The position numbers and the translations under genes are program-made. DNA of 64,000 nt from Methylobacter sp. (GTDB taxonomy: Bacteria > Pseudomonadota > Gammaproteobacteria > Methylococcales > Methylomonadaceae): positions 1 to 64,000 of the forward strand of contig NZ_SCTW01000009.1 in NCBI RefSeq assembly GCF_004322395.1, in the 5' to 3' direction. The stretch's first letter is position 1, and every line of letters starts with the position of its first letter. Shown in pieces: positions 1-64,000 of the stretch. Below the pieces are notes generated by a model. It saw only the letters and a list, made by a program, of their open reading frames with translations, had not been told where the DNA came from and did no database searches.

Positions 1-379
1 GGCCGCCGTTTGGAACAGATTATCGCAGAATTAAGAAAAGCCCTGCTTGGTTGGGCAGGTTTTTGCTCCTGCAAAACCTGCATTTCCATCATCCATGACG
101 GTCAAAGCTTACTTTGGCATTGCCGAAGTGATGAGCCCTCTGCGAGATATCGACAAATGGATACGACGCAAGTTACGCTGTTATATCTGGAAGCAATGGG
201 GAAAATCGGGCTATCGGGAATTGCGCAAACGAGGGGTATCCGTGCGAGAATCTTGGAATACCAGTAAAAGTGCGCATGGCCCGTGGCGTTTATCGAAAAC
301 CCCGGCGTTATCGCTGGCGTTGCCGGCGAAGGCATTTGCACAAATGGGGCTGCCCGTCTTAGCGGAGCGGCAGGTATGA
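1..379 (+). pseudogene. ltrA-like: Group II intron reverse transcriptase/maturase, C-terminal part, frameshifted
   Basis: The C-terminal end of a group II intron-encoded protein that would help splice and mobilise its own intron. Frame 1 gives a helical stretch ending LRKALLGWAGF. The maturase continues in frame 2 from about position 110 as YFGIAEVMSP, then WIRRKLRCYIWKQWG, GPWRLS and GLPVL, which are standard C-terminal motifs of the family. Between 60 and 110 sits an extra segment of about 49 nt, not a multiple of three, which breaks the frame. The 5' part lies outside the window. The product is probably inactive, although the RNA could still be spliced by a maturase acting in trans. The family call is secure; the exact bounds of the insertion are inferred from family consensus. 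Confidence 0.85.
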
Positions 380-385
380 ATCATC

Positions 386-459
386 GAACCGCCGTGTACG
401 TGATCCGTATGCCCGGTGGTGTGGGAGGGAGGAGCCGCAAGGCTTCTTCCTATCCCGAT
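386..459 (+). ncRNA. Group II intron domains V and VI, 3' end of intron
   Basis: Directly after the maturase comes a hairpin (about 386-420, CCGCCGTG pairing with CGGTGGT around a bulge) that fits domain V. A second hairpin with a GCAA tetraloop (about 421-456) fits domain VI. An unpaired A at 452 lies eight bases before the putative 3' end CCCGAT, the usual position of the branch-point adenosine. The 3' splice site is therefore placed at about 459. The 5' half of the intron is outside the window. Confidence 0.75.
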
Positions 460-482
460 TAGCACGTCTACGGGGATAAGTT

Positions 483-761
483 GTGGGTCACATATCAACA
501 TGGAAGAGCATTGCTATCGCAATCCTGATCGCTTATCCCTTCGTTATGCAATGGCTAGTTAACTTAGATCGTGCCAAAGGATTGCTATGGTTTTTTTTGC
601 ATCAGTTGTATTACGTTCCTGTTGCCTGGATTGGTCCTCCGCTGTTTGTGCCGGATTCGGAAGTGGGTTTTTGGGTGCAACCGTCTGGCCGTATGTTAAC
701 GGCCATCCTATACTTGGCACTTGCCGTGCTAACATGGCGCTCAACCGGAGCGCGGTTATAA
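483..761 (+). CDS. Cassette 1: small membrane protein, unknown function
   Basis: A 92-residue protein starting at GTG, with hydrophobic segments at about residues 8-25, 32-52 and 72-87, so probably an inner-membrane protein. I do not recognise a family. The gene ends inside the left arm of the attC site at 727-815, its last residues (LTWRSTGARL) being encoded by the attC, which is typical of cassette genes. It lies immediately 3' of the group II intron, so transcription would have to cross the intron. No strong ribosome-binding site is seen; GGGGAT lies just upstream. An internal start is possible. Confidence 0.55.
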   Translation: MGHISTWKSIAIAILIAYPFVMQWLVNLDRAKGLLWFFLHQLYYVPVAWIGPPLFVPDSEVGFWVQPSGRMLTAILYLALAVLTWRSTGARL

Positions 762-815
762 TGCGGTTTTGTTTTTTAGCTTTCCGGGCCGCGCCCGGTT
801 AGCTCTACGTTAGAC
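727..815 (+). repeat. attC site 1
   Basis: An 89-bp recombination site. The left core TGCTAAC (727-733) is slightly degenerate. The right core GTTAGAC is at 809-815. Internal arms CAACCGGAGCG and GCGCCCGGTT are partly complementary. It is nearly identical to the site at 2166-2255, so the two form one attC subtype of the array. Confidence 0.85.
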
Positions 816-827
816 AAAGAGGTACTT

Positions 828-1163
828 ATGGACCAAATAGAAGAAAACCTAGACTCTACCGAAAATAAAAATTTCTTTGCCAAGTTAAAAGACGGAGATT
901 TTGGTCTATCCACAACCTACTGGGGCTTTGGAGTACTCGGATCATTTGTAATTCGGTTTTTGTTTAGTACCATTGGCCAAGCTTCTGCCTCTATGTTTTT
1001 AATCCTTTTTGCAATTGCAACGGTTTACATGGGAATTGTATGGCTTGGTATTTGGCGAGCCGCTGACAAGTTTGAAGGCAATGAAATATGGATAGTTGCA
1101 TCCAAAATAATGGTTGCAATTGGTGTTCTTGTACATATAAACAATATTTTTGGCTTTATTTAG
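828..1163 (+). CDS. Cassette 2: small membrane protein, unknown function
   Basis: A 111-residue protein with an acidic soluble N-terminus (residues 1-30) followed by about three hydrophobic segments (roughly 34-50, 54-77 and 92-110). ATG at 828 has AGAGG upstream and lies 13 bp after the right core of attC 1, the standard place for a cassette gene start. It looks like other small membrane proteins common in cassette arrays, but I cannot name a family. Position and ribosome-binding site make it a confident gene; the function is unknown. Confidence 0.75.
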   Translation: MDQIEENLDSTENKNFFAKLKDGDFGLSTTYWGFGVLGSFVIRFLFSTIGQASASMFLILFAIATVYMGIVWLGIWRAADKFEGNEIWIVASKIMVAIGVLVHINNIFGFI

Positions 1164-1256
1164 GTAAAGTGGAATCAAACTGCTTTTCTAGCTTGGCCTT
1201 AGGCGCACAATCCAACGGGCAGTGTTCCAAATGTTTGATAAATTCAATTGCTTTTG

Positions 1257-1382
1257 GCCTAACATGGCGGTCAAAAGGGACGCGCCGCCCGTTGGCGGTT
1301 TTGAAGGTTTGGTTTTAAATTACGGTTCGGTGGCTTCGCTAAAGCTCATGCATGCGGCGTGCCCCTTACCTCCACGTTAGGC
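1257..1382 (+). repeat. attC site 2
   Basis: A 126-bp site with left core GCCTAAC (1257-1263) and right core GTTAGGC (1376-1382), which are exact inverse complements. Inner arms GGGACGCGCCGCC and GCGGCGTGCCCC pair with one another. It belongs to the longer subtype shared with attC 3 and the decayed copy near 2487. Confidence 0.9.
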
Positions 1383-1630
1383 ATTATGGAATGAATGTGT
1401 TGGCTTTGGCTTGCCTTCATCAGCCTCAGTGGTTACGGTAAGGTTTCGTTTGTGAGCGGTTCTGCTATTGTCAGCCATGCGTTTGCGTCATGCGCGGGGC
1501 AGTGCTACTGTTTTGGTTTGGCTTAGGTGCGCCGCGCACGACGCAAGCCGCGAGTCCTGTGTTGGTTTAGCGTCCAGTGCGTTGTTTAGGCTTTTTGTCC
1601 AAGGTAGTTTGGCTTTCATCGTGCTTCTTG
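1383..1630 (+). other. Cassette 3: no convincing gene
   Basis: This 248-bp cassette between attC 2 and attC 3 has only a very short frame starting MNVLALACLHQ and an ATG frame from 1477 that runs on into attC 3 (to 1677). The second frame is rich in Arg, Ala and Cys and has no recognisable domain or good ribosome-binding site. I treat the cassette as probably non-coding; it could instead carry a promoter or a small RNA. Confidence 0.5.
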
Positions 1631-1752
1631 GCCTAACATGGCGCTCAAAGGGACGTGCCGCCTCATGGCGGTTTTAAAGTTTTGTAATTTATCAAGCTTT
1701 GGGGCTTCGTTTAGCGTCCGTGAGCGGCACGCCCCTTAGCTCTACGTTAGGC
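1631..1752 (+). repeat. attC site 3
   Basis: A 122-bp site with left core GCCTAAC (1631-1637) and right core GTTAGGC (1746-1752). Strongly complementary arms AAGGGACGTGCCG and CGGCACGCCCCTT are visible. This is the cleanest attC of the array. Confidence 0.92.
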
Positions 1753-1758
1753 AATAGA

Positions 1759-2136
1759 ATGCAAACATCGTTCGTGTTAGCTTTTTCGTGGTTGGTCATA
1801 TGCTACATCCTCTCATCTTTTATCTTATGGTGTGCTGAAAGGAAGTTAGATCAGGCCTCGAAGGACAATTTAATCCAAGTGCGTCGCCCACTACGACCAG
1901 TTCCTTTCGTCTTTGTGTCTCTATTGTTTCTTGTGATATGGTTAAGACCTTCGAGTATATGGGCTTTCCTACCTTTAGGCGGTTCACTTGTATCTATTCT
2001 GGCCTTATGGAAATTTCGACGCTCATCGTTACCACAAACATTCAAGTTTGCATATACTTGGGCGATTGTGGTTTTACTTGCCGGTATTTGCGGTTCTAGC
2101 TTCGTTGTGGGATGGCTGACTGGTTTTTCTATATAG
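1759..2136 (+). CDS. Cassette 4: small membrane protein, unknown function
   Basis: A 125-residue protein when started at ATG 1759, seven bases after the right core of attC 3. A longer frame from 1699 would begin inside the attC and is rejected for that reason. Four hydrophobic segments are visible (about residues 3-24, 48-62, 66-84 and 98-122), with a basic loop LDQASKDNLIQVRRPLRP between the first two. No signature motif is seen. It is the third membrane protein among the gene-bearing cassettes here. Confidence 0.7.
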   Translation: MQTSFVLAFSWLVICYILSSFILWCAERKLDQASKDNLIQVRRPLRPVPFVFVSLLFLVIWLRPSSIWAFLPLGGSLVSILALWKFRRSSLPQTFKFAYTWAIVVLLAGICGSSFVVGWLTGFSI

Positions 2137-2165
2137 GAATAAATAGGCGTCGCAGTAAAATAAAT

Positions 2166-2255
2166 GCCTAACATGGCGCTCAACCGGAGCGCGGTTATAA
2201 TGCGATTTTATTTTTTCAGCTAACCCGGCCGCAGCCGGTTAGCTTTACGTTAACC
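2166..2255 (+). repeat. attC site 4
   Basis: A 90-bp site with left core GCCTAAC (2166-2172) and right core GTTAACC (2249-2255). The body matches attC 1 almost base for base, including CAACCGGAGCGCGGTTATAA. Confidence 0.88.
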
Positions 2256-2640
2256 TGCAGCAAAATCAAAGCGCTTGCGGCATTCCTTTCGGACGTTGTA
2301 GCCCCGTTCGTTCTTAGCTACTTGCGTTGTGCTCTTTTGACCGGTTTTGGTGTTGTTTGCAACAGGCCATCCGTCCGGTATCGGCTTTCACCGGCGTAGC
2401 GCAAGCCTTTGCGGAGCTTCCCGGACGGGCTTTTTCAGCCAGGCAAAGCATTGCCGGTGGCTGAGGTTGGTTGTACAATCGAGCCGGCATAGCGGTCAAA
2501 GGGACGCGCCGCCCGATGGCGGTTTTACAGGTTTTGCTTTTAAATCGGGTTCGGCGGCTTCGCTAGCTTCCTTCAGTGACGCGGGCCATGCCTTTAGGTT
2601 ATGTGCCGCTGTTGATCCATCTATCCGCGTAAGCACGAGG
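2256..2640 (+). other. Cassette 5 (no clear gene) with decayed attC
   Basis: A 93-residue-plus frame (2347-2661) shows no domain and crosses the attC remnant, so it is not called. From about 2487 the sequence matches the left half of attC 2 (GCGGTCAAAGGGACGCGCC, then CCCGATGGCGG). No GTTRRRY core is found on the right; the nearest candidate is in AGGTTATGT near 2600. This is best read as an attC that has lost its right core, marking the decaying distal end of the array. Confidence 0.55.
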
Positions 2641-2648
2641 TTAAACCA

Positions 2649-3833
2649 ATGTCCGACATAATTCTTTTAGGTACCCGCAAGGGTACGGTGATATTTGATC
2701 GTTCGAATTCGACTTGGCGTCCTCGACCCATTGCGCATGCGGGTATTCCCGTATGTTATGCAGCTCGCGATCCGCGCGACGGTACGCTGTGGGCTTCCCT
2801 GGATCATGGCCATTGGGGGCCTAAACTGTCTCGTTCGCGCGACGGCGGTGCGACATGGGAGAATGTGCTGTCGTTGAAGTACCCGCAAGGCGCACGCTAC
2901 ATCGTCAAGTACCTGCCGACGCCGGATTTCGACCCGGAGGCACCGGCGGGGCAGCCGGAATATAAGGACGCTACCGTGTTCAAGATATGGAATCTAGCGT
3001 TTGGCCATGCCGGGCAACCCGGCAGGCTGTATGCCGGCACGATTCCCGGCGGTTTGTTCGTCAGCGATGACGGCGGCGACAGTTGGGTGCTCAACCGGCC
3101 ACTGTGGAATCACGAAAGCCGCGGCGGCGATCTGTTCACCGGCGAGGCGACCAGCAAGAACCTTTGGGGCGGCACGCCGGCCAGCATTGATTATGGAGTG
3201 TTCGAACCGGGCATCCACTCGATCGTTCTCGACCCGCGCAATTCGAACCGTATCCACATTGCAGTGTCTTCAGCCGGCGTGCTGGAAACCGCCGATGGAG
3301 GCCTAACTTGGCAAAGTCGTAACCGCGGAATGCGGATGGATTATCTGCCGAATCCGGAAGCCGAGTGGGGCCACGATCCGCATTTTGTGACGGGCTGTCC
3401 GGGGCAGCCGGATCATCTCTGGCAGCAGAACCACTGCGGCGTGTTTTACAGCGATGACAGTGCCCAGAACTGGAAAAAAGTCAGCATGCCCGATGCCGGC
3501 GTGCATTTCGGCTTCCCGATTGCCGTCGATGAGCACGACGGGCTTACCGCATGGGTTGTCCCCGCCCATGCAGACTCGCAGCGGATGGCGATTGGCGGCG
3601 GTCTGTATGTCGCCCGAACCACGGACGGTGGGCAGACCTGGCAATCTTTTCGCACCGGCCTGCCGCAGGATCATGCTTACGACATCGTGCTGAGACATGG
3701 GCTTGATATAGCCGGCGATTGTCTCTGTTTCGGCAGCACGACAGGCAACGTTTATCTGTCGGAAGACCGCGGTGAAACCTGGCAATGCCTGGGCAACCAT
3801 TTTCCGCCGGTCTATTCGGTGCGATTCGGCTAA
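2649..3833 (+). CDS. BNR/Asp-box repeat beta-propeller protein (sialidase-like fold)
   Basis: A 394-residue protein with repeated Asp-box motifs: SRDGGATW (about residue 63), SDDGGDSW (141), TADGGLTW, SDDSAQNW, TTDGGQTW and SEDRGETW. These mark a six- or seven-bladed BNR/YVTN-type beta-propeller. No signal peptide is seen, so it is probably cytoplasmic, and true sialidase activity is doubtful. Start ATG 2649 has GAGG about seven bases upstream. It ends five bases before a MoaD/ThiS-like gene, so the two are very likely co-transcribed. It is more GC-rich than the cassettes on its left. The substrate is unknown. Confidence 0.85.
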   Translation: MSDIILLGTRKGTVIFDRSNSTWRPRPIAHAGIPVCYAARDPRDGTLWASLDHGHWGPKLSRSRDGGATWENVLSLKYPQGARYIVKYLPTPDFDPEAPAGQPEYKDATVFKIWNLAFGHAGQPGRLYAGTIPGGLFVSDDGGDSWVLNRPLWNHESRGGDLFTGEATSKNLWGGTPASIDYGVFEPGIHSIVLDPRNSNRIHIAVSSAGVLETADGGLTWQSRNRGMRMDYLPNPEAEWGHDPHFVTGCPGQPDHLWQQNHCGVFYSDDSAQNWKKVSMPDAGVHFGFPIAVDEHDGLTAWVVPAHADSQRMAIGGGLYVARTTDGGQTWQSFRTGLPQDHAYDIVLRHGLDIAGDCLCFGSTTGNVYLSEDRGETWQCLGNHFPPVYSVRFG

Positions 3834-3838
3834 ACGGC

Positions 3839-4117
3839 ATGCCTACGGTAAAAATGACTCAACATCTTTACCGGTTCTTCCCGGCGCTGGAGAATCGTAC
3901 GGTTACGGTGCAGGCCGGATCGGTTGCCGAAATCCTGCATGCGGTCAACCAGATTGCCCCCGGATTCACCGATTACGTGCTGGACGAACGTGGCGCGCTA
4001 CGCCGGCACGTCTATCTCAGCGTCAATGACACGATAGTGGTCGACAGAAAAACACTCTCGGATCGTGTACAGGACGACGGGACTGTATACATTTTCCAGG
4101 CACTGAGCGGGGGTTGA
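3839..4117 (+). CDS. MoaD/ThiS-family ubiquitin-like protein
   Basis: A 92-residue protein ending in ALSGG. A C-terminal Gly-Gly is the hallmark of sulfur-carrier beta-grasp proteins (MoaD, ThiS), which are activated there by adenylation. Central segments SVAEILHAVNQ and VYLSVNDT fit the fold. ATG 3839 is chosen because it starts just after the stop of the BNR gene; ATG 3854 (MTQHLYRF) is an alternative, and neither has a strong ribosome-binding site. No E1-like activating enzyme is nearby. The pairing suggests a shared task, but the acceptor of any carried sulfur, or any protein conjugation, is unknown. Confidence 0.8.
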   Translation: MPTVKMTQHLYRFFPALENRTVTVQAGSVAEILHAVNQIAPGFTDYVLDERGALRRHVYLSVNDTIVVDRKTLSDRVQDDGTVYIFQALSGG

Positions 4118-4202
4118 GTGCTTAGTAAATTTATAGTTTACGCAATAAAGAATTTGATCTAGGGTTAAAACAATATTATTTGTAAGTTAAATTTAATCTT
4201 CC

Positions 4203-4231
4203 TTGATTTAATGAGGGTCGATATATATAAT
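4203..4231 (+). promoter_or_regulatory. Predicted sigma70 promoter of the atp operon
   Basis: TTGATT at 4203-4208 and TATAAT at 4226-4231 are separated by exactly 17 bases. Transcription would begin near 4238, only about ten bases before the chosen atpI start, so the atpI message would be nearly leaderless. Confidence 0.65.
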
Positions 4232-4247
4232 TCCCGAGCTGTTGAGT

Positions 4248-4619
4248 ATGGAGTTGGGTGTGACGGGTACAAGGCGCTCTACTGTCAGTAAAATCATAAG
4301 TTATCAAATTCTTTTGATCATAATAATGACGGCAGGATTTGCCTTGGAAGGGGGTAGACCTTACGCTTTATCGGCAGCTTTAGGCGGAGCGGCGGCATTT
4401 ATTCCCAATCTGTATTTTGCATTGCGGGTATATCGATCCGCAGGGCAGGAAGCAAGAAAGATTGTACGGTCTTTCTATGCAGGGGAATCGGGCAAATTAT
4501 TGCTAACAGCCGCGCTGTTCTTCATGATTTTCCAGCTCCCAAACATAGAAATATTACCGCTGCTGGCAGTATACATGGCGGCATTATCGGTTTTTTGGTT
4601 TGCGCTGCTGATGCGCTGA
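4248..4619 (+). CDS. atpI: ATP synthase protein I
   Basis: A 123-residue membrane protein with four hydrophobic helices, first gene of the atp operon. AtpI assists assembly of the c-ring and is not a permanent subunit. Family-like features are the GGAAAFIPNLYFALR segment and the following basic stretch RSAGQEARKIVRSFYAGE. ATG 4248 is taken; a TTG at 4242 in the same frame is possible. atpB starts 25 bases downstream behind GAGAGGA. Weak sequence conservation is normal for this family; operon position carries much of the call. Confidence 0.9.
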   Translation: MELGVTGTRRSTVSKIISYQILLIIIMTAGFALEGGRPYALSAALGGAAAFIPNLYFALRVYRSAGQEARKIVRSFYAGESGKLLLTAALFFMIFQLPNIEILPLLAVYMAALSVFWFALLMR

Positions 4620-4635
4620 CATTATTTATATTTAG

Positions 4636-5418
<783 letters not shown>

Positions 5419-5447
5419 ACACTTTTTTAACTTTTATAATTAACTAA

Positions 5448-5750
<303 letters not shown>

Positions 5751-5789
5751 TAGGCTGTTTAACTTTACTAGCAACAAGAGGAACGCATC

Positions 5790-6263
5790 GTGAGTATCAA
5801 TGCTACTCTGATTGGGCAAATGATTACCTTTGCACTTCTGGTATGGTTTACCATGAAGTACATCTGGCCGCCTTTATTTGACTCTTTAGAAGAACGTAAA
5901 AAGAAAATTGCTGACGGTTTGGCTGCCGCTGAAAAAGGTCAGGAAGCAATGCAGTTGGCGGAGAAAAAGGCCAAGGGCGTTTTAAAAGAAGCCAAAGAAC
6001 AGTCTTCGGAGATTGTGAATCTGGCTCAAAAACGTGCCAATGAACTTGTTGAAGCATCAAAAGAGACCGCCAAAAAAGAAGGCGAGCGTTTGATTCTTGT
6101 GGCAAAGGCGCAAATTGAGCAAGAAAAACAACAGGCTAAAGAAAGTTTACGAAAAGAGGTTTCGGCCTTGGCTTTACGTGCTGCGGAACAGATTCTGAGT
6201 GCGGAAATCGATAAAACCAAGCACCAGGATCTCCTGAGCAAAATCTCTAATCAATTGGGTTAA
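5790..6263 (+). CDS. atpF: F0F1 ATP synthase subunit b
   Basis: A 157-residue subunit of the peripheral stalk. One N-terminal membrane helix (about residues 5-25, [18 protein letters not shown]) is followed by a long charged coiled coil rich in Lys, Glu and Ala. It dimerises and holds the F1 head against rotation through the delta subunit. The start is GTG 5790 with AGAGGAA upstream. Its stop lies five bases before atpH, so translation is likely coupled. Confidence 0.96.
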
Positions 6264-6268
6264 GCATA

Positions 6269-6799
6269 ATGAGCGAACTGGCAACATTGGCAAGACCTTA
6301 TGCAGCGGCGGTGTTCAAGCGATCCAAAGAAACCGGCAAGACTGAGCAGTGGTCGAAAAGTTTGGCGTTTATATCGGCTGTCTTGAATGATAAAGAAGTT
6401 TCTGTGGTAGTCGCTAATCCTAAAGTCAGCAAGGAGCGGTTATCGGCGCTGATGCTCGATATTTGTCAGGGACAGGTAGATGAAGAAGGTGCGAATTTTC
6501 TGAAATTACTGGTTCAAAACAACCGGCTAACTCTGGCGCCGACTATTGCTGAACTGTTCGAAGCCTTAAAGGCGGAAAGTGAAGGTTATGTCGATGTTGA
6601 AGTTACTACTGCTTATGCTTTCTCCAAAGAAGAAAAGCAAAGTTTTATTTCAACGCTGGAAAAAACGCTAAGCAAAAAAGTCCATATGAATGTGACCGTG
6701 GATAAATCATTAATCGGTGGCGTACTGGTACGTGCAGGCGACAGAGTGATTGACGGTTCCATTAAAGGCCAGCTTCAACAATTAGCAAAACGACTCTAA
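6269..6799 (+). CDS. atpH: F0F1 ATP synthase subunit delta
   Basis: A 176-residue peripheral-stalk subunit that links subunit b to the top of the alpha3-beta3 hexamer. The N-terminal helical domain starts [13 protein letters not shown], a family signature. The C-terminal part has the conserved [20 protein letters not shown]. Length matches E. coli AtpH (177). The gene sits between atpF and atpA with short spacers (5 and 20 bases). Confidence 0.96.
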
Positions 6800-6819
6800 A
6801 CCAGAGCGAGAAACAGAAT

Positions 6820-8361
6820 ATGCAATTAAACCCATCTGAAATAAGCGATCTGATTAAAAAGAAGATCGAAAACTTCGACCTGAGCGCTGAGTCTCATACA
6901 GAAGGTACTGTAGTCAGTGTGACTGACGGTATTGTACGCGTACATGGTCTTTCGGAAGCAATGCAAGGCGAAATGCTGGAATTTCCCGGTAACACCTTTG
7001 GCATGGCGCTTAACCTCGAAAGAGATTCTGTGGGTGTGGTGGTATTAGGTTCGTACCAACACATCTCTGAAGGCGACACCGTAAAATGTACTGGAAAAAT
7101 TCTTGAAGTGCCTGTCGGCGAAGCATTGCTGGGCCGTGTTGTTGACGCGCTGGGTAATCCTATCGACGGCAAGGGCGCGATTGAAACAAAGCACACTTCG
7201 CCAATTGAAAAAATTGCACCCGGTGTAATTGCCCGTCAATCGGTTGATCAACCCGTGCAATTGGGTTTGAAATCTATCGATGCGATGATTCCGGTAGGCC
7301 GTGGCCAACGGGAATTGATTATTGGCGATAGACAAACCGGTAAAACAGCTATCGCGGTTGATGCGATCATCAATCAAAAGGGCACAGGTATTAAATGTAT
7401 CTATGTCGCCATCGGCCAAAAACGCTCATCGATTGCTAACGTAGTACGTAAGCTTGAAGAGCATGGCGCAATGGCTCACACGATTATAGTCTCTGCATCG
7501 GCATCGGAATCGGCGGCCTTACAATTTATCGCGCCATATACCGGTTGCTCAATGGGTGAGTATTTCAGGGATCGCGGTGAAGATGCGCTGATCATTTATG
7601 ACGACTTAACCAAGCAAGCTTGGGCTTATCGTCAGATTTCTCTATTATTGCGTCGTCCTCCAGGTCGCGAAGCGTATCCAGGGGACGTGTTCTATTTGCA
7701 TTCCCGTTTGTTGGAAAGAGCGTCACGCATTAACGCAGCAGAAGTTGAGAAGTTGACCAAAGGCAAGGTGAAAGGTAAAACAGGGTCATTGACCGCGTTG
7801 CCTATTATTGAAACCCAAGGCGGCGACGTATCGGCTTTCGTACCGACTAACGTAATCTCTATTACCGATGGTCAAATCTTTTTGGAAAGTAACTTGTTTA
7901 ACTCAGGCATACGCCCGGCGGTGAATGCTGGTTTATCGGTATCACGTGTAGGCGGCGCAGCTCAAACCAAGATCATCAAGAAATTGGGTGGCGGTACACG
8001 TCTTGATTTGGCCCAATACCGTGAGTTGGCGGCTTTTGCCCAGTTTGCATCCGATTTGGATGAAAACACCCGCAAGCAGATTGAACGCGGTCAACGCGTG
8101 ACCGAACTGATGAAGCAGAATCAATATTCACCGATGTCGGTCGCTCAAATGGCGGTTTCATTGTTTGCCGCTAATGAAGGTTTCCTTGATAGCGTGGAAG
8201 TTAACAAAGTGCTTGCTTTTGAGGCTGCCTTACAGTCGTACATGACGTCAGAGCATTCTGAATTGATGAACAACATTAATGCAACTGGCGATTTTAGCGA
8301 TGACATAAGAAAGGGTATGCTGGCTGCAATCCAGTCTTTCGTCAAAACTCATAGCTGGTAA
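6820..8361 (+). CDS. atpA: F0F1 ATP synthase subunit alpha
   Basis: A 513-residue subunit, the same length as in E. coli. The Walker A motif GDRQTGKTA lies at about residues 169-177, and the signature [14 protein letters not shown] is near residue 365. Alpha subunits bind nucleotide without catalysing turnover and alternate with beta in the F1 head. It starts 20 bases after atpH and ends 12 bases before atpG. Confidence 0.98.
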
Positions 8362-8373
8362 AAGGGTCTTAAG

Positions 8374-9237
8374 ATGGCTGTTGGTAAAGAAATACGCAGC
8401 AAGATCGGGAGTATTAAAAACACTCAAAAAATTACCCGTGCAATGGAAATGGTTGCCGCGAGTAAAATGCGCAAAACAAAAGACAGAATGCTGGCAACAC
8501 GCCCATACTCTATAAAGATTGGCCAGATTATCAAACATCTGGCTCATGCAAATCCAGAGTATAAGCATTCTTTTCTTGTTGAACGCCCGGTTAAGCGAGT
8601 CGGCATTATTGTAATAAGTTCTGACAGGGGGTTGTGCGGAGGACTGAATTCAAATTTATTCAGAAAAACCCTGACTCAAATAATGCAATGGGAAAAAGCA
8701 AATATTGAAGTCGATATTTGCACGATAGGTACCAAAGCGTTCGGTTTTTTCGGCAATCTGAAAACAAATCTTGTCGGACAAGTTTCTAAATTGGGTGATA
8801 CACCGCATCAGCATGACATTATCGGCATCATTAAAATCATGTTAGATGCTTATGCAGAGGGTAGAATCGATGAATTGCATGTTGTATATAATGAATTCGT
8901 TAATACCATGACCCAGAAGCCTACTATCGAAAAATTACTGCCAGTCGTCGCCGGTGAGCTTGATGAAGGTTTAAACGGTCATTGGGATTATATCTATGAG
9001 CCTGATGCCAAGGAAGTTTTGGATCATCTGTTAACCCGATACACTGAGTCTATCGTTTATCAAGGTCTGGTTGAAAATAATGCCTGTGAACAGGCGGCCC
9101 GAATGGTGGCGATGAAGAGTGCTTCGGACAATGCGGGAAACATTATCAGTGAGTTACAGCTGATATATAACAAAGCCCGGCAAGCCGCAATCACTCAGGA
9201 AATTTCAGAAATTGTTGCTGGTGCTGCAGCTGTTTAA
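8374..9237 (+). CDS. atpG: F0F1 ATP synthase subunit gamma
   Basis: A 287-residue central-stalk rotor subunit. The N-terminal helix carries [20 protein letters not shown] and the C-terminal helix ends with [19 protein letters not shown], the two long helices that form the rotating shaft. Length equals that of E. coli AtpG (287). It is followed by a 61-bp spacer containing a REP-like sequence before atpD, the longest gap inside the atpE-atpC part of the operon. Confidence 0.98.
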
Positions 9238-9266
9238 GGCTCTCCTGAGCTAGTCGAAGGACCCAG
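9238..9266. repeat. REP-like fragment between atpG and atpD
   Basis: CTCCTGAGCTAGTCGAAGGA resembles the widespread intergenic repeat core CTGAGC-N-GTCGAAGG also seen at 15.1-15.3 kb and near 25.65 kb. Inside an operon it could modulate mRNA stability or relative expression of atpD; no direct evidence. Confidence 0.5.
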
Positions 9267-9271
9267 GTTAA

Positions 9272-10678
<1,407 letters not shown>

Positions 10679-10703
10679 GCTATATATCTAATAGGTATCA
10701 ATC

Positions 10704-11126
10704 ATGACCATGACCGTACACGTAGACATCGTTAGTGCAGAAAAGGAAATATTTTCCGGATTGGCGGAAATGGTGTTTGCTCCTGCTGAGCTCGGCGAAG
10801 TGGGTATATCGCCACGGCATGCGCCGTTAATATCCAGACTTAAACCTGGTGAAGTCCGGGTAAAAGTCAGCGATAAGGAAATTTATCCGTTCTATGTGTC
10901 GGGAGGTATGCTGGAGATACAACCGCATGTGGTTACCATTTTGGCTGACACGGCTATCAGAGCGAAAGATATTGACGAGGCGGCTGCGATAGAAGCCAAA
11001 GCCAGAGCGGAAGAAGCATTGGCGGATAAGTCCGGCAAAATTGATTTTGCAACAGCTCAGGCACAATTAACGGATGCCGTTATGCAATTAAGGACATTGG
11101 ATAGACTTAGAAAGCGCGGCGGGTAG
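10704..11126 (+). CDS. atpC: F0F1 ATP synthase subunit epsilon
   Basis: A 140-residue subunit that binds gamma and can inhibit ATP hydrolysis. The N-terminal beta-sandwich contains VSAEKEIFSGLAEMVFAPAE and GEVGISPRHAPL; the C-terminal part is a two-helix regulatory domain (AAAIEAKARAEEAL). ATG 10704 is used; ATG 10710 two codons downstream is equally possible. It is the last gene of the operon, followed by a strong terminator. Confidence 0.96.
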   Translation: MTMTVHVDIVSAEKEIFSGLAEMVFAPAELGEVGISPRHAPLISRLKPGEVRVKVSDKEIYPFYVSGGMLEIQPHVVTILADTAIRAKDIDEAAAIEAKARAEEALADKSGKIDFATAQAQLTDAVMQLRTLDRLRKRGG

Positions 11127-11162
11127 TTGGGATATACACGGTATATCTTTAGCTTTTTTAGA

Positions 11163-11196
11163 AGCCCGGTACGTGTAAGCGCTATCGGGCTTTTTT
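11163..11196 (+). terminator. Rho-independent terminator of the atp operon
   Basis: AGCCCGGTA (11163-11171) pairs with TATCGGGCT (11183-11191) with one G-T pair, followed directly by a run of six T. It separates atpC from glmU, so glmU and glmS need their own promoter or read-through. Confidence 0.9.
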
Positions 11197-11276
11197 GGTT
11201 TCACGTCAGGCTGTCCTGCCTGACGCCCTTTGGGTAAATGCAAATCTGTTCCAGACAGATTTGTAACGGAGTATCT

Positions 11277-12647
11277 ATGAAAATAACAACCATTATTCTG
11301 GCAGCGGGTAAGGGAACGCGTATGCGTTCGGAACTGCCCAAAATTTTACACGAAATTGCCAACAGACCATTGCTGAGACATGTCTACGACACAGCTAAGC
11401 AATTGGAAAATAATACTGTTAAGGTTGTTGTCGGCCATGGTGCAGAGTTGGTCACAGGCGCTTTAAGTCACTTAGATGCCGATTGGATAGAGCAAAAGCA
11501 GCAGTTGGGCACAGGACATGCCGTGCAACAGACTAGCGATCAAATTGCCGATTCCGATACTGTTTTAATACTATATGGCGATGTGCCATTACTGAAATTA
11601 ATAACCGTTAAGCTATTGATAAGTAATGTTAATGACCGGTCGATGGCTTTACTCACAGTGAATCTCGCCAATCCAACCGGTTACGGCAGAATAGTTCGAG
11701 ATGCCGCCGGCCAGGTTATAAAAATTGTTGAAGAAAAAGATGCGACAACAAGCGAAAAAAAGATCAATGAAGTTAATACCGGTATTATGGCGGTGCAAGG
11801 AAAGCAATTAAAGAAATGGTTGAGCCAGTTAAACAACCACAATGCGCAGGGCGAATACTATTTAACTGACGTGATTGAAATGGCGGTAGCCGATCAAATC
11901 AATATCGTTACCAGCCAGCCTGAAACTGAGGATGAAGTGCTGGGCGTTAATAATCGTATACAGCTCAGCCACCTGGAGCGTGTCTATCAGCAAGAACAAG
12001 CCTATAGTTTGATGGAACGAGGCGTTACCCTAAAAGACCCGATGCGCTTTGATCAAAGAGGTTCAATAGAAAATCTGGGGCAAGACATAGAAATCGATAT
12101 TAATGTGATTTTAGAAGGGAAAAACAGCATCGGCAGTCATGTCAAAATAGGCGCCAACACCCAAATAAAAAATTCAATCATCGGCGACCATGTGGAAATT
12201 TTGTCAAATTGCGTGATAGAAGATGCAGTTATAGGACAAGGCAGCCGAATCGGTCCTTATGCCAGACTCAGGCCTGAAAGTGTTTTGGCTAACGATGTTC
12301 ATATCGGTAATTTTGTAGAAATAAAGAAATCGTCGGTAGCATCGGGCAGTAAAATAAATCATTTAAGTTACATCGGCGACACGACGGTGGGCAGTAAAGT
12401 CAATATAGGCGCCGGCACCATTACTTGTAATTATGACGGCGTTAACAAGTTTAGAACCGTTATTGAAGACGGTGCTTTTATAGGTTCCGATACCCAGTTG
12501 GTCGCTCCGGTTACGATAGGTAAAAACGCTACGATAGGTGCAGGATCGACGATTACCAAAGACAGTCCTGAGAATCAGTTAACTTTAAGCAGAGCCAAAC
12601 AGATGTCCATTACAGGATGGCAACGACCCGTTAAAAAGGAGATATAA
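11277..12647 (+). CDS. glmU: Bifunctional GlcN-1-P acetyltransferase / GlcNAc-1-P uridyltransferase
   Basis: A 456-residue cytoplasmic enzyme making UDP-GlcNAc for peptidoglycan and lipid A. The N-terminal uridyltransferase domain has [15 protein letters not shown]. The C-terminal half is a left-handed beta-helix of hexapeptide repeats ([19 protein letters not shown]) with [10 protein letters not shown] near the acetyltransferase site. ATG 11277 behind CGGAG is chosen over an upstream ATG at 11238 because residue 2 onward then matches the family start. Length equals that of E. coli GlmU. glmS begins two bases after its stop, so they form an operon supplying and using glucosamine phosphate. 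Confidence 0.97.
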
Positions 12648-12648
12648 C

Positions 12649-14502
12649 ATGTGCGGAATTGTAGGTGGCATCGCGCAACGAAATGTAGTGCCAATTTTAT
12701 TGGAAGGTTTGAAGCGGCTGGAATATCGAGGTTACGATTCAGCTGGATTGGCCGTCATTAACAATCAGCAAATCTACCGGAAACGCGAGCTAGGCAAAGT
12801 AAAAGGCCTGGAAGCGCTGTTGGAGGCCGATCCCATCTCAGGCCATATCGGCATAGCGCATACCCGGTGGGCTACTCACGGCAAACCCAGCACCGCTAAT
12901 GCGCATCCGCATATTTGCCGGCATAAAGTGGCGGTAGTGCACAACGGTATAATTGAAAACCATGAGCATTTAAGGGAAGTGCAGCAGCAACTGGGTTACG
13001 AGTTTACTTCGGAAACCGACACCGAAGTGATTGTGCATGAGATATATCATGCTCTGGAATCCCTTCAACTAGACTCAGGACAGACCAGCGACGGATTGCT
13101 TAGCGCAGTTAAAAAAACTGTAAAAAAGCTTGATGGCGCTTATGCATTGGGAATCATGAGCACTGATAATCCCGATACGCTGATAGCATGCAGAAAAGGC
13201 AGTCCGCTAGTTATCGGCGTCGGGATAGGCGAATATTTTATCGCCTCGGACGTGGCGGCATTACTCCCTGTCACACAACGTTTTATTTTTCTGGAAGAGG
13301 GCGACATAGCGGCGATCACTATTAACGGTCTGGTTTTTTATGACCTGCATGATCAGTTAGTCAGTCGCCCGATCATAGAAAGCCAGTTGACTGCCGATTC
13401 TGTCGATAAAGGAGAATATCGGCATTACATGTTAAAAGAAATTTACGAGCAGCCTTTTGCAATTTCGCAAGTTCTGGAAGGCCGGTTCATCAACAATCGT
13501 TTGCAGGAAAGCGCATTCGGCCATAACGCCGCCGAAGTGTTCGATAGCATAAAATCCATTCAGATTTTAGCCTGCGGCACCAGTTATCATGCCGGGCTGG
13601 TGGCGCGCTACTGGTTTGAAGAATTAGCCCACATTCCTTGTAACATCGAAGTAGCCAGCGAATTCCGTTATAGAAGTCCGGTAATAGATCCGGATACACT
13701 GATTGTCACTATCTCGCAATCCGGAGAGACCGCCGACACACTGGCGGCATTACTGGAGGCCAAGAAGCTGGGAGCAAAATATTCTTTAGCCATCTGTAAC
13801 GTGCCGGAAAGCTCGTTGGTCAGAGAATCCGATTTGGTATTAATGACCCGTGCCGGCCCTGAAATCGGCGTTGCATCGACCAAAGCATTCACTACACAGC
13901 TGACAACCTTCATGTTGTTGGTCATTGCGATAGGCAGACGTTTTCATCTGACTGATATAGTGGAGCAAAAAATTACTTCGGAATTATTCAGCTTGCCGGG
14001 CAAAATTGAAAAAGTATTACAATTGGATGATGAAATAAAAGCCCTGTCCGAGCAGTTTGCCGAAAAACAGCATGCTTTATTTCTAGGTAGGGGAACTCAT
14101 TATCCGATAGCGATGGAAGGCGCGTTAAAATTAAAGGAAATTTCCTATATTCATGCCGAAGCCTATCCGGCTGGCGAGCTAAAACACGGCCCTTTGGCAT
14201 TAATCGATGCAGAGATGCCGGTAGTGACTGTAGCACCAAACAACAGCCTGTTGGAAAAACTAAAATCAAATATACAGGAAGTCAGCGCCCGAGGCGGGCA
14301 ACTGATCGTTTTTATGGATGAAACATTAGCCGCAGCAAATGATGAAAATGTACAGATTGTAAAAATACCCCAAGTCGGCAATGAGATTTCACCGATTGTG
14401 TACACCATCCCGTTACAACTGTTGGCTTATCATGTCGCCGTTTTAAAAGGTACGGATGTCGACCAGCCCAGGAATCTTGCCAAGTCGGTTACGGTGGAAT
14501 AG
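12649..14502 (+). CDS. glmS: Glutamine--fructose-6-phosphate aminotransferase (isomerizing)
   Basis: A 617-residue enzyme that makes glucosamine-6-phosphate from fructose-6-phosphate and glutamine. MCGIVGG places the catalytic cysteine at position 2, exposed after Met removal. The glutaminase domain spans about residues 1-240 and is followed by two SIS domains (CGTSYHAG near 310; [18 protein letters not shown] near 480), ending with the conserved [13 protein letters not shown]. It forms an operon with glmU. The few bases between the genes leave no room for a GlmZ-type leader immediately upstream. Confidence 0.98.
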
Positions 14503-14505
14503 AAA

Positions 14506-15051
14506 ATGGCAAAATTATCATTGCAAGAGCAATTGTTAAAATCCGGTTTAGTCAGCGCCGCTCAAGCCAAAAGCGTGAAATCCGACAAGCGCAAACAGAC
14601 CCAGCAGCAGCGCAAGAATAAAGTCGAAGTGGTAGATGAGGCTAAAGAGCTGGCTCAAAAAGCCCAGGCCGAAAAAATCGAAAAAGACAGGAAGCTTAAT
14701 CAGTTGCGCCAGCAGCAGGACGAGCAAAAACAGTTGGCGGCTCAAATAAAGCAGATTATTGAGTTAAACCGGCTGCCCAGGGATGCCGAAGGACTGGCCT
14801 ATAACTTTACCGATAACAACAAGGTTAAGCGGTTGTATGTTTCGGAGGCGATGCGCGATCAAATTGCCGAAGGACGGCTGGCTATTGTAAAGCAAGGGAC
14901 AAACTATGAAGTGGTAGCCGCCGAGGCGGCAAGAAAAATACAGCAGCGTGATGCGGCTAGCGTGGTTGTTTTTAATGAACAAAATAAAACTGCCGATACA
15001 GTGGATGACGCTTATGCGGAATATCAGGTTCCTGATGATTTGGTCTGGTAA
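14506..15051 (+). CDS. yaiL: DUF2058 (YaiL-type) protein
   Basis: A 181-residue hydrophilic protein. Residues 1-40 contain the family start LQEQLLKSGLVSAAQAKSVK; residues 45-90 form a charged Lys/Gln/Glu-rich coiled coil; the C-terminal part contains YNFTDNNKVKRLYVSEAMR. The family is sometimes called nucleoprotein/polynucleotide-associated, with no firm biochemical role. It starts three bases after the glmS stop and is probably the last gene of glmU-glmS-yaiL. Small inverted repeats downstream (15066-15087; 15095-15119) could end the transcript, though no T-run follows them. Confidence 0.85.
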   Translation: MAKLSLQEQLLKSGLVSAAQAKSVKSDKRKQTQQQRKNKVEVVDEAKELAQKAQAEKIEKDRKLNQLRQQQDEQKQLAAQIKQIIELNRLPRDAEGLAYNFTDNNKVKRLYVSEAMRDQIAEGRLAIVKQGTNYEVVAAEAARKIQQRDAASVVVFNEQNKTADTVDDAYAEYQVPDDLVW

Positions 15052-15396
15052 AAGTTAAAGTCTGGCCTGACAATAATATTAATCAGGCAATAGCGAACCG
15101 AAACCGGCTCTATCGGTTCTCCTAAATGAATTGGCAGTTTATTCTAAAAAAATCAGTTGGAACGTGTGAAAACCGTTCGTGCTGAGCTTGTCGAAGCATG
15201 AGCGGTTTTCACACAACCACTCATTTGGTGAGCATCCCATTCCGCTCACCCTTCGACAGGCAGGGCGAGCGGAATTAGGGATGTATAACTGATTTTTTTA
15301 GGTTTATAGAAAAACCGATAATGCGGCCAATAAAGACAACACGAGCTTTCGGGCTCGCGCTGTCTTTAATTAAACATTGAGTCAAGGCTTAGAAAT
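15052..15396. repeat. Intergenic region with two REP-like palindromes
   Basis: At about 15161-15209 arms GTGAAAACCG and CGGTTTTCAC enclose CTGAGCTTGTCGAAG. At about 15244-15274 CCGCTC and GAGCGG enclose CCTTCGACAGG, the same core on the other strand. Both match the widespread REP-type core seen near 9.25 kb and 25.65 kb. The pair in opposite orientations between convergent genes is a typical REP arrangement. No gene is seen. Confidence 0.75.
15332..15367 (-). terminator. Stem-loop terminator for the minus-strand gene at 15397
   Basis: AAAGACAACACGAGC pairs, with two mismatches, with GCTCGCGCTGTCTTT around a short TTTCGG loop. On the minus strand it lies just after the stop of the DUF2383 gene and is followed by T-rich sequence. 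It may also serve the plus-strand genes to the left. Confidence 0.6.
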
Positions 15397-15837
15397 CTAG
15401 GCCGCTGCGTCCAAAAGCCGATCCAGAATGCGAATATGTGATTGTTGGGCAGGCAGCAGCCTGGTTTCAATCAAAGACCGCACATCCGAAGGCAGTTCGG
15501 GGTCTTGCAACGCTTCCTCATAATCTTCGGCCCCTGTTCTTTCTCCTTCCTGCAAAGCTTTCAGCGTAGCTAGTTTACCCATTATATTGGCGCCTCCCTG
15601 GACTATTTTCGCCCAGCTGCCCCAAGCGCCCGAGTCCTCGGAAGGGGTAGCGCCCATCTGACGAATTTGATTCTGTAAAGTGGACACAGCCTCTTCATGA
15701 TCCTCATAAATCGGCATTAAATTCTCCGATTCGGCCGTTTCGCCCTCTTTCCGGAATTTATCCAGAGCCTGTTGATAAGTTTCTGTTGCGGATAATTCGT
15801 CTTTCAGTAATTTATCGATAGTATCAACGTTTAGCAT
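15397..15837 (-). CDS. DUF2383-type four-helix bundle protein (PA2169-like)
   Basis: A 146-residue, mostly helical acidic protein beginning MLNVDTIDKLLKDELSATETYQQALDK, with paired Glu/His positions (YEDHEEAV, GERTGAEDYEEAL, PAQQSHIRILD) that resemble ferritin-like bundles. Family members appear in stress and stationary-phase gene sets. ATG at 15837 has AGGAGT upstream on the minus strand. It is the first of four minus-strand genes with stress or envelope flavour. Metal binding is an inference from the Glu/His pattern. Confidence 0.75.
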   Translation of the reverse strand: MLNVDTIDKLLKDELSATETYQQALDKFRKEGETAESENLMPIYEDHEEAVSTLQNQIRQMGATPSEDSGAWGSWAKIVQGGANIMGKLATLKALQEGERTGAEDYEEALQDPELPSDVRSLIETRLLPAQQSHIRILDRLLDAAA

Positions 15838-15893
15838 GATAGACTCCTGTGTGATTGTGTTTCTGGGTTTACGTGCTGTAGCATCGTGTAAAT

Positions 15894-16415
15894 TTAAACA
15901 TTTACCGATTCTTCTTCAGTCGTGGCAATATCTTCTGCATGTGCCCATTCGAAGATTTCTTTTACTCTATCTCGTGCTTCGCTGTTGTCCGTATGCACTG
16001 AAATCAAAGCACTCCCTCCGGTTATTTTCCCTTCATAGCGTTTGGCTTCATACTCAGGAATGCCCATCCCGATTAAAGCACCGGCCAAACCGCCAGTGGC
16101 GGCACCAACTGCCGCGCCGCTTAATGCGCCCATAATCGGACCTGCAGCAATAAACGGGCCCGCGCCCGGAATAGCCAAACTGCCGATCCCGGCCAGCCAG
16201 CCGAGCACAGCGCCGGCGCCAATACCAATGGTTCCACCGATAGCCGTCCCTTCGGGCGCTTTTGTGTGCTTTTCATGAGCGAAATCCTTGGTAGTAGACT
16301 TATCGGAAAATAATACTGAAACGTCATTGTTAGAAAAACCCGTTGATTTTAGTTCGTTAACAATAGCCTCTGCCTGTTCTGTATTTTTGGCGATACAAAA
16401 AACTGCTTTATTCAT
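15894..16415 (-). CDS. Glycine-zipper membrane protein, general stress type
   Basis: A 173-residue protein. Residues 1-45 form a small alpha/beta domain (FCIAKNTEQAEAIVNELKSTGFSN, cut here at 20: FCIAKNTEQAEAIVNELKST) like YflT/DUF1269 stress proteins. Residues 60-125 are very rich in Gly/Ala (IGGTIGIGAGAVLGWLAG), predicted as two membrane-inserted glycine-zipper helices. The C-terminal part (GGSALISVHTDN) returns to a soluble domain. The start at 16415 (MNKAVFCIAK) is preferred over an in-frame ATG 36 bases upstream because it gives the family N-terminus and has GGGAGAAAG upstream. Function unknown. Confidence 0.75.
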   Translation of the reverse strand: MNKAVFCIAKNTEQAEAIVNELKSTGFSNNDVSVLFSDKSTTKDFAHEKHTKAPEGTAIGGTIGIGAGAVLGWLAGIGSLAIPGAGPFIAAGPIMGALSGAAVGAATGGLAGALIGMGIPEYEAKRYEGKITGGSALISVHTDNSEARDRVKEIFEWAHAEDIATTEEESVNV

Positions 16416-16431
16416 GACTTTCTCCCAGCCT

Positions 16432-16845
16432 TTACGGGGCTTTAATTTCAAGTTGATTATCTACCTGCTTTACACCAGGCGTTTGCTTAGCGATTCTTTG
16501 GATTTCCGTGCTTTCGTTTGCACTGTCAACAGGTCCGCGCAAAGTCACTACGCCGTTACGGGCAATAATTTTTACGTTATGCGCATTAACGGATAACGAT
16601 TCTTGGTCGGTTATGGCTTTACGTATGTTAGCCGTGATGTTGATATCGCTTTCGCTTTCCTTTTGATCTTCCGGAGTTAATGTGGTTTTGCTCTTATCGC
16701 GAACATTGCGTTCGGTGCTTTCCGAGGCTGAACCCGTACCGGCCGCCAGATAACGAGGGCTATTTTGTTCGGCTTGAACGGTGCCAGTCATCATTAATAA
16801 GCCGGCTGCGATTAGTGCGAATATAGATAATAATCGTGTAATCAT
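16432..16845 (-). CDS. Secreted BON-domain protein (OsmY-like)
   Basis: A 137-residue protein with a signal peptide (about residues 1-25, cleavage after VQA) and one BON domain at about 65-135 (NIRKAITDQESLSVNAHNVK, IIARNGVVTLRGPV). BON domains bind phospholipid membranes, and OsmY-type proteins act in the periplasm in osmotic and envelope stress. AGGAGAT lies before the ATG. It is close to the glycine-zipper gene downstream (16 bases), which supports co-transcription. Confidence 0.85.
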   Translation of the reverse strand: MITRLLSIFALIAAGLLMMTGTVQAEQNSPRYLAAGTGSASESTERNVRDKSKTTLTPEDQKESESDINITANIRKAITDQESLSVNAHNVKIIARNGVVTLRGPVDSANESTEIQRIAKQTPGVKQVDNQLEIKAP

Positions 16846-17037
16846 AGTGATCTCCTTAATAGAGAGTGTTTGTAATCAAAACCGTTGAACGTTATTAATA
16901 TTCGGTTATTTAATACATGATCATTAAAAGCAAGATATACCCCAATCATCAGCTTACGGTTGACCGAGACTAAGAAGACTTGCCGGTCGATATAAGCCAG
17001 TAATGATTGAGCTTTAGCGATTAATGATCATGTTGAT

Positions 17038-17298
17038 CTAGCGGCCATTCAACAGCCGGTTTAACAGAAAGCCGGCTCCGATAGCCAAGCCTAATGAAGC
17101 CAAGGGTCTTTCATGAATGTAATTACGGCATTGTTCCATGTATTCCTGCTCCGCATTTTTCAGCTGCTCGCCTTTTCGACTCAGTGCTGCTGCCGCCTGG
17201 ACGGTTGCATTGGCGGTTTTATCTACTGCCGAATGAGCGCCTGATCGGAGCTGATCAACGGTTTGGTTGATGTCGTTGATTTTGTTTGTTGCTTCCAT
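17038..17298 (-). CDS. DUF883 (ElaB/YqjD-like) ribosome-associated membrane protein
   Basis: An 86-residue protein: N-terminal helix, a coiled-coil middle (AALSRKGEQLKNAEQEYMEQ), and a C-terminal hydrophobic anchor after HERPLASLGLAIGAGFLLNR, the classic YqjD/ElaB tail. These proteins sit in the inner membrane and bind ribosomes in stationary phase. The start at 17298 (MEATNKIND) has AGAGGTAA upstream; an earlier ATG ten codons upstream is less likely. Confidence 0.85.
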   Translation of the reverse strand: MEATNKINDINQTVDQLRSGAHSAVDKTANATVQAAAALSRKGEQLKNAEQEYMEQCRNYIHERPLASLGLAIGAGFLLNRLLNGR

Positions 17299-18100
17299 AA
17301 AAGTTACCTCTTGATAAATGCTAAACAAGGATGCCCCACGGCATTTATCGGCTTTAAAACAGCTGCCGAAGAACTAGCTAAAGCGCGTGGTGATAACCAA
17401 TCCATAAAGACTCGTCCATTGCATCCTCCGTTAAAATTTTCGTCTGATGATTAGTTGTTTATTAACTTTGACTTACATTCAAGTACGCCGCTAAAAAGAC
17501 CGAATAATGCAAGTTCATAGAAAGCTTACAGGACAAACTTATCTTGAGTCGGTACGATAACGTACATTGCGGGCTGTCTAAGTCTCGGTGAGGTTGCGGA
17601 AAACGCCTAAGGCATGGTTATCAGGATTGTCTGATGGACAGGGTTCGGCTTTCGCGTTTGATGAGGAGTAGTGAGTGGTAATGAGTTCCGGGCTTACCGG
17701 ATCATGTGCCGTTCGTAGAATCAAACCGCTGTTTTGACAATGGACGGCATGAAGTATCTTAAAAGATGAGGTGCTTCAAACCGAAGATTACGAGTTCCAG
17801 ATAGCGCAAAAGATAATCAAAAAAGATAAACAAGCTTTCCGTCGCTCGCTACTACTTTACTGGCGGTTAGAATCATTCGCTAGATTTAACGACGATGGTC
17901 GCGAGCAATAATCGCATCGAATATTTTTTCAATGGCTTTGGATTGAGTGTGCGGTGCAGGTTTAAACCGTTTTGGGTAGATCGGCATATACCGGTATCCG
18001 CTTTTTGTGCTTTTAAATAATGGTAATAGCGCTGTGATCAGCGGTATTACAGAGGATTGGCAAGAACTTTCATAATAAATGCCGCGTTATGAAAGGCCTT
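17299..18100. other. 800-bp gene-poor region
   Basis: No convincing gene. A plus-strand frame ending at 17454 (GFKTAAEELAKARGDNQ) reads like the tail of a protein but has no start or homologue I recognise, so it may be a gene remnant. The stretch 17455-18100 has no structured repeat or tRNA that I can see. It borders the mobile-element remnant on its right. Confidence 0.4.
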
Positions 18101-18331
18101 TTATTGAATGTTTTTGTCTGCTTCGGGTAGTAAATCAACCAAGGCGCAGTTCAAGGCTTTAGCCAGTTTTCTGAGTACTTCAATGGAAACGTTCTCAGCG
18201 CTGCCATTCTCAATTTTGCTAATCATCGATTGGGTCACGCCAGATCGGGATTCAAGCTCTTTTTGAATCAAGCTAAGATCAAGCCTTTTACATTTTACAA
18301 TGTCGCCTATTTGCATTAGGTACTCGTTCAT
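18101..18331 (-). CDS. XRE-family helix-turn-helix regulator
   Basis: A 76-residue protein consisting almost entirely of a Cro/C1-type HTH domain: LIQKELESRSGVTQSMISKI (recognition helix VTQSMISKIENG), then LRKLAKALNCALVDLLP. Such small proteins act as repressors in phages, plasmids and toxin-antitoxin loci. It lies just past the terminator of the phage-like operon. Palindromes at 20.9-21.05 kb are possible targets, but this is speculation. No toxin partner is adjacent. Confidence 0.8.
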   Translation of the reverse strand: MNEYLMQIGDIVKCKRLDLSLIQKELESRSGVTQSMISKIENGSAENVSIEVLRKLAKALNCALVDLLPEADKNIQ

Positions 18332-18386
18332 GAGTTAAATTTTAAGTATTATTTGAATATTATATGAGTGAAGTAATAAATTGAGC

Positions 18387-18420
18387 AAAAAAAAGAGCCG
18401 CTACTGCGGCTCTTTTTTTA
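18387..18420 (-). terminator. Bidirectional terminator of the phage-like operon
   Basis: GAGCCGC (18395-18401) and GCGGCTC (18406-18412) form a perfect 7-bp stem with a TACT loop, with an A-run on the left and T-run on the right, so it can work on both strands. It lies 11 bases beyond the stop of the Gp157-like gene. Confidence 0.92.
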
Positions 18421-18430
18421 AGTTGATATA

Positions 18431-18934
18431 TTACTTAACGGATAAGCGCGTACCGCTGATCAGTTCCGTGCCGGGCACGACAGAACCCGATTTAATAGCG
18501 TCTTTGATCGCAGCTTTATCAATTTTCCAGCTAATTATTGCCTCTTTGAATTGTGCAGGAATCGCGTCTTCATCCAAAACATTAACAATAGCCGGGTTCT
18601 TTTGGATTGAGAGCTTAAAATGAGGGCATTCAATGTTACTGATGCCGCAGACCTCCATGTTTCCTTTGATGTAATTTTTCAGCCACTGTACCCGATTTTC
18701 CAGCGCTTTGCGGCGTTTAGCCATGTTTGCCTCGGCAGTCTTGATCGCATCGGCGGTGGCTTCCATATTGCGAAAAAACTTGGCAACGTTGATAGCTTTG
18801 TCTTCCAGCTCTCCGCCCAAAGCTTCCAAGGTGTCATTGACGGACTCAATGGGTAAATCCGATTCCGGGTCGGTCAGAAAGTCCAGGGCTTCCAGATAAT
18901 TTGCGCTTAGCTCGTATAAAGATAATCTGTTCAT
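18431..18934 (-). CDS. Siphovirus Gp157-like protein
   Basis: A 167-residue protein with N-terminal LYELSANYLEALDFL, a central coiled coil with KAINVAKFFRNMEATADAIK and KRRKALENRVQWLKNYI, and a C-terminal beta-rich part KLSIQKNPAIVNV. This is the layout of the Sfi11 Gp157 family found in phage replication or recombination modules. It is the last gene of a minus-strand operon, 30 bases after the J-domain gene. The family has been linked to phage resistance in streptococci, but its molecular role is not established. Confidence 0.8.
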   Translation of the reverse strand: MNRLSLYELSANYLEALDFLTDPESDLPIESVNDTLEALGGELEDKAINVAKFFRNMEATADAIKTAEANMAKRRKALENRVQWLKNYIKGNMEVCGISNIECPHFKLSIQKNPAIVNVLDEDAIPAQFKEAIISWKIDKAAIKDAIKSGSVVPGTELISGTRLSVK

Positions 18935-18964
18935 GATAATTTTCTCAACTTGGTCGAGCGGTGA

Positions 18965-20290
18965 TTATAATCGCCGCTCTTGATGTGGCTCGCTATTTAA
19001 GGTTGTGCTGTCACCAGTATCTCCGGATTTCTCCATGTCACACTCACCTTTATTAGAGCTTTTGTGATCGGTTAGGCGAAAGTACCAAGCTGCTTTTTTG
19101 TTATCCCACCGATAACCTGCGGCTTTTATCGCTTCTTTATGCTCCTTGGTATTGCCTGAGAGCCATGCCCCAGCACCACGGATAATAATAGTGACGCCAT
19201 CCAAACTGATAACCGCATTTATCGCATCGTTTAACATATCGCCAAAATCGCTGTTTACTTCTTCCTGGACGGGATGATCTACACCGTTGTAGGCAATTTC
19301 TTTCAAAAACAGGTGAGCGGCATTGATTGCTTTCATCATTTCCGGACCTGCTTGATTTTTGTTTGGACGATACTTAATGCAAGCCTTACGGTAAGCGGTT
19401 TTGATAGCTTCCTGGTCGGCAAAAGCACTCAAGCCCAAAATCGATAAGGCCTCTTTAACAGTCATTGATCCGCTCTCTGCAAATTGATCAAGCTTGTTGT
19501 AAAGGATTTGATAAAAGTCCTGGTTGAGCTCTAAAAAGCTGGTGAATCGGTTATGCGATGCTTTAGCCATCCATTCTTTAACCCTGGTTCGATCAAGTCC
19601 AAGTTCTTTAATTTTGGCTTCAAGCTGCTGATGTTGAGTTTTACTAATACCTTCAAAGCCGGTGTTTAGCTCGGATTCGGCTTTATGGATGCTTTCGGCT
19701 TCGCGGCGCTGAACCATATCCTCAATATCCTGAGTAAACACTTCGGAAAGGCCGGCCATTCTTAACGTCGCGTCGACATGAGCGGACTTTTCGGCCATTT
19801 TCAGGCTTTTGTTAATGTCGCCGTTGTCCTGGGCAATAATGCGAGCACCGATACCGTCGGCAACGACCCGGCCGGAAGCGTCGACAATTTCGCAACGGAT
19901 GATAATTTGGCTTAGGTTTGTGCCAGTCAGCGCGGCTTTTTCATATTCCGGTAGCGACGGATAACGCACGGTAACGCCTAACATGCCGCATATTTTTTCA
20001 GCGCCTGGCTTGAACAGGCTTGATTTACTGAAATGTCTGGGATTCTGGCAACTTGCGCCGGCTTGGCATTTTGAACGATTCACAAGATGAACCCTCCCGA
20101 AGTCGGTACCATCAACCAATGCGTCGCGAATCCAGGCCATTAATGCAGCCCGGTTTTGCTTGCGACGATCCAAGCCTTCTTGAAAAGTAGCCGCCGGAAG
20201 ATCCAGCGGGTTGGCGGAAATTACCGCTAATTGTGTATCTTGATCTTTAACCGGCGTTGTCCGGTCAACTAATTGTTCTGTCGAATACAT
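18965..20290 (-). CDS. Phage/plasmid annealase-like protein fused to a degenerate J domain
   Basis: A 441-residue protein. Residues about 35-200 resemble a domain common in phage and plasmid recombination modules (FKPGAEKICGMLG, NKSLKMAEKSAHVDATLRMA, VFTQDIEDM), possibly a single-strand annealing fold. Residues about 290-340 look like a DnaJ domain (ALSILGLSAFADQEAIKTAY), but the HPD triad needed to stimulate Hsp70 reads RPN. Residues 365-415 match the C-terminal module often following J domains on mobile elements (WLSGNTKEHKEAIKAAGYRW, WYFR). The two-part architecture is seen in the sequence; the annealase role is inference. Confidence 0.65.
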   Translation of the reverse strand: MYSTEQLVDRTTPVKDQDTQLAVISANPLDLPAATFQEGLDRRKQNRAALMAWIRDALVDGTDFGRVHLVNRSKCQAGASCQNPRHFSKSSLFKPGAEKICGMLGVTVRYPSLPEYEKAALTGTNLSQIIIRCEIVDASGRVVADGIGARIIAQDNGDINKSLKMAEKSAHVDATLRMAGLSEVFTQDIEDMVQRREAESIHKAESELNTGFEGISKTQHQQLEAKIKELGLDRTRVKEWMAKASHNRFTSFLELNQDFYQILYNKLDQFAESGSMTVKEALSILGLSAFADQEAIKTAYRKACIKYRPNKNQAGPEMMKAINAAHLFLKEIAYNGVDHPVQEEVNSDFGDMLNDAINAVISLDGVTIIIRGAGAWLSGNTKEHKEAIKAAGYRWDNKKAAWYFRLTDHKSSNKGECDMEKSGDTGDSTTLNSEPHQERRL

Positions 20291-20334
20291 AACAAATACC
20301 TAATGTGCAAATGAAATAAAAGGCGGGCAATCGG

Positions 20335-20493
20335 CTATAAGCCCGCCAGTCTGTTGAGCATTCCGGGTAACTGATAAATGTGAAAAATCCGGCCGCTAAA
20401 CGCCAAAACTTGTTTGTTTAAGCTCTCGCAAACGTCATGCTGGCGGCTTAGCAAAGCAAGCTGCTTAACTTGATTTGTTTGTTGAGATGACAT
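20335..20493 (-). CDS. Possible small protein, 52 residues
   Basis: An open frame on the minus strand starting MSSQQTNQVKQLALLSRQHD and ending LPGMLNRLAGL. It fills the gap between the 20569 and 18965 genes in the same direction, which fits the operon. No Shine-Dalgarno sequence is visible before the ATG and I recognise no family, so it may not be translated. Confidence 0.4.
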   Translation of the reverse strand: MSSQQTNQVKQLALLSRQHDVCESLNKQVLAFSGRIFHIYQLPGMLNRLAGL

Positions 20494-20568
20494 AATTTAA
20501 ATATTTTTAATGTGCGAACTTGAGAAAATGTGAGTCAGGGTAGCCGCCCTGACTCACACGAAAATGCT

Positions 20569-20865
20569 TTAGAACGGCGCTAAAGCGGACGCTTCGGTTT
20601 TAGAGTTGTTTTTCCCCATTTTGATCGAACAAATCATATTCTTAACCGCCTCCACGAGAGTTTTTCCTGTCACGTAAAACGGTTCAATATTGGCTCCGGT
20701 AGGTGCGGATACAAAAACCGAATAGTTTTCCCCAGGCCCGTATTGATCGTGCCGGCTATCATCAGCTTGTACGCAAACAGCGCGTCCGGTAATGCCGGCC
20801 GATAAAAGAGCGGTTTTAACGACACTAACCGCGCGGCGTTGTTTATCAACGATTTGAACTAACAT
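20569..20865 (-). CDS. Hypothetical protein, first gene of phage-like operon
   Basis: A 98-residue protein of unknown family (MLVQIVDKQRRAVSVVKTAL; later FYVTGKTLVEAVKNMICSI). The start codon has a clear GGAGGC ribosome-binding site. It is the promoter-proximal gene of the operon running left to the terminator at 18387-18420, and a 40-bp perfect palindrome lies 20 bases upstream of its start. No membrane segment or signal peptide is seen. Confidence 0.6.
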   Translation of the reverse strand: MLVQIVDKQRRAVSVVKTALLSAGITGRAVCVQADDSRHDQYGPGENYSVFVSAPTGANIEPFYVTGKTLVEAVKNMICSIKMGKNNSKTEASALAPF

Positions 20866-20884
20866 AAAGCCTCCAAGGACTTAA

Positions 20885-20924
20885 GCCGGTCCAATATATG
20901 AATATATTCATATATTGGACCGGC
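20885..20924. promoter_or_regulatory. Perfect 40-bp palindrome upstream of the phage-like operon
   Basis: The two 20-base halves (first half GCCGGTCCAATATATGAATA) are exact reverse complements with no spacer. The AT-rich centre ATATGAATATATTCATAT recurs at 21028-21045. Position immediately upstream of the operon start suggests an operator or replication-linked structure. It could also form a cruciform. Confidence 0.7.
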
Positions 20925-20930
20925 TTTTGC

Positions 20931-20955
20931 CTTGTAAATCGAGCGGATTTACAAG
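20931..20955. repeat. Inverted repeat, 10-bp arms
   Basis: CTTGTAAATC (20931-20940) and GATTTACAAG (20946-20955) are perfect inverse complements around a 5-base loop. It lies six bases beyond the 40-bp palindrome and is part of the same structured control region. Confidence 0.65.
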
Positions 20956-21026
20956 TCAACGTACCATAAACTCGTCCCTGCTTTCTTTTGTTTACCCTCA
21001 ACTAGAGGAAAACAGACCTTATACTC

Positions 21027-21046
21027 AATATGAATATATTCATATT
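21027..21046. promoter_or_regulatory. Second copy of the palindromic centre
   Basis: AATATGAATATATTCATATT is a perfect 20-bp palindrome sharing an 18-base core with the 20885-20924 palindrome. The centres are 132 bp apart, so one protein could bind both sites. Confidence 0.65.
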
Positions 21047-21095
21047 ATAGCAATCAATGGGTTCGGATTAAACGGATTTTTGATTAAAAAACCTG

Positions 21096-21585
21096 CTAAT
21101 TTATCGTCTGTGTTTTTAGGATTAATGCAAATGCTGGAGCGGTATTATGTGCGATTCTTTAATTACTGCTACCGCCGCACCGGCACGCTCTGGGAAGGCC
21201 GTTACAAGGCAACGCTGCTCGATAGCGATGACCTGCGCTATATTGAATTAAATCCGGTACGCGCAGGAATAGTTGCCGGCCCAGGCGATTATCCGTGGTC
21301 AAGCTATTGCTTTAATGCTCTAGGATAAGCCGATAGTTTGGTTACGTCTCATTTTGAGTTGCAACGTTTGAGCCCTGATGATAACGAACGCCAAACGGCC
21401 ATAGAGAGCTATTCAATCAGGCGCTTTCCGAAGCGCAGCTAAGTGAAATTAGAAATGCTACCAACAAGGCTTGGGCATTAGGAGACAGCTGTTTTAAGGA
21501 GAAGGTTCAATTGCAACTGGCTCGGCGAGTAGAACCGGCTGCCAGAGGCGGTGACAGAAAGTCAGCTCAATTTAAAACTAGATAA
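21096..21585 (+). pseudogene. tnpA-like: REP-associated (RAYT-type) Y1 transposase remnant
   Basis: The C-terminal half of a Y1/HUH transposase: YVRFFNYCYRRTGTLWEGRY, then LRYIELNPVRAGIV and YPWSSY. The N-terminal half with the HUH motif is missing. The usual YLLTC-type helix before RYIELNPVRAG is deleted by about eight residues. After a stop at 21328 the sequence continues in shifted frames with family tail motifs (NATNKAWALGD, ARGGDRKS). It is decayed by truncation, an internal deletion and frameshifts. It may be the source of some REP-like palindromes in the region, but cannot move them now. Confidence 0.85.
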
Positions 21586-21755
21586 CCGCATTGAATCGGC
21601 TTGCTTATCTTCTTTGACAGGATGTTCAACTCTCTTCAATCATCGCAATGGATGGTGTGAAGAACATTAGGATACAGTTGTAGAACTGGGTAAAGGGAGC
21701 CGCATTACATTGATTATGGGCCACTTCATCTGTGGCTAATCCAGAAGTTACGTTA

Positions 21756-23315
21756 TTACAAGAGGCAGCACCGGTTGCGGCCTTGCTCTTTAGCTTCATA
21801 AAGAGCTTTGTCCGCGCGTTCAAACGCTGTTTCATCTGTATCATTTAGGATAAACTCGGTAACCCCGCAAGAAATGGTAATGCTCACGGAGGAGCCGCTG
21901 GCATTAAACCCTGTCTTCTCAATAATTTGACGTAGCTGGTTGGCTAGTATCAAAGCCGATTGACCGTCGGTGTTTGGCAGTAACATAGTAAATTCTTCGC
22001 CGCCAAATCGGGAAATAAAATCGGTTGAGCGGGAATGTTCGGTTAATTGCTTGGCAATTAACAGTAGCACTTTATCCCCGGCTTTATGACCATAGCTGTC
22101 ATTAATGTTTTTGAAATGATCAATATCCCAGACGACCAGGCTTAATGGAGAATGGTAACGCTTCCAGCGAGCCAATTCGTTTTCCAGGCGCTCGTTATAG
22201 GCATTGCGATTGGGTAGGCCTGTTAAATTGTCTCGTAATGCTTGGTTATTGGCAATTTTCAGCTTTGATTTGAGGTCGCAAGATTCCGACTCCATGTCTT
22301 TTATTTTATTGATCAAATCATCCAATTGCTGTTGTGTTTTTTGGCGTTGAATGGCTTCTTTTTGGGTGTGTTCCTGAATTTCTTTGGCAATACTGGCTAA
22401 TCGGCTGTTGATGATGCCTTTTAAAGGCTCCAATTTGGTGGCGTTGGTCGAGCTTAACTGTAATTGTTGCATTTGCTCGGAGACGGATCGATCGAGCCTG
22501 TTTCTATTCTCGGCCGACTTTTGCGCGGCCGTGCTGGCGCCCATTACACTCACATCCAGCGCCGCCAGTTGTTCGGTAATATGAGAGAGAAATTTATCAA
22601 TATCCTGTTGTTCTGATTGGTTGTGTTGTTTAATTCTGAGCAGCAGCGTAAAGGACCTGTCCAGAATAGTTTCAAAAGCCGATGTGGTTTGATTGCTGGT
22701 GGCAAGCAACTGTTTTGCAATTTTCGCCTGCTGATCGAAAATACTGGGAATTTCGATGCCTTCCAGCAAAAGCAATAACTGTTTGCTGACAATTTTTATA
22801 TCTATGAGGTTAGAGACGGTGTTTGGCGTAGATACGCCGTTGTCAGACTCGATTGCTTCAAGTATGGCGATAAATAATTGATTTGAGGTTTCGAACTTTG
22901 CTGTCTGAGCTTTTTTCTTCAGCAGGTTTAGTGCATTTTGTTGTTTTTCATCTGAGTATTGCAAAAGTAGGAAATCAAATAGCAGATCGGTTTCCTTTGG
23001 GCTATCTTGAAGTGGCGCGTGCTGGATTTGAGCTACGGAAGTGGTGAATTTTTCAAGCTCTTCTTTAAGTGCATGGCTATTTATACCGTTTTTCAATTGG
23101 TCTCGCATACTCAGCAGATGCGGATCCAGAAGAGGGTCTAGCCCGGTGGTTGCGATAGTCAGGCGTACTACTGTTTTACAAAGCAGGTCTTCTTTTTCCT
23201 TGTAAGACGCTTCATATTTTTTGTAAGACAGCTCCGATTGTTCTTGTTCATCAAGCAAATTGAAATATTTTTCTTTCCATTTATCCTGGTCAGCTGCGTT
23301 ACTAAAAAAACTCAT
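21756..23315 (-). CDS. Diguanylate cyclase with long helical N-terminus
   Basis: A 519-residue protein. Residues 1-340 are mostly helical, with coiled coils (EHTQKEAIQRQKTQQQLDDL), and have no membrane segment. The C-terminal GGDEF domain (about 355-517) has the signature RFGGEEF, so it should make cyclic di-GMP. An RSTD inhibitory site lies five residues before GGEEF, indicating product feedback. LPNRNAYNERL starts the domain. The N-terminal region probably senses a cytoplasmic signal or partner. It overlaps nothing and is not in an obvious operon. Confidence 0.92.
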   Translation of the reverse strand: MSFFSNAADQDKWKEKYFNLLDEQEQSELSYKKYEASYKEKEDLLCKTVVRLTIATTGLDPLLDPHLLSMRDQLKNGINSHALKEELEKFTTSVAQIQHAPLQDSPKETDLLFDFLLLQYSDEKQQNALNLLKKKAQTAKFETSNQLFIAILEAIESDNGVSTPNTVSNLIDIKIVSKQLLLLLEGIEIPSIFDQQAKIAKQLLATSNQTTSAFETILDRSFTLLLRIKQHNQSEQQDIDKFLSHITEQLAALDVSVMGASTAAQKSAENRNRLDRSVSEQMQQLQLSSTNATKLEPLKGIINSRLASIAKEIQEHTQKEAIQRQKTQQQLDDLINKIKDMESESCDLKSKLKIANNQALRDNLTGLPNRNAYNERLENELARWKRYHSPLSLVVWDIDHFKNINDSYGHKAGDKVLLLIAKQLTEHSRSTDFISRFGGEEFTMLLPNTDGQSALILANQLRQIIEKTGFNASGSSVSITISCGVTEFILNDTDETAFERADKALYEAKEQGRNRCCLL

Positions 23316-23445
23316 GATAGACCTTGTTAATGACTTAAGAAGTAAATACTCTCTGTATCAGTGATTTGCGTCGCCGGATTAATTTATTTTTGTTCAAAGT
23401 GTAAGCACTTATGACAAAGGTAATCTGTTGATGCTGATGGCACAA

Positions 23446-24066
23446 TTATTTTGCCTTGCTTTCCTGTTGAATCAGCTGATTGATAACTTCTATCATTTTT
23501 TCATGAGAACCGGCTAGAGGGCCATTCGTTTTATACTTGCCGTTAATAATGACGGCCGGAACGCCGGTTACGCCGTAACGGCCGGCCATAGCAGCGGCTT
23601 GGCGCATTTTGGAGTCGACTAAAAATGAATTGTAAGCGTTATGGAATTCGGTTTCGTTAACGCCGTGCGCAACAAAAAATTTAGCGAGTTGATCTTCGGT
23701 CTCAAGATTCTGTTTTTTGTTTTGTATGGCATCGAAAAAATCAGCATGAGTTTTATCCACTACACCCAGCGCTTCCGCCGTAAAATAAGCTTTGGCATGC
23801 TTTCCCCAAAGGTCGCTGAATACAGCGGGCTGACGGATAAATTCAACGTTTTTAGGCAGATTCTTTAACCAATTTTCCAATATCGGTTCAAAGCTATAGC
23901 AATGTGGACAGCCATACCAGAAGAACTCAATAACTTCAATTTTATCGGGATTGTGCGTAGGCTGCGCCGGTGACAGGGTTTCATAGCCAACGGATTCGGC
24001 TCTTAATAAGGCCGAGCAGGAAAACAATAAAATTAATAGACTGGTTTGAGCGATTTTTTTAAGCAT
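23446..24066 (-). CDS. dsbA: Thiol:disulfide interchange protein DsbA
   Basis: A 206-residue periplasmic oxidase that introduces disulfides into exported proteins. The signal peptide covers about residues 1-23 (cleavage after LRA). The active site is CPHC in FFWYGCPHCYSF, and the cis-proline loop is GVTGVPAVIING. Its recharging partner DsbB is encoded at 38243-38755. It lies next to cytochrome c4 and engB, an arrangement also seen in pseudomonads, where c-type cytochrome maturation needs thiol handling. Confidence 0.96.
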   Translation of the reverse strand: MLKKIAQTSLLILLFSCSALLRAESVGYETLSPAQPTHNPDKIEVIEFFWYGCPHCYSFEPILENWLKNLPKNVEFIRQPAVFSDLWGKHAKAYFTAEALGVVDKTHADFFDAIQNKKQNLETEDQLAKFFVAHGVNETEFHNAYNSFLVDSKMRQAAAMAGRYGVTGVPAVIINGKYKTNGPLAGSHEKMIEVINQLIQQESKAK

Positions 24067-24146
24067 AGCTGAGATTCTCTATAAGGTTTTGGAGGACGGT
24101 TTCGCGTTAGCAAACCGCCAAACTTTGTGGCGAATAAAGGCGGATT

Positions 24147-24182
24147 GCTCGGCAACTGCTCCTGCGTTCATGCAGTCGTAGC
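24147..24182. repeat. Dispersed repeat, CTCGGCAACTGCTCCTGC type
   Basis: This 35-base core differs at two positions from one at 38104-38138. A related piece on the opposite strand is at about 32790-32810. It sits in the spacer between the dsbA and cytochrome c4 genes. Confidence 0.7.
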
Positions 24183-24199
24183 GCGAAACCGCTCGACAA

Positions 24200-24865
24200 T
24201 TATTTCATCATCGATACACGATAAGAAACGGCTTTTATTTCCTCATCCGTCATTTTTTTTGCAATCATGTGCATGATGTTTTCCGGGTTATTACTGCGTG
24301 AACCGGATTTAAAGTCAGTGAGTGTTTTTATTAAATAATCGGCATGTTGCGATTTCAATGCCGGAAATGAAGCCGGTTTGTTACCTTCGCCAAAAGGACC
24401 GTGACAAGCGATGCAAGCGGATACTTCGCTGGCTAGGTTGCCGTTGCGGTACAGATTGCTGCCTTGGGCAATCAGCTCCTGAATGTCTTTGTTGCCGGCC
24501 GGTTTTTCGTCTTCATCGTCAGGTTCTATGGTGGGCAAGGCGTTTTCCGAAATCTTTTGTGCCGCGTAATAGCTGGAAATGTCCGCTATATCTTCATCGC
24601 TTAGCGTCAGCGCCATAGGCGTCATCATCGGATCGCTGCGACGGCCGTCTTTAAATGCAAGCAGTTGCTGTGCCAGATAGGAAGAATGTTGTTGTGCAAG
24701 TTTGGGAAATGTTGCTACCATGCTGTTACCGTCATCCCCATGACAACTGGTGCAGGATGCTGCTTTTTGTTTTCCTGCGTTAATGTTGCCTTCTGCATGT
24801 AAAATACTCGTAGCACTGGCCAGCGCCAGAGAAATTGAAAGTACCTGCAATTTTTTCTTCATCAA
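24200..24865 (-). CDS. Diheme cytochrome c4
   Basis: A 221-residue periplasmic electron carrier. The signal peptide ends near LHA (about residue 24). Two heme-binding motifs CTSCH and CIACH head two similar halves, each with a downstream Met ligand candidate (MMTPMA; NIMHMIAKKM). It probably carries electrons to a terminal oxidase. It is expressed from the same strand as dsbA. The linker has an acidic stretch EPDDEDEKPAG between the two domains. Confidence 0.93.
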   Translation of the reverse strand: MMKKKLQVLSISLALASATSILHAEGNINAGKQKAASCTSCHGDDGNSMVATFPKLAQQHSSYLAQQLLAFKDGRRSDPMMTPMALTLSDEDIADISSYYAAQKISENALPTIEPDDEDEKPAGNKDIQELIAQGSNLYRNGNLASEVSACIACHGPFGEGNKPASFPALKSQHADYLIKTLTDFKSGSRSNNPENIMHMIAKKMTDEEIKAVSYRVSMMK

Positions 24866-24981
24866 ATTCCCCTTCGGAATGGTTAATCGTTTATTGTAGT
24901 GGCTACCGGCCGGTCGCCTCTACTCAGGCTGCTGTGCATAACCAAATTTTACTCTAAATAGTAACTCTAAGCGAGACAACG

Positions 24982-25617
24982 ATGAATCCAATTTATCATC
25001 AAGCAAAATTTATTAATAGTTCGCCACATCTTAAGGATACGCCCTCGGATCAGGGCATGGAAGTCGCGTTTGCCGGGCGTTCAAATGCCGGTAAATCCAG
25101 CGCTATTAACACTTTAACACGGCAGAATGCATTGGCCAGAATCAGTAAAACGCCGGGCAGAACCCAGATGCTCAATTTTTTTGAAATTAATGAGCGGCAA
25201 CGGTTTGTTGATTTGCCGGGTTACGGTTATGCCAAAGTGCCTTTAGCGGTGAAGAAAAAATGGCATGAGTTAATGGAAACTTATTTAACCGGCCGCAAGT
25301 CATTATGCGCGATTATTCTGGTGATGGATGTACGCCATCCGTTAACCGAATTTGACTGGCAGATGATAGAGTGGTGCGAACATACCGGTCTGCCGCTGCA
25401 TATATTATTAACTAAGGCGGATAAATTGAATTATGGAGCAGCTAAAAATACGTTGTTACAGGTGCAAAAGGAGTTAAAGGATGCCAGTTTCCCTGTGACA
25501 ATACAGCTGTTTTCATCGTTGAAAAAAAACGGTATTGACGAGGTGCATTCAGCGCTTGATCGGTTGTTTAGCCTACCTTTCGGCTCCGATCAGGAAACGG
25601 GGCTTTCCACCTCTTAA
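24982..25617 (+). CDS. engB: Ribosome biogenesis GTP-binding protein EngB/YsxC
   Basis: A 211-residue TRAFAC-class GTPase needed for 50S subunit maturation. Nucleotide motifs in order: G1 GRSNAGKS (about 33-40), G2 region KTPGRTQMLNFF, G3 DLPGYGYAK, G4 TKAD, G5 FSSLKKNG. Divergent from the cytochrome c4 gene, sharing a 116-bp promoter region. The length is normal for the family. A REP-like sequence follows the stop (about 25640-25675). Confidence 0.96.
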   Translation: MNPIYHQAKFINSSPHLKDTPSDQGMEVAFAGRSNAGKSSAINTLTRQNALARISKTPGRTQMLNFFEINERQRFVDLPGYGYAKVPLAVKKKWHELMETYLTGRKSLCAIILVMDVRHPLTEFDWQMIEWCEHTGLPLHILLTKADKLNYGAAKNTLLQVQKELKDASFPVTIQLFSSLKKNGIDEVHSALDRLFSLPFGSDQETGLSTS

Positions 25618-25674
25618 TATAGCTTGTCTTGGGCGTAGTCCTAAAAAGACCTGCCCTGAGCGAAGCCGAAGGGA

Positions 25675-26556
25675 TTACAATAATATGTCAACGCCTTCCT
25701 GAGCGAGCAACAATTCGCAACAGGCGTCCGGGTTATTTTGCAATATGCTTTGATAAATGGCATCAAGATTTGCATCGCTACGGGTAGGTTCATGGTGAGT
25801 AAAAAATAATTTTTTTGCCTTTGCGGCGGTAGCCAGCCTTATACTCGAATCATAAGTGCCATGCCCCCAGCCTTGTTTGGAGACGTACTCTTCGTTGGTA
25901 TAGGATGAATCGGCAATCAACGCATCGACATCTTTCATGGCCAGCACGACTTCGCCCCATTTAGCATCGACGAAAGACTGGAATTCAGCATATTCATCAT
26001 CTTCCGGATCATAAATATTGAGCTGCGGTTCGTAATCGCCGGTAAAAAAAATCGACTGTCCGTCACAATCGATTCGATAACCGAAATTTAACACCGGATG
26101 ACTAAGCACAATGGGAGTGATAGTGGCGCTGCCTACCTTGACCGGTTCGCCCGGTTTTACTGTAGCGTATTCAATCCGGGCATTTAGCTGTGCTTCCCGT
26201 ATCGGGAAGAAGCTGTATTGCAACTGCACGGACAGCGCCCGGTTGATAGTTTCATTGGTTACCGGATCGATTCCGCCGTAGATTTTAATTTGGTTGTTCG
26301 GGATAAAAATGGGGATAAAGAAAGGCAGGCCCTGTATATGATCCCAATGGGTATGGGTAATGAAGATATGCGCCTGAACAGGCATTTCTTTCAGCAGGTT
26401 TTGTGCAAGCGCGTGGATGCCGGTGCCGGAGTCAAGAATAATCAAATCATTGTCGTTAGTCCGGATTTCTATGCAAGTGGTATTGCCGCCGTATTTAACG
26501 GTGTTGGGTCCCGGTGTGGGTATGGATCCTCTAACGCCCCAGAATTTAATTTTCAT
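25675..26556 (-). CDS. MBL-fold metallohydrolase
   Basis: A 293-residue cytoplasmic enzyme of the metallo-beta-lactamase fold. The metal-binding motif is THTHWDHIQG, with later ligands in VLSHPVLNFGYR and FTGD, and FFTHHEPTRSD near the C-terminus. This subgroup is often annotated as cyclic-nucleotide phosphodiesterase-like, which the sequence alone does not prove. The start at 26556 (MKIKFWGVRGSIPTPGP) is the family N-terminus; an upstream in-frame ATG adds 13 non-conserved residues. Next to an HDOD protein gene in the same direction. Confidence 0.88.
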   Translation of the reverse strand: MKIKFWGVRGSIPTPGPNTVKYGGNTTCIEIRTNDNDLIILDSGTGIHALAQNLLKEMPVQAHIFITHTHWDHIQGLPFFIPIFIPNNQIKIYGGIDPVTNETINRALSVQLQYSFFPIREAQLNARIEYATVKPGEPVKVGSATITPIVLSHPVLNFGYRIDCDGQSIFFTGDYEPQLNIYDPEDDEYAEFQSFVDAKWGEVVLAMKDVDALIADSSYTNEEYVSKQGWGHGTYDSSIRLATAAKAKKLFFTHHEPTRSDANLDAIYQSILQNNPDACCELLLAQEGVDILL

Positions 26557-26573
26557 TGTTGCCCTTCGACTGC

Positions 26574-26628
26574 ATGGATGTAGGGGGTAAGGCACCAGAA
26601 ATAGGCGCTTTTAGGCGAGGTAGGAGCA
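26574..26628. repeat. Dispersed intergenic repeat copy
   Basis: GGATGTAGG-GGTAAGG followed by ATAGGCGCTTTTAGGCGA and AGGAGCA. Related copies are at 32687-32860 and 45434-45463. Confidence 0.65.
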
Positions 26629-26639
26629 CAAACCGGACA

Positions 26640-27488
26640 CTACAAGTTAATAAAAGATTGAGCTTCTGTTTTGACCGGTTCCAGGTTCCCTAAACTATCG
26701 CACATGGCGGAGAAAGTTAAGCCAAAGCGATTGACAATGGGCTCGGGGAAAGCTTCTATCAAAGGATTGCCGCCGTCACCGAACTGCATCTGTTTGCTGA
26801 TTTGATTAGCAGCAAAGACGCAGTCTCTTAAGACATTTGGACTATGGTCGAGCTCGTGATGATTAGCGATAGCATCAATTAAAAGGTCCGACAGCTCCCA
26901 TTTTTCTGCCAGCATTTTTCCTGCCTGTGCATGATTGAGACCGATAAATTCGAGTTCGGTTTGATGCAAGGGCAACTGTTGTTCTTTGCTCTTTTCCAGT
27001 GCGAGCTTAAATTCATCGGGCATAAATTCAGCAAACACCACTTTTCCAAAGTCATGCAGTAATCCGGCAACAAAACAATCGCCGCATTCTGTTGAAGACA
27101 GACGTATGCGTTCAGCAAGCATTTTGCTGATTGCAGCAGTGGTCAAAGAATGCAATAGGAAATTGGAGGTATTGAAATTGGCCTTGTTATTGGCATTCAG
27201 CATGCCCATAGCGGCAACGCCTAAGGCAATATTTTTTATAGTGTTAAGGCCAATATAAACGACAGCCTTCTGCACCGAGGTGATTTTTTGAGGCAGCCCG
27301 TAAAAAGACGAATTAATGGCTTTAAGAATTTTAACGGTCATGACCGGGTCGCATTCAATAACACGGACAATATCTTTTGGCGAGGCATTGATGTCTGATG
27401 TTAATTGCACTACCTGTTGGACGCTTTTAGGAAAGGCGGGCATTTTCTCAACGAGGACGATGAGCTTTTCATTTTTTGGATTTGGCAT
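26640..27488 (-). CDS. HDOD-domain signalling protein
   Basis: A 282-residue soluble protein that is one HDOD domain (about 15-215): FPKSVQQVVQLTSD, ILKAINSSFYGLP, GLLHDFGKVVFAEF and IANHHELDH. HDOD domains resemble HD phosphohydrolases but mostly lack activity and act in signalling and nucleic-acid stress responses. It lies 83 bases from the MBL hydrolase gene, separated by a repeat copy, so co-transcription is uncertain. The output partner is unknown. Confidence 0.9.
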   Translation of the reverse strand: MPNPKNEKLIVLVEKMPAFPKSVQQVVQLTSDINASPKDIVRVIECDPVMTVKILKAINSSFYGLPQKITSVQKAVVYIGLNTIKNIALGVAAMGMLNANNKANFNTSNFLLHSLTTAAISKMLAERIRLSSTECGDCFVAGLLHDFGKVVFAEFMPDEFKLALEKSKEQQLPLHQTELEFIGLNHAQAGKMLAEKWELSDLLIDAIANHHELDHSPNVLRDCVFAANQISKQMQFGDGGNPLIEAFPEPIVNRFGLTFSAMCDSLGNLEPVKTEAQSFINL

Positions 27489-27615
27489 TTAAAAATTTAT
27501 TAAGCAATAATCGACAAGAGTATAGCGGGTAACAATAATTATCAGTTATATAGATTAAAATGATGCAGTCACTATAATACAATATCGTCAAAAGCTGAAA
27601 AATAATAGCTAACAG

Positions 27616-30462
27616 CTAGTGGGCTTCGTCCCAGTTATTACCGACGCCTATATCAACAACCAGCGGCACATCAAGATCGGCGGCTGCGCACATCAGTGTT
27701 CTGATCTTCGCCGCGCAGTCGTCTACTTGATCTTGTGCAATTTCAAATACCAGCTCGTCATGTACCTGCATGATCATTTTGACATCCGGGTTTTGTTTGT
27801 ACAACCATTGATCGGCGGCAATCATCGCGCGTTTAATGATGTCAGCCGCTGTTCCCTGCATGGGGGCATTGATAGCCGTGCGTTCGGCATATTGGCGCCG
27901 CGCCGCATTGCGCGAATTTATTTCCGGTAAATATAGCCGCCTGCCAAACAAGGTTTCAACATAGCCTTGTTCGCGGGCTTGCTCCCTGATGCTGTCCATA
28001 TAGTTTTTGACGCCGGGATAACGGGCAAAATATAAGTCGATATAAGACTGGGCCTGATTGCGCGACAAACCCAGTTGCTGTGCCAGGCCGAAGGATGACA
28101 TACCGTAAATCAGCCCGAAATTGATGGCTTTTGCAGAACGGCGCAAGTCGTTGGTGACTTGCTCGGGAGTAACGCCAAACACTTCAGCTGCTGTGGCCCG
28201 ATGTACGTCCTGTTTTTCGCTAAAGGCTTTTACTAAGCCTTCATCGGCCGATAAATGCGCCATGATGCGAAGCTCAATTTGCGAATAGTCGGCGGCGACT
28301 ATTTTTTTGCCTTCCGGCGCGATGAATGCCTGCCGGATTTTCCGGCCTTCTTCGCTGCGTATCGGAATATTTTGCAAATTGGGGTCGGAAGAAGATAGTC
28401 GGCCCGTTGCGGCTATCGCCTGATGATAAGAGGTATGAATCCGCCCCGTTTGGTCGTCAACCTGATGCGGCAGTTTGTCGATATAGGTCGATTTCAGCTT
28501 GCTTAAACTTCGGTGCTCCAGAATCAGTTTGGGCAACGGATAATTGAGGGCCAATTCCTGTAGCACCGATTCCTCGGTTGAGGGTTGGCCTTTAGGCGTC
28601 TTCTTTAACACCGGGAGTTTTTGCTGGTCGTAAAGGATGTCCTGGATCTGTTTGGGCGAGCCCAAATTGAATGTCTGCCCGGCCATGTCGTGAGCGTGTT
28701 GCTCAAGAGAGATAAGCTGGCTGGAAAGCTCAAGGCTTTGTTGCGCGAGCATCGCCGTGTCGATTAACACGCCATTGTTTTCAATCCGGGCCAGTACGCT
28801 AATCAGCGGGATTTCAATTTCGGTATATAACTTAAGCAATTCGGGTTGTTGTGCCAATTTCGCGCCCAACACTTCATGCAGTTGCAGAGTAATGTCGGCA
28901 TCCTCTGCCGCGTAAGGCGCGGCCTGTTCTATCGACACTTCCTGAAATCCTATTTGTTTCGCGCCTTTGCCCGCTACATCCTCATAACTTATGGTTTCGG
29001 CGCCCAAGTATTCTTTAGCCAGGTCATCCATATTATGCTTGGTCGCTGTGCTGTTTAGCACATAGGATTCGAGCATGGTGTCGTGCGCGATGCCGCGTAA
29101 TTCGATGCCGTGATTAGCCAGCACATGCATATCGTATTTCAGGTTTTGCCCGAGCTTGGGCTTGTGCGGATTTTCCAAAAGAGGCCGCAGTTTTTCGAGT
29201 ATTTCGGATCGGTCCAGTTGATCCGGCACACCCGGATAGTCATGGGCTAAAGGTACGTAAGCGGCAAAGCCCGGGGTAACCGCAAAGGATACGCCGACTA
29301 TTTGCGCCTTGCTGTAATCCAGGCTGGTCGTTTCGGTGTCGAAGGCAAACAAGTCGGCTTTTTCGAGTTGTTCAAGCCATTCATCAAAATGCTGCTTGGT
29401 TAATATTGTTTGATACGATCGCATGGCCGCGATTGCTCCCGGCAGTCTTGCGGCATTTCCTCCATCCATGGAGATCGGATCAGGAGGGATAGTAATTGTC
29501 GAGCCGGAATCAATTTTAGCGGACAAGCCTTTGGCTTTTGCGGAGGCACTTTCAATAGAATCTGCTCCAGGCGTAGCCGAAATATCCAGGGCTTTTAACC
29601 AGGATAAAAAGCCCAACTCAGTCAATAAGTTTTTCAGTTCCGCCTTGTCCATCGGCTGCTGTTTCAAGTCTTCGATGCTGTAGGGTAAATCCAGGTCGCA
29701 TTTGATAGTAGTCAGTTGCTTGGATAGAGGCAGTTGATCCAAGCTCGCGCGCAGGTTTTCGCCGATTTTGCCGGTAATTTCATCAGCATGGGCAATCAGG
29801 TTTTCCAAGGACTGATATTGCTCCAGCCATTTTGCGGCCGTTTTGGGGCCGACTTTGGGTACGCCGGGAATATTGTCGACAGGGTCGCCGATCAACGCCA
29901 GGTAATCGATAATCTGTTCCGGCCTGACCCCGAATTTGTCGATAACGCCCTGAATATCCATGCGGGTATTGGACATGGTGTTTTCCAGGATAATGTGCTC
30001 GGTGACCAGCTGCGCCATATCCTTGTCGCCGGTGGAAATGATCACGTCGAAACCTTGCTGCTCGGCATGTTGAGCCAGCGCCCCCAGCACATCGTCGGCT
30101 TCTACGCCGGATTCGATAATCAGCGGCAACCCCATGGCCCGAATCAGGTTATGCAGCGGGGCGATTTGAACCCGCAAATCATCGGGCATCGGCGGGCGAT
30201 GGGATTTGTATTGATCGTAAAGATCATTGCGAAATGTTTTGCCCGAAGCATCGAAGACCACCGTAATGTAATCGCTGTGATAATCGGCGATCAGTTTACG
30301 CAGCATATTGCTTACGCCGTAAACCGCGTTGGTAGGTTCGCCGTTCGCGTTGGTTAGCGGTGGAATCGCATGATAAGCCCGGAATAGAAAAGATGAACCG
30401 TCAACCAGGATCAGGCGTTCTCTTTGGTTTTGCTCAGGGCGGGATTGTGTTTGCTGGGACAT
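27616..30462 (-). CDS. polA: DNA polymerase I
   Basis: A 948-residue enzyme with 5'-nuclease (residues about 15-290, LILVDGSSFLFRAYHAIPPL), 3'-5' exonuclease (FAFDTETTSLDY intact, so proofreading is likely) and polymerase domains (ADYSQIELRIMAHLS; RRSAKAINFGLIYGMS; MQVHDELVFE). It removes RNA primers and fills gaps in repair. ATG 30462 is preferred to one five codons upstream; neither has a strong ribosome-binding site. relA lies upstream in the same direction, about 34 bases away. Confidence 0.98.
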   Translation of the reverse strand: MSQQTQSRPEQNQRERLILVDGSSFLFRAYHAIPPLTNANGEPTNAVYGVSNMLRKLIADYHSDYITVVFDASGKTFRNDLYDQYKSHRPPMPDDLRVQIAPLHNLIRAMGLPLIIESGVEADDVLGALAQHAEQQGFDVIISTGDKDMAQLVTEHIILENTMSNTRMDIQGVIDKFGVRPEQIIDYLALIGDPVDNIPGVPKVGPKTAAKWLEQYQSLENLIAHADEITGKIGENLRASLDQLPLSKQLTTIKCDLDLPYSIEDLKQQPMDKAELKNLLTELGFLSWLKALDISATPGADSIESASAKAKGLSAKIDSGSTITIPPDPISMDGGNAARLPGAIAAMRSYQTILTKQHFDEWLEQLEKADLFAFDTETTSLDYSKAQIVGVSFAVTPGFAAYVPLAHDYPGVPDQLDRSEILEKLRPLLENPHKPKLGQNLKYDMHVLANHGIELRGIAHDTMLESYVLNSTATKHNMDDLAKEYLGAETISYEDVAGKGAKQIGFQEVSIEQAAPYAAEDADITLQLHEVLGAKLAQQPELLKLYTEIEIPLISVLARIENNGVLIDTAMLAQQSLELSSQLISLEQHAHDMAGQTFNLGSPKQIQDILYDQQKLPVLKKTPKGQPSTEESVLQELALNYPLPKLILEHRSLSKLKSTYIDKLPHQVDDQTGRIHTSYHQAIAATGRLSSSDPNLQNIPIRSEEGRKIRQAFIAPEGKKIVAADYSQIELRIMAHLSADEGLVKAFSEKQDVHRATAAEVFGVTPEQVTNDLRRSAKAINFGLIYGMSSFGLAQQLGLSRNQAQSYIDLYFARYPGVKNYMDSIREQAREQGYVETLFGRRLYLPEINSRNAARRQYAERTAINAPMQGTAADIIKRAMIAADQWLYKQNPDVKMIMQVHDELVFEIAQDQVDDCAAKIRTLMCAAADLDVPLVVDIGVGNNWDEAH

Positions 30463-30495
30463 AAGATTTAGGTACAAGGTTAAAGGTGCAAGGCA

Positions 30496-32619
30496 TCAGG
30501 TTTTACGCTTAACATCCACGATATTGGGCAACTGGCTTATTTTATTCAGTACTTGGCTTAACTGATCGGTATTTTCAATTTGGATGGTCAAATTGAGTAT
30601 CGCTGAAAAGTCGGGATCCGTATTCAATGCCGCGTTGGAAATATGAATTTTGGCTTGCGCTAAAATATGGGTAACGTCATTAAGCAGATTTTGCGAGTTA
30701 AAGGCATGGATAACAATAGGCACAGCATAGCTGGCTTTTTTTGCGCCCCAACCAACCGAAATAAGCTGGGACTGTTTTTCGGGGCCAAGATGCAGGATGT
30801 TCTCGCAGTCTGTGCGGTGAATGGTAATACCTTTTTTATGAGAAATATAGCCGATGATGTCGTTGCCCTGAACCGGCGTGCAACAGTGAGCAAGCGAGGT
30901 CAGCACATTATCAATGCCTTCTACGGATATTACCGATTTAACCTCGGGTTCGGGCTTTTTCCGTTGAGCAGGTGCAGCCGGTGCTTCCAGTTCGGGAATC
31001 TTAAAAAATGCCGCTAGCTGACGGCTGTTGATATCGCTACGGCCTATCGCTTCAAGCAATTTATCAGCATCCTGCTGATGGAAATGCTTAGCCAGCTCAG
31101 TTAAGTTAAGCGTTTTTAGCCCCAGACGTTGGCTTTCTCTATCCAGAATAGCTTTGCCGGTGGCGATATTTTGAGTTTGTTGCTGATTTTTAAACCAGCT
31201 TTTAACTTTGCCGATCGCTGCCGATGTCTTTAAATAGCCCAGGTTGGGATCGATCCAGTTATGGTTGGGGCCGCCATCTTTTGCGGTTAAAATTTTTACC
31301 TGTTCGCCGGATTTTAAGGTATAGGTTAGCGGCACAATACGGCCGTTGATTTTCGCTCCACGGCAGCGGTGTCCTATTTCGGTATGAATGGCGTAGGCAA
31401 AGTCCAGCGGCGTAGAGCCTTTAACTAAGTCGATCAATTTGCCGGCCGGCGTTAAGACATAGACGCGATCATTAAATAATTCGCTACGAAAATTTTCCGT
31501 CAGTGCTTCGTCGCTGCCTTTTTCTTCCAGCAATTTGCGCAAAGAGGCGATGTTCTTTTCTATGGCCGTGTCATGCTTGCCGCCTTCTTTATAAGACCAG
31601 TGCGCAGCAACTCCGAGCTCGGCAAAGTCGTGCATCTGCTGGGTGCGGATTTGTACTTCGATACGATTGCCGTCGCCGTCGATAATCACGGTATGCAAAG
31701 ACTGATAACCGTTTTCTTTAGGATTGGCGATGTAATCGTCAAACTCCTTGGGAACGGTTTGCCAAAGGCTGTGCACAACGCCTAAAGTGGCATAACAAGC
31801 AGTCAGGTTGTCGACAATAACCCGCACCGCCAGCAGGTCGTAAAGCTCGTCTATATCCAGTTGCTTGCGGTGCATTTTTTTCCAAATGCTGTAGATATGC
31901 TTGGGGCGGCCGTAAATCTCGGCGGAAATTCCCTCATCGGCGAGCTTTTTCTGGAGAAGCGCAATAAAGCTGTTAATGCAGTTTTCCCGCTGCACGCGGT
32001 TATCGGTCAGCGATTTGGCGATACGGCGATAGGATTGAGGTTCCAGATAGCGGAAGGCCATGTCCTCCAGCTCCCATTTTAACTGATGAATACCCATGCG
32101 GTTGGCAATCGGCGCATAAATGTCCAGCGTTTCCTGGGCAATAAAACGCCTGAGCTCATAAGACTCTCTGGGTAAAACTTTAAGCCGTTGAACCCGGTAA
32201 GCCAGTTTTATCAGCACGGCGCGGACATCCTGAGTCATGGACAGCAGCATCCGGCGCAAGGTTTCCGTTTGACTTGGTTGATCCGTCATTTCCAGGGAAT
32301 AAACGGTTAGTTTATTCAGCCAATTAACATCATCAACCAACGCGGCAACCGTTTTGCCGAATTGCTCTTTGATATTGGGTTTTGGATTTAAAGTAGCTAA
32401 ACGCGGATCGCTTAATATCGCGGCAAGGATAGTGTCCAGATCGATATTAAAATCCATTAAAACAGTCGCCACTTGTACGCCTGTGGGACGGAAATAATGA
32501 GGATCGTCAGGAATTTGCGCGGTAATTGCCAGTGCCTTATTTATTTTCTCGGTATCGGGAGTGGAAAATCCGCTAAATAACTGCTTTTTGTTCGGTTCGG
32601 TGTTTTTTTGCATCAACAA
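30496..32619 (-). CDS. relA: GTP pyrophosphokinase RelA
   Basis: A 707-residue (p)ppGpp synthetase of the stringent response. The N-terminal hydrolase-like domain lacks the catalytic HD pair. The synthetase domain carries EFDDYIANPKENGYQSLHT; EFDD is the RelA rather than SpoT signature. TGS (DRVYVLTPAGKLIDLVKGST) and zinc-finger/ACT regions (AHCCTPVQGNDIIGYISHKK) follow, which sense uncharged tRNA on the ribosome. It precedes polA on the same strand. A SpoT gene must lie elsewhere. Confidence 0.96.
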   Translation of the reverse strand: MLMQKNTEPNKKQLFSGFSTPDTEKINKALAITAQIPDDPHYFRPTGVQVATVLMDFNIDLDTILAAILSDPRLATLNPKPNIKEQFGKTVAALVDDVNWLNKLTVYSLEMTDQPSQTETLRRMLLSMTQDVRAVLIKLAYRVQRLKVLPRESYELRRFIAQETLDIYAPIANRMGIHQLKWELEDMAFRYLEPQSYRRIAKSLTDNRVQRENCINSFIALLQKKLADEGISAEIYGRPKHIYSIWKKMHRKQLDIDELYDLLAVRVIVDNLTACYATLGVVHSLWQTVPKEFDDYIANPKENGYQSLHTVIIDGDGNRIEVQIRTQQMHDFAELGVAAHWSYKEGGKHDTAIEKNIASLRKLLEEKGSDEALTENFRSELFNDRVYVLTPAGKLIDLVKGSTPLDFAYAIHTEIGHRCRGAKINGRIVPLTYTLKSGEQVKILTAKDGGPNHNWIDPNLGYLKTSAAIGKVKSWFKNQQQTQNIATGKAILDRESQRLGLKTLNLTELAKHFHQQDADKLLEAIGRSDINSRQLAAFFKIPELEAPAAPAQRKKPEPEVKSVISVEGIDNVLTSLAHCCTPVQGNDIIGYISHKKGITIHRTDCENILHLGPEKQSQLISVGWGAKKASYAVPIVIHAFNSQNLLNDVTHILAQAKIHISNAALNTDPDFSAILNLTIQIENTDQLSQVLNKISQLPNIVDVKRKT

Positions 32620-32686
32620 TAGTCAATAGTACGAAAACTTGGCGGTTATAATAGGACAATGTCAGTGAATGTAACAAGCGGTCATT

Positions 32687-32860
32687 GCCTACAGGGATGT
32701 AGGCAAGGGGCGTGAGCAGGAGCGGAAGCTTTCCCCACATCCTTGTGGGTTATGCAGGAGGTAGAGCACCAACAGTAGGCGCTTTAGGCGACGCAGGAGC
32801 AGTTGCCGAAGAGCGGAAGCTTTGCCTACGAGGATGGATGTAGGTAAGGGGCGCGAGCAC
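32687..32860. repeat. Composite intergenic repeat upstream of relA
   Basis: Two copies of GCCTAC..GGATGTAGG-AAGGGGCG-GAGCA (about 32687-32719 and 32824-32860) flank AGTAGGCGCTTTAGGCGA (32775-32791), AGGAGCAGTTGCCGAA and two AGCGGAAGCTTT units. The rest of 32620-33054 holds no gene. A minus-strand frame here is made of repeat sequence only. Confidence 0.75.
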
Positions 32861-33054
32861 GACTTGTATGTAAATTCGTTTTTTAGGAGCAATGGGTTTG
32901 AAGCCAAAATATAATCATGAAGTAAGAATACTAATGCGTGAAGCCCATCTACAAGATAAGTTTTTAATCTCATTTTTTCGGGATGGCTTGGGATACAAGG
33001 AAGTCAATTTCCTACACAACCGCTAATCATTGAACAAGCCTTACCAGCACCATT

Positions 33055-34659
33055 ATGTTTACACGACTGATTGTTTATTTTGCCTATTTCCTGAAAACCT
33101 CGCAGCGTTATCAACGCAGCAAGACGTTTTTCTACAACCTGTTGGAGAACCCTAACAGCCGGCTCAAATTGTATTTTGATATTTTTATGATTTGTCTGGT
33201 GATGCTCAGCGTTTTTTTATTGATTTACGAAGTGGACCATGAGCTGGGCGAAGGCGAGGTAGTGTTCGAGCATTGCGTGATCAGCCTGTTTATTGTCGAG
33301 TACCTGCTGCGGGGCTGGCTGTACAGCGACAGCCACAAAATCGTCCTTGAGCATTATGAGAAATCCGAATATTTAAATATTCCTTTTCGGATCGGCAAAG
33401 TTGCCGGGATCATTATCGGCAAAAAAATAAAATATGTTTTTAGCCCGTTGGCCTTGATTGACTTGCTGGCTATTTTGCCGACCTACAGGCCGTTGCGGGT
33501 CATGCGGATCTTCCTGCTGTTTCGCCTGTTTAAACTGTTCCGCTATTTCAACAGCATCAAAGTTTTTGCCAGAGTCTTGGTCAGCAGGCGCTTCGAGCTG
33601 ATAACGCTCGGCGTTTTCCTCGGATTCCTGGTGTTTATTGGCAGCACCGCGATTTATTTGTTCGAAAACCCGGCCAGCGGCGGACAGGTTAACAACTTGT
33701 TCGAAGGTTTTTACTGGGCGATAGTGACTGTGGCGACGGTCGGTTACGGCGATATATCGCCGTTGACGACCGGCGGCCGCATCATCGCGATGGTATTGAT
33801 TTTGATGGGCCTGGGGGTCTTGTCTTTCCTGGTTTCGATCATCGTCACGGCCTTTAACGAGGAGATGGACGAGCTGCGCGAAAACAGCACCTATGCCGAA
33901 CTGAACCGGTTTAATGATTTTATTATTATTTGCGGATTCGGCCGGGTCGGGCAGCATATCGCCAGGCAGCTTGAAAAGGACCGGCTGCGTTTTGTGATCA
34001 TCGATAATCATGAGCCTAGCGTTTTAAATGCGAAGCGCTTGGGCTATTTGGTTATCCATGAAGACGCCAGCAAAAACGGCGTGATCCAGAATGCGGGCAT
34101 CAATAACGGTGCAACGGCGGTTATCTGCACGACCGGCGACGATGTGATCAATGTTTATATCACACTGACCAGCCGTCATTTAAACCCGGATATTCGTATT
34201 ATTTCCCGCGCCAATCACCCGGATAACGTAAAAAAACTTTATCAAGCCGGCGCCAGCAACGTTATCCAGCCGTTTGAGATAGCCGGCATGGTGGTCGCCG
34301 AATATATCGGCCAGCCTGTCGCTTTTGAAGCCATTTTGGGCATTATCCGCGAAGAAAGCCATATCATTATGGCAACCTTATGCGTTCATGCCGGTTCGTT
34401 GCTTGAAGGCATGAGCATTGGCAATATTGATTTTGAACAGCGAAAACTGATGCTGATAGGCATTATCAGCGTAAATCCGGTGCATAGAAAACATAAGAAC
34501 AGTTATCCGATAAAAAACCAGCATTTTTATTTCAATCCCGAACCGCACTTTGAATTGCATGACGGGGACCTGCTGGTCGTTATAGGCAGGGAGTACGCGA
34601 TAGACTATTTCCGCGGCCAGATCGAACAAAGCCGTTTGAAAACAAGGAGGCCGCAATGA
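33055..34659 (+). CDS. Voltage-gated-type K+ channel with RCK domain
   Basis: A 534-residue inner-membrane channel. Six membrane helices precede a pore with selectivity filter TVGYGD (residues 228-233). The S4-like helix has regularly spaced Arg (PLRVMRIFLLFRLFKLFRYF), suggesting voltage sensing. A cytoplasmic RCK/TrkA-N domain starts with FIICGFGRVGQHIARQLEKD and a TrkA-C domain lies near residues 425-520. Its stop overlaps the start of the next gene (ATGA), a second RCK protein that could co-assemble with the gating ring. Confidence 0.93.
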   Translation: MFTRLIVYFAYFLKTSQRYQRSKTFFYNLLENPNSRLKLYFDIFMICLVMLSVFLLIYEVDHELGEGEVVFEHCVISLFIVEYLLRGWLYSDSHKIVLEHYEKSEYLNIPFRIGKVAGIIIGKKIKYVFSPLALIDLLAILPTYRPLRVMRIFLLFRLFKLFRYFNSIKVFARVLVSRRFELITLGVFLGFLVFIGSTAIYLFENPASGGQVNNLFEGFYWAIVTVATVGYGDISPLTTGGRIIAMVLILMGLGVLSFLVSIIVTAFNEEMDELRENSTYAELNRFNDFIIICGFGRVGQHIARQLEKDRLRFVIIDNHEPSVLNAKRLGYLVIHEDASKNGVIQNAGINNGATAVICTTGDDVINVYITLTSRHLNPDIRIISRANHPDNVKKLYQAGASNVIQPFEIAGMVVAEYIGQPVAFEAILGIIREESHIIMATLCVHAGSLLEGMSIGNIDFEQRKLMLIGIISVNPVHRKHKNSYPIKNQHFYFNPEPHFELHDGDLLVVIGREYAIDYFRGQIEQSRLKTRRPQ

Positions 34660-35348
34660 AACGCATTGCCGTATTCGGTTACAGTGTCATGTCTTTGGAA
34701 GCGATGAGCCGGTTGGATCCGGAGCAGTACAGCGTCGTGTTCGTTGGGAAAGACGATGCCGAAGCTGCGCTGGTCGCAGAGAAAGGTTTTACAACGAAAG
34801 TGATCGATTTCCGCAATGACGATGCGCTCAGATCCATCGGTATAGGGACAGACATCGATACCATTTTTTGTTTTTATCCCAGGGATTTCGATAATGTATT
34901 TTTAACTATTTCGGCGCGGGCGATTGATAAAGCTATCGCTATTGTCGCGATTGTTGACGATCCGGAATCGGCTGAAAAATTACTGGCCGCAGGCGCTAAT
35001 AAAATCATCGACCCCTATGAAATTTGCGGTAGGAAAACCCACGAAATGCTAACCAAACCGGATATTACCAATATTCTGGATAATACTGTTTTCGGCCGGC
35101 ATGATTTAAAGATGGCGCAAATAGAAATCCCTAAAGGCTCCTGTCTGGAAAATACCAAGACCAGCGATTTAAAACTGAATCAAAATCATAATCTGATTTT
35201 GATCGGCGTTGTAGACAGGGAACTGGGCGATCAGCTGTATTTTGCCATCGGCGAGAAAGAGCATTGCCTGGATGCGGGGGATGTCCTGGTCGTGATGGGA
35301 CCGGCAAGAGAAATCAAAGCGTTTAAAAAAGAAGTTGAGCAATGTTGA
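34656..35348 (+). CDS. Stand-alone RCK (TrkA-N/TrkA-C) regulatory protein
   Basis: A 230-residue soluble protein with a Rossmann-like TrkA-N region (RIAVFGYSVMSLEAMSRL, where the usual GxGxxG is degenerate) and a TrkA-C region (residues about 140-228, IEIPKGSCLENTKTSDLKL, GDVLVVMGPAREI). It is translationally coupled to the K+ channel through a 4-bp overlap. The degenerate nucleotide motif suggests altered or lost NAD binding. It is probably a regulatory subunit of the channel, by inference from coupling. Confidence 0.85.
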   Translation: MKRIAVFGYSVMSLEAMSRLDPEQYSVVFVGKDDAEAALVAEKGFTTKVIDFRNDDALRSIGIGTDIDTIFCFYPRDFDNVFLTISARAIDKAIAIVAIVDDPESAEKLLAAGANKIIDPYEICGRKTHEMLTKPDITNILDNTVFGRHDLKMAQIEIPKGSCLENTKTSDLKLNQNHNLILIGVVDRELGDQLYFAIGEKEHCLDAGDVLVVMGPAREIKAFKKEVEQC

Positions 35349-35725
35349 GATTGGCTGGTTTGGGTATTTCCGAAAACCTTGGAAAATTAGCCGTGATTTC
35401 GTTTAGGCTAAATAGATGCTGTTGTCGGACTCGCGAAGATCGATAGCCATTTGAAATACGCAGGCAGGATAAATACGCTATCCTGGTCTTGATTGAACAA
35501 AAAATTCTAGGGAAATAGAACCAAGGACAGATAAACGCAATAATGAATAACATCCTCCATTCGCCAATTGCAGGTTGCATTCCAACGCGATTGCATCTTT
35601 TAATTTAGTCAAATCCGTTAGCTATCCTTGTGCTATTTTTATAACTGCCGAGCTATTAATTCTGTTGCCCTGCGGGATTTACAGCGATAATTATCACCAT
35701 TATTAAACCCGGACAATGAGCTTGA
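35349..35725. other. Intergenic region without recognised features
   Basis: 377 bases between the RCK gene and the DUF1538 operon. No gene, repeat family member or clear stem-loop terminator is seen. A promoter for the DUF1538 operon is expected in the AT-rich part after 35590. Confidence 0.5.
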
Positions 35726-36454
35726 ATGTTTAACAACCCTTTTATCAAACAACTGTTCGGCAGTTTTCTGGATTTGGCGCCTATTCTTGCGGTTGTTTTG
35801 GTATTCCAGGTTTTGATTATTCGGCAACCTATTCCCGATGTCGGCAGTTTAATTGCCGGTATTCTGTTTGTTATTCTCGGTCTAACCCTGTTTGTCCAAG
35901 GGCTTGAACAAAGCCTGTTCCCGATTGGCGAATCAATGGCTTATGCGTTTGCCCGCAAAGGCAGCTTGTTCTGGCTGCTGGCATTTGCCTTCTGCCTGGG
36001 GTTTGGCGCTGCAATCGCTGAACCGGCGCTGATCGCGGTTGCAGAAAAAGCCGCAAACATCGCCGCTAACGGTAATCTTATAGAACAAACCGATGCCGCA
36101 AAGGCCAGTTATGCTCTGGGGTTGCGCATTACCGTCGCGTTGTCTATCGGTCTGGCTATTTTGATTGGTGTGTTGAGAGTTATCCGGGGCTGGCCGGTAC
36201 ATTACCCGGTTTTCTTCGGTTATGTATGTATTGCCATTATGACGCCTTTCGCGCCTGTCGAGATCATTGGCATCGCCTATGATGCCGGCGGCATCGCTAC
36301 GTCCAGCATTACCGTTCCGTTGGTGACTGCCCTGGGGGTTGGTTTGGCGACATCAATCAAAGGCCGCAACCCGATGACCGATGGTTTTGGTCTTGTGGTC
36401 TTTGCGTCATTAATGCCGACGATTTTTTTGATGGCTTACGGGATGGCTATATGA
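35726..36454 (+). CDS. DUF1538 membrane protein, first copy
   Basis: A 242-residue polytopic membrane protein, about six helices. Conserved family motifs are GFGAAIAEPALIAVA (a Glu-Pro in a helix), YDAGGIATSSITVPLVTAL and a GRNP loop. The family is thought to be a transporter, but I know of no confirmed substrate. The last four bases overlap the second copy (ATGA), so the two are co-translated and probably assemble as a heteromer. Confidence 0.85.
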   Translation: MFNNPFIKQLFGSFLDLAPILAVVLVFQVLIIRQPIPDVGSLIAGILFVILGLTLFVQGLEQSLFPIGESMAYAFARKGSLFWLLAFAFCLGFGAAIAEPALIAVAEKAANIAANGNLIEQTDAAKASYALGLRITVALSIGLAILIGVLRVIRGWPVHYPVFFGYVCIAIMTPFAPVEIIGIAYDAGGIATSSITVPLVTALGVGLATSIKGRNPMTDGFGLVVFASLMPTIFLMAYGMAI

Positions 36455-37230
36455 TCGACTGGCTGATTCGTTTTGCGCTGAAGCTGGTGGAGACCTGCCG
36501 CGATATTTTACCTATTGCCGCGACTATTATCGGTTTTCAACTACTGGTGATCCGCAAACCTTTGGCTTATCCCGGAAAAATCATCATCGGCTTTTTTTAT
36601 GTCTTGCTGGGTATTGTGTTCTTTCTGGAAGGACTGGATCTGGCTTTGTTTCCGCTGGGAAATTTGATGGCGTCGCAGTTGACCACGCCTGAATTTTTGG
36701 GCGTTAATCCGCTTGACCAGACTGTCTCTTGGCAATCCTATTTTTGGGTCTATATTTTTGCGGCCAGCATTGGATTTAGCACGGCGTTGGCTGAGCCTGC
36801 CCTGCTTGCTGTCGCCCTTAGAGCCGAACAAATTTCAGGCGGCACGATTCGCGCATGGGGATTAAGAATTTCTGTAGCCATCGGTGTGGGTTTGGGACTC
36901 GCCCTCGGTACTTTTCGGATCGTTACGGGTTCGGAACTCTATTTATATATTATCGGCGGTTATATCCTCGTTATGATACAGACCCGGTTCGCCCCCAAGC
37001 TGATTATCGGTCTGGCCTACGATTCGGGCGCGGTCACGACATCGATGGTTACCGTGCCGCTGGTTACTGCATTGGGTTTGGGGCTGGCCTCCACCGTTCC
37101 CGGTCGCAACCCGTTATTGGATGGCTTCGGCTTGATCGCCTTTGCCTGTTTATTCCCGATCATCGCTGTCTTGGGTTACGCGCAAATTGCACAATGGCGT
37201 AGCAAAGGCAGTCTTTCACCCAAACCCTGA
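36451..37230 (+). CDS. DUF1538 membrane protein, second copy
   Basis: A 259-residue paralogue of the preceding gene with the same motifs: GFSTALAEPALLAVALRAE, YDSGAVTTSMVTVPLVTALG and PGRNPLLDGFGL. The matching Glu-Pro and Ser/Thr motifs in both suggest inverted or paired transport halves. It overlaps the first copy by four bases and is followed eight bases later by a PII-like gene. Confidence 0.85.
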   Translation: MIDWLIRFALKLVETCRDILPIAATIIGFQLLVIRKPLAYPGKIIIGFFYVLLGIVFFLEGLDLALFPLGNLMASQLTTPEFLGVNPLDQTVSWQSYFWVYIFAASIGFSTALAEPALLAVALRAEQISGGTIRAWGLRISVAIGVGLGLALGTFRIVTGSELYLYIIGGYILVMIQTRFAPKLIIGLAYDSGAVTTSMVTVPLVTALGLGLASTVPGRNPLLDGFGLIAFACLFPIIAVLGYAQIAQWRSKGSLSPKP

Positions 37231-37238
37231 GGAACACC

Positions 37239-37589
37239 ATGCATTTCAAATTAATTATCGTATTTGTCGAAGATGATAAGACTGACTTGGTGCTTGATAC
37301 GGCACGAGAAAACGGCGCTAAAGGCGCAACCGTGGTCAATAATGCGCGCGGCGAAGGTACGAAACAATCGAAAACTTTTTTCGGCCTGACCCTGGAAACT
37401 CAGCGCGATGTGCTGCTATTGCTGGTCGAAGAGCATCTTAGCCGGCACATTCTGGAAGCCATCGCCAAGGCGGCGCAATTCGACAGCAAGCCCGGTACCG
37501 GCATTGCCATTCAAATCGATGTCGAAGACGCTGTCGGCGTCATGCATCAGGTTGAATTATTAACCCACGAACTTGAGGATAAAATATGA
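37239..37589 (+). CDS. PII-like signalling protein
   Basis: A 116-residue protein with a ferredoxin-like PII fold: MHFKLIIVFVEDDKTDLVLD, GAKGATVVNNARGEG (T-loop region), and the B-loop equivalent GTGIAIQIDVEDAVGV. It lacks the uridylylated tyrosine motif of GlnB and belongs to the broader PII-like group that binds nucleotides and regulates neighbouring transporters. Position between DUF1538 and CBS genes points to control of the DUF1538 pair. Overlaps the CBS gene by four bases. Confidence 0.82.
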   Translation: MHFKLIIVFVEDDKTDLVLDTARENGAKGATVVNNARGEGTKQSKTFFGLTLETQRDVLLLLVEEHLSRHILEAIAKAAQFDSKPGTGIAIQIDVEDAVGVMHQVELLTHELEDKI

Positions 37590-37996
37590 TTCCGCCACGC
37601 ATTATAATTCGTGTCAGAGATGTGATGAAAGCCGACTTCGCCACTATCGACGGCATTGCTACCGTAGAAGATGCCCTGAAAAAGATGAAATCGCTTAAAA
37701 CATCGGTACTGGTCGTCAATAAACGTCATGACGATGACGAATACGGCTTGATTAATTCCGGCGACATTGCCCGCCATGTGTTGGCCAAAGACCGTGCACC
37801 GGATCGGGTCAATGTTTATGAGGTCATGAATAAACCGGTGATTTCAGTCCATCCCGATATGGACATCCGCTATTGTTCGCGTTTATTTGCCAACTATAAT
37901 CTGGTTAGGGCGCCGGTCATTGAAAATAACAAAATTATCGGCATGGTCAGCCCGAATTCATTGGTATTGGATGGGATGTACAGGGCTTGTCAATAA
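37586..37996 (+). CDS. CBS-domain protein
   Basis: A 136-residue protein with two CBS motifs (VRDVMKADFATIDGIATVED and VYEVMNKPVISVHPDMDIRY), which together form one Bateman module that usually binds adenine nucleotides or SAM. It is the last gene of the DUF1538-DUF1538-PII-CBS operon, coupled to the PII-like gene by a 4-bp overlap. It probably gates the membrane pair in response to energy state; this is inference. Confidence 0.88.
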   Translation: MIPPRIIIRVRDVMKADFATIDGIATVEDALKKMKSLKTSVLVVNKRHDDDEYGLINSGDIARHVLAKDRAPDRVNVYEVMNKPVISVHPDMDIRYCSRLFANYNLVRAPVIENNKIIGMVSPNSLVLDGMYRACQ

Positions 37997-38003
37997 AAAA
38001 ATA

Positions 38004-38203
38004 GAACACGGATGACGCGGATTTGGCGGATTTACACTGATAAAACATAAAGGCGATTGCGCCGGTTCCGGCACCCCTGTTTGAGGCCCCGGATAGCGAA
38101 GCTCTCGGCAACTGCTCCTGCATTCATGCAGCCGTAGCTTCCGACACCGGATTCCACCGGCAAAAATCCGTGTAAATCCGCCAAATCCGCGTCATCCGTG
38201 TTC
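38004..38203. mobile_element. MITE-like element with 34-bp perfect inverted repeats
   Basis: 38004-38037 (starting GAACACGGATGACGCGGATT) is the exact reverse complement of 38170-38203. The 132-bp interior has no gene and contains the dispersed CTCGGCAACTGCTCCTGC core (38104-38138) inside a smaller hairpin (GAAGCT...AGCTTC). Termini resemble those of the element at 59364-59494. No coding capacity, so it would need a transposase in trans. Confidence 0.75.
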
Positions 38204-38242
38204 CATCGCTCATACAATAAACTTTTTAAAAGGTAGTTGGTC

Positions 38243-38755
38243 ATGTTGAAATTGTTAAAGTTTAATTCCAGAATCTGGTTTTTTCTAGGTTTTCTCGGCT
38301 GTGTTTTTTTGTTGTCGATGGGCGCTTATTTCCAATTTGTTCAAGGGCTGGATCCTTGCCCGTTATGTATTTCCCAGCGTATTGCGATTTTGCTGACCGG
38401 CTTGGTTTTTTTAAGCGCCGCCATCCACAATCCGGGGCAGAAAGGCGTGACAGCGTATGCTATTTCAGGCGCGGTAACGGCGTTGTGCGGCGCGGCGATT
38501 TCCACCCGGCATATCTGGATACAGCACTTACCTGCTGATAAAGTGCCCGAATGCGGACCCGGCCTGGACTATGTGCTGCAAAACTTTCCATTGTTTGAAA
38601 CAGTCAAGTTAATGCTCAGCGGTACCGGCGATTGCGCGAAAGTGGACTGGACCATGCTGGGTTTCAGTATGCCTGCATGGACATTGCTGGCCTTTTTAAT
38701 GCTGGCAACCTTAAGTTTGCTGCAAATCTGGAATTATAGACAGACAGGCCGGTAA
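38243..38755 (+). CDS. dsbB: Disulfide bond formation protein DsbB
   Basis: A 170-residue inner-membrane quinone reductase that reoxidises DsbA. Four hydrophobic helices are present. The first periplasmic Cys pair is CPLC in GLDPCPLCISQRIA; the second pair is in VPECGPG and TGDCAKVDW. ATG 38243 is chosen; a TTG two codons upstream is in frame and closer to AAAAGGT. dsbA is 14 kb away on the other strand. Confidence 0.94.
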   Translation: MLKLLKFNSRIWFFLGFLGCVFLLSMGAYFQFVQGLDPCPLCISQRIAILLTGLVFLSAAIHNPGQKGVTAYAISGAVTALCGAAISTRHIWIQHLPADKVPECGPGLDYVLQNFPLFETVKLMLSGTGDCAKVDWTMLGFSMPAWTLLAFLMLATLSLLQIWNYRQTGR

Positions 38756-38854
38756 GATATCGACTCAATATATCCCGTTTTTATAGTCGCAAACGGGAAA
38801 TTAGCCGCTGTAAGCTATCCTAAAAAAGTCCATATCTCACCCTACTTCTGACAC

Positions 38855-41800
38855 ATGCAATCACTGATTGATCTTTTCGGTGTTAAAAACCTGATTCCCC
38901 ATGGCTATTGCCTGTCGTGGAGCCCGGTATTACTTTGGTTAAACGTGATCTCGGATCTGCTGATCACGCTCTTCTATTATTCCATTCCACTGATGCTGGT
39001 CTATTTTATCCGGCGGCGCAAAGACTTACCCTACCCTGGACTGGTTGCCATGTTTGCCGTATTCATTATGGCTTGCGGCACCACGCATTTATTATCGGCG
39101 ATCACGCTCTGGATACCTTTATATTGGCTGGACGCCTTGTTTAAAGGCCTTACGGCGATTATTTCGGCCGCCACCGCCGCGTTGATGCTACGGGTTATCC
39201 CCCGCGCTTTGTCTGTACCCAGTGCGGCGCAATTACAAGCGGAGATGCAACAAAGAAAAACAGCAGAGGAAGCATTACATATTGCCAATGTTGAATTACA
39301 GGAAAATATCGCGCGCACCCAACTGCTATTGGACTCAGCGCTGGATGGAATTGTCAGCATAGATCATAACGGTAATGTAGTCGGCTGGAATAACCAAGCC
39401 GAGCATATATTCGGTTATTCCGCCGAGCAAGCATTAGGGCGCCAAATAGCAGAGTTAATCGTTCCTCTTGATTATCGGGAAAAACATCGCCAAGGCTTAT
39501 TGCGATTTATGTCCACGGGTGTGTCGCACATTATCGGCACACGCGTGGAAACTACCGGTGTGCGCAAAGATGGCTCGGAATTTCCAATCGAGCTGACTGT
39601 CAGCGCTCTGGAACAAAATGACAGATATCTTTTTAACGCCTATGTCCGCGATATTTCCGAGCGCAAACAGGCAGAGGCGGCGCAACGGGACGCTTTGGAT
39701 AAGCTACAGAAAATAGCCGCCCAACTGCCCGGAGTGGTATTTCAATTTCGCTTGCGTGCCGACGGCAGTTGCTGTCTTCCCTACGCCAGTGACGTACTGC
39801 ACGACATTTACCGCTTTGATCCCGAAGAAGTACGCGATGATGCCGCAAAGGTGTTTGCCGATGTCCACCCTGATGACTTAGAGCAACACTTGGCTTCCAT
39901 TCAAACTTCAGCGCATGATTTAACTCCTTGGCGCAATGAATACCGACTTAGATTTGCCGATGGCACGGAACGCTGGTTATTCGGTAACGCTTTGCCGCAA
40001 CGCGAACAAGACGGCTCGGTGCTTTGGCATGGTTTCGTGAGCGATATAAGCGAGCGTAAGCAGATGGAGGAAAAGCTGCGCGACAGCGATGCCTTTAATC
40101 TCAGCATCCTTAACTCGCTGACTTCGAATATTGCCGTGCTGGATGCGCAGGGTATTATCGTTGCCGTTAACAACGCATGGCGGCGATTTGCCGCAGAAAA
40201 CGGCTTATTGGAATCCGGGCAGGATATGTTGGGTATTAATTACCTGGATACCTGTAAAAATGCCGTCAACCGGCCTTATGGCGATGAGGCAAACGCTGCT
40301 CGGGCCGGTATTGCGGCGGTGCTGGCGGGTGAGCAGGAGTCATTCCATTTGGAGTATCCTTGCCACTCGCCCGCTCAGCAACGCTGGTTCTACATGAATG
40401 TGTCGCCATTGCGGGGCTCACGTAGCGGAGTTGTAGTCAGCCATGAAAACATCACCGAGCGCAAAAAAGCGCAAGAATTAACTCAAGCCGCTTATCAATA
40501 TTCCCGCAGTTTGATTGAGGCGAGTCTGGATCCCTTGGTGACAATCAGCGCCACCGGTAAGATCACCGATGTCAACAGCGCCACGGAACAGGTAACCGGC
40601 GTGAACCGAAACAACCTGATCGGCAGCGATTTTGCTGACTATTTTACCAATCCCGACAAAGCCCGCGATGGATATTTGCAAGTGTTCTCGCAAGGTTTTG
40701 TGAACGATTACCCGCTGGCCATTCGTCATACGTCAGGCAATGTCACTGAGGTGCTTTATAACGCAAGCGTATACCGCGACGAAAATGGCGACGTACTTGG
40801 CGTGTTCGCCGCAGCGAGGGACATCACCGAGCGCAAACTAATGGAAGATGAGCTAAAAGCCAGCGAGGCCAAATTCCGTTCGATTATTGAAGTATCTCCG
40901 GTGCCGATGGCGTTGAATGACGAACAGTTGAACATTACTTTCCTGAATCAGGCGTTTGTGCAAACCTTCGGTTACACTGTAGATGACATTCCCACCCTGG
41001 CCGACTGGTGGCCGAAAGCTTATCCCGATCCGGACTACCGGCATTGGGTGGCCGAGACTTGGCAAGCGGCGCTTGAAAACGCCGAGCGGGAACACCAGCC
41101 ATTTCGGCCTATGGAACTTAATATTCGTAGTAAAGATGGCGTGGTTAAAACCGTGTTGGCGAGTGCCGCGATAATTGCCGATTCCTTTAAGGATGAGCAT
41201 TTAGTGGTGCTGTATGACATTACAGAACGCAAACAGGCAGAACTGGCAAAGCGTCATAGCGAAGAGCAGCTACAGGCATTTTATGAATTGGATCTGGTGG
41301 GGTTGACGATTACTTCACCCGAAAAGGGCTGGATTCGAATTAATGATTGCCTGTGCAGAATGCTGGAATATTCGGAACAAAGCTTGCGCCAAATGACTTG
41401 GGCGGAACTGACGCATCCCGACGATTTAGCCGCCGATATTGAGCAATTTAATAAGTTGCTGGCTAATGAAATTAATGGTTACGCCTTAGAAAAACGCTTT
41501 GTCAGCCGCACCGGCAAAATCATTCCCACTAAATTGGTAGTGCGCAGTATCCGTAAGACTAATGGTGAACTTGATTATGTTGTGGCGATGGTCGAAGACA
41601 TCACCGAATATAAACAAGCCGAAGCCGAGCTGAAACGTTCTAATGCCGAGTTGGAGCAATTCGCCTATGCGGTGTCCCACGATATGCGCCAGCCGTTGCG
41701 CATGGTGAGCAGTTATTTATCGTTGATTGAAAACGCCTTGACCGGCTCACTGGATGAAGAAAAGCAACAGTTTCTCGATTTTGCTATTGATGGCGCTAAA

Positions 41801-42337
41801 CGCATGGATACGATGATTTTATCGTTGCTGGATTATTCTCGGGTAGGACGTAAAACTGAAACCAAAACTCGGATTAGCAGCAAGGCTTCTTTAGATGAAG
41901 CGCTGGCTTTTTTGAGCCCCGAACTCAGCGTTTGCGGCGGCGAAATTAAAGTAACCGGCGCTTGGCCCGAATTGATTGCCAGTCGTGATGAATTAACGCG
42001 CCTGCTGCAAAACCTGATAGGCAACGCGCTTAAATATCACGAAGAAAATCAAGCGCCGCAGGTTCATGTTCACGGAATAGCCTCTGCCTCATTATTACGA
42101 GTAGAAGTGCGCGATCAAGGTATCGGTATTGAACCGAGTCAAATGGATCGACTGTTTAAGGTGTTTTCGCGTTTGCAGGCGCGCAGCCGTTTTGGCGGCA
42201 CCGGCGTCGGCTTGGCATTGTGCCGAAAAATTGTCGAACATCATGGGGGCGCCATTGGCGTAGAATCAGCAGGCGAAGGGCAGGGTTGTGTGTTTTGGTT
42301 TGAATTGCCCATGGCGAGTATTGTAAATGCCGAATAG
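38855..42337 (+). CDS. Multi-PAS histidine kinase with ethylene-receptor-like membrane domain
   Basis: A 1160-residue kinase. Residues 20-125 form three membrane helices closely resembling the ethylene-binding domain of plant ETR1. D34, Y41, C74 and H78 occupy the positions of ETR1 D25, Y32, C65 and H69 with identical spacing (SDLLITLFYYSIP; CGTTHLL); in ETR1 the Cys and His hold copper(I). Six PAS domains follow, each ending in a D-I-S/T-E-R/Y-K-type linker. The HisKA phosphoacceptor is H942 (AVSHDMRQPLR), and a HATPase domain contains NALKYH, DQGIGI and GTGVGLAL. No receiver domain; partner regulators lie downstream. Start ATG 38855 gives the family N-terminus. Confidence 0.92.
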   Translation: MQSLIDLFGVKNLIPHGYCLSWSPVLLWLNVISDLLITLFYYSIPLMLVYFIRRRKDLPYPGLVAMFAVFIMACGTTHLLSAITLWIPLYWLDALFKGLTAIISAATAALMLRVIPRALSVPSAAQLQAEMQQRKTAEEALHIANVELQENIARTQLLLDSALDGIVSIDHNGNVVGWNNQAEHIFGYSAEQALGRQIAELIVPLDYREKHRQGLLRFMSTGVSHIIGTRVETTGVRKDGSEFPIELTVSALEQNDRYLFNAYVRDISERKQAEAAQRDALDKLQKIAAQLPGVVFQFRLRADGSCCLPYASDVLHDIYRFDPEEVRDDAAKVFADVHPDDLEQHLASIQTSAHDLTPWRNEYRLRFADGTERWLFGNALPQREQDGSVLWHGFVSDISERKQMEEKLRDSDAFNLSILNSLTSNIAVLDAQGIIVAVNNAWRRFAAENGLLESGQDMLGINYLDTCKNAVNRPYGDEANAARAGIAAVLAGEQESFHLEYPCHSPAQQRWFYMNVSPLRGSRSGVVVSHENITERKKAQELTQAAYQYSRSLIEASLDPLVTISATGKITDVNSATEQVTGVNRNNLIGSDFADYFTNPDKARDGYLQVFSQGFVNDYPLAIRHTSGNVTEVLYNASVYRDENGDVLGVFAAARDITERKLMEDELKASEAKFRSIIEVSPVPMALNDEQLNITFLNQAFVQTFGYTVDDIPTLADWWPKAYPDPDYRHWVAETWQAALENAEREHQPFRPMELNIRSKDGVVKTVLASAAIIADSFKDEHLVVLYDITERKQAELAKRHSEEQLQAFYELDLVGLTITSPEKGWIRINDCLCRMLEYSEQSLRQMTWAELTHPDDLAADIEQFNKLLANEINGYALEKRFVSRTGKIIPTKLVVRSIRKTNGELDYVVAMVEDITEYKQAEAELKRSNAELEQFAYAVSHDMRQPLRMVSSYLSLIENALTGSLDEEKQQFLDFAIDGAKRMDTMILSLLDYSRVGRKTETKTRISSKASLDEALAFLSPELSVCGGEIKVTGAWPELIASRDELTRLLQNLIGNALKYHEENQAPQVHVHGIASASLLRVEVRDQGIGIEPSQMDRLFKVFSRLQARSRFGGTGVGLALCRKIVEHHGGAIGVESAGEGQGCVFWFELPMASIVNAE

Positions 42338-42419
42338 AAACTCTGTATGAATGTCCTATTACACGAGTTTCTTCTCTAAACCTAAGCGCTTGAGCTTACT
42401 TAAAATTGGAAGGTACCCT

Positions 42420-43475
42420 ATGTTTTTTTTCGATTGGAAACGGCGCGCACTGTTCACACAACAAAAGCGCTTCGTTTGGAAAGCCCTTATGGCCTTGATG
42501 TTCATCGCAACGCTCGCGGGTTGCCAAAAGTCATCGTCCGATAACAAAGAGCAACGAAGCGCAGAACCATTACAGAAAATCACCGTTGCTTACACCTACC
42601 AACCACAAAGCACCTTGGTTCACATTGCAGTGTCGAAAGGATACTTTGCCGAGGAGGGCTTCGATATCCAGCCGCTGATGCATACCTATGGCAAGGCGGC
42701 GCTGCAATCGGTTATCGAGAACAAGGCTGACTTTGCGACAGTCGCGGAAACTCCCGTCATGTTCAATGTGCTCAAGGGCGAAAAGATTTTCGTGATCGCC
42801 AACATCGAAGCAAGTTCCATGAATAACGCAATTGTTGCAAGAAAGGACGCCGGCATCGCCTCGCCCGGCGACTTGAAAGGGAAGCGCATAGGCTTTACGC
42901 CCGGCACCACGTCGGACTTCTTCCTGGATTCGCTGTTGACGGCAAACGGTTTGATTCGGCAGGAAATCGAGCCTGTCCCGCTGAAACCGGAGGAAATGCA
43001 GGATGCTGTCATGGCAAAAAAGGTCGATGCTGTTTCCACCTGGAACTATCCATTGACTCAGATCAGCCGAATGCTTGGAGCGGATGGAACGGTCTTTTAC
43101 GACAAGGAAATCTATACCGAAACATTCAATATCGCCTCGAGACAAGATTTTGTCCGGAACAATCCTGATGCAGTCAAACGCTTTCTACGTGCCCTGATCA
43201 AGGCGGAGGATTTCGTTACCAAGAATCCGGATGAAGCGCAGTCCATCATGTCTTTAGCAACCAAAATAGACAAAGATCTCATTCATGAAGTCTGGAATGA
43301 CTTTAATTACCGCGTTGTGCTTGACCAGACACTCCTGATCACGCTGGAGGATGAAACAAGATGGGCGATGAAGAACAAGCTGACCGATCAAACGGTCATG
43401 CCCGACTACCTGAGCTTCATCGATATTGACAGCCTCAAGGCGGTCAAACCCGAAGCGATCAGGATGAACCGGTAG
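42420..43475 (+). CDS. ABC-type substrate-binding lipoprotein (NrtA/SsuA/ThiY-like)
   Basis: A 351-residue protein with a lipoprotein signal (ATLAGCQ, lipidated Cys near 38) and a type II periplasmic-binding fold typical of nitrate, sulfonate and taurine binders: VAYTYQPQSTLVHIAVSKGY, DLKGKRIGFTPGTTSDF, FLRALIKAEDFVTKNPDEA. ATG 42420 has GGAAGG upstream; an earlier in-frame ATG at 42351 would add 23 residues and spoil the signal. No permease or ATPase gene is adjacent. It is followed four bases later by a histidine kinase, so it probably presents a ligand to that kinase. Confidence 0.88.
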   Translation: MFFFDWKRRALFTQQKRFVWKALMALMFIATLAGCQKSSSDNKEQRSAEPLQKITVAYTYQPQSTLVHIAVSKGYFAEEGFDIQPLMHTYGKAALQSVIENKADFATVAETPVMFNVLKGEKIFVIANIEASSMNNAIVARKDAGIASPGDLKGKRIGFTPGTTSDFFLDSLLTANGLIRQEIEPVPLKPEEMQDAVMAKKVDAVSTWNYPLTQISRMLGADGTVFYDKEIYTETFNIASRQDFVRNNPDAVKRFLRALIKAEDFVTKNPDEAQSIMSLATKIDKDLIHEVWNDFNYRVVLDQTLLITLEDETRWAMKNKLTDQTVMPDYLSFIDIDSLKAVKPEAIRMNR

Positions 43476-43479
43476 ACGA

Positions 43480-45342
43480 ATGCGCATCACTACCCGGCTA
43501 AGGGTTATTTCAGCAGTTACGATAGCCGCTTTTGTCGTTTTGGCGCCGGTACTTGTCTGGTCGTTGATCGAATTCAAAAATGCCAAAAGCGACTACGTTC
43601 TTTCCGGCACGATTCGGGATAATGCTTTCGAACGCACCTCATTCAGGGATCAGTATTTCCTGTATCGCGAAGACCGCGCGCGGGTGCAGTGGAACGAAAA
43701 TAAAGAAACAGCCGACAGTTTGTTGCGTCAAGCCAATACCCAATTTCATGGTGAAGAAAACCTGCAAGCCCTGGAACGACTGCATAGGAATATTGAAGAC
43801 AGTGCGGTTATTTTCCACCGCATCGTCAGCAATACCGAAGCATTGAGAGCAGCGGGCAATAACCGCTACGTTTATGAAGAGCTCGACAAAAGGCTTGCCA
43901 GCCAACTGCTGCTGAAGGCCGCTACAATCCGCGATATTGCGTCTGCTTTACAGAATGCAAGCACACGGCGAGTCGAGCAGGCTTACCGCTACCTGACCAT
44001 CATTGTCGGCTTGTTTGCAATTATTCTGGCTCTTGCCACCGTTTTGACGTCGGTACAGTTGGACAGGTTGATTCGCAAGCGCTTGGTACCGCTGCACGAT
44101 GGCGCAAGAATTGTTGCCGACGGAGATCTGGCATACAGAATCCAGTGTGACGATGTTGATGAGTTTGCCGAACTCGCCCTGTCTATCAATGCCATGACGG
44201 AAAGCCTTCAAGTTTCCACCAAGCAGCTCGAGGCGGAAATCAGTGCGCATAAGTCGGTAGAAATCGCTTTGCGCGATAGTGAGGAGCGCCTTCAGATGGT
44301 GCTGACCGGGGCCGAAATGGCCACTTGGGACTGGCGCATTCCAAGCGGAGAACTGATTTTCAATGCCCGGTGGGCTGAAATACAAGGCTATACGTTGGAG
44401 GAGTTACCCCCGCGTATTGAAAGTTGGGAAACGCGCGTTTTTCCGGATGACATGCCTCAGGTAAGAGAAAAACTCGACCGTCATTTCAAAGGGGAAACTC
44501 CAGTCTACGAGTCCGAGCACCGTGTGCGCCACAAAGACGGCCATTGGGTTTGGGTGCTAGGCCGGGGCAAGGTTATTGAATGGGACGGCGCGGGCAATCC
44601 TGTCCATGCTGTAGGTACCGCACTCGACATCACGGAGCGAAAGCAAATTGAGAATAAACTGGCACGCGCCCACGCCGAATTGCAGCAGTTTACTCACATT
44701 GCCGCACATCATTTGCAAGAGCCGGCGCGGCGTCTGGTGAGTTTTGCGCAACGTTTGCGAACACAGGTGCCAACAGAGCTGTTAAACGAGGACGCAACAG
44801 CGTCGCTGCATTTTATTGAACAAAGCGCCACACGGCAAAGCACCCTGGTGCGCGATATCCAGTTATATCTTGCCGCCGACCAGCCGCGCAGTATCGTAGA
44901 GAAAATTGCCGTTTCGCCCGTTATTACTAACTTGCTGGAGCATAAGGTATCGTTAATGCGTGAAACGGGTGCACAGGTAGATTACGATAATATTTGTTCC
45001 GCTTACATCGATAGTCCCCGCTTGAAAGATATTTTCAGTATTTTACTGGACAATGCCTTACGTTACCGTCATCCTAAGCTTACGTCCCATATACGGATTA
45101 GTGGCGAATTAAAAGCGGGACGGGCGGTTTATCGCGTTATTGATAACGGTATCGGCATCCCTGCAGAATACCGGGAGCGCGTTTTTGGAGTATTTGAACG
45201 TTTGCAGGTGCATGAAGATCAAAATTCCACGGGCATCGGCCTGGCAATTGTACGGCGCATTGTTGAAAGCTGCGGCGGTTCAGTAATATTGCAGGAAACG
45301 CCGGGCGGCGGTACAACGGTTGTATTGGATTTGCCAGGATAA
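43480..45342 (+). CDS. Sensor histidine kinase (periplasmic sensor, HAMP, PAS)
   Basis: A 620-residue inner-membrane kinase. Membrane helices at about 9-30 and 168-190 flank a helical periplasmic domain. A HAMP domain (RKRLVPLHDGARIVADGDLA) and a PAS domain (EERLQMVLTGAEMATWDWRI) follow. The phosphoacceptor is H410 in IAAHHLQEPARR, and the ATPase domain has DNALRYRH, DNGIGIP and GIGLAIV. It starts four bases after the binding-lipoprotein gene, suggesting the two sense together, as in systems where a periplasmic protein docks on a kinase. Confidence 0.9.
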   Translation: MRITTRLRVISAVTIAAFVVLAPVLVWSLIEFKNAKSDYVLSGTIRDNAFERTSFRDQYFLYREDRARVQWNENKETADSLLRQANTQFHGEENLQALERLHRNIEDSAVIFHRIVSNTEALRAAGNNRYVYEELDKRLASQLLLKAATIRDIASALQNASTRRVEQAYRYLTIIVGLFAIILALATVLTSVQLDRLIRKRLVPLHDGARIVADGDLAYRIQCDDVDEFAELALSINAMTESLQVSTKQLEAEISAHKSVEIALRDSEERLQMVLTGAEMATWDWRIPSGELIFNARWAEIQGYTLEELPPRIESWETRVFPDDMPQVREKLDRHFKGETPVYESEHRVRHKDGHWVWVLGRGKVIEWDGAGNPVHAVGTALDITERKQIENKLARAHAELQQFTHIAAHHLQEPARRLVSFAQRLRTQVPTELLNEDATASLHFIEQSATRQSTLVRDIQLYLAADQPRSIVEKIAVSPVITNLLEHKVSLMRETGAQVDYDNICSAYIDSPRLKDIFSILLDNALRYRHPKLTSHIRISGELKAGRAVYRVIDNGIGIPAEYRERVFGVFERLQVHEDQNSTGIGLAIVRRIVESCGGSVILQETPGGGTTVVLDLPG

Positions 45343-45433
45343 AAGAGCTTCCCACTTTAGGTAGTACAGATATTAAGAATTAACTTTGGGCCGTTCCGGC
45401 TTAAATTTGGTAGCCGAAAAATTGAACACAGAT

Positions 45434-45463
45434 GCCAAAAGTAGGCGCCTCTAGGCGACACAG
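45434..45463. repeat. Dispersed repeat copy before the response regulators
   Basis: GCCAAAAGTAGGCGCCTCTA then GGCGACACAGG, the same family as near 26.6 and 32.78 kb. It lies in a 254-bp gap, preceded by AACACAGAT. Confidence 0.6.
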
Positions 45464-45596
45464 GTTTGGTTGAAAAATCAGGATAATAAAGAAAATAAAA
45501 TCCGTTTAACCCCGGTTTAATCAATAACAATAATATTAGTGTTCAATTATCAATAGTCAGCATCTGCTGAGTAGTTATCAATAAACAAGAGATTTT

Positions 45597-46055
45597 ATGA
45601 TAAGCGAAATTATTAGCCCTCCCTTTGTTGAAATTTTGCTGTTGGAAGATGAGCCTTCGGATGCATACTTGGTAAAAACGGCGTTAAAAGAAGGCAAGGT
45701 GCTGGCACATTTGTACCATGTGGTTGACGGACGCGAGGGGCTGGATTTTTTAAATAGAACAGAAAAATATGCCGATGCGCCGCGCCCGGATTTGATTTTT
45801 CTCGACCTTAATATGCCGCGCATGAACGGCTGCGAATTTTTAGCCGTCATCAAAGAAGATGACCGCTTTAAGAGCATTCCTGTGGTGGTATTGACGACCT
45901 CCGATGTTGAAAAAGACGTAGTCTCTTCTTATCATCTCGGTGCGGCCAGCTACATCACCAAGCCTATCGACATGCCGCAATTTATTAAGGCCGTTCAGCA
46001 GATTGGCGATTATTGGTTTAGCCTGGTGCGTTTGCCGGAGAGTTACAAGCCATGA
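45597..46055 (+). CDS. Response regulator, single receiver domain (Rcp1-like)
   Basis: A 152-residue receiver-only protein. Acidic pocket LLEDEPSDA, phosphoacceptor D70 in FLDLNMPRMNG, Thr in VVLTTSD and Lys in YITKPID. Receiver-only regulators of this type (Rcp1-like) commonly pair with PAS- or phytochrome-linked kinases whose HisKA ends resemble those of the two upstream kinases. Its last four bases overlap the next gene (ATGA). Confidence 0.93.
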   Translation: MISEIISPPFVEILLLEDEPSDAYLVKTALKEGKVLAHLYHVVDGREGLDFLNRTEKYADAPRPDLIFLDLNMPRMNGCEFLAVIKEDDRFKSIPVVVLTTSDVEKDVVSSYHLGAASYITKPIDMPQFIKAVQQIGDYWFSLVRLPESYKP

Positions 46056-47332
46056 ATCGGACCGAAGTGATTCGGGTGTTGCTGGTAGAAGATGAAGCCG
46101 GCGATGCGCATCTGGTAAAAATAAAATTAGGACAAGCTCAGAGCGGACATTTTGAGGTGGTCTGGGTTCAGTCGCTCATTGAAGCGCAACGGCGTTTGGC
46201 GGACTCGTCTTTTGATGTAATGCTGCTGGATTTGTCCTTACCCGATTCAGATGGTTTGGAAACCATTCATAGCGCGCGAGTCATGGCGATGGATGTTCCT
46301 ATCGTGGTGCTCAGCGGGCACGGCGACACCGACTTTGCGCTGACCGCGTTGGAGGCGGGGGCTGTGGATTACATGGTCAAGGGCGATTTCGGTTATGACG
46401 GTTTGGCTCGGGTGATTCGTTACGCGCTGCTGCGAACCGAAATGGAGGCTCGTAACAACTTACTGATAGCCGCATTGGAGGCGGCAGCAAACGGTATTGT
46501 TATTACCGATAAAGACGCAATTATTATCTGGGCTAATCCCGCGTTTAGCCGATTGACCGGATATAGCCTGGAAGAATCAGCAGGCAAAAACCCGAATCAA
46601 TTAACCAAATCCGGTATCCAGAATAAAGTCTTTTATCAGGACATGTGGACAGATCTTCTAGCCGGTCAGCATTGGCGCGGCGAACTTGTTAACAAGCGCA
46701 AAAATGGCAGCTTATATCATGAGGAACTTAGCATTGCCTCGGTAAAAAACAGCGCAGGCAACATTACCCACTTTATCGGCATTAAAGAAGATATTACCGA
46801 GCGCAAGAAGATGGAAGCGCAATTGCTAGAACTTGCCAGCACCGATCCTTTGACCGGGTTATTTAACCGCCGCGTATTTTTGGAACGGCTGGAACAGGAA
46901 AGAGCGAAAGTGGAGCGATTACTCCATTATTCAGCGGTGTTGTTAATGCTGGATTTGGATTTTTTTAAACGGGTCAATGACATTTACGGCCACGCCATGG
47001 GCGATGCCGTGTTAAAAGCTTTTGCCGAAATCGTGCGTAATAACTCGCGAGCTATCGATATTCCGGCGCGCTTGGGTGGGGAAGAGTTTGCTATTTTGTT
47101 GGCCGGAGCCGACAAGAAAGATGCCCTAAAAATGGCTGAACGTTTGCGGCAGCAGGTTGCAGAGATCGCTATCGATCATGAAGTAGGCCCAGTACAAATT
47201 ACAGTTAGCATCGGCGCCGCTATCTTATTGGCCGCTGATAGTAATGGCGAAGCGGTGTTGCATCGCGCAGATGAGGCTTTGTATGAAGCTAAAGACAGAG
47301 GACGTAATCAGACGTACTGGTTTTGTTCTTAG
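46052..47332 (+). CDS. Response regulator with PAS and GGDEF domains (diguanylate cyclase)
   Basis: A 426-residue protein: receiver domain (phosphoacceptor D60 in MLLDLSLPDSDG), PAS domain (about 145-255, IVITDKDAIIIWANPAFSRL) and GGDEF domain (about 262-425) with intact RLGGEEF, preceded by a RAID inhibitory site five residues upstream. It should make cyclic di-GMP on phosphorylation, the likely output of the upstream kinases. Translationally coupled to the receiver-only regulator. Confidence 0.94.
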   Translation: MNRTEVIRVLLVEDEAGDAHLVKIKLGQAQSGHFEVVWVQSLIEAQRRLADSSFDVMLLDLSLPDSDGLETIHSARVMAMDVPIVVLSGHGDTDFALTALEAGAVDYMVKGDFGYDGLARVIRYALLRTEMEARNNLLIAALEAAANGIVITDKDAIIIWANPAFSRLTGYSLEESAGKNPNQLTKSGIQNKVFYQDMWTDLLAGQHWRGELVNKRKNGSLYHEELSIASVKNSAGNITHFIGIKEDITERKKMEAQLLELASTDPLTGLFNRRVFLERLEQERAKVERLLHYSAVLLMLDLDFFKRVNDIYGHAMGDAVLKAFAEIVRNNSRAIDIPARLGGEEFAILLAGADKKDALKMAERLRQQVAEIAIDHEVGPVQITVSIGAAILLAADSNGEAVLHRADEALYEAKDRGRNQTYWFCS

Positions 47333-47427
47333 CCGCAGGGGCGGATTGTTTGCCGGATGGTGATAAAATGGAATTCCGTCGTAGGCACGAAACTCTATTC
47401 TACAAAAAGCTGATTGGAATAAACGGC

Positions 47428-48234
47428 ATGAAAAATATTTTATGGGTACTTTTGTTGGTAAGCAATTTTTTATTGCCGCAAACTGAAGCAAAATCAAACT
47501 CTTTACATCAAGCAATAGTTGGAAAACAGCGCTCCGTAGAGCATAAGCAGCGGGATAAATACCGGCATCCGCAGCAAACGCTGGAATTTTTCGATGTTAA
47601 AAACAACATGACAGTCGTCGAAGTCTGGCCCGGCGAAGGCTGGTATACGGAAATTCTTGCGCCTTATCTCAAAGATCACGGCAAACTATATGCTGCGCAT
47701 TTTTCAGCCGATGCCGACGAAGCTTATTTCAAAAAGAACCTGAATGAATTTGTTAAAAAGATAAAAACCCAGCCGAAAGTTTACGGCAAAGTTAAGTTAA
47801 CCGTGCTACAGCCGCCAAAATTTTTGCAAATAGCCCCTGATGGTTCGGCTGATCGGGTTTTAACGTTTCGCAATGTGCATAACTGGATGAAAGGAGACCA
47901 AGCCGCAGCGGTATTTAATGCGATGTATAAGGCATTAAAGCCCGGCGGTATTTTAGGCGTTGTGGAACATAGAAATTCAACGTTAAAACCGCAGGATACC
48001 AAAGCGGCATCCGGCTATGTCAGCGAGGACTATGTGATTGCGCTGGCAAGAAATGCGGGCTTTGAGTTTTTAGGTAAATCTGAAATCAATGCCAATAGCA
48101 AAGATACCAAGGATTATCCCGAAGGTGTTTGGACGCTGCCGCCTGCATTAAGACTCAAGGATAAAGACAGAGAGAAATATTTGGCCATCGGTGAAAGCGA
48201 TAGGATGACGATTAAATTCATCAAGCCCCGGTAA
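47428..48234 (+). CDS. Predicted exported methyltransferase (COG4798-type)
   Basis: A 268-residue protein with an N-terminal signal peptide (KNILWVLLLVSNFLLPQTEA) and a SAM-methyltransferase-like fold: MTVVEVWPGEGWYTEILAPY in place of the usual glycine-rich motif I, and KPGGILGVVEH as the later motif. The signal peptide is odd because SAM is cytoplasmic; this COG commonly has one and its substrate is unknown. ATG 47428 is used, the first that gives a signal peptide. The upstream frame overlaps the GGDEF gene. Confidence 0.82.
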   Translation: MKNILWVLLLVSNFLLPQTEAKSNSLHQAIVGKQRSVEHKQRDKYRHPQQTLEFFDVKNNMTVVEVWPGEGWYTEILAPYLKDHGKLYAAHFSADADEAYFKKNLNEFVKKIKTQPKVYGKVKLTVLQPPKFLQIAPDGSADRVLTFRNVHNWMKGDQAAAVFNAMYKALKPGGILGVVEHRNSTLKPQDTKAASGYVSEDYVIALARNAGFEFLGKSEINANSKDTKDYPEGVWTLPPALRLKDKDREKYLAIGESDRMTIKFIKPR

Positions 48235-48588
48235 GTATTAAGCACTGTTTCAGTATAGCTTTTTTGAGAGTTGCCTGTTTAAGTTTGAAAAATACGTGCC
48301 TTGATTTTGTGAAGTAATCCACAGATTACGCCCGTATTAAATAAAATCAAAACATAACGGAAAAGTTAGTAATTTTTTGCCATACAAAGACACTAAGTGT
48401 TTGATATATAAGTAAAATAAATTATCGAGCAAAAAGTGTTCAAGTTAATAAAAAGCTAATAAAAACCGTTAGTAAGGGTTGCTAAAACCTACTTTTCCAC
48501 AAAGTTATCCACAGATTCTGTGGGTAACTCGAATAGTTTAATACGTATAATCACTTAGCCTTAAAACATAAAAAATAACTCAAACATT
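48235..48588. promoter_or_regulatory. AT-rich region with DnaA-box-like sites upstream of priA
   Basis: TTTTCCACA (48493-48501) and TTATCCACA (48505-48513) match the TTWTNCACA DnaA box in tandem. TGTGGGTAA (48520-48528) is a near match on the opposite strand, and TAATCCACA lies near 48306. The rest is AT-rich with no gene. It could be a DnaA-controlled promoter, a DnaA-titration site or an origin. Confidence 0.55.
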
Positions 48589-50841
48589 ATGGCTAAGTTG
48601 CAAAATAAGAATGAACTGATTTTCAGGGTAGCCATTGCACTGCCTGTTTATCGATTATTTGATTACCTTGCTCCGGAGCAGCTCGTTCCAACCCCTATAA
48701 AACCGGGCATTCGCCTGGAAGTTCCTTTCGGAAAAGCCAAAAAAATCGCTTATCTGGTCGAGTGCGTTCAGCATAGCGATATGGACATCGGCAAGCTAAA
48801 GCGTGTCGAACGGATGCTAGACGAAACGCCGCTATTATCAACAAAAGACTTGGCGTTGCTGCATTGGGCCGGCGGTTATTACCATCATCCGCTGGGAGAA
48901 GTTTTCAGCGCTGCATTTCCTGTGACGTTACGCCAAGGTAAATCAGCTGTTATTCAAACAGAAAAATTCTATAGTTTGACCGAGTCGGGCAAGGCTATCG
49001 ATAGCGAGCTATTGAAACGGACGCCCAAACAAAAAAGCGTGTTGGAAAAATTCCAAGCACATCAAAGCAGTCTGTCGGAAATGGAGCTTTCGGCATGGAA
49101 TGGTAGCTGGCGAACTTCGGTAAAGCAGCTTCTGGACAAACAATTATTACAGCTTGGAACGCCGGAGTTTGGGGCAAATTCCACGCCGAGCGCATCAGAA
49201 AACTTTGGCAATCCAATAATCCGGAGCAACGCCCTGCAATGCAATCCGCAGCAGCAGGCCGCGATAGATGCAGTATGCGGCAGTCTTGAGCAGTTCGGCG
49301 TTTTTTTGCTGGAGGGCGTGACCGGCAGCGGCAAAACCGAAGTCTATATGCAGATTATCCGTTCCGTGCTGGAGAAGGGCCAACAGGTTTTAGTGTTGTT
49401 GCCGGAAATTACCCTGACGCCGCAGCTTGAAAACCGGTTCAGGCAACGATTTACCGTCAGTATCGCGATTTCCCATTCCAAATTGACTGACAGGCAGCGG
49501 GCTTGTTCCTGGCTTACGATGCAGCGGGGCGAATGCGCCATTTTGTTGGGCACCCGGTCCGCCCTGTTTACGCCGTTAAAAAATCCCGGACTGATTATTC
49601 TCGATGAAGAGCATGATGCGTCGTTCAAGCAGCAGGAAGGCTTCCGGTTTTCGGCTCGCGATGTCGCTGTAGTGCGCGGCAAGCTATTGAACATTCCTGT
49701 ATTGCTGGGTTCGGCAACGCCTGCGCTGGAAACGCTGCACAACGTTAATAATAAACGTTACCGCTTGCTGCACTTGCCGGAAAGGGCAGGGAATGCGATA
49801 GCGCCTGTCTTGCAGTTGCTGGACATCAGGAACAAAAAGATGCAGGAAGGATTGTCCGAAGCGCTTATTGCGGATATACAAAGAACCCTGGCAAAAAATG
49901 AACAGGTTTTATTGTTTTTAAATCGGCGAGGCTTCGCACCAACTCTGATATGTCATGGCTGCGGCTGGGTTGCGCGTTGCAGGCGCTGCGATGCCAATCT
50001 GGTGATTCATTACGATGAAGGGATGCTGCGCTGTCATCATTGCGGACAGGAACAACGGCTGGTCAGGCAATGTCCGGCTTGTAAAACCGGTGAGCTGACG
50101 CCGTTGGGCTTGGGTACGGAACGTGTCGAAAAGGTATTGGCGGAGTTGTTTGCCGATAAAACAATTGTCCGGCTGGACCGTGATTCCACCCAGCGCAAAG
50201 GTTCATTGGAAAACTATTTGCAGCAGATCAATCAGGGCGCAGTGGATATTATTCTGGGCACTCAAATGCTGGCGAAAGGCCATCATTTTCCGAATGTGAC
50301 GCTGGTCGCGATACTGGACGTGGACAGCGGCCTGTTTAGCATCGATTTCCATGCCCCGGAAAAAATGGCGCAAATGATCGTGCAGGTTTCAGGTAGAGCG
50401 GGACGTGCGGAAAAACCCGGCCGAGTCATCATGCAAACCCGGCAGCCGGAGCATCCTTTACTAACAACGCTGATCTCTGAGGGATATAGCAGCTTTGCCA
50501 GAACCGCGCTGGCGGAGCGCAAAGAGGCGTCATTGCCGCCGTTCAGCTATCAGGCGCTTTTAAGAGTGCAAGCCGCCGATGCCCAGATGCCGAAGCTGTT
50601 TTTGCAGGCTGTTGTTGAATTAGCGCAGCATCACAACAACGGGCAAACCCAAATTTTAGGCCCGGTTGCTGCACCGATGGCCAGACGTGCGGGACTTTAC
50701 CGCTACCAATTGCTGTTTCAGAGCAGCAGGCGGCCGGAGCTGCATGCGTTGCTTGATGTGCTGATGCCGAAAATCGAAAAGCTCAAGCAAGCGAAAAAAG
50801 TACGTTGGTCGCTCGATGTCGATCCGGTGGATTTGTATTGA
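48589..50841 (+). CDS. priA: Primosomal protein N' (replication restart helicase)
   Basis: A 750-residue 3'-5' helicase that reloads the replisome at stalled forks. The N-terminal DNA-binding domain (ALPVYRLFDYLAPEQ) is followed by helicase motif I GVTGSGKTEVY (about residue 243), DEEHD, and a zinc-binding insertion with paired Cys (CHGCGWVARCRRC, CHHCGQEQ, CPAC). Motif V/VI contain GTQMLAKGHHFP and QVSGRAGR. Start ATG follows no obvious Shine-Dalgarno sequence, consistent with low expression. Confidence 0.97.
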   Translation: MAKLQNKNELIFRVAIALPVYRLFDYLAPEQLVPTPIKPGIRLEVPFGKAKKIAYLVECVQHSDMDIGKLKRVERMLDETPLLSTKDLALLHWAGGYYHHPLGEVFSAAFPVTLRQGKSAVIQTEKFYSLTESGKAIDSELLKRTPKQKSVLEKFQAHQSSLSEMELSAWNGSWRTSVKQLLDKQLLQLGTPEFGANSTPSASENFGNPIIRSNALQCNPQQQAAIDAVCGSLEQFGVFLLEGVTGSGKTEVYMQIIRSVLEKGQQVLVLLPEITLTPQLENRFRQRFTVSIAISHSKLTDRQRACSWLTMQRGECAILLGTRSALFTPLKNPGLIILDEEHDASFKQQEGFRFSARDVAVVRGKLLNIPVLLGSATPALETLHNVNNKRYRLLHLPERAGNAIAPVLQLLDIRNKKMQEGLSEALIADIQRTLAKNEQVLLFLNRRGFAPTLICHGCGWVARCRRCDANLVIHYDEGMLRCHHCGQEQRLVRQCPACKTGELTPLGLGTERVEKVLAELFADKTIVRLDRDSTQRKGSLENYLQQINQGAVDIILGTQMLAKGHHFPNVTLVAILDVDSGLFSIDFHAPEKMAQMIVQVSGRAGRAEKPGRVIMQTRQPEHPLLTTLISEGYSSFARTALAERKEASLPPFSYQALLRVQAADAQMPKLFLQAVVELAQHHNNGQTQILGPVAAPMARRAGLYRYQLLFQSSRRPELHALLDVLMPKIEKLKQAKKVRWSLDVDPVDLY

Positions 50842-50903
50842 AATTTAAGGCGAAAGGCGAAAGGCAAAAAAACTTGCATTGAGGTTTAAGAAGTTTTTCA
50901 ATT

Positions 50904-51015
50904 TTTAGCCTTTAGCCTTTAGCCTTTAGCCTTTAGCCTTTAGCCTTTAGCCTTTAGCCTTTAGCCTTTAGCCTTTAGCCTTTAGCCTTTAGCCTTTAGC
51001 CTTTAGCCTTTAGCC
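50904..51015. repeat. Perfect tandem repeat, TTTAGCC x 16
   Basis: Sixteen uninterrupted copies of a 7-bp unit (112 bp) between the convergent priA and bamD genes. Upstream, GGCGAAAGGCGAAAGGC (about 50850-50868) is a related inverse sequence, so the transcript could fold into a long stem. Slippage should make copy number variable between strains. Confidence 0.97.
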
Positions 51016-51019
51016 TTTC

Positions 51020-51859
51020 CTATTTTTCCAAACCGATAAAATCCCAAACCTGATGCGAGAAAGTCGCATCTTTATGCTCGGGCACGGGTGGTCCGTTAGG
51101 ATAGTTCAGCTCATAGACACGGGCCGTATCTTTGGCAAGATCCGGCAGTTCGAGTTTGGTGTAGGCTTCCTGCATGATTTGCAACGCAAAAGGAACCGCA
51201 GGCGTGCGCTGGTATTTGTCAACGACGGTAGAGGCTCGGTTAACGGCGGCAATATAAGCTTTGCGTTTCATATAAAAACGGGCGACATGGACTTCATACA
51301 TCGCCAAGTTGTTTTTAAGCGCAATCATGCGTTGTTGGGCATCGGGCACATATTTGCTGTTTGGGAACCTGCGGATCAGTTCGTCAAAGTTGTCATAAGC
51401 CTCGCGAGCATTGCCGGGGTCGCGCTGCGAACTGTCGGTAGGCAGGAAGCGATCGATAAAGCCGATGCCGCGATTGTAATTAACCAAACCCTTTAAATAA
51501 TAAGCGTAATCGACGCTGGAACTGCGCGGATTGATTTTAATAAAGCGGTCTGCTGCGGCGATTGCGGCTTCTGGATCGCTATTTTTGTAATAAGCATAAG
51601 CAACATCGAGTTGAGTCTGGGCAGATTCATCGCCGAAAGGATAACGGGATTCAAGCGCTTCATAGAGTTTGATGGCCTTTTCATAATTACCGTCGTTCAA
51701 CGCTGTTTTAGCTTGGCTACGAAACTTTTCGGCATTCCAGTCGGCATATTCATCTTCGGTGTCGGAATCGCCGGAGGCGAGGCTTTGAAGCGTTTCACAG
51801 CCTTGAATAGACAGGCTTAAAAAACAGATAAATAAAAATTTAATTAAAATTAATCGCAT
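51020..51859 (-). CDS. bamD: Outer membrane protein assembly factor BamD
   Basis: A 279-residue outer-membrane lipoprotein of the BAM complex. The signal ends in the lipobox IQGCETL (Cys about 21). It is built of TPR repeats (YEKAIKLYEALESRYPFGDE; PEAAIAAADRFIKINPRSSS), with YAYYLKGLVNYNRG a family hallmark. The stop is five bases from the TTTAGCC tandem array. Divergent from rluD with a 120-bp shared region holding an inverted repeat. Confidence 0.95.
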   Translation of the reverse strand: MRLILIKFLFICFLSLSIQGCETLQSLASGDSDTEDEYADWNAEKFRSQAKTALNDGNYEKAIKLYEALESRYPFGDESAQTQLDVAYAYYKNSDPEAAIAAADRFIKINPRSSSVDYAYYLKGLVNYNRGIGFIDRFLPTDSSQRDPGNAREAYDNFDELIRRFPNSKYVPDAQQRMIALKNNLAMYEVHVARFYMKRKAYIAAVNRASTVVDKYQRTPAVPFALQIMQEAYTKLELPDLAKDTARVYELNYPNGPPVPEHKDATFSHQVWDFIGLEK

Positions 51860-51894
51860 AGTGCTAACGACACGTTGTAATATAAGGGGTTTTT

Positions 51895-51943
51895 CTCGCT
51901 GGATTTAACTGCGATACTTGAGATGGCTTGAGTATCCAGCGAG
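51895..51943. promoter_or_regulatory. Nested inverted repeat between bamD and rluD
   Basis: CTCGCTGGAT (51895-51904) and ATCCAGCGAG (51934-51943) are perfect inverse complements. A second pair ATACT/AGTAT lies within. It sits in the divergent promoter region, so it may be an operator or a leader hairpin; TATAAC at 51944 could be the rluD -10. Confidence 0.5.
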
Positions 51944-51979
51944 TATAACTTAACAATAGGTTAATCAGAAGAACTTGTT

Positions 51980-52924
51980 ATGACAAGATTAACGGCAGAA
52001 GTGCCATTTGAAATGGCCGGCATGCGCTTGGATCAGGTGCTTGCCGAATTGTTTACGGATTATTCGCGCAGCAAGCTGCAAACTTGGGTTAAAGCCGGCC
52101 GGGTGCAAGTCAACGGTTTGGCTCTTAAGCCAAAAGACAAGCTGGACGGTGGCGAACTGATAACGCTGGATGCCGAGGCGGAAGTCGTGGTGACCTCTGA
52201 AGCCGAAGCCATTCCTTTGGATATTATCTTTGAAGATGAAAGTATATTAATTGTAAATAAACCGGCAGGCTTGGTTGTGCATCCGGCAGTAGGAAACTGG
52301 AACGGTACGCTGCTGAATGCGCTGCTGAATCATGATCCGAATCTGGAAACCTTGCCCAGAGCTGGCATAGTGCACAGGATCGATAAGGAAACCAGCGGAC
52401 TGCTGATGATTGCAAAAACCTTGCAAGCTCATAACAGTTTGACCGGGCAGTTACAGGACCGAGATATTACTCGCGAGTATCTGGCGATCACCCGCGGCCG
52501 GATGACGGCAGGCGGTACGGTCGATGAACCTATCGGCAGGCACCCGACCGACCGCAAGCGCTATGCGGTCAGGGAGAATGGCAAGCATGCAGTGACCCAT
52601 TATCGGGTTGCTCAGCGTTTCACCCGGCATACTTTGGTTCAGGTTAAGCTGGAAACCGGCCGTACCCATCAGATCAGGGTGCATATGGCGCATATCCGTT
52701 TTCCGTTGCTGGGCGATCAGGTTTATGGCGGACGTTTTCAAATGCCGCCCGATTGCAGCGAACGGCTGGAAAAGGAATTGCGTAGTTTCAAGCGCCAAGC
52801 CTTGCATGCGGCAAAATTGGGTTTGCAGCATCCCGTTACCGATGAATATTGCGAATGGGAGCAGCCGCTTCCCGAGGATATGACCCGATTGCTGGAAGCG
52901 TTGGCGGAAAATGAACGGGATTAA
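51980..52924 (+). CDS. rluD: 23S rRNA pseudouridine synthase RluD
   Basis: A 314-residue enzyme that modifies 23S rRNA helix 69. An N-terminal S4 domain (MRLDQVLAELFTDYSRSKLQ) is followed by the RluA-type catalytic domain with HRIDKETSGLL, where the Asp is catalytic, and TGRTHQIRVHMAHI. The bamD-rluD divergent pair followed by pgeF is the usual gammaproteobacterial order. Its end overlaps pgeF by 14 bases. Confidence 0.95.
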   Translation: MTRLTAEVPFEMAGMRLDQVLAELFTDYSRSKLQTWVKAGRVQVNGLALKPKDKLDGGELITLDAEAEVVVTSEAEAIPLDIIFEDESILIVNKPAGLVVHPAVGNWNGTLLNALLNHDPNLETLPRAGIVHRIDKETSGLLMIAKTLQAHNSLTGQLQDRDITREYLAITRGRMTAGGTVDEPIGRHPTDRKRYAVRENGKHAVTHYRVAQRFTRHTLVQVKLETGRTHQIRVHMAHIRFPLLGDQVYGGRFQMPPDCSERLEKELRSFKRQALHAAKLGLQHPVTDEYCEWEQPLPEDMTRLLEALAENERD

Positions 52925-53798
52925 GCACTGGCTAGCTCCGGACTGGCCCGCTCCGGCTAATATTCATGCGGCAACTACGTTGCGTAGCGGCGGAGCCAGT
53001 TGCGGTGCTTACGCCAGTCTTAATCCGGCCATGCACGTGGGCGACGATGTTGACTTGGTCAAGCAAAATCGGCAACTGATTAAAGAATTGCTAACTTTAC
53101 CTAGCGATCCGGTTTGGCTGGATCAAATACACAGCAATCGAGCAGTGCAGGTACATTCCACTTTTGCAAAGGGGGGCCGGGGGGATTTGAATTTGCAACA
53201 AGCCGACGCTGGTTACACGGCTGAGTCTGGGGTTGTCTGTGCAGTGCTGACAGCGGATTGTTTGCCGTTGCTGGTCTGCGCGGCTGACGGAAGTCAAGTA
53301 GCCGCTATTCATGCCGGTTGGCGAGGCTTGTTAAGAGGGGTGATAGGCAATACCATAACTGCAATGGAAATCCCCCCTAGCCCCCCTTTTACAAAGGGGG
53401 AAGTCAGTCAGCCCCATCTCAACCTCTCTTTTATAAAGGGTGAGGCTGCTCAGCTCTCAAATATCGAACCCAATCCCCCCCTTTGTAAAAGGGGGGCTAG
53501 GGGGGATTTTCTGGTTTGGCTGGGCCCTGCAATCGGCCCAAACTGCTTTGAGGTAGGCGCTGAAGTGCGGGATGCTTTTCTGAAGAAGTCGACAAAATTC
53601 ACGACGGCTTTTACAGAGCAAAGCAACGGCAAGTGGCTGGCGGACATTTATCAGCTGGCTCGGATCGATTTGGCTATGCTGGGCATCGATAAGATTTACG
53701 GCGGCGGTTTTTGCACCGTCACCGAACATGAGCGTTTTTATTCTTATCGTCGGGATAAACAAACAGGCCGGATGGCTACGTTAATATGGAGAGAATAA
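52911..53798 (+). CDS. pgeF: Peptidoglycan editing factor PgeF (YfiH, laccase-domain) with repeat-derived insertions
   Basis: A 295-residue protein of the CNF1/YfiH family (purine nucleoside phosphorylase/adenosine deaminase activities reported; also linked to peptidoglycan precursor fidelity). The zinc-site residues are present: His in DQIHSNRAV, Cys in LTADCLPLLVC, His in AAIHAGWRG. A C/G-rich palindromic repeat element lies in frame near residues 150-200 (IPPSPPFTKGE ... PPLCKRGARGDF), and a half copy near residue 85 (FAKGGRGDL). It is about 50 residues longer than E. coli YfiH (243), matching the inserted segment. Overlaps rluD, so the frame is selected for translation coupling. Confidence 0.9.
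   Translation: MNGIKHWLAPDWPAPANIHAATTLRSGGASCGAYASLNPAMHVGDDVDLVKQNRQLIKELLTLPSDPVWLDQIHSNRAVQVHSTFAKGGRGDLNLQQADAGYTAESGVVCAVLTADCLPLLVCAADGSQVAAIHAGWRGLLRGVIGNTITAMEIPPSPPFTKGEVSQPHLNLSFIKGEAAQLSNIEPNPPLCKRGARGDFLVWLGPAIGPNCFEVGAEVRDAFLKKSTKFTTAFTEQSNGKWLADIYQLARIDLAMLGIDKIYGGGFCTVTEHERFYSYRRDKQTGRMATLIWRE
53368..53509. repeat. Palindromic repeat element inside the pgeF coding sequence
   Basis: 33-base arms 53368-53400 and 53477-53509 are perfect inverse complements (AAATCCCCCCTAGCCCCCCT and its partner). The 76-bp centre contains a weaker internal copy (CTTTTATAAAGGGTGAGG). A half copy is at 53162-53188. This C/G-block palindrome type occurs in many bacterial genomes. Confidence 0.9.
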
Positions 53799-53802
53799 AA
53801 TA

Positions 53803-54618
53803 GTGGGTTTATTGATATTAATTATCATCTTTACCGCAGTTGGCGGCGTGTTAAGCGTTATGGCGGCGGCGGTTTTTCTATTGCTGCCGGACCATCGCAG
53901 GCATGCGGTGTTGCCGCACGGTATCAGTTTTGCAATAGGCGCATTATTGGCAGTCGCCTTTTGGGGATTAATCCCCGAAGCATTTGAAAAAGTGAAGCCG
54001 GAACAGTTTCAAGTATTATCCGGAACAATTTTGGCGGGTGTGCTTGGTTTTTTTGTATTGGAAAAGCTGCTGATTTGGCGGCATTGTCATTCCGGCAATT
54101 GCGAGGCTCATGGCGATGAAGATGATGATCACGGGCATAGTCACAATCATGGCGCGGTTAAGTCGGCTGGCGCATTGATTATTCTCGGTGACGGTATCCA
54201 CAATTTTGTCGATGGAGTCTTAATCGCGGCAGCGTTTTTGACCAATGTGCAATTAGGGATAGTCACCAGTTTGGCCGTTGCCGCGCATGAAATTCCACAG
54301 GAAGTAGGTGATTTCGCGATCTTACTGCATAGCGGCTATTCCAAAAGCAAAGCGCTTTTTTACAACATACTCGCCAGTTTAACCACGGTTTTGGGCGGCA
54401 TATTGGCATATTTTGGACTGGAAAATTTACATGACAGTCTGCCGTATTTCCTGGCATTGGCAGCCTCAAGCTTTATTTATATCGCAGTGGCCGATTTGAT
54501 ACCGTCTTTACACAAAAAAACCGACATCAAAACATCATTGCAACAGATCGCCTTGATTGCTTTGGGCGTATTGTTGATCTGTTCATTGCATAGCATTGTT
54601 CATGATATGGGATTTTAA
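53803..54618 (+). CDS. ZIP-family divalent metal transporter
   Basis: A 271-residue inner-membrane protein with about eight helices. Metal-binding helices show LGDGIHNFVDG and AAHEIPQEVGDF, the ZIP signature in TM4-TM5. A His/Asp-rich cytoplasmic loop (HGDEDDDHGHSHNHG, about 105-120) fits zinc or another transition metal. The start is GTG 53803 with GGAGAG upstream. It follows pgeF by four bases, so it is probably in the same transcript. Confidence 0.93.
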   Translation: MGLLILIIIFTAVGGVLSVMAAAVFLLLPDHRRHAVLPHGISFAIGALLAVAFWGLIPEAFEKVKPEQFQVLSGTILAGVLGFFVLEKLLIWRHCHSGNCEAHGDEDDDHGHSHNHGAVKSAGALIILGDGIHNFVDGVLIAAAFLTNVQLGIVTSLAVAAHEIPQEVGDFAILLHSGYSKSKALFYNILASLTTVLGGILAYFGLENLHDSLPYFLALAASSFIYIAVADLIPSLHKKTDIKTSLQQIALIALGVLLICSLHSIVHDMGF

Positions 54619-54798
54619 AGCTTTTGGCTTATTCCGAATTAGCAGTTGAGACGGATTGCTTAGCGCGGCGGATCCGTCTACAAATAATGGGTCTTACAGC
54701 GTTCGCATTTATCACTTGCAGGCAATATTCGGCGACAACAAAATATCGATTTGCGTGGATCAAGGGAAGAAATAAAAGTGCATGTTTTCATGCATAAA

Positions 54799-54875
54799 TG
54801 GCGCGCCCGAGACGATTCGAACGTCCGACCACAGCCTTCGGAGGGCTGTACTCTATCCAGCTGAGCTACGGGCGC
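54799..54875 (-). tRNA. tRNA-Arg (anticodon CCG)
   Basis: A 77-base cloverleaf on the minus strand. Acceptor GCGCCCG pairs with CGGGCGC; D-stem AGCTCAGCTGGATAGAGT; anticodon arm CAGCC-CTCCGAA-GGCTG with anticodon CCG, reading CGG; T-arm with GTTCGAATC; encoded CCA at 54799-54801. It lies between a ZIP transporter gene and rep. Confidence 0.97.
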
Positions 54876-54907
54876 GTAGCGTGTATTCTAACCGATCGAC
54901 GCTGCAA

Positions 54908-56911
54908 TTACGACAACATTGTTTTCAAGTGCGCCAGACTCGCTTTGCCGCGCTCTTTAATAACTTCCGGGGCCAGCTGTTTTTTGTTGACCCATTCCAG
55001 GTCGTCTTCGGGCAATTCGCTCAAAAACCGGCTGGGCTCGCATTCGGCGACTTCGCCGTATCGTTTGCGATGGGTGCAGTAGCTGAACGTGCAGGTGCGC
55101 TGGGCGCGGGTGATGCCGACGTAGGCCAGACGGCGTTCTTCTTCTATGTTGTCGGTTTCGATGCTGTTTTGATGGGGCAGGATATTTTCTTCAATGCCGA
55201 TCAAAAACACATGCGGAAATTCCAATCCTTTGGCGGCATGCAGGGTCATCAGGCTGACCTGGTCGCTGGCTTCGTCTTCCTGGCTGCGTTCCAATATGTC
55301 CATCAGCATGATTTTGGCGACGATTTCCGCCAACGGCTTTTGGCCGTCGGTTTCTTTATCGGCAATGCGTTTTAGCCATTCGATCAGTTCGTAGACATTT
55401 TTTAGCTTGCGGTCGGCGGAGTCCTTGGTTTTGCTTTCTTCCTGCAAATACTGCGGATAACCGATTTGGTCGATGAACTGTTCGATAACCGCAAAGGTAT
55501 CGCCGCGCTCGATACGGTCTGCGGTATCGATGACCCAGTCGCGGAATTTTGTCAGCCGGTGCATGGCTTTTTCGGACAGTTTTTGGCTCAAGCCGAATTC
55601 GGCGCTGGCCGCAAACAGGCTGATATGCCGCTCATTGGCATACGCGCCGAGCTTTTCCAAGGTGCTCGGGCCGATTTCGCGCTTCGGGGTATTAATCACG
55701 CGCAAAAACGCTGCATCGTCGTCCTGATTAACGAACAAGCGCAGGTAACCGAGGATGTCCTTGATTTCCGAATAGGCAAAAAACGAGGTGCTGCCGCTGA
55801 TGAAATACGGGATGTTGTTTTCCCGAAGGCCTTTCTCAAACAAGCGGGACTGATGGTTGCCGCGATACAAAATCGCATAATCCTGGTAATTGCTGCCGGT
55901 CTTGAATTTATGGTGAATGATCTCGGACACAATCTGCTGGGCTTCGATCTGCTCGTCTTTATGACTTAAAACCCGCAGCGGATCGCCGTAACCCAGCTCG
56001 CTCCACAGCCGTTTTTCAAAGGCATGAGGATTGTTGGCGATCAGCTGGTTGGCGACTTTAAGGATGCGCCCGGTGGAGCGGTAATTTTGCTCCAGTTTGA
56101 TGACTTGCAGGCGGGCGTAGTCTTTTTGCAACTGCGCCAGATTTTCCGGCTGCGCACCGCGCCAGGCATAAATGGATTGATCGTCGTCGCCGACCACGGT
56201 AAACCGGCCCAAGTTGCCGGCGATCAAACGCACCAACTGGTATTGGGTGATATTGGTATCCTGGTATTCATCGACCAGCAAATAGCGGATCTTGTTTTGC
56301 CACTTTTCCAGGATGGCTGGGTATTGTTGAAACAGCAGCACCGGCAACAGAATCAAGTCATCGAAATCGACCGCATTGTAGGCTTTTAAACTGCGAGTGT
56401 AGTCGATGTACAGATTGGCCGACGGGTATTCGTTGGCTTTAGCGATGGACACGGATTGCTCCGGCGTGACAAAGGCGTTTTTCCATTGGCCGATTTGCCG
56501 GGCATAGCTATCGACGTTATCGATGTCGCAATCTTTTGCGCCGTGGCTGATTAAGTTGCGCAGCAGCGTGTATTTGTCTTGCTCATCAAACAGCGTAATT
56601 CCGGTTTTATAGCCCAGCGTCTTGGATTCCGCCCGCAAGATATCCAGACCCAGAGAATGAAAGGTCGAAACCCGCAGGCCGCGTTGTTGCTTGTCGTCCA
56701 GCAATTTGGACACCCGGCTTTTCATTTCCCGGGCGGCTTTATTGGTGAAGGTCACCGCCGCAATATGCCGCGCAGGTAGGCCTTGCTTGACCAGATAAGC
56801 AATTTTTTCGGTGATCACCCGTGTCTTGCCGCTGCCTGCTCCGGCCAGCACCAATAAGGGATGATCAATCGCTTTGACAGCGGCTTGCTGTTGAGGGTTT
56901 AGTTTGGACAT
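54908..56911 (-). CDS. rep: ATP-dependent DNA helicase Rep
   Basis: A 667-residue UvrD/Rep superfamily 1 helicase that moves with the fork and removes obstacles. Motif I AGAGSGKT (about 22-29), Ia FTNKAAREMK, II DEYQDTN, III GDDDQSIYAWRGA, IV QNYRSTGRIL, V LMTLHAAKGLEF and VI VGITRAQ are intact. SGSTSFFAYSEIKDILGYLR and the length favour Rep over UvrD. Minus strand, 33 bases after the tRNA-Arg gene. Confidence 0.95.
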   Translation of the reverse strand: MSKLNPQQQAAVKAIDHPLLVLAGAGSGKTRVITEKIAYLVKQGLPARHIAAVTFTNKAAREMKSRVSKLLDDKQQRGLRVSTFHSLGLDILRAESKTLGYKTGITLFDEQDKYTLLRNLISHGAKDCDIDNVDSYARQIGQWKNAFVTPEQSVSIAKANEYPSANLYIDYTRSLKAYNAVDFDDLILLPVLLFQQYPAILEKWQNKIRYLLVDEYQDTNITQYQLVRLIAGNLGRFTVVGDDDQSIYAWRGAQPENLAQLQKDYARLQVIKLEQNYRSTGRILKVANQLIANNPHAFEKRLWSELGYGDPLRVLSHKDEQIEAQQIVSEIIHHKFKTGSNYQDYAILYRGNHQSRLFEKGLRENNIPYFISGSTSFFAYSEIKDILGYLRLFVNQDDDAAFLRVINTPKREIGPSTLEKLGAYANERHISLFAASAEFGLSQKLSEKAMHRLTKFRDWVIDTADRIERGDTFAVIEQFIDQIGYPQYLQEESKTKDSADRKLKNVYELIEWLKRIADKETDGQKPLAEIVAKIMLMDILERSQEDEASDQVSLMTLHAAKGLEFPHVFLIGIEENILPHQNSIETDNIEEERRLAYVGITRAQRTCTFSYCTHRKRYGEVAECEPSRFLSELPEDDLEWVNKKQLAPEVIKERGKASLAHLKTMLS

Positions 56912-56983
56912 TGATGATTTAGCTTATGCTGGAACAGAATGCTGTTTCACTTACGATAGCGGTGGCTTCTTGTAGAAAGTATA

Positions 56984-57280
56984 TCAATCGGGCTTTATAT
57001 TCCAGCTCTGCAAGTCTTGTCGCTTATGCACGATAGTTAAAATATAAACTTGCTCATTCTTTACTTCATAAATAATACGATACGAATAGAGTGATAACTC
57101 TCGTATATTTTTATCTTCCATTTCCGGCACTACGCGGCCCATATTGGGTAAGCCGCTTAAAATGCCGGTTTTCTCTCGAATATCTTGAGCAACCTTTTTA
57201 GCGTAATGCTTGGAGTCGTTAGCGATATAATCATAAATAGCACGAAGATCAGTCTTGGCGATTTCCGACCAAATCACCAT
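56984..57280 (-). CDS. parE-like: RelE/ParE-family toxin
   Basis: A 98-residue toxin candidate: VIWSEIAKTDLRAIYDYIAN, LSGLPNMGRVVPEM, LSLYSYRIIYEV and TIVHKRQDL. ParE-type toxins inhibit gyrase, RelE types cleave mRNA; the RxxYRI-type C-terminal pattern and IVHKRQ favour ParE. It overlaps the upstream antitoxin gene by seven bases, the standard toxin-antitoxin arrangement. Intact in frame, so potentially active if expressed. Confidence 0.88.
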   Translation of the reverse strand: MVIWSEIAKTDLRAIYDYIANDSKHYAKKVAQDIREKTGILSGLPNMGRVVPEMEDKNIRELSLYSYRIIYEVKNEQVYILTIVHKRQDLQSWNIKPD

Positions 57281-57453
57281 GAATCAATTTCCCGCTTCAG
57301 ATCTTCACTACTTAAAACTCGTTGTTGTTCGACAGCCTGTTGCGCTTTTTGAATTTTATCCACGACATAGAGTTGATACATGATTTCGTCTATATCGGCA
57401 TCTTCAGGTAGCTTGTTTATAGTATTAAGGGCTGCTTGTTTAACAGCTAGCAT
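57274..57453 (-). CDS. Antitoxin partner of the ParE-type toxin
   Basis: A 59-residue acidic protein (MLAVKQAALNTINKLPEDAD, IDEIMYQLYVVDKI, then SSEDLKREIDSW) immediately upstream of and overlapping the toxin gene. GAGGTGCGCC precedes the ATG. Small acidic partners of this type bind the toxin through their C-terminal helix and repress the operon. I do not assign a DNA-binding fold; the pairing rests on position and overlap. Confidence 0.75.
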   Translation of the reverse strand: MLAVKQAALNTINKLPEDADIDEIMYQLYVVDKIQKAQQAVEQQRVLSSEDLKREIDSW

Positions 57454-57518
57454 GGCGCACCTCGATAAAGTTTTGATTGAATCAATATGAGAATCTACAT
57501 TCTACACAGTACAACGTA

Positions 57519-59030
57519 TTAAACACTACGATCCAGTTTACGATAACCAATCGCCTCGCTTAAATGCGTGGTTTCTATATTTTCCGATTGGGCAAGGTCG
57601 GCAATGGTACGCGCCAATTTCAAAATCCGGTGATAGGCTCGATGCGATAGGCCGAATTTATCCATCGCCTGCTCTAAAATCCGGTGGCTCGTTTCGGACA
57701 GCACGCATAATTGTTTAACTTCTTTGGCTGTCAGCGCCGAATTGGCTTTGCCGCTACGTGCTACGGCCAAGTTGCGAGCCGCAACCACGCGCTCTCTGAT
57801 TTGTTCGCTGCTTTCTTCGCCGTCCGGCGAACCTTTGCGCAACACTTCGTGCGAAATTCTGGGCACTTCCAGATGCATGTCGATACGATCCAGTAATGGC
57901 CCTGACACTCTTGCTCGGTAGCGCATCACCTGCTCGGACGTGCAATGACAACGGCCCGAAGCATCACCCAGAAAGCCGCAAGGGCATGGGTTCATCGCCG
58001 CGATCAACTGAAAGCGCGCCGGGAAATCGACTTGCCGGGCGGCGCGAGAAATGGTGATATGCCCGGTCTCCAGCGGCTCCCTTAACACTTCCAGAACTTT
58101 GCGGTCGAATTCCGGAAGCTCATCAAGAAATAAAGTTCCATTATGCGCCAACGAAATTTCACCGGGTCTGGGATTACTACCGCCGCCAACCAAGGCCGCG
58201 GCTGAAGCTGTGTGATGAGGTGCACGATACGGTGGCTTTAGCCAGTTGGCGACATCCAAACCCTGATCGCTAATAGACGCAATCGCTGCGCTTTCCTGCG
58301 CTTGTTGCTCGGTCAATAGCGGCAGGATAGTCGGCAAGCGCGATGCTATCATCGATTTACCGGTGCCGGGCGGCCCCAACATAATCAGGTTATGCGCACC
58401 GGCAGCAGCAATTTCGAAAGCCCTTTTGACGTGGTATTGGCCGTGCACATCGGCAAAGTCTATATCGGCTGCCTTTACGGCCTGCTCTTCCTGCTGAAAC
58501 TCAACCTGTATCAAGTGCTGCCCGGTCAGATGTGAGCAAACTTCCAGCAAATGCATGGCCGGAATGATTTCAATATCCTTGACTAGCGCCGCTTCGGCAG
58601 TATTTTCCTTGGGCAATATCAGTTTTCTGCGGTTGCTGCTTGCTTGTATCGCGATGGGTAACACGCCGTTAATAGACCGCAATTCGCCGCCCAGCGACAA
58701 CTCGCCGACGCACTCGTAGTGGTGAAGATGAGCAACCGGAATCTGTCCGGACGCGGCCAGAATCCCTAACGCGATAGCCAAATCGAATCGTCCGCCTTCC
58801 TTGGGTAAGTCAGCCGGAGCCAGATTGATGGTGATCCGCTGCATAGGAAACTCAAATTTGGAGTTTAATATCGCGCCCCGAACCCGATCCCTGCTTTCTT
58901 TGACCGCCGTTTCCGGCAAGCCGACGATATTAAGCGCCGGCAGGCCGTTGGAAATGTGAACCTCAACGGTGACCAAGGGCGCTTCTATGCCGGAGCGGCC
59001 GCGACTGTAAACAACCGCTAAGGAAGACAT
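57519..59030 (-). CDS. comM: YifB/ComM-family Mg-chelatase-like AAA+ ATPase
   Basis: A 503-residue hexameric helicase that extends branch migration during natural transformation in Haemophilus and Vibrio. N-terminal lon-like S5 fold (LAVVYSRGRSGIEAPLVTVE), Walker A GPPGTGKSM (about 219-227), Walker B LFLDELPEF, zinc-finger-like CPCGFLGDASGRCHC and C-terminal YHRILKLARTIADL. It suggests that the organism can take up DNA, which would help to spread integron cassettes, but competence genes are not in view. ubiK lies 20 bases upstream. Confidence 0.95.
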   Translation of the reverse strand: MSSLAVVYSRGRSGIEAPLVTVEVHISNGLPALNIVGLPETAVKESRDRVRGAILNSKFEFPMQRITINLAPADLPKEGGRFDLAIALGILAASGQIPVAHLHHYECVGELSLGGELRSINGVLPIAIQASSNRRKLILPKENTAEAALVKDIEIIPAMHLLEVCSHLTGQHLIQVEFQQEEQAVKAADIDFADVHGQYHVKRAFEIAAAGAHNLIMLGPPGTGKSMIASRLPTILPLLTEQQAQESAAIASISDQGLDVANWLKPPYRAPHHTASAAALVGGGSNPRPGEISLAHNGTLFLDELPEFDRKVLEVLREPLETGHITISRAARQVDFPARFQLIAAMNPCPCGFLGDASGRCHCTSEQVMRYRARVSGPLLDRIDMHLEVPRISHEVLRKGSPDGEESSEQIRERVVAARNLAVARSGKANSALTAKEVKQLCVLSETSHRILEQAMDKFGLSHRAYHRILKLARTIADLAQSENIETTHLSEAIGYRKLDRSV

Positions 59031-59049
59031 GGCTGCTTTATCCTAAAGC

Positions 59050-59310
59050 CTACATATCTTCTTTGTTTAACAACTGCTGTTCCATTTCGGCGACGCGCTT
59101 TTCCAGGTCTTCGAGTTTCGAGCGAGTTTTTGCTAAAACCAGCTTTTGCACTTCGAACTCTTCGCGGGTCACCAAGTCCAGCTTGCCTAACGCGCCTTGC
59201 AAAATGCCATGGAAGCTTTTTTCAAGATCGTCTTTCAGGGCATTCAAGCCCGGAGGTATCGCGCCAGCCAAACGGTTGGCAATATCGTCAAGGGATTTAG
59301 GATCAAACAT
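59050..59310 (-). CDS. ubiK: Ubiquinone biosynthesis accessory factor UbiK
   Basis: An 86-residue BMFP-family protein. N-terminal amphipathic region IANRLAGAIPPGLNALKDDL and C-terminal coiled coil TRSKLEDLEKRVAEMEQQLL, the exact layout of UbiK/YqiC, which trimerises, binds lipids and assists the Ubi complex in aerobic ubiquinone synthesis. It precedes comM on the same strand, a frequent association. Confidence 0.9.
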   Translation of the reverse strand: MFDPKSLDDIANRLAGAIPPGLNALKDDLEKSFHGILQGALGKLDLVTREEFEVQKLVLAKTRSKLEDLEKRVAEMEQQLLNKEDM

Positions 59311-59363
59311 TAGGGTAATCTCATTTTATTAAAAGGTAGTAGCTTACAAAATAGCACACAAAT

Positions 59364-59494
59364 AACACGGATAAGCACTGAATGAAATGGAATTTAGGCG
59401 CAAGACGAAAGGCGAAAGGTGTTTCTAGCCTTTTGCCTTTCGCCCTTTGCCTTCTTATCCGTTTAAATCCATCTAATTCAGTGTCATCCGTGTT
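59364..59494. mobile_element. Small MITE-like element with imperfect inverted termini
   Basis: AACACGGATAAGCACTGAAT (59364-59383) and ATTCAGTGTCATCCGTGTT (59476-59494) are near-perfect inverse complements, with the same end as the element at 38004. Inside, GGCGAAAGG and CCTTTCGCC form a hairpin akin to the sequence next to the priA tandem repeat. Not coding. Confidence 0.65.
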
Positions 59495-59521
59495 CTACTA
59501 AAGTTAGAGCTGAATATCGAC

Positions 59522-60370
59522 TTATAAATTAAACGCTTTTTTAACAAACTCAGGCTGCGCCAAAGACGCTCTGTGTATATCGACGTTATAGTAAGTTGTA
59601 TCGAACTGCTTGTTTGCGCTATCCGTTTCCCTGAATTTACTCAGATCGCCTTTGCTGGCAATCGTCGCGCTCCACCAGCCGGATGGATACAGGCATTGCG
59701 GAAAGAACAATGTCTGCAAATGACTCAAACCGGCGTTGCTCATTGCGCCGCGCATTTCGCCGATCAGCTTTAAATGATACAGCGCCGATTCGCTTTGCTG
59801 TACGACCATGCCGTTTTCCGACAGACAGGCAAAGCAGTCGCGATAAAACTCTTCGCTGAACAAACCTAAAGCCGGGCCGACCGGGTCGGTGCTGTCAACG
59901 ATAATAATATCCACCGAATTCGGCTCGGCGTCTTTGACCCATTTAATGCCGTCGATAAATTTCAGGTCGGCCCTAGAGTCGTTATTGGATTCGCATAACT
60001 CCGGAAAATAAATTTCCGCCAAGCGCGTTACCCGCTCGTCAATATCAATCTGCACCGCGTGTTCTACCGATGGGTGCTTTAACACTTCCCTTAACGTACC
60101 GCAGTCGCCGCCACCGATAATCCACACTCTTTTTGGATTGGGATGCGTGAACAAAGCCGGATGGCTCATCATTTCATGGTAAAAAAAGTTATCGCGGGTC
60201 GATACCATCGTGCAACCGTCGATTATCATCAGATTACCGAAGGTTTCAGTCTCATAAATTTCAAGGTGTTGAAACTCGGATTGCTCCTCGTGCAGCTTCC
60301 GTTTAATTTTTAGCGAAAAAGCCGAACCGGCGTCTGCGTGCTGCTCGGTAAACCATTCGGATGGGTTCAT
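59522..60370 (-). CDS. speE: Spermidine synthase
   Basis: A 282-residue aminopropyltransferase making spermidine from putrescine and decarboxylated SAM. Motifs VWIIGGGDCGTLREVLKHP, IDIDERVTR, and the catalytic region IIIVDSTDPVGPA. It is divergent from speA with a 90-bp gap, so both ends of the polyamine pathway are controlled from one region. speD and the agmatine-to-putrescine genes are not in the window. Confidence 0.95.
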   Translation of the reverse strand: MNPSEWFTEQHADAGSAFSLKIKRKLHEEQSEFQHLEIYETETFGNLMIIDGCTMVSTRDNFFYHEMMSHPALFTHPNPKRVWIIGGGDCGTLREVLKHPSVEHAVQIDIDERVTRLAEIYFPELCESNNDSRADLKFIDGIKWVKDAEPNSVDIIIVDSTDPVGPALGLFSEEFYRDCFACLSENGMVVQQSESALYHLKLIGEMRGAMSNAGLSHLQTLFFPQCLYPSGWWSATIASKGDLSKFRETDSANKQFDTTYYNVDIHRASLAQPEFVKKAFNL

Positions 60371-60460
60371 AGTGCGTGGATTCCTGAGAAAATAAATGCG
60401 TTAAGATTTCATCATTATATTAGAATTCGGCATCTTTTAGGCATAAAACGGAGTTAAATA

Positions 60461-62299
60461 GTGAATTTAAGTCACAGCAAACCCTGGTCGATCGAGCAGT
60501 CTGCACACACTTATGCAATAGACAACTGGGGACAAGGCTATTTTTCGATCAACGCCGACGGGCATGTCTCGGTAAAGCCCTGCTCCGATAAGGACGTGGT
60601 GTTGGATTTGTACGAAATCGCCCAATCGCTAAACGACAAAAAACTATCCCTGCCTGTGCTGGTGCGGTTTACCGATATTTTAAAAGACCGCGTGAGCCAG
60701 CTGTCACGCGCTTTCCAAAAAGCCTGCATCAATAACGATTATCACGGCAGCTACACGCCGGTTTATCCGATTAAAGTCAATCAGCAACGCAAGGTGGTTG
60801 AAGGCATTTTAGCCGCCGACAACATCGGCCTCGAAGCGGGCAGCAAGCCGGAATTGCTGGCGATTATGGCGCTGTCCAACAAAGGCGTGGTGGTTTGCAA
60901 CGGTTACAAAGATCGCGCTTATATCCGTCTGGCGCTGATCGGCCTGAAAATGGGCCTGAATCTGTACCTGGTCATTGAAAAGCCGCTGGAGCTGGAATTG
61001 ATTATCGAGGAAGCGGCGCGCCTTAATATCAAGCCGCAACTGGGCGTCAGGATCAGGCTGTCCAGTATCAGTGCCGGAAAATGGCAAAACAGCGGCGGCG
61101 AAAAATCCAAATTCGGTTTTCATGCCTATGAAGTGTTGCAGTTGGTTAAGCGCCTTAAGCAAGCCGACTTGCTGGATACTTTAAAACTGATGCACTTCCA
61201 TATGGGTTCGCAAATTGCCAACATTCATGACATCAAAATAGCGCTGAAAGAAGCCGGGCAGTTTTACGTCGAGCTGCACCGTCTGGGCGCTAATGTGAAA
61301 ATCGTCGATGCAGGCGGCGGGCTGGGCGTGGATTACGACGGCAGCCATTCGCGGCGCGAATCGTCGATCAACTACAGCCTGGATGAATACGCCCAGAATA
61401 TCGTGCGCAGTTTTGCCGATATTTGCGCGGAAAAACAGGTGCCGCAGCCGGACATCATCACCGAATCGGGCCGCGCACTGACCGCTCATCATGCGGTGCT
61501 GATCACCAACGTGACCGATATCGAATCGGTTTACACAAACCATGCCGAGCTGCAAGCCCTGCCGGAACCGCACAATCTGGTCGAGCATTATCACGATGCG
61601 CAGTTCGATTTATCGGAAGCCCGAGCCCAATTTACTCAGGACAAACTAAGCATTACCGGACTGGCCGAAGCGGAGAATAACTATGCGCTGCTGTGCCGCC
61701 AGCTTCAGAATAAGCTGAATCCCAATAATCAAAGCGAAGCCACGATATTGCAGGAGCTGAACGAAAAATTGGCCGACAAAGTGTTTTGCAATTTTTCGCT
61801 ATTCCAGTCCATGCCCGACATTTGGGGGATCGATCAAATCTTCCCGATCATGCCGATCCACCGGCTGGACGAGCAGCCCACGCATCGCGCCGTTATCCAG
61901 GATTTGACCTGCGATTCCGACGGCCGCATCGACCAATACGTTGAAGGCCAAAATATTGAACAAACCCTGCCGGTGCATGAAATCGACAGCAAACAGCCGT
62001 ACCTGATCGGCTTTTTCATGCTGGGCGCATACCAGGAAATATTGGGCGACATGCACAACCTGTTTGGCGACACTCACTCGATTAACATAGAACTCGACGA
62101 CAAGGGTTACCATTTTTATGACCTGCATGAAGGCGAACACGTCTCCGATTTGCTCGATTATGTGCATATCAATTGCGAAGACTTGAAAGCCGCCTACCGA
62201 GAAAAACTGGCTAACAGCGATCTTAGCGAACAGCAACGGCAGGAATATGAGCAGGAACTGCTTGCTGGATTGACGTCTTATACTTATCTGGAGAAATAG
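60461..62299 (+). CDS. speA: Biosynthetic arginine decarboxylase
   Basis: A 612-residue PLP enzyme converting arginine to agmatine. The PLP lysine is in YTPVYPIKVNQQRKVVEG (about K103); GLEAGSKPEL and KLMHFHMGSQ line the cofactor barrel; the C-terminal part has QSMPDIWGIDQIFPIMPIHR and LTCDSDGRID with the substrate-site Cys. The start is GTG 60461 with GGAGTT upstream. Paired divergently with speE. Confidence 0.96.
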   Translation: MNLSHSKPWSIEQSAHTYAIDNWGQGYFSINADGHVSVKPCSDKDVVLDLYEIAQSLNDKKLSLPVLVRFTDILKDRVSQLSRAFQKACINNDYHGSYTPVYPIKVNQQRKVVEGILAADNIGLEAGSKPELLAIMALSNKGVVVCNGYKDRAYIRLALIGLKMGLNLYLVIEKPLELELIIEEAARLNIKPQLGVRIRLSSISAGKWQNSGGEKSKFGFHAYEVLQLVKRLKQADLLDTLKLMHFHMGSQIANIHDIKIALKEAGQFYVELHRLGANVKIVDAGGGLGVDYDGSHSRRESSINYSLDEYAQNIVRSFADICAEKQVPQPDIITESGRALTAHHAVLITNVTDIESVYTNHAELQALPEPHNLVEHYHDAQFDLSEARAQFTQDKLSITGLAEAENNYALLCRQLQNKLNPNNQSEATILQELNEKLADKVFCNFSLFQSMPDIWGIDQIFPIMPIHRLDEQPTHRAVIQDLTCDSDGRIDQYVEGQNIEQTLPVHEIDSKQPYLIGFFMLGAYQEILGDMHNLFGDTHSINIELDDKGYHFYDLHEGEHVSDLLDYVHINCEDLKAAYREKLANSDLSEQQRQEYEQELLAGLTSYTYLEK

Positions 62300-62359
62300 G
62301 GTCTGTCCAACATATCATTGATAACAAAGCCGAACAATCCCGAAGCAGACTAAAGTATG

Positions 62360-62365
62360 TATAAT
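62360..62365 (+). promoter_or_regulatory. Predicted -10 element of hicAB
   Basis: TATAAT, 8 bases upstream of the hicA start. No good -35 is seen at 17 bases, so the promoter may rely on extra factors, or the message may start very close to the ATG. Confidence 0.45.
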
Positions 62366-62372
62366 ACACACC

Positions 62373-62555
62373 ATGAATAGCGCGGAACTTATCAAGCGCT
62401 TGCAAAATGACGGCTGGGTTTTGCGGGGCGTCAAAGGCTCGCATCATGTGTTTACGCACCCCGCCAAACCGGGCCATATCAGCGTGCCGCACCCGCGCAA
62501 GGATTTGGGAAACGGACTGGTGAATAAACTATTGAAACAGGCGGATTTGAAATGA
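62373..62555 (+). CDS. hicA: HicA-family mRNA interferase toxin
   Basis: A 60-residue double-stranded RNA-binding-like toxin: ELIKRLQNDGWVLRGVKGSH with the catalytic His in KGSHHVFTHP, and ISVPHPRKDLGNGLVNKLLK. It cleaves mRNA when free of HicB. It overlaps hicB by four bases. Intact and in the normal toxin-first order. Confidence 0.94.
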   Translation: MNSAELIKRLQNDGWVLRGVKGSHHVFTHPAKPGHISVPHPRKDLGNGLVNKLLKQADLK

Positions 62556-62962
62556 GATACCCAATTGCAATTGAACCAGGCGATGAAACCCATGCGTATG
62601 GAGTCGTTGTACCCGACCTACCGGGCTGCTTTTCAGCAGGCGATAGCTTGGACGAGGCAATCGTTAACGCCAAGGAAGCCATCGAATTGTGGATGGAATC
62701 GGTTATCGAGGATGGCAATCCTATTCCAGAGGCCGCGCCCATTGCCAAGCATCAAGCAGACCCCGATTTTGCAGGCTGGATTTGGGCCGTTGTGGAAGTG
62801 GATTTATCCAAACTGTCGGGCAAAGCCAAACGCGTGAATATTACTCTGCCGGAGCGGGTTTTGACTGCGATCGATCAAGCAGCAACGCGTTTTGGAGACA
62901 CCCGTTCCGGCCTGTTAGCGAAAGCGGCCTTGGAATATGTTGAGCGGCACACGTCGGTTTGA
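62552..62962 (+). CDS. hicB: HicB-family antitoxin
   Basis: A 136-residue antitoxin with an N-terminal partial RNase H-like domain (VVVPDLPGCFSAGDSLDEAI) and a C-terminal ribbon-helix-helix DNA-binding domain (KRVNITLPERVLTAIDQAAT). It neutralises HicA and represses the operon. Its translation is coupled to hicA by the ATGA overlap. Confidence 0.94.
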   Translation: MRYPIAIEPGDETHAYGVVVPDLPGCFSAGDSLDEAIVNAKEAIELWMESVIEDGNPIPEAAPIAKHQADPDFAGWIWAVVEVDLSKLSGKAKRVNITLPERVLTAIDQAATRFGDTRSGLLAKAALEYVERHTSV

Positions 62963-63033
62963 TGCACCTGAAACCTTAAACTGCTTGCTGATCGTAATCA
63001 ACAAAGCTCAAATTGAAAGAAGATGGAGACCTT

Positions 63034-63459
63034 ATGACTTCCCTGAAAATCAATCTTGACGACATTATCCAAGCCCTGACCACACGCTTCGATATGGTGG
63101 AAGGGGGCTTTTACTTGGACACCGAAACCGGCGACATCCTGCTCAGTACCGAAGGTCTTGACGAGGGCGACCTGCCTGAAGACCTGGAAGACAATCCGCG
63201 CTATCGCCTGATCGATCCCCTAGCCTCCCATGAATCGTTCCAAATCATGGAAGATTTCGTTGACAGCCTCGGCGATACCAAAGAAGCGGGTAAACTCCAA
63301 GAAGCACTTAACCGCCGCAAACCGTTCCGTCAGTTCAAGGACACTTTGCACGCCCACACGAATTTAAGCGATGCCTGGTACGCGTTCGAGCAGCATGAGT
63401 TGAAGCGTCTGGCCGAGGAATGGCTTGAAGAGAATGGGATTAAGACGGAGTGGGTTTGA
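63034..63459 (+). CDS. UPF0158 family protein
   Basis: A 141-residue acidic protein: LDDIIQALTTRFDMVEGGFY, LDTETGDILL, IDPLASHESFQIMEDFVDSL and FRQFKDTLHAHTNLSDAWYA, characteristic of UPF0158, whose function is unknown. ATG 63034 behind GGAGACC is preferred over an in-frame TTG at 63013. The gene lies in an accessory cluster after hicAB. Confidence 0.85.
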   Translation: MTSLKINLDDIIQALTTRFDMVEGGFYLDTETGDILLSTEGLDEGDLPEDLEDNPRYRLIDPLASHESFQIMEDFVDSLGDTKEAGKLQEALNRRKPFRQFKDTLHAHTNLSDAWYAFEQHELKRLAEEWLEENGIKTEWV

Positions 63460-63476
63460 CTATACAATTACGTGCT

Positions 63477-64000
63477 ATGGATTCAGAGCTAGACCTTATA
63501 AAAATGCGGGATGAAGTTCTCCGAAAGATTGGCAGAAACTTGCTGAACTTTCAAAAAATAGAACTCATGCTCAAGCACTTAATCACAAATGGCCGAATGT
63601 CCGGCCCTATGAGCGAATTCAAGGAAAATCAGGAACGACGAGCAGCGGTAGTTCACAAACAAACGATGGGGAATTTGGTAGGTCAATTTATTGAAAATAC
63701 TTTCTCAGAGCATGACAATTCATCACAGTCAACGGCTGAACTTAAAGAGCCATATTTCTCTTTTTCCTTTACTGTGGACGCAGATGCCGATTTTTACGAA
63801 AGCAAAAGACAAGCACTGAAATCGCTGGTTGATGATCGTAATGACTTAATTCATCATCTGTTGCCACGATTTAATCCTGAATCGATTGATAGTTGCTTGG
63901 AGATCGAACAATATCTTGATCAACAGCGAGAACGGCTTATCCCGGAGTATGATCATCTCAAATCGTTAATTGAAAGCTTTGAAGAGGCAAAAAAAATCCA
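63477..64000 (+). CDS. Truncated by window end: hypothetical protein with HEPN-like motif
   Basis: An open frame from ATG 63477 to the window edge, at least 174 residues, no stop seen. Mostly helical and charged. Near residue 120 it reads VDDRNDLIHHLLPRF, which matches the R-x4-6-H motif of HEPN ribonuclease domains (here R-NDLI-H). I recognise no other domain. The start is the first ATG after the UPF0158 gene; no strong Shine-Dalgarno sequence is seen. Confidence 0.7.
   Translation, partial: MDSELDLIKMRDEVLRKIGRNLLNFQKIELMLKHLITNGRMSGPMSEFKENQERRAAVVHKQTMGNLVGQFIENTFSEHDNSSQSTAELKEPYFSFSFTVDADADFYESKRQALKSLVDDRNDLIHHLLPRFNPESIDSCLEIEQYLDQQRERLIPEYDHLKSLIESFEEAKKI

Follow-up and report, generated by a model that had tools for sequence, protein, structure and literature searches.

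The window, a stretch of 64,000 nucleotides from the start of contig NZ_SCTW01000009.1 of Methylobacter sp. (assembly GCF_004322395.1), contains a long open reading frame for a histidine kinase (hereafter the window kinase) whose N-terminal membrane part is of the ethylene-binding type. The gene order around it is two DUF1538 genes, a PII-like gene, a CBS gene, dsbB, the window kinase, an NMT1-type lipoprotein, a HAMP-PAS kinase, a response regulator, a response regulator-PAS-GGDEF protein, a methyltransferase-like protein and PriA; neighbours without a Pfam match were named from a reading of their sequence. The features are:

35726..37996, forward strand: a pair of DUF1538 proteins, one PII-like and one CBS-domain protein, considered to lie outside the system (first protein by Pfam DUF1538, the others by sequence reading; synteny)
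38237..38755, forward strand: DsbB, a disulfide-forming membrane protein, directly upstream of the window kinase (Pfam DsbB; synteny)
38855..42337, forward strand: ethylene-binding-domain, multi-PAS histidine kinase of 1160 aa with an ATG start (open reading frame; Pfam ETR1_N, PAS, HisKA, HATPase_c)
38897..38911, forward strand: PHGYC (P15-C19), immediately ahead of transmembrane helix 1 and outside the Pfam match (alignment; domain counts)
38930..39217, forward strand: ETR1_N domain, residues 26-121, with three transmembrane helices (Pfam; AlphaFold2 helices)
38954..38956, forward strand: codon of D34 (ETR1 D25; residue correspondence at constant offset)
39074..39076, forward strand: codon of C74 (ETR1 C65, copper ligand; residue correspondence at constant offset)
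39086..39088, forward strand: codon of H78 (ETR1 H69, copper ligand; residue correspondence at constant offset)
41651..41845, forward strand: HisKA phospho-acceptor domain, residues 933-997 (Pfam, 48.4 bits)
41984..42316, forward strand: HATPase_c kinase domain, residues 1044-1154 (Pfam, 88.4 bits)
42351..43475, forward strand: NMT1/THI5-like substrate-binding lipoprotein (Pfam NMT1; synteny; lipoprotein signal by eye)
43480..45342, forward strand: second histidine kinase, HAMP-PAS-HATPase_c (Pfam)
45597..46055, forward strand: single-domain response regulator, a probable phosphorelay partner (Pfam Response_reg)
46052..47332, forward strand: response regulator-PAS-GGDEF protein, a probable diguanylate cyclase output (Pfam)

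The N-terminus of the window kinase matches the Pfam profile ETR1_N with an E-value of 1.8e-34 and a score of 118.3 bits (curated cut-off 27), a match far beyond chance. PAS profiles occupy the region between this domain and HisKA, with up to five stretches recognized by one profile; the Pfam search of the kinase yielded only PAS, and no GAF domain at E ≤ 0.01, after the membrane part. The names of the seven residues that ETR1 requires reportedly go back to Wang et al. 2006. All seven are present in the window kinase: ETR1 D25, Y32, I35, P36, I62, C65 and H69 correspond to D34, Y41, I44, P45, I71, C74 and H78 at an offset of 9 throughout. Ethylene binding by ETR1 depends on seven residues, D25, C65 and H69 among them (PMC11819568, here and below in excerpt). 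An initial annotation of this DNA had described a histidine kinase with an ETR1-type membrane domain, had placed D34, Y41, C74 and H78 at ETR1 spacing and had proposed a comparison with a profile of ethylene-binding domains. The ETR1_N score above the curated cut-off, together with HisKA and HATPase_c, bears out that description; the numbering is right, and I44, P45 and I71 match in addition.

Three ETR1_N genes are present in the window's genome, each with seven of seven residues. Besides the window kinase these are a second ETR1_N kinase (paralogue C43) and an ETR1_N-PAS-GGDEF-EAL protein of 1183 aa (paralogue C75; L045:5263-8814, reverse strand), in which an ethylene-type domain sits directly on a cyclic di-GMP enzyme. 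Several genomes of the same genus contain an ETR1_N match resembling the C75-type paralogue in score and frame length, and one genome of the genus (G110) has six ETR1_N matches.

The membrane part was modelled with AlphaFold2 from an alignment of 58 domains, 57 of which came from loci found by a PHGxC-pattern scan. The model (pLDDT 91.0, pTM 0.79) has helices at residues 2-8, 16-22, 24-54, 61-84 and 90-119, of which the last three are the long ones; the site residues lie on the first and second of these. Counted in residues from the helix ends of the model, D34, C74, H78 and K97 are at similar depth from the periplasmic side. Hydropathy agrees with three transmembrane helices, and helices 1 and 2 are separated by a cluster of Arg and Lys at residues 53-56, pointing, by the positive-inside rule, to a periplasmic N-terminus. 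A PDB search with residues 1-126 revealed no solved relative by sequence; its lone match, an olfactory receptor at E 1.8, was taken as chance. Foldseek of the model against the PDB likewise gave no relative by fold at E ≤ 0.001.

Immediately upstream of the long helices lies PHGYC, of which P15, H16, G17 and C19 are invariant in all 13 rows of alignment A1. Counts of this motif are based on 264 unique domains, from which the 75 found only through the PHGxC pattern (loci L076-L155) were left out to give 189; eight rows gapped at column 19 and L202, whose reading departs within helix 2, were also set aside. Cys74 and His78 are both intact in 164 of the 189 domains. A cysteine 14-16 residues upstream of the D34 column accompanies them in 158 of these 164, and two of the six domains that have no such cysteine (L021, L220) are cut-off sequences. 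Bacterial ethylene-binding domains whose copper site is intact often carry PHGxC. All seven site residues are kept in 184 of the 264 unique domains and in 114 of the 189 that remain when the PHGxC-only finds are left out.

For a comparison of losses, 80% redundancy removal left 120 domains, 17 without Cys74 or His78 and 103 intact; the Fisher tests applied to these counts ignore the relatedness of the domains. Cys19 deviates in 11/17 site-loss domains versus 3/103 intact ones, His16 in 14/17 versus 15/103, and I71, a known site residue, in 15/17 versus 9/103. Conserved control columns deviate less (W86, 5/17 versus 10/103; P116, 2/17 versus 9/103; A101, 1/17 versus 5/103). General decay of the domain is nevertheless a live alternative, because T100, F67 and T77, which are not known site residues, also deviate together with the Cys74 or His78 losses, while the site residue I44 shows no such pattern (2/17 versus 12/103). 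On a tree of the 120 domains, Cys74 or His78 was lost in seven events; at the lower ends of the seven loss branches Cys19 is missing in three, His16 in four, I71 in six, and W86 and P116 in none. Cys19 and Cys74 are both lost in L056, L073, L192 and L203. One large clade of 10 tips has lost Cys74 in nine, six of which have also lost Cys19 and three of which keep it (L180, L238, L279); in L276, of the same clade, Cys19 is lost and Cys74 kept. Only His78 is lost, with Cys19 retained, in L177, L189 and L237, and L178, near L177, has lost Cys19 along with His78. Given this relatedness, with Cys19 missing at three of seven losses, the link between Cys19 and the copper ligands is a lead only.

Three roles for the motif are conceivable from these alignments and from analogy. 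Cys19 may be part of the copper site or of its loading. It may form an inter-chain disulfide, as do residues 4 and 6 of ETR1 (PMC6586836, in excerpt); the window kinase has a single cysteine, C19, before helix 1. Or the motif may simply decay along with the rest of the domain.

A search of 41 genomes with the whole kinase gave matches at E ≤ 1e-100 in 15, the window's genome included; at this threshold eight of 22 genomes of the genus had none. We compared 18 loci chosen for their likeness to the kinase, comprising 16 stretches from 11 of the 14 other genomes and two paralogue loci. The block of genes around the kinase is found, whole or partial, at nine of them (L049-L053, L055, L056, L061 and L062, from nine genomes of the genus), the other nine being mostly paralogous places or short contigs. 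An ethylene domain stands at the block position in eight of the nine relatives and is 56-87% identical to that of the window. The exception, L055, has a kinase without the domain at this position. The domain of L056 (3191-6652) carries Ser in place of Cys74 and Gly in place of Cys19, and its kinase is a natural candidate for an ethylene-blind receptor. Ethylene-type input is therefore dispensable in the genus, as L055 has no domain and L056 no Cys74. Eight of the nine relatives (all but L062) also show a DsbB match, and the adjoining position of DsbB and a PHGxC-bearing kinase is suggestive only.

Downstream of the kinase, seven of the nine relatives have both the response regulator and the GGDEF regulator, at 79-87% and 81-85% identity, respectively, to those of the window; in L061 only the GGDEF part is found, and L062 lacks both. 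More variable is the second kinase. In L049, L050, L051, L052, L053 and L056 it contains a CHASE domain (228-237 bits), and in the window and in L055 (5897-8833) an NMT1-type lipoprotein and a HAMP-PAS kinase take the place of the CHASE kinase; among the compared loci, only L055 has a relative of the lipoprotein. Since the types of second kinase differ and the regulators are kept, inputs are swapped and the outputs are retained. A kinase with CHASE, the input class of plant cytokinin receptors, directly adjoins an ethylene-type kinase in six Methylobacter relatives; CHASE-domain kinases include plant CRE1 and bacterial PcrK (PMC7700396, in excerpt). The second kinase of the window itself was considered as a CHASE kinase and rejected, Pfam giving HAMP and PAS; one CHASE domain is encoded elsewhere in the window's genome (G000:C51:16161-16718, L295), in an open frame of 1471 aa. 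By eye, no ABC permease is seen beside the NMT1-type lipoprotein and HAMP-PAS kinase in the window (42351-45342) or in L055 (5897-8833), which may mean that the binding protein works in sensing and not in uptake. Between the second kinase and the response regulator lie 254 bases, and a single transcript is therefore not certain. Further along the window, the open reading frame 52911-53798 (295 aa) has an extra stretch with PPSPPFTKGE-like repeats, its apparent orthologue in L049 being 244 aa long; a conserved gene seems to have gained repeats in frame here.

The most direct connection between the domain and an output is seen in L061, where a single open reading frame of 695 aa (10071-12158, reverse strand) joins an ethylene domain and PAS to the PAS-GGDEF part of the neighbouring regulator. 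Residues 1-437 of the fusion align with residues 1-445 of the window kinase (55%), and residues 397-693 align with residues 128-424 of the GGDEF regulator (81%), all in one reading frame; Pfam recognizes ETR1_N, PAS and GGDEF. In the synteny comparison, the genes that elsewhere lie between kinase and cyclase were not seen at this locus. The fusion, which lies on a contig of 127,200 bases with flanking genes in the expected order, could conceivably stem from an assembly error. The fusion of an ethylene domain to a cyclase points to a cyclic di-GMP output and, together with the GGDEF-EAL paralogue, it provides what we consider, at the level of gene architecture, the best evidence for ethylene-domain input wired to cyclic di-GMP in the genus. 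Across 80 loci with named carriers from the PHGxC-pattern scan, which include Methylobacter, Methylomonas, many cyanobacteria, Bradyrhizobium, Methylovorus, Pseudomonas, Rhodoferax and Verrucomicrobia, 15 had a match to the regulators within 1.5 kb downstream, nine had one only inside the open reading frame, 53 had none and three were cut off; the three queries (the window's regulators and GGDEF) came from one species, so misses are likely. The picture of a response regulator next door as a general rule for these kinases is accordingly mixed.

The host had tentatively been taken for a methanotroph, which is supported: the window's genome (4.59 Mb, 157 contigs) contains two AMO/PmoA-family (pMMO-family) genes and belongs to the genus Methylobacter. 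The occurrence of the domain was counted as genomes over the ETR1_N profile cut-off in samples drawn by family, order, class and phylum. It is present in 88/151 genomes of the window's family, 21/38 of family f4 of the same order and 40/198 of family f221 (the family of G807). The order sample gave 73/151; at E ≤ 0.001 the number is 74, all in families f1 (52) or f4 (22). The class sample gave 12/369, three of the 12 belonging to the window's order, and the phylum sample 28/398. For the AMO family, 122/151 genomes of the order sample and 3/398 of the phylum sample were over the cut-off; the AMO and ETR1_N counts in the order, and likewise in the phylum, were taken as the same genome draws (same size, same handles).

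Viewed together, these counts place the domain frequently in two methanotroph families and rarely in the class, and it does not follow pMMO as a rule. Within the order sample, ETR1_N is over the cut-off in 67/122 genomes with an AMO-family gene versus 6/29 without, a comparison uncorrected for family and genome size; this enrichment may be explained by large genomes rich in signalling genes. In the same sample, at least 24 genomes of families f2, f3, f6, f7 and f8 have an AMO-family gene and no ETR1_N match, so that possession of pMMO does not by itself predict the domain. In the phylum sample, 27 of the 28 ETR1_N genomes are without an AMO-family gene, both occurring only in the window's own genome. 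The domain was accordingly rejected as a general marker of methanotrophy, and the special tie to methane monooxygenase or copper switching that the initial annotation had suggested finds no support in these two sets of genomes.

Among characterized proteins, the window kinase is closest in description to the established bacterial ethylene receptors SynEtr1 and AzoEtr1 (PMC11819568). AzoEtr1 of Azospirillum brasilense, whose residues 1-130 bind ethylene and which affects biofilm formation, likewise joins this domain and its seven residues to a PAS and a histidine kinase, and a response-regulator gene lies downstream of it; its D35, C75, H79 and K98 correspond to D34, C74, H78 and K97 of the window kinase (PMC11819568). 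The two differ in length and architecture (525 aa with one PAS in AzoEtr1, 1160 aa with a string of PAS domains in the window kinase), the neighbourhood of the window kinase contains a second sensor kinase and a GGDEF regulator, unlike that of AzoEtr1, and ethylene binding is established for AzoEtr1 whereas it is predicted from sequence for the window kinase (PMC11819568). SynEtr1 (slr1212, Synechocystis PCC 6803), likened here by description, is also a bacterial ethylene-binding-domain kinase, and signals through a phosphorelay to a response regulator (PMC11819568); it differs in that it also senses light. Arabidopsis ETR1 shares the seven residues at offset 9, the three transmembrane helices and the histidine kinase. 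Two traits of the plant ETR1 subfamily, GAF after the membrane part and an N-terminal Cys pair, are absent from the window kinase, which has PAS domains in place of GAF. As in a functional receptor, it possesses HisKA and HATPase_c and is accompanied by an adjoining Response_reg gene (45597-46055), which is also found in seven of the nine relatives. The CHASE-domain kinases resemble this system insofar as one is the next gene in six Methylobacter relatives; the window strain differs in having the NMT1-type binding protein and the HAMP kinase there.

From the domain with its seven residues and predicted helices, from the kinase domains and the neighbours shared with relatives, and from the one domain-cyclase fusion, we read the window kinase as a bacterial ethylene receptor kinase that feeds the adjoining regulators and cyclic di-GMP, and we give this reading a probability of roughly 0.6; copper, ethylene, the phosphorelay and its sign are inferred. 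By analogy with the ETR1 family, Cys74 and His78 would hold one Cu(I) between them, close to the periplasmic face of the three membrane helices, and this Cu(I) would be the binding site for ethylene. The change would be relayed through the PAS string to the histidine kinase, which would steer phosphate flow to the response regulator (45597-46055) and the diguanylate cyclase regulator (46052-47332). Ethylene would in this way alter cyclic di-GMP and, in a direction that we can only infer, attachment or motility. Among the points against such a pathway, the second kinase may be the real partner of the regulators, and the several PAS domains offer other inputs.

The same membrane domain could serve in other ways. 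Copper is a key metal of methanotrophs, and the kinase might report periplasmic Cu(I) itself, an empty versus a loaded site rather than ethylene being the signal. Such a copper sensor would be in keeping with the further conserved His and Cys that PHGxC puts on the predicted periplasmic side and with the higher frequency of the domain in order-sample genomes with an AMO gene (67/122 versus 6/29). For Cu(I) binding by the ETR1 domain, the dissociation constant is 1.3e-15 M (PMC6586836). We nonetheless consider it unlikely, as Y41, I44, P45 and I71, which ETR1 needs for ethylene beyond the copper ligands, are all kept, the domain does not follow the AMO/PmoA family across the phylum, and no copper genes were seen by eye in the fetched stretches beside the genome's three ETR1_N copies.

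Cu(I) sites in general bind acetylene, propylene and carbon monoxide, and acetylene is a strong inhibitor of methane monooxygenase; a Cu(I) site sensing one of these or another small Cu(I)-binding ligand is thus conceivable. Nothing in this analysis points to a different ligand, and ethylene at 100 ppb elicits responses in Azospirillum and Synechocystis, the carriers of the tested homologues (PMC11819568), which makes this alternative distinctly unlikely. That the domain is a mere membrane anchor, with sensing left to the PAS domains, agrees with the five PAS stretches (by one profile) that come after it and with the kinases of L055 and L056, the former without the domain and the latter without Cys74. 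Seven of seven site residues are not expected of an anchor, however, and the retention of all seven in 184 of 264 unique domains renders this explanation very unlikely. An ethylene receptor acting on the adjoining regulators remains our preferred reading.

Ethylene inhibits methanotrophs in their habitats and suppresses methane oxidation in soils; methane monooxygenase converts it to toxic epoxyethane, and in one methanotroph ethylene induces an epoxide-removal cluster (PMC11507031, in excerpt). The word 'receptor' occurs zero times in the text of PMC11507031, which discusses a MEDS-domain regulator. In the literature covered, excerpts of PMC5863443 included, no paper appears to treat an ethylene receptor in a methanotroph; subscription papers lay mostly outside this scope, and a report could exist there. 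Literature that joins the CHASE domain with the ethylene-binding domain consists, judged by title, mostly of plant surveys. Bacterial ethylene-binding-domain kinases are already known, with proteobacteria listed among their carriers (PMC7700396), and the window kinase adds one from a methanotroph host. New are the common occurrence of the domain in two methanotroph families, the block with swapped second kinases, the cyclase fusion and the Cys19 lead.

A wider reading, possible yet doubtful, joins these observations. On this view, the ethylene receptors of Methylobacter and many other gammaproteobacterial methanotrophs would be genuine and would govern cyclic di-GMP, letting cells settle or depart in response to a gas that their methane monooxygenase makes poisonous. 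In the genus, the receptor would be paired with an exchangeable second kinase of the CHASE or binding-protein type on one shared output, and the periplasmic Cys19 of PHGxC, with His16, would feed or complete the Cu(I) site, an element that plants lack in such form. The PHGxC lead would be relevant to bacterial ethylene receptors at large, because no solved structure of the fold was found by PDB sequence search or Foldseek.

The ETR1_N genes described here are testable candidates for how methanotrophs might sense ethylene itself, and the pathway beside the window kinase probably controls attachment or swimming. If the receptors work, ethylene from plants and microbes would influence how bacteria that limit methane emission behave.
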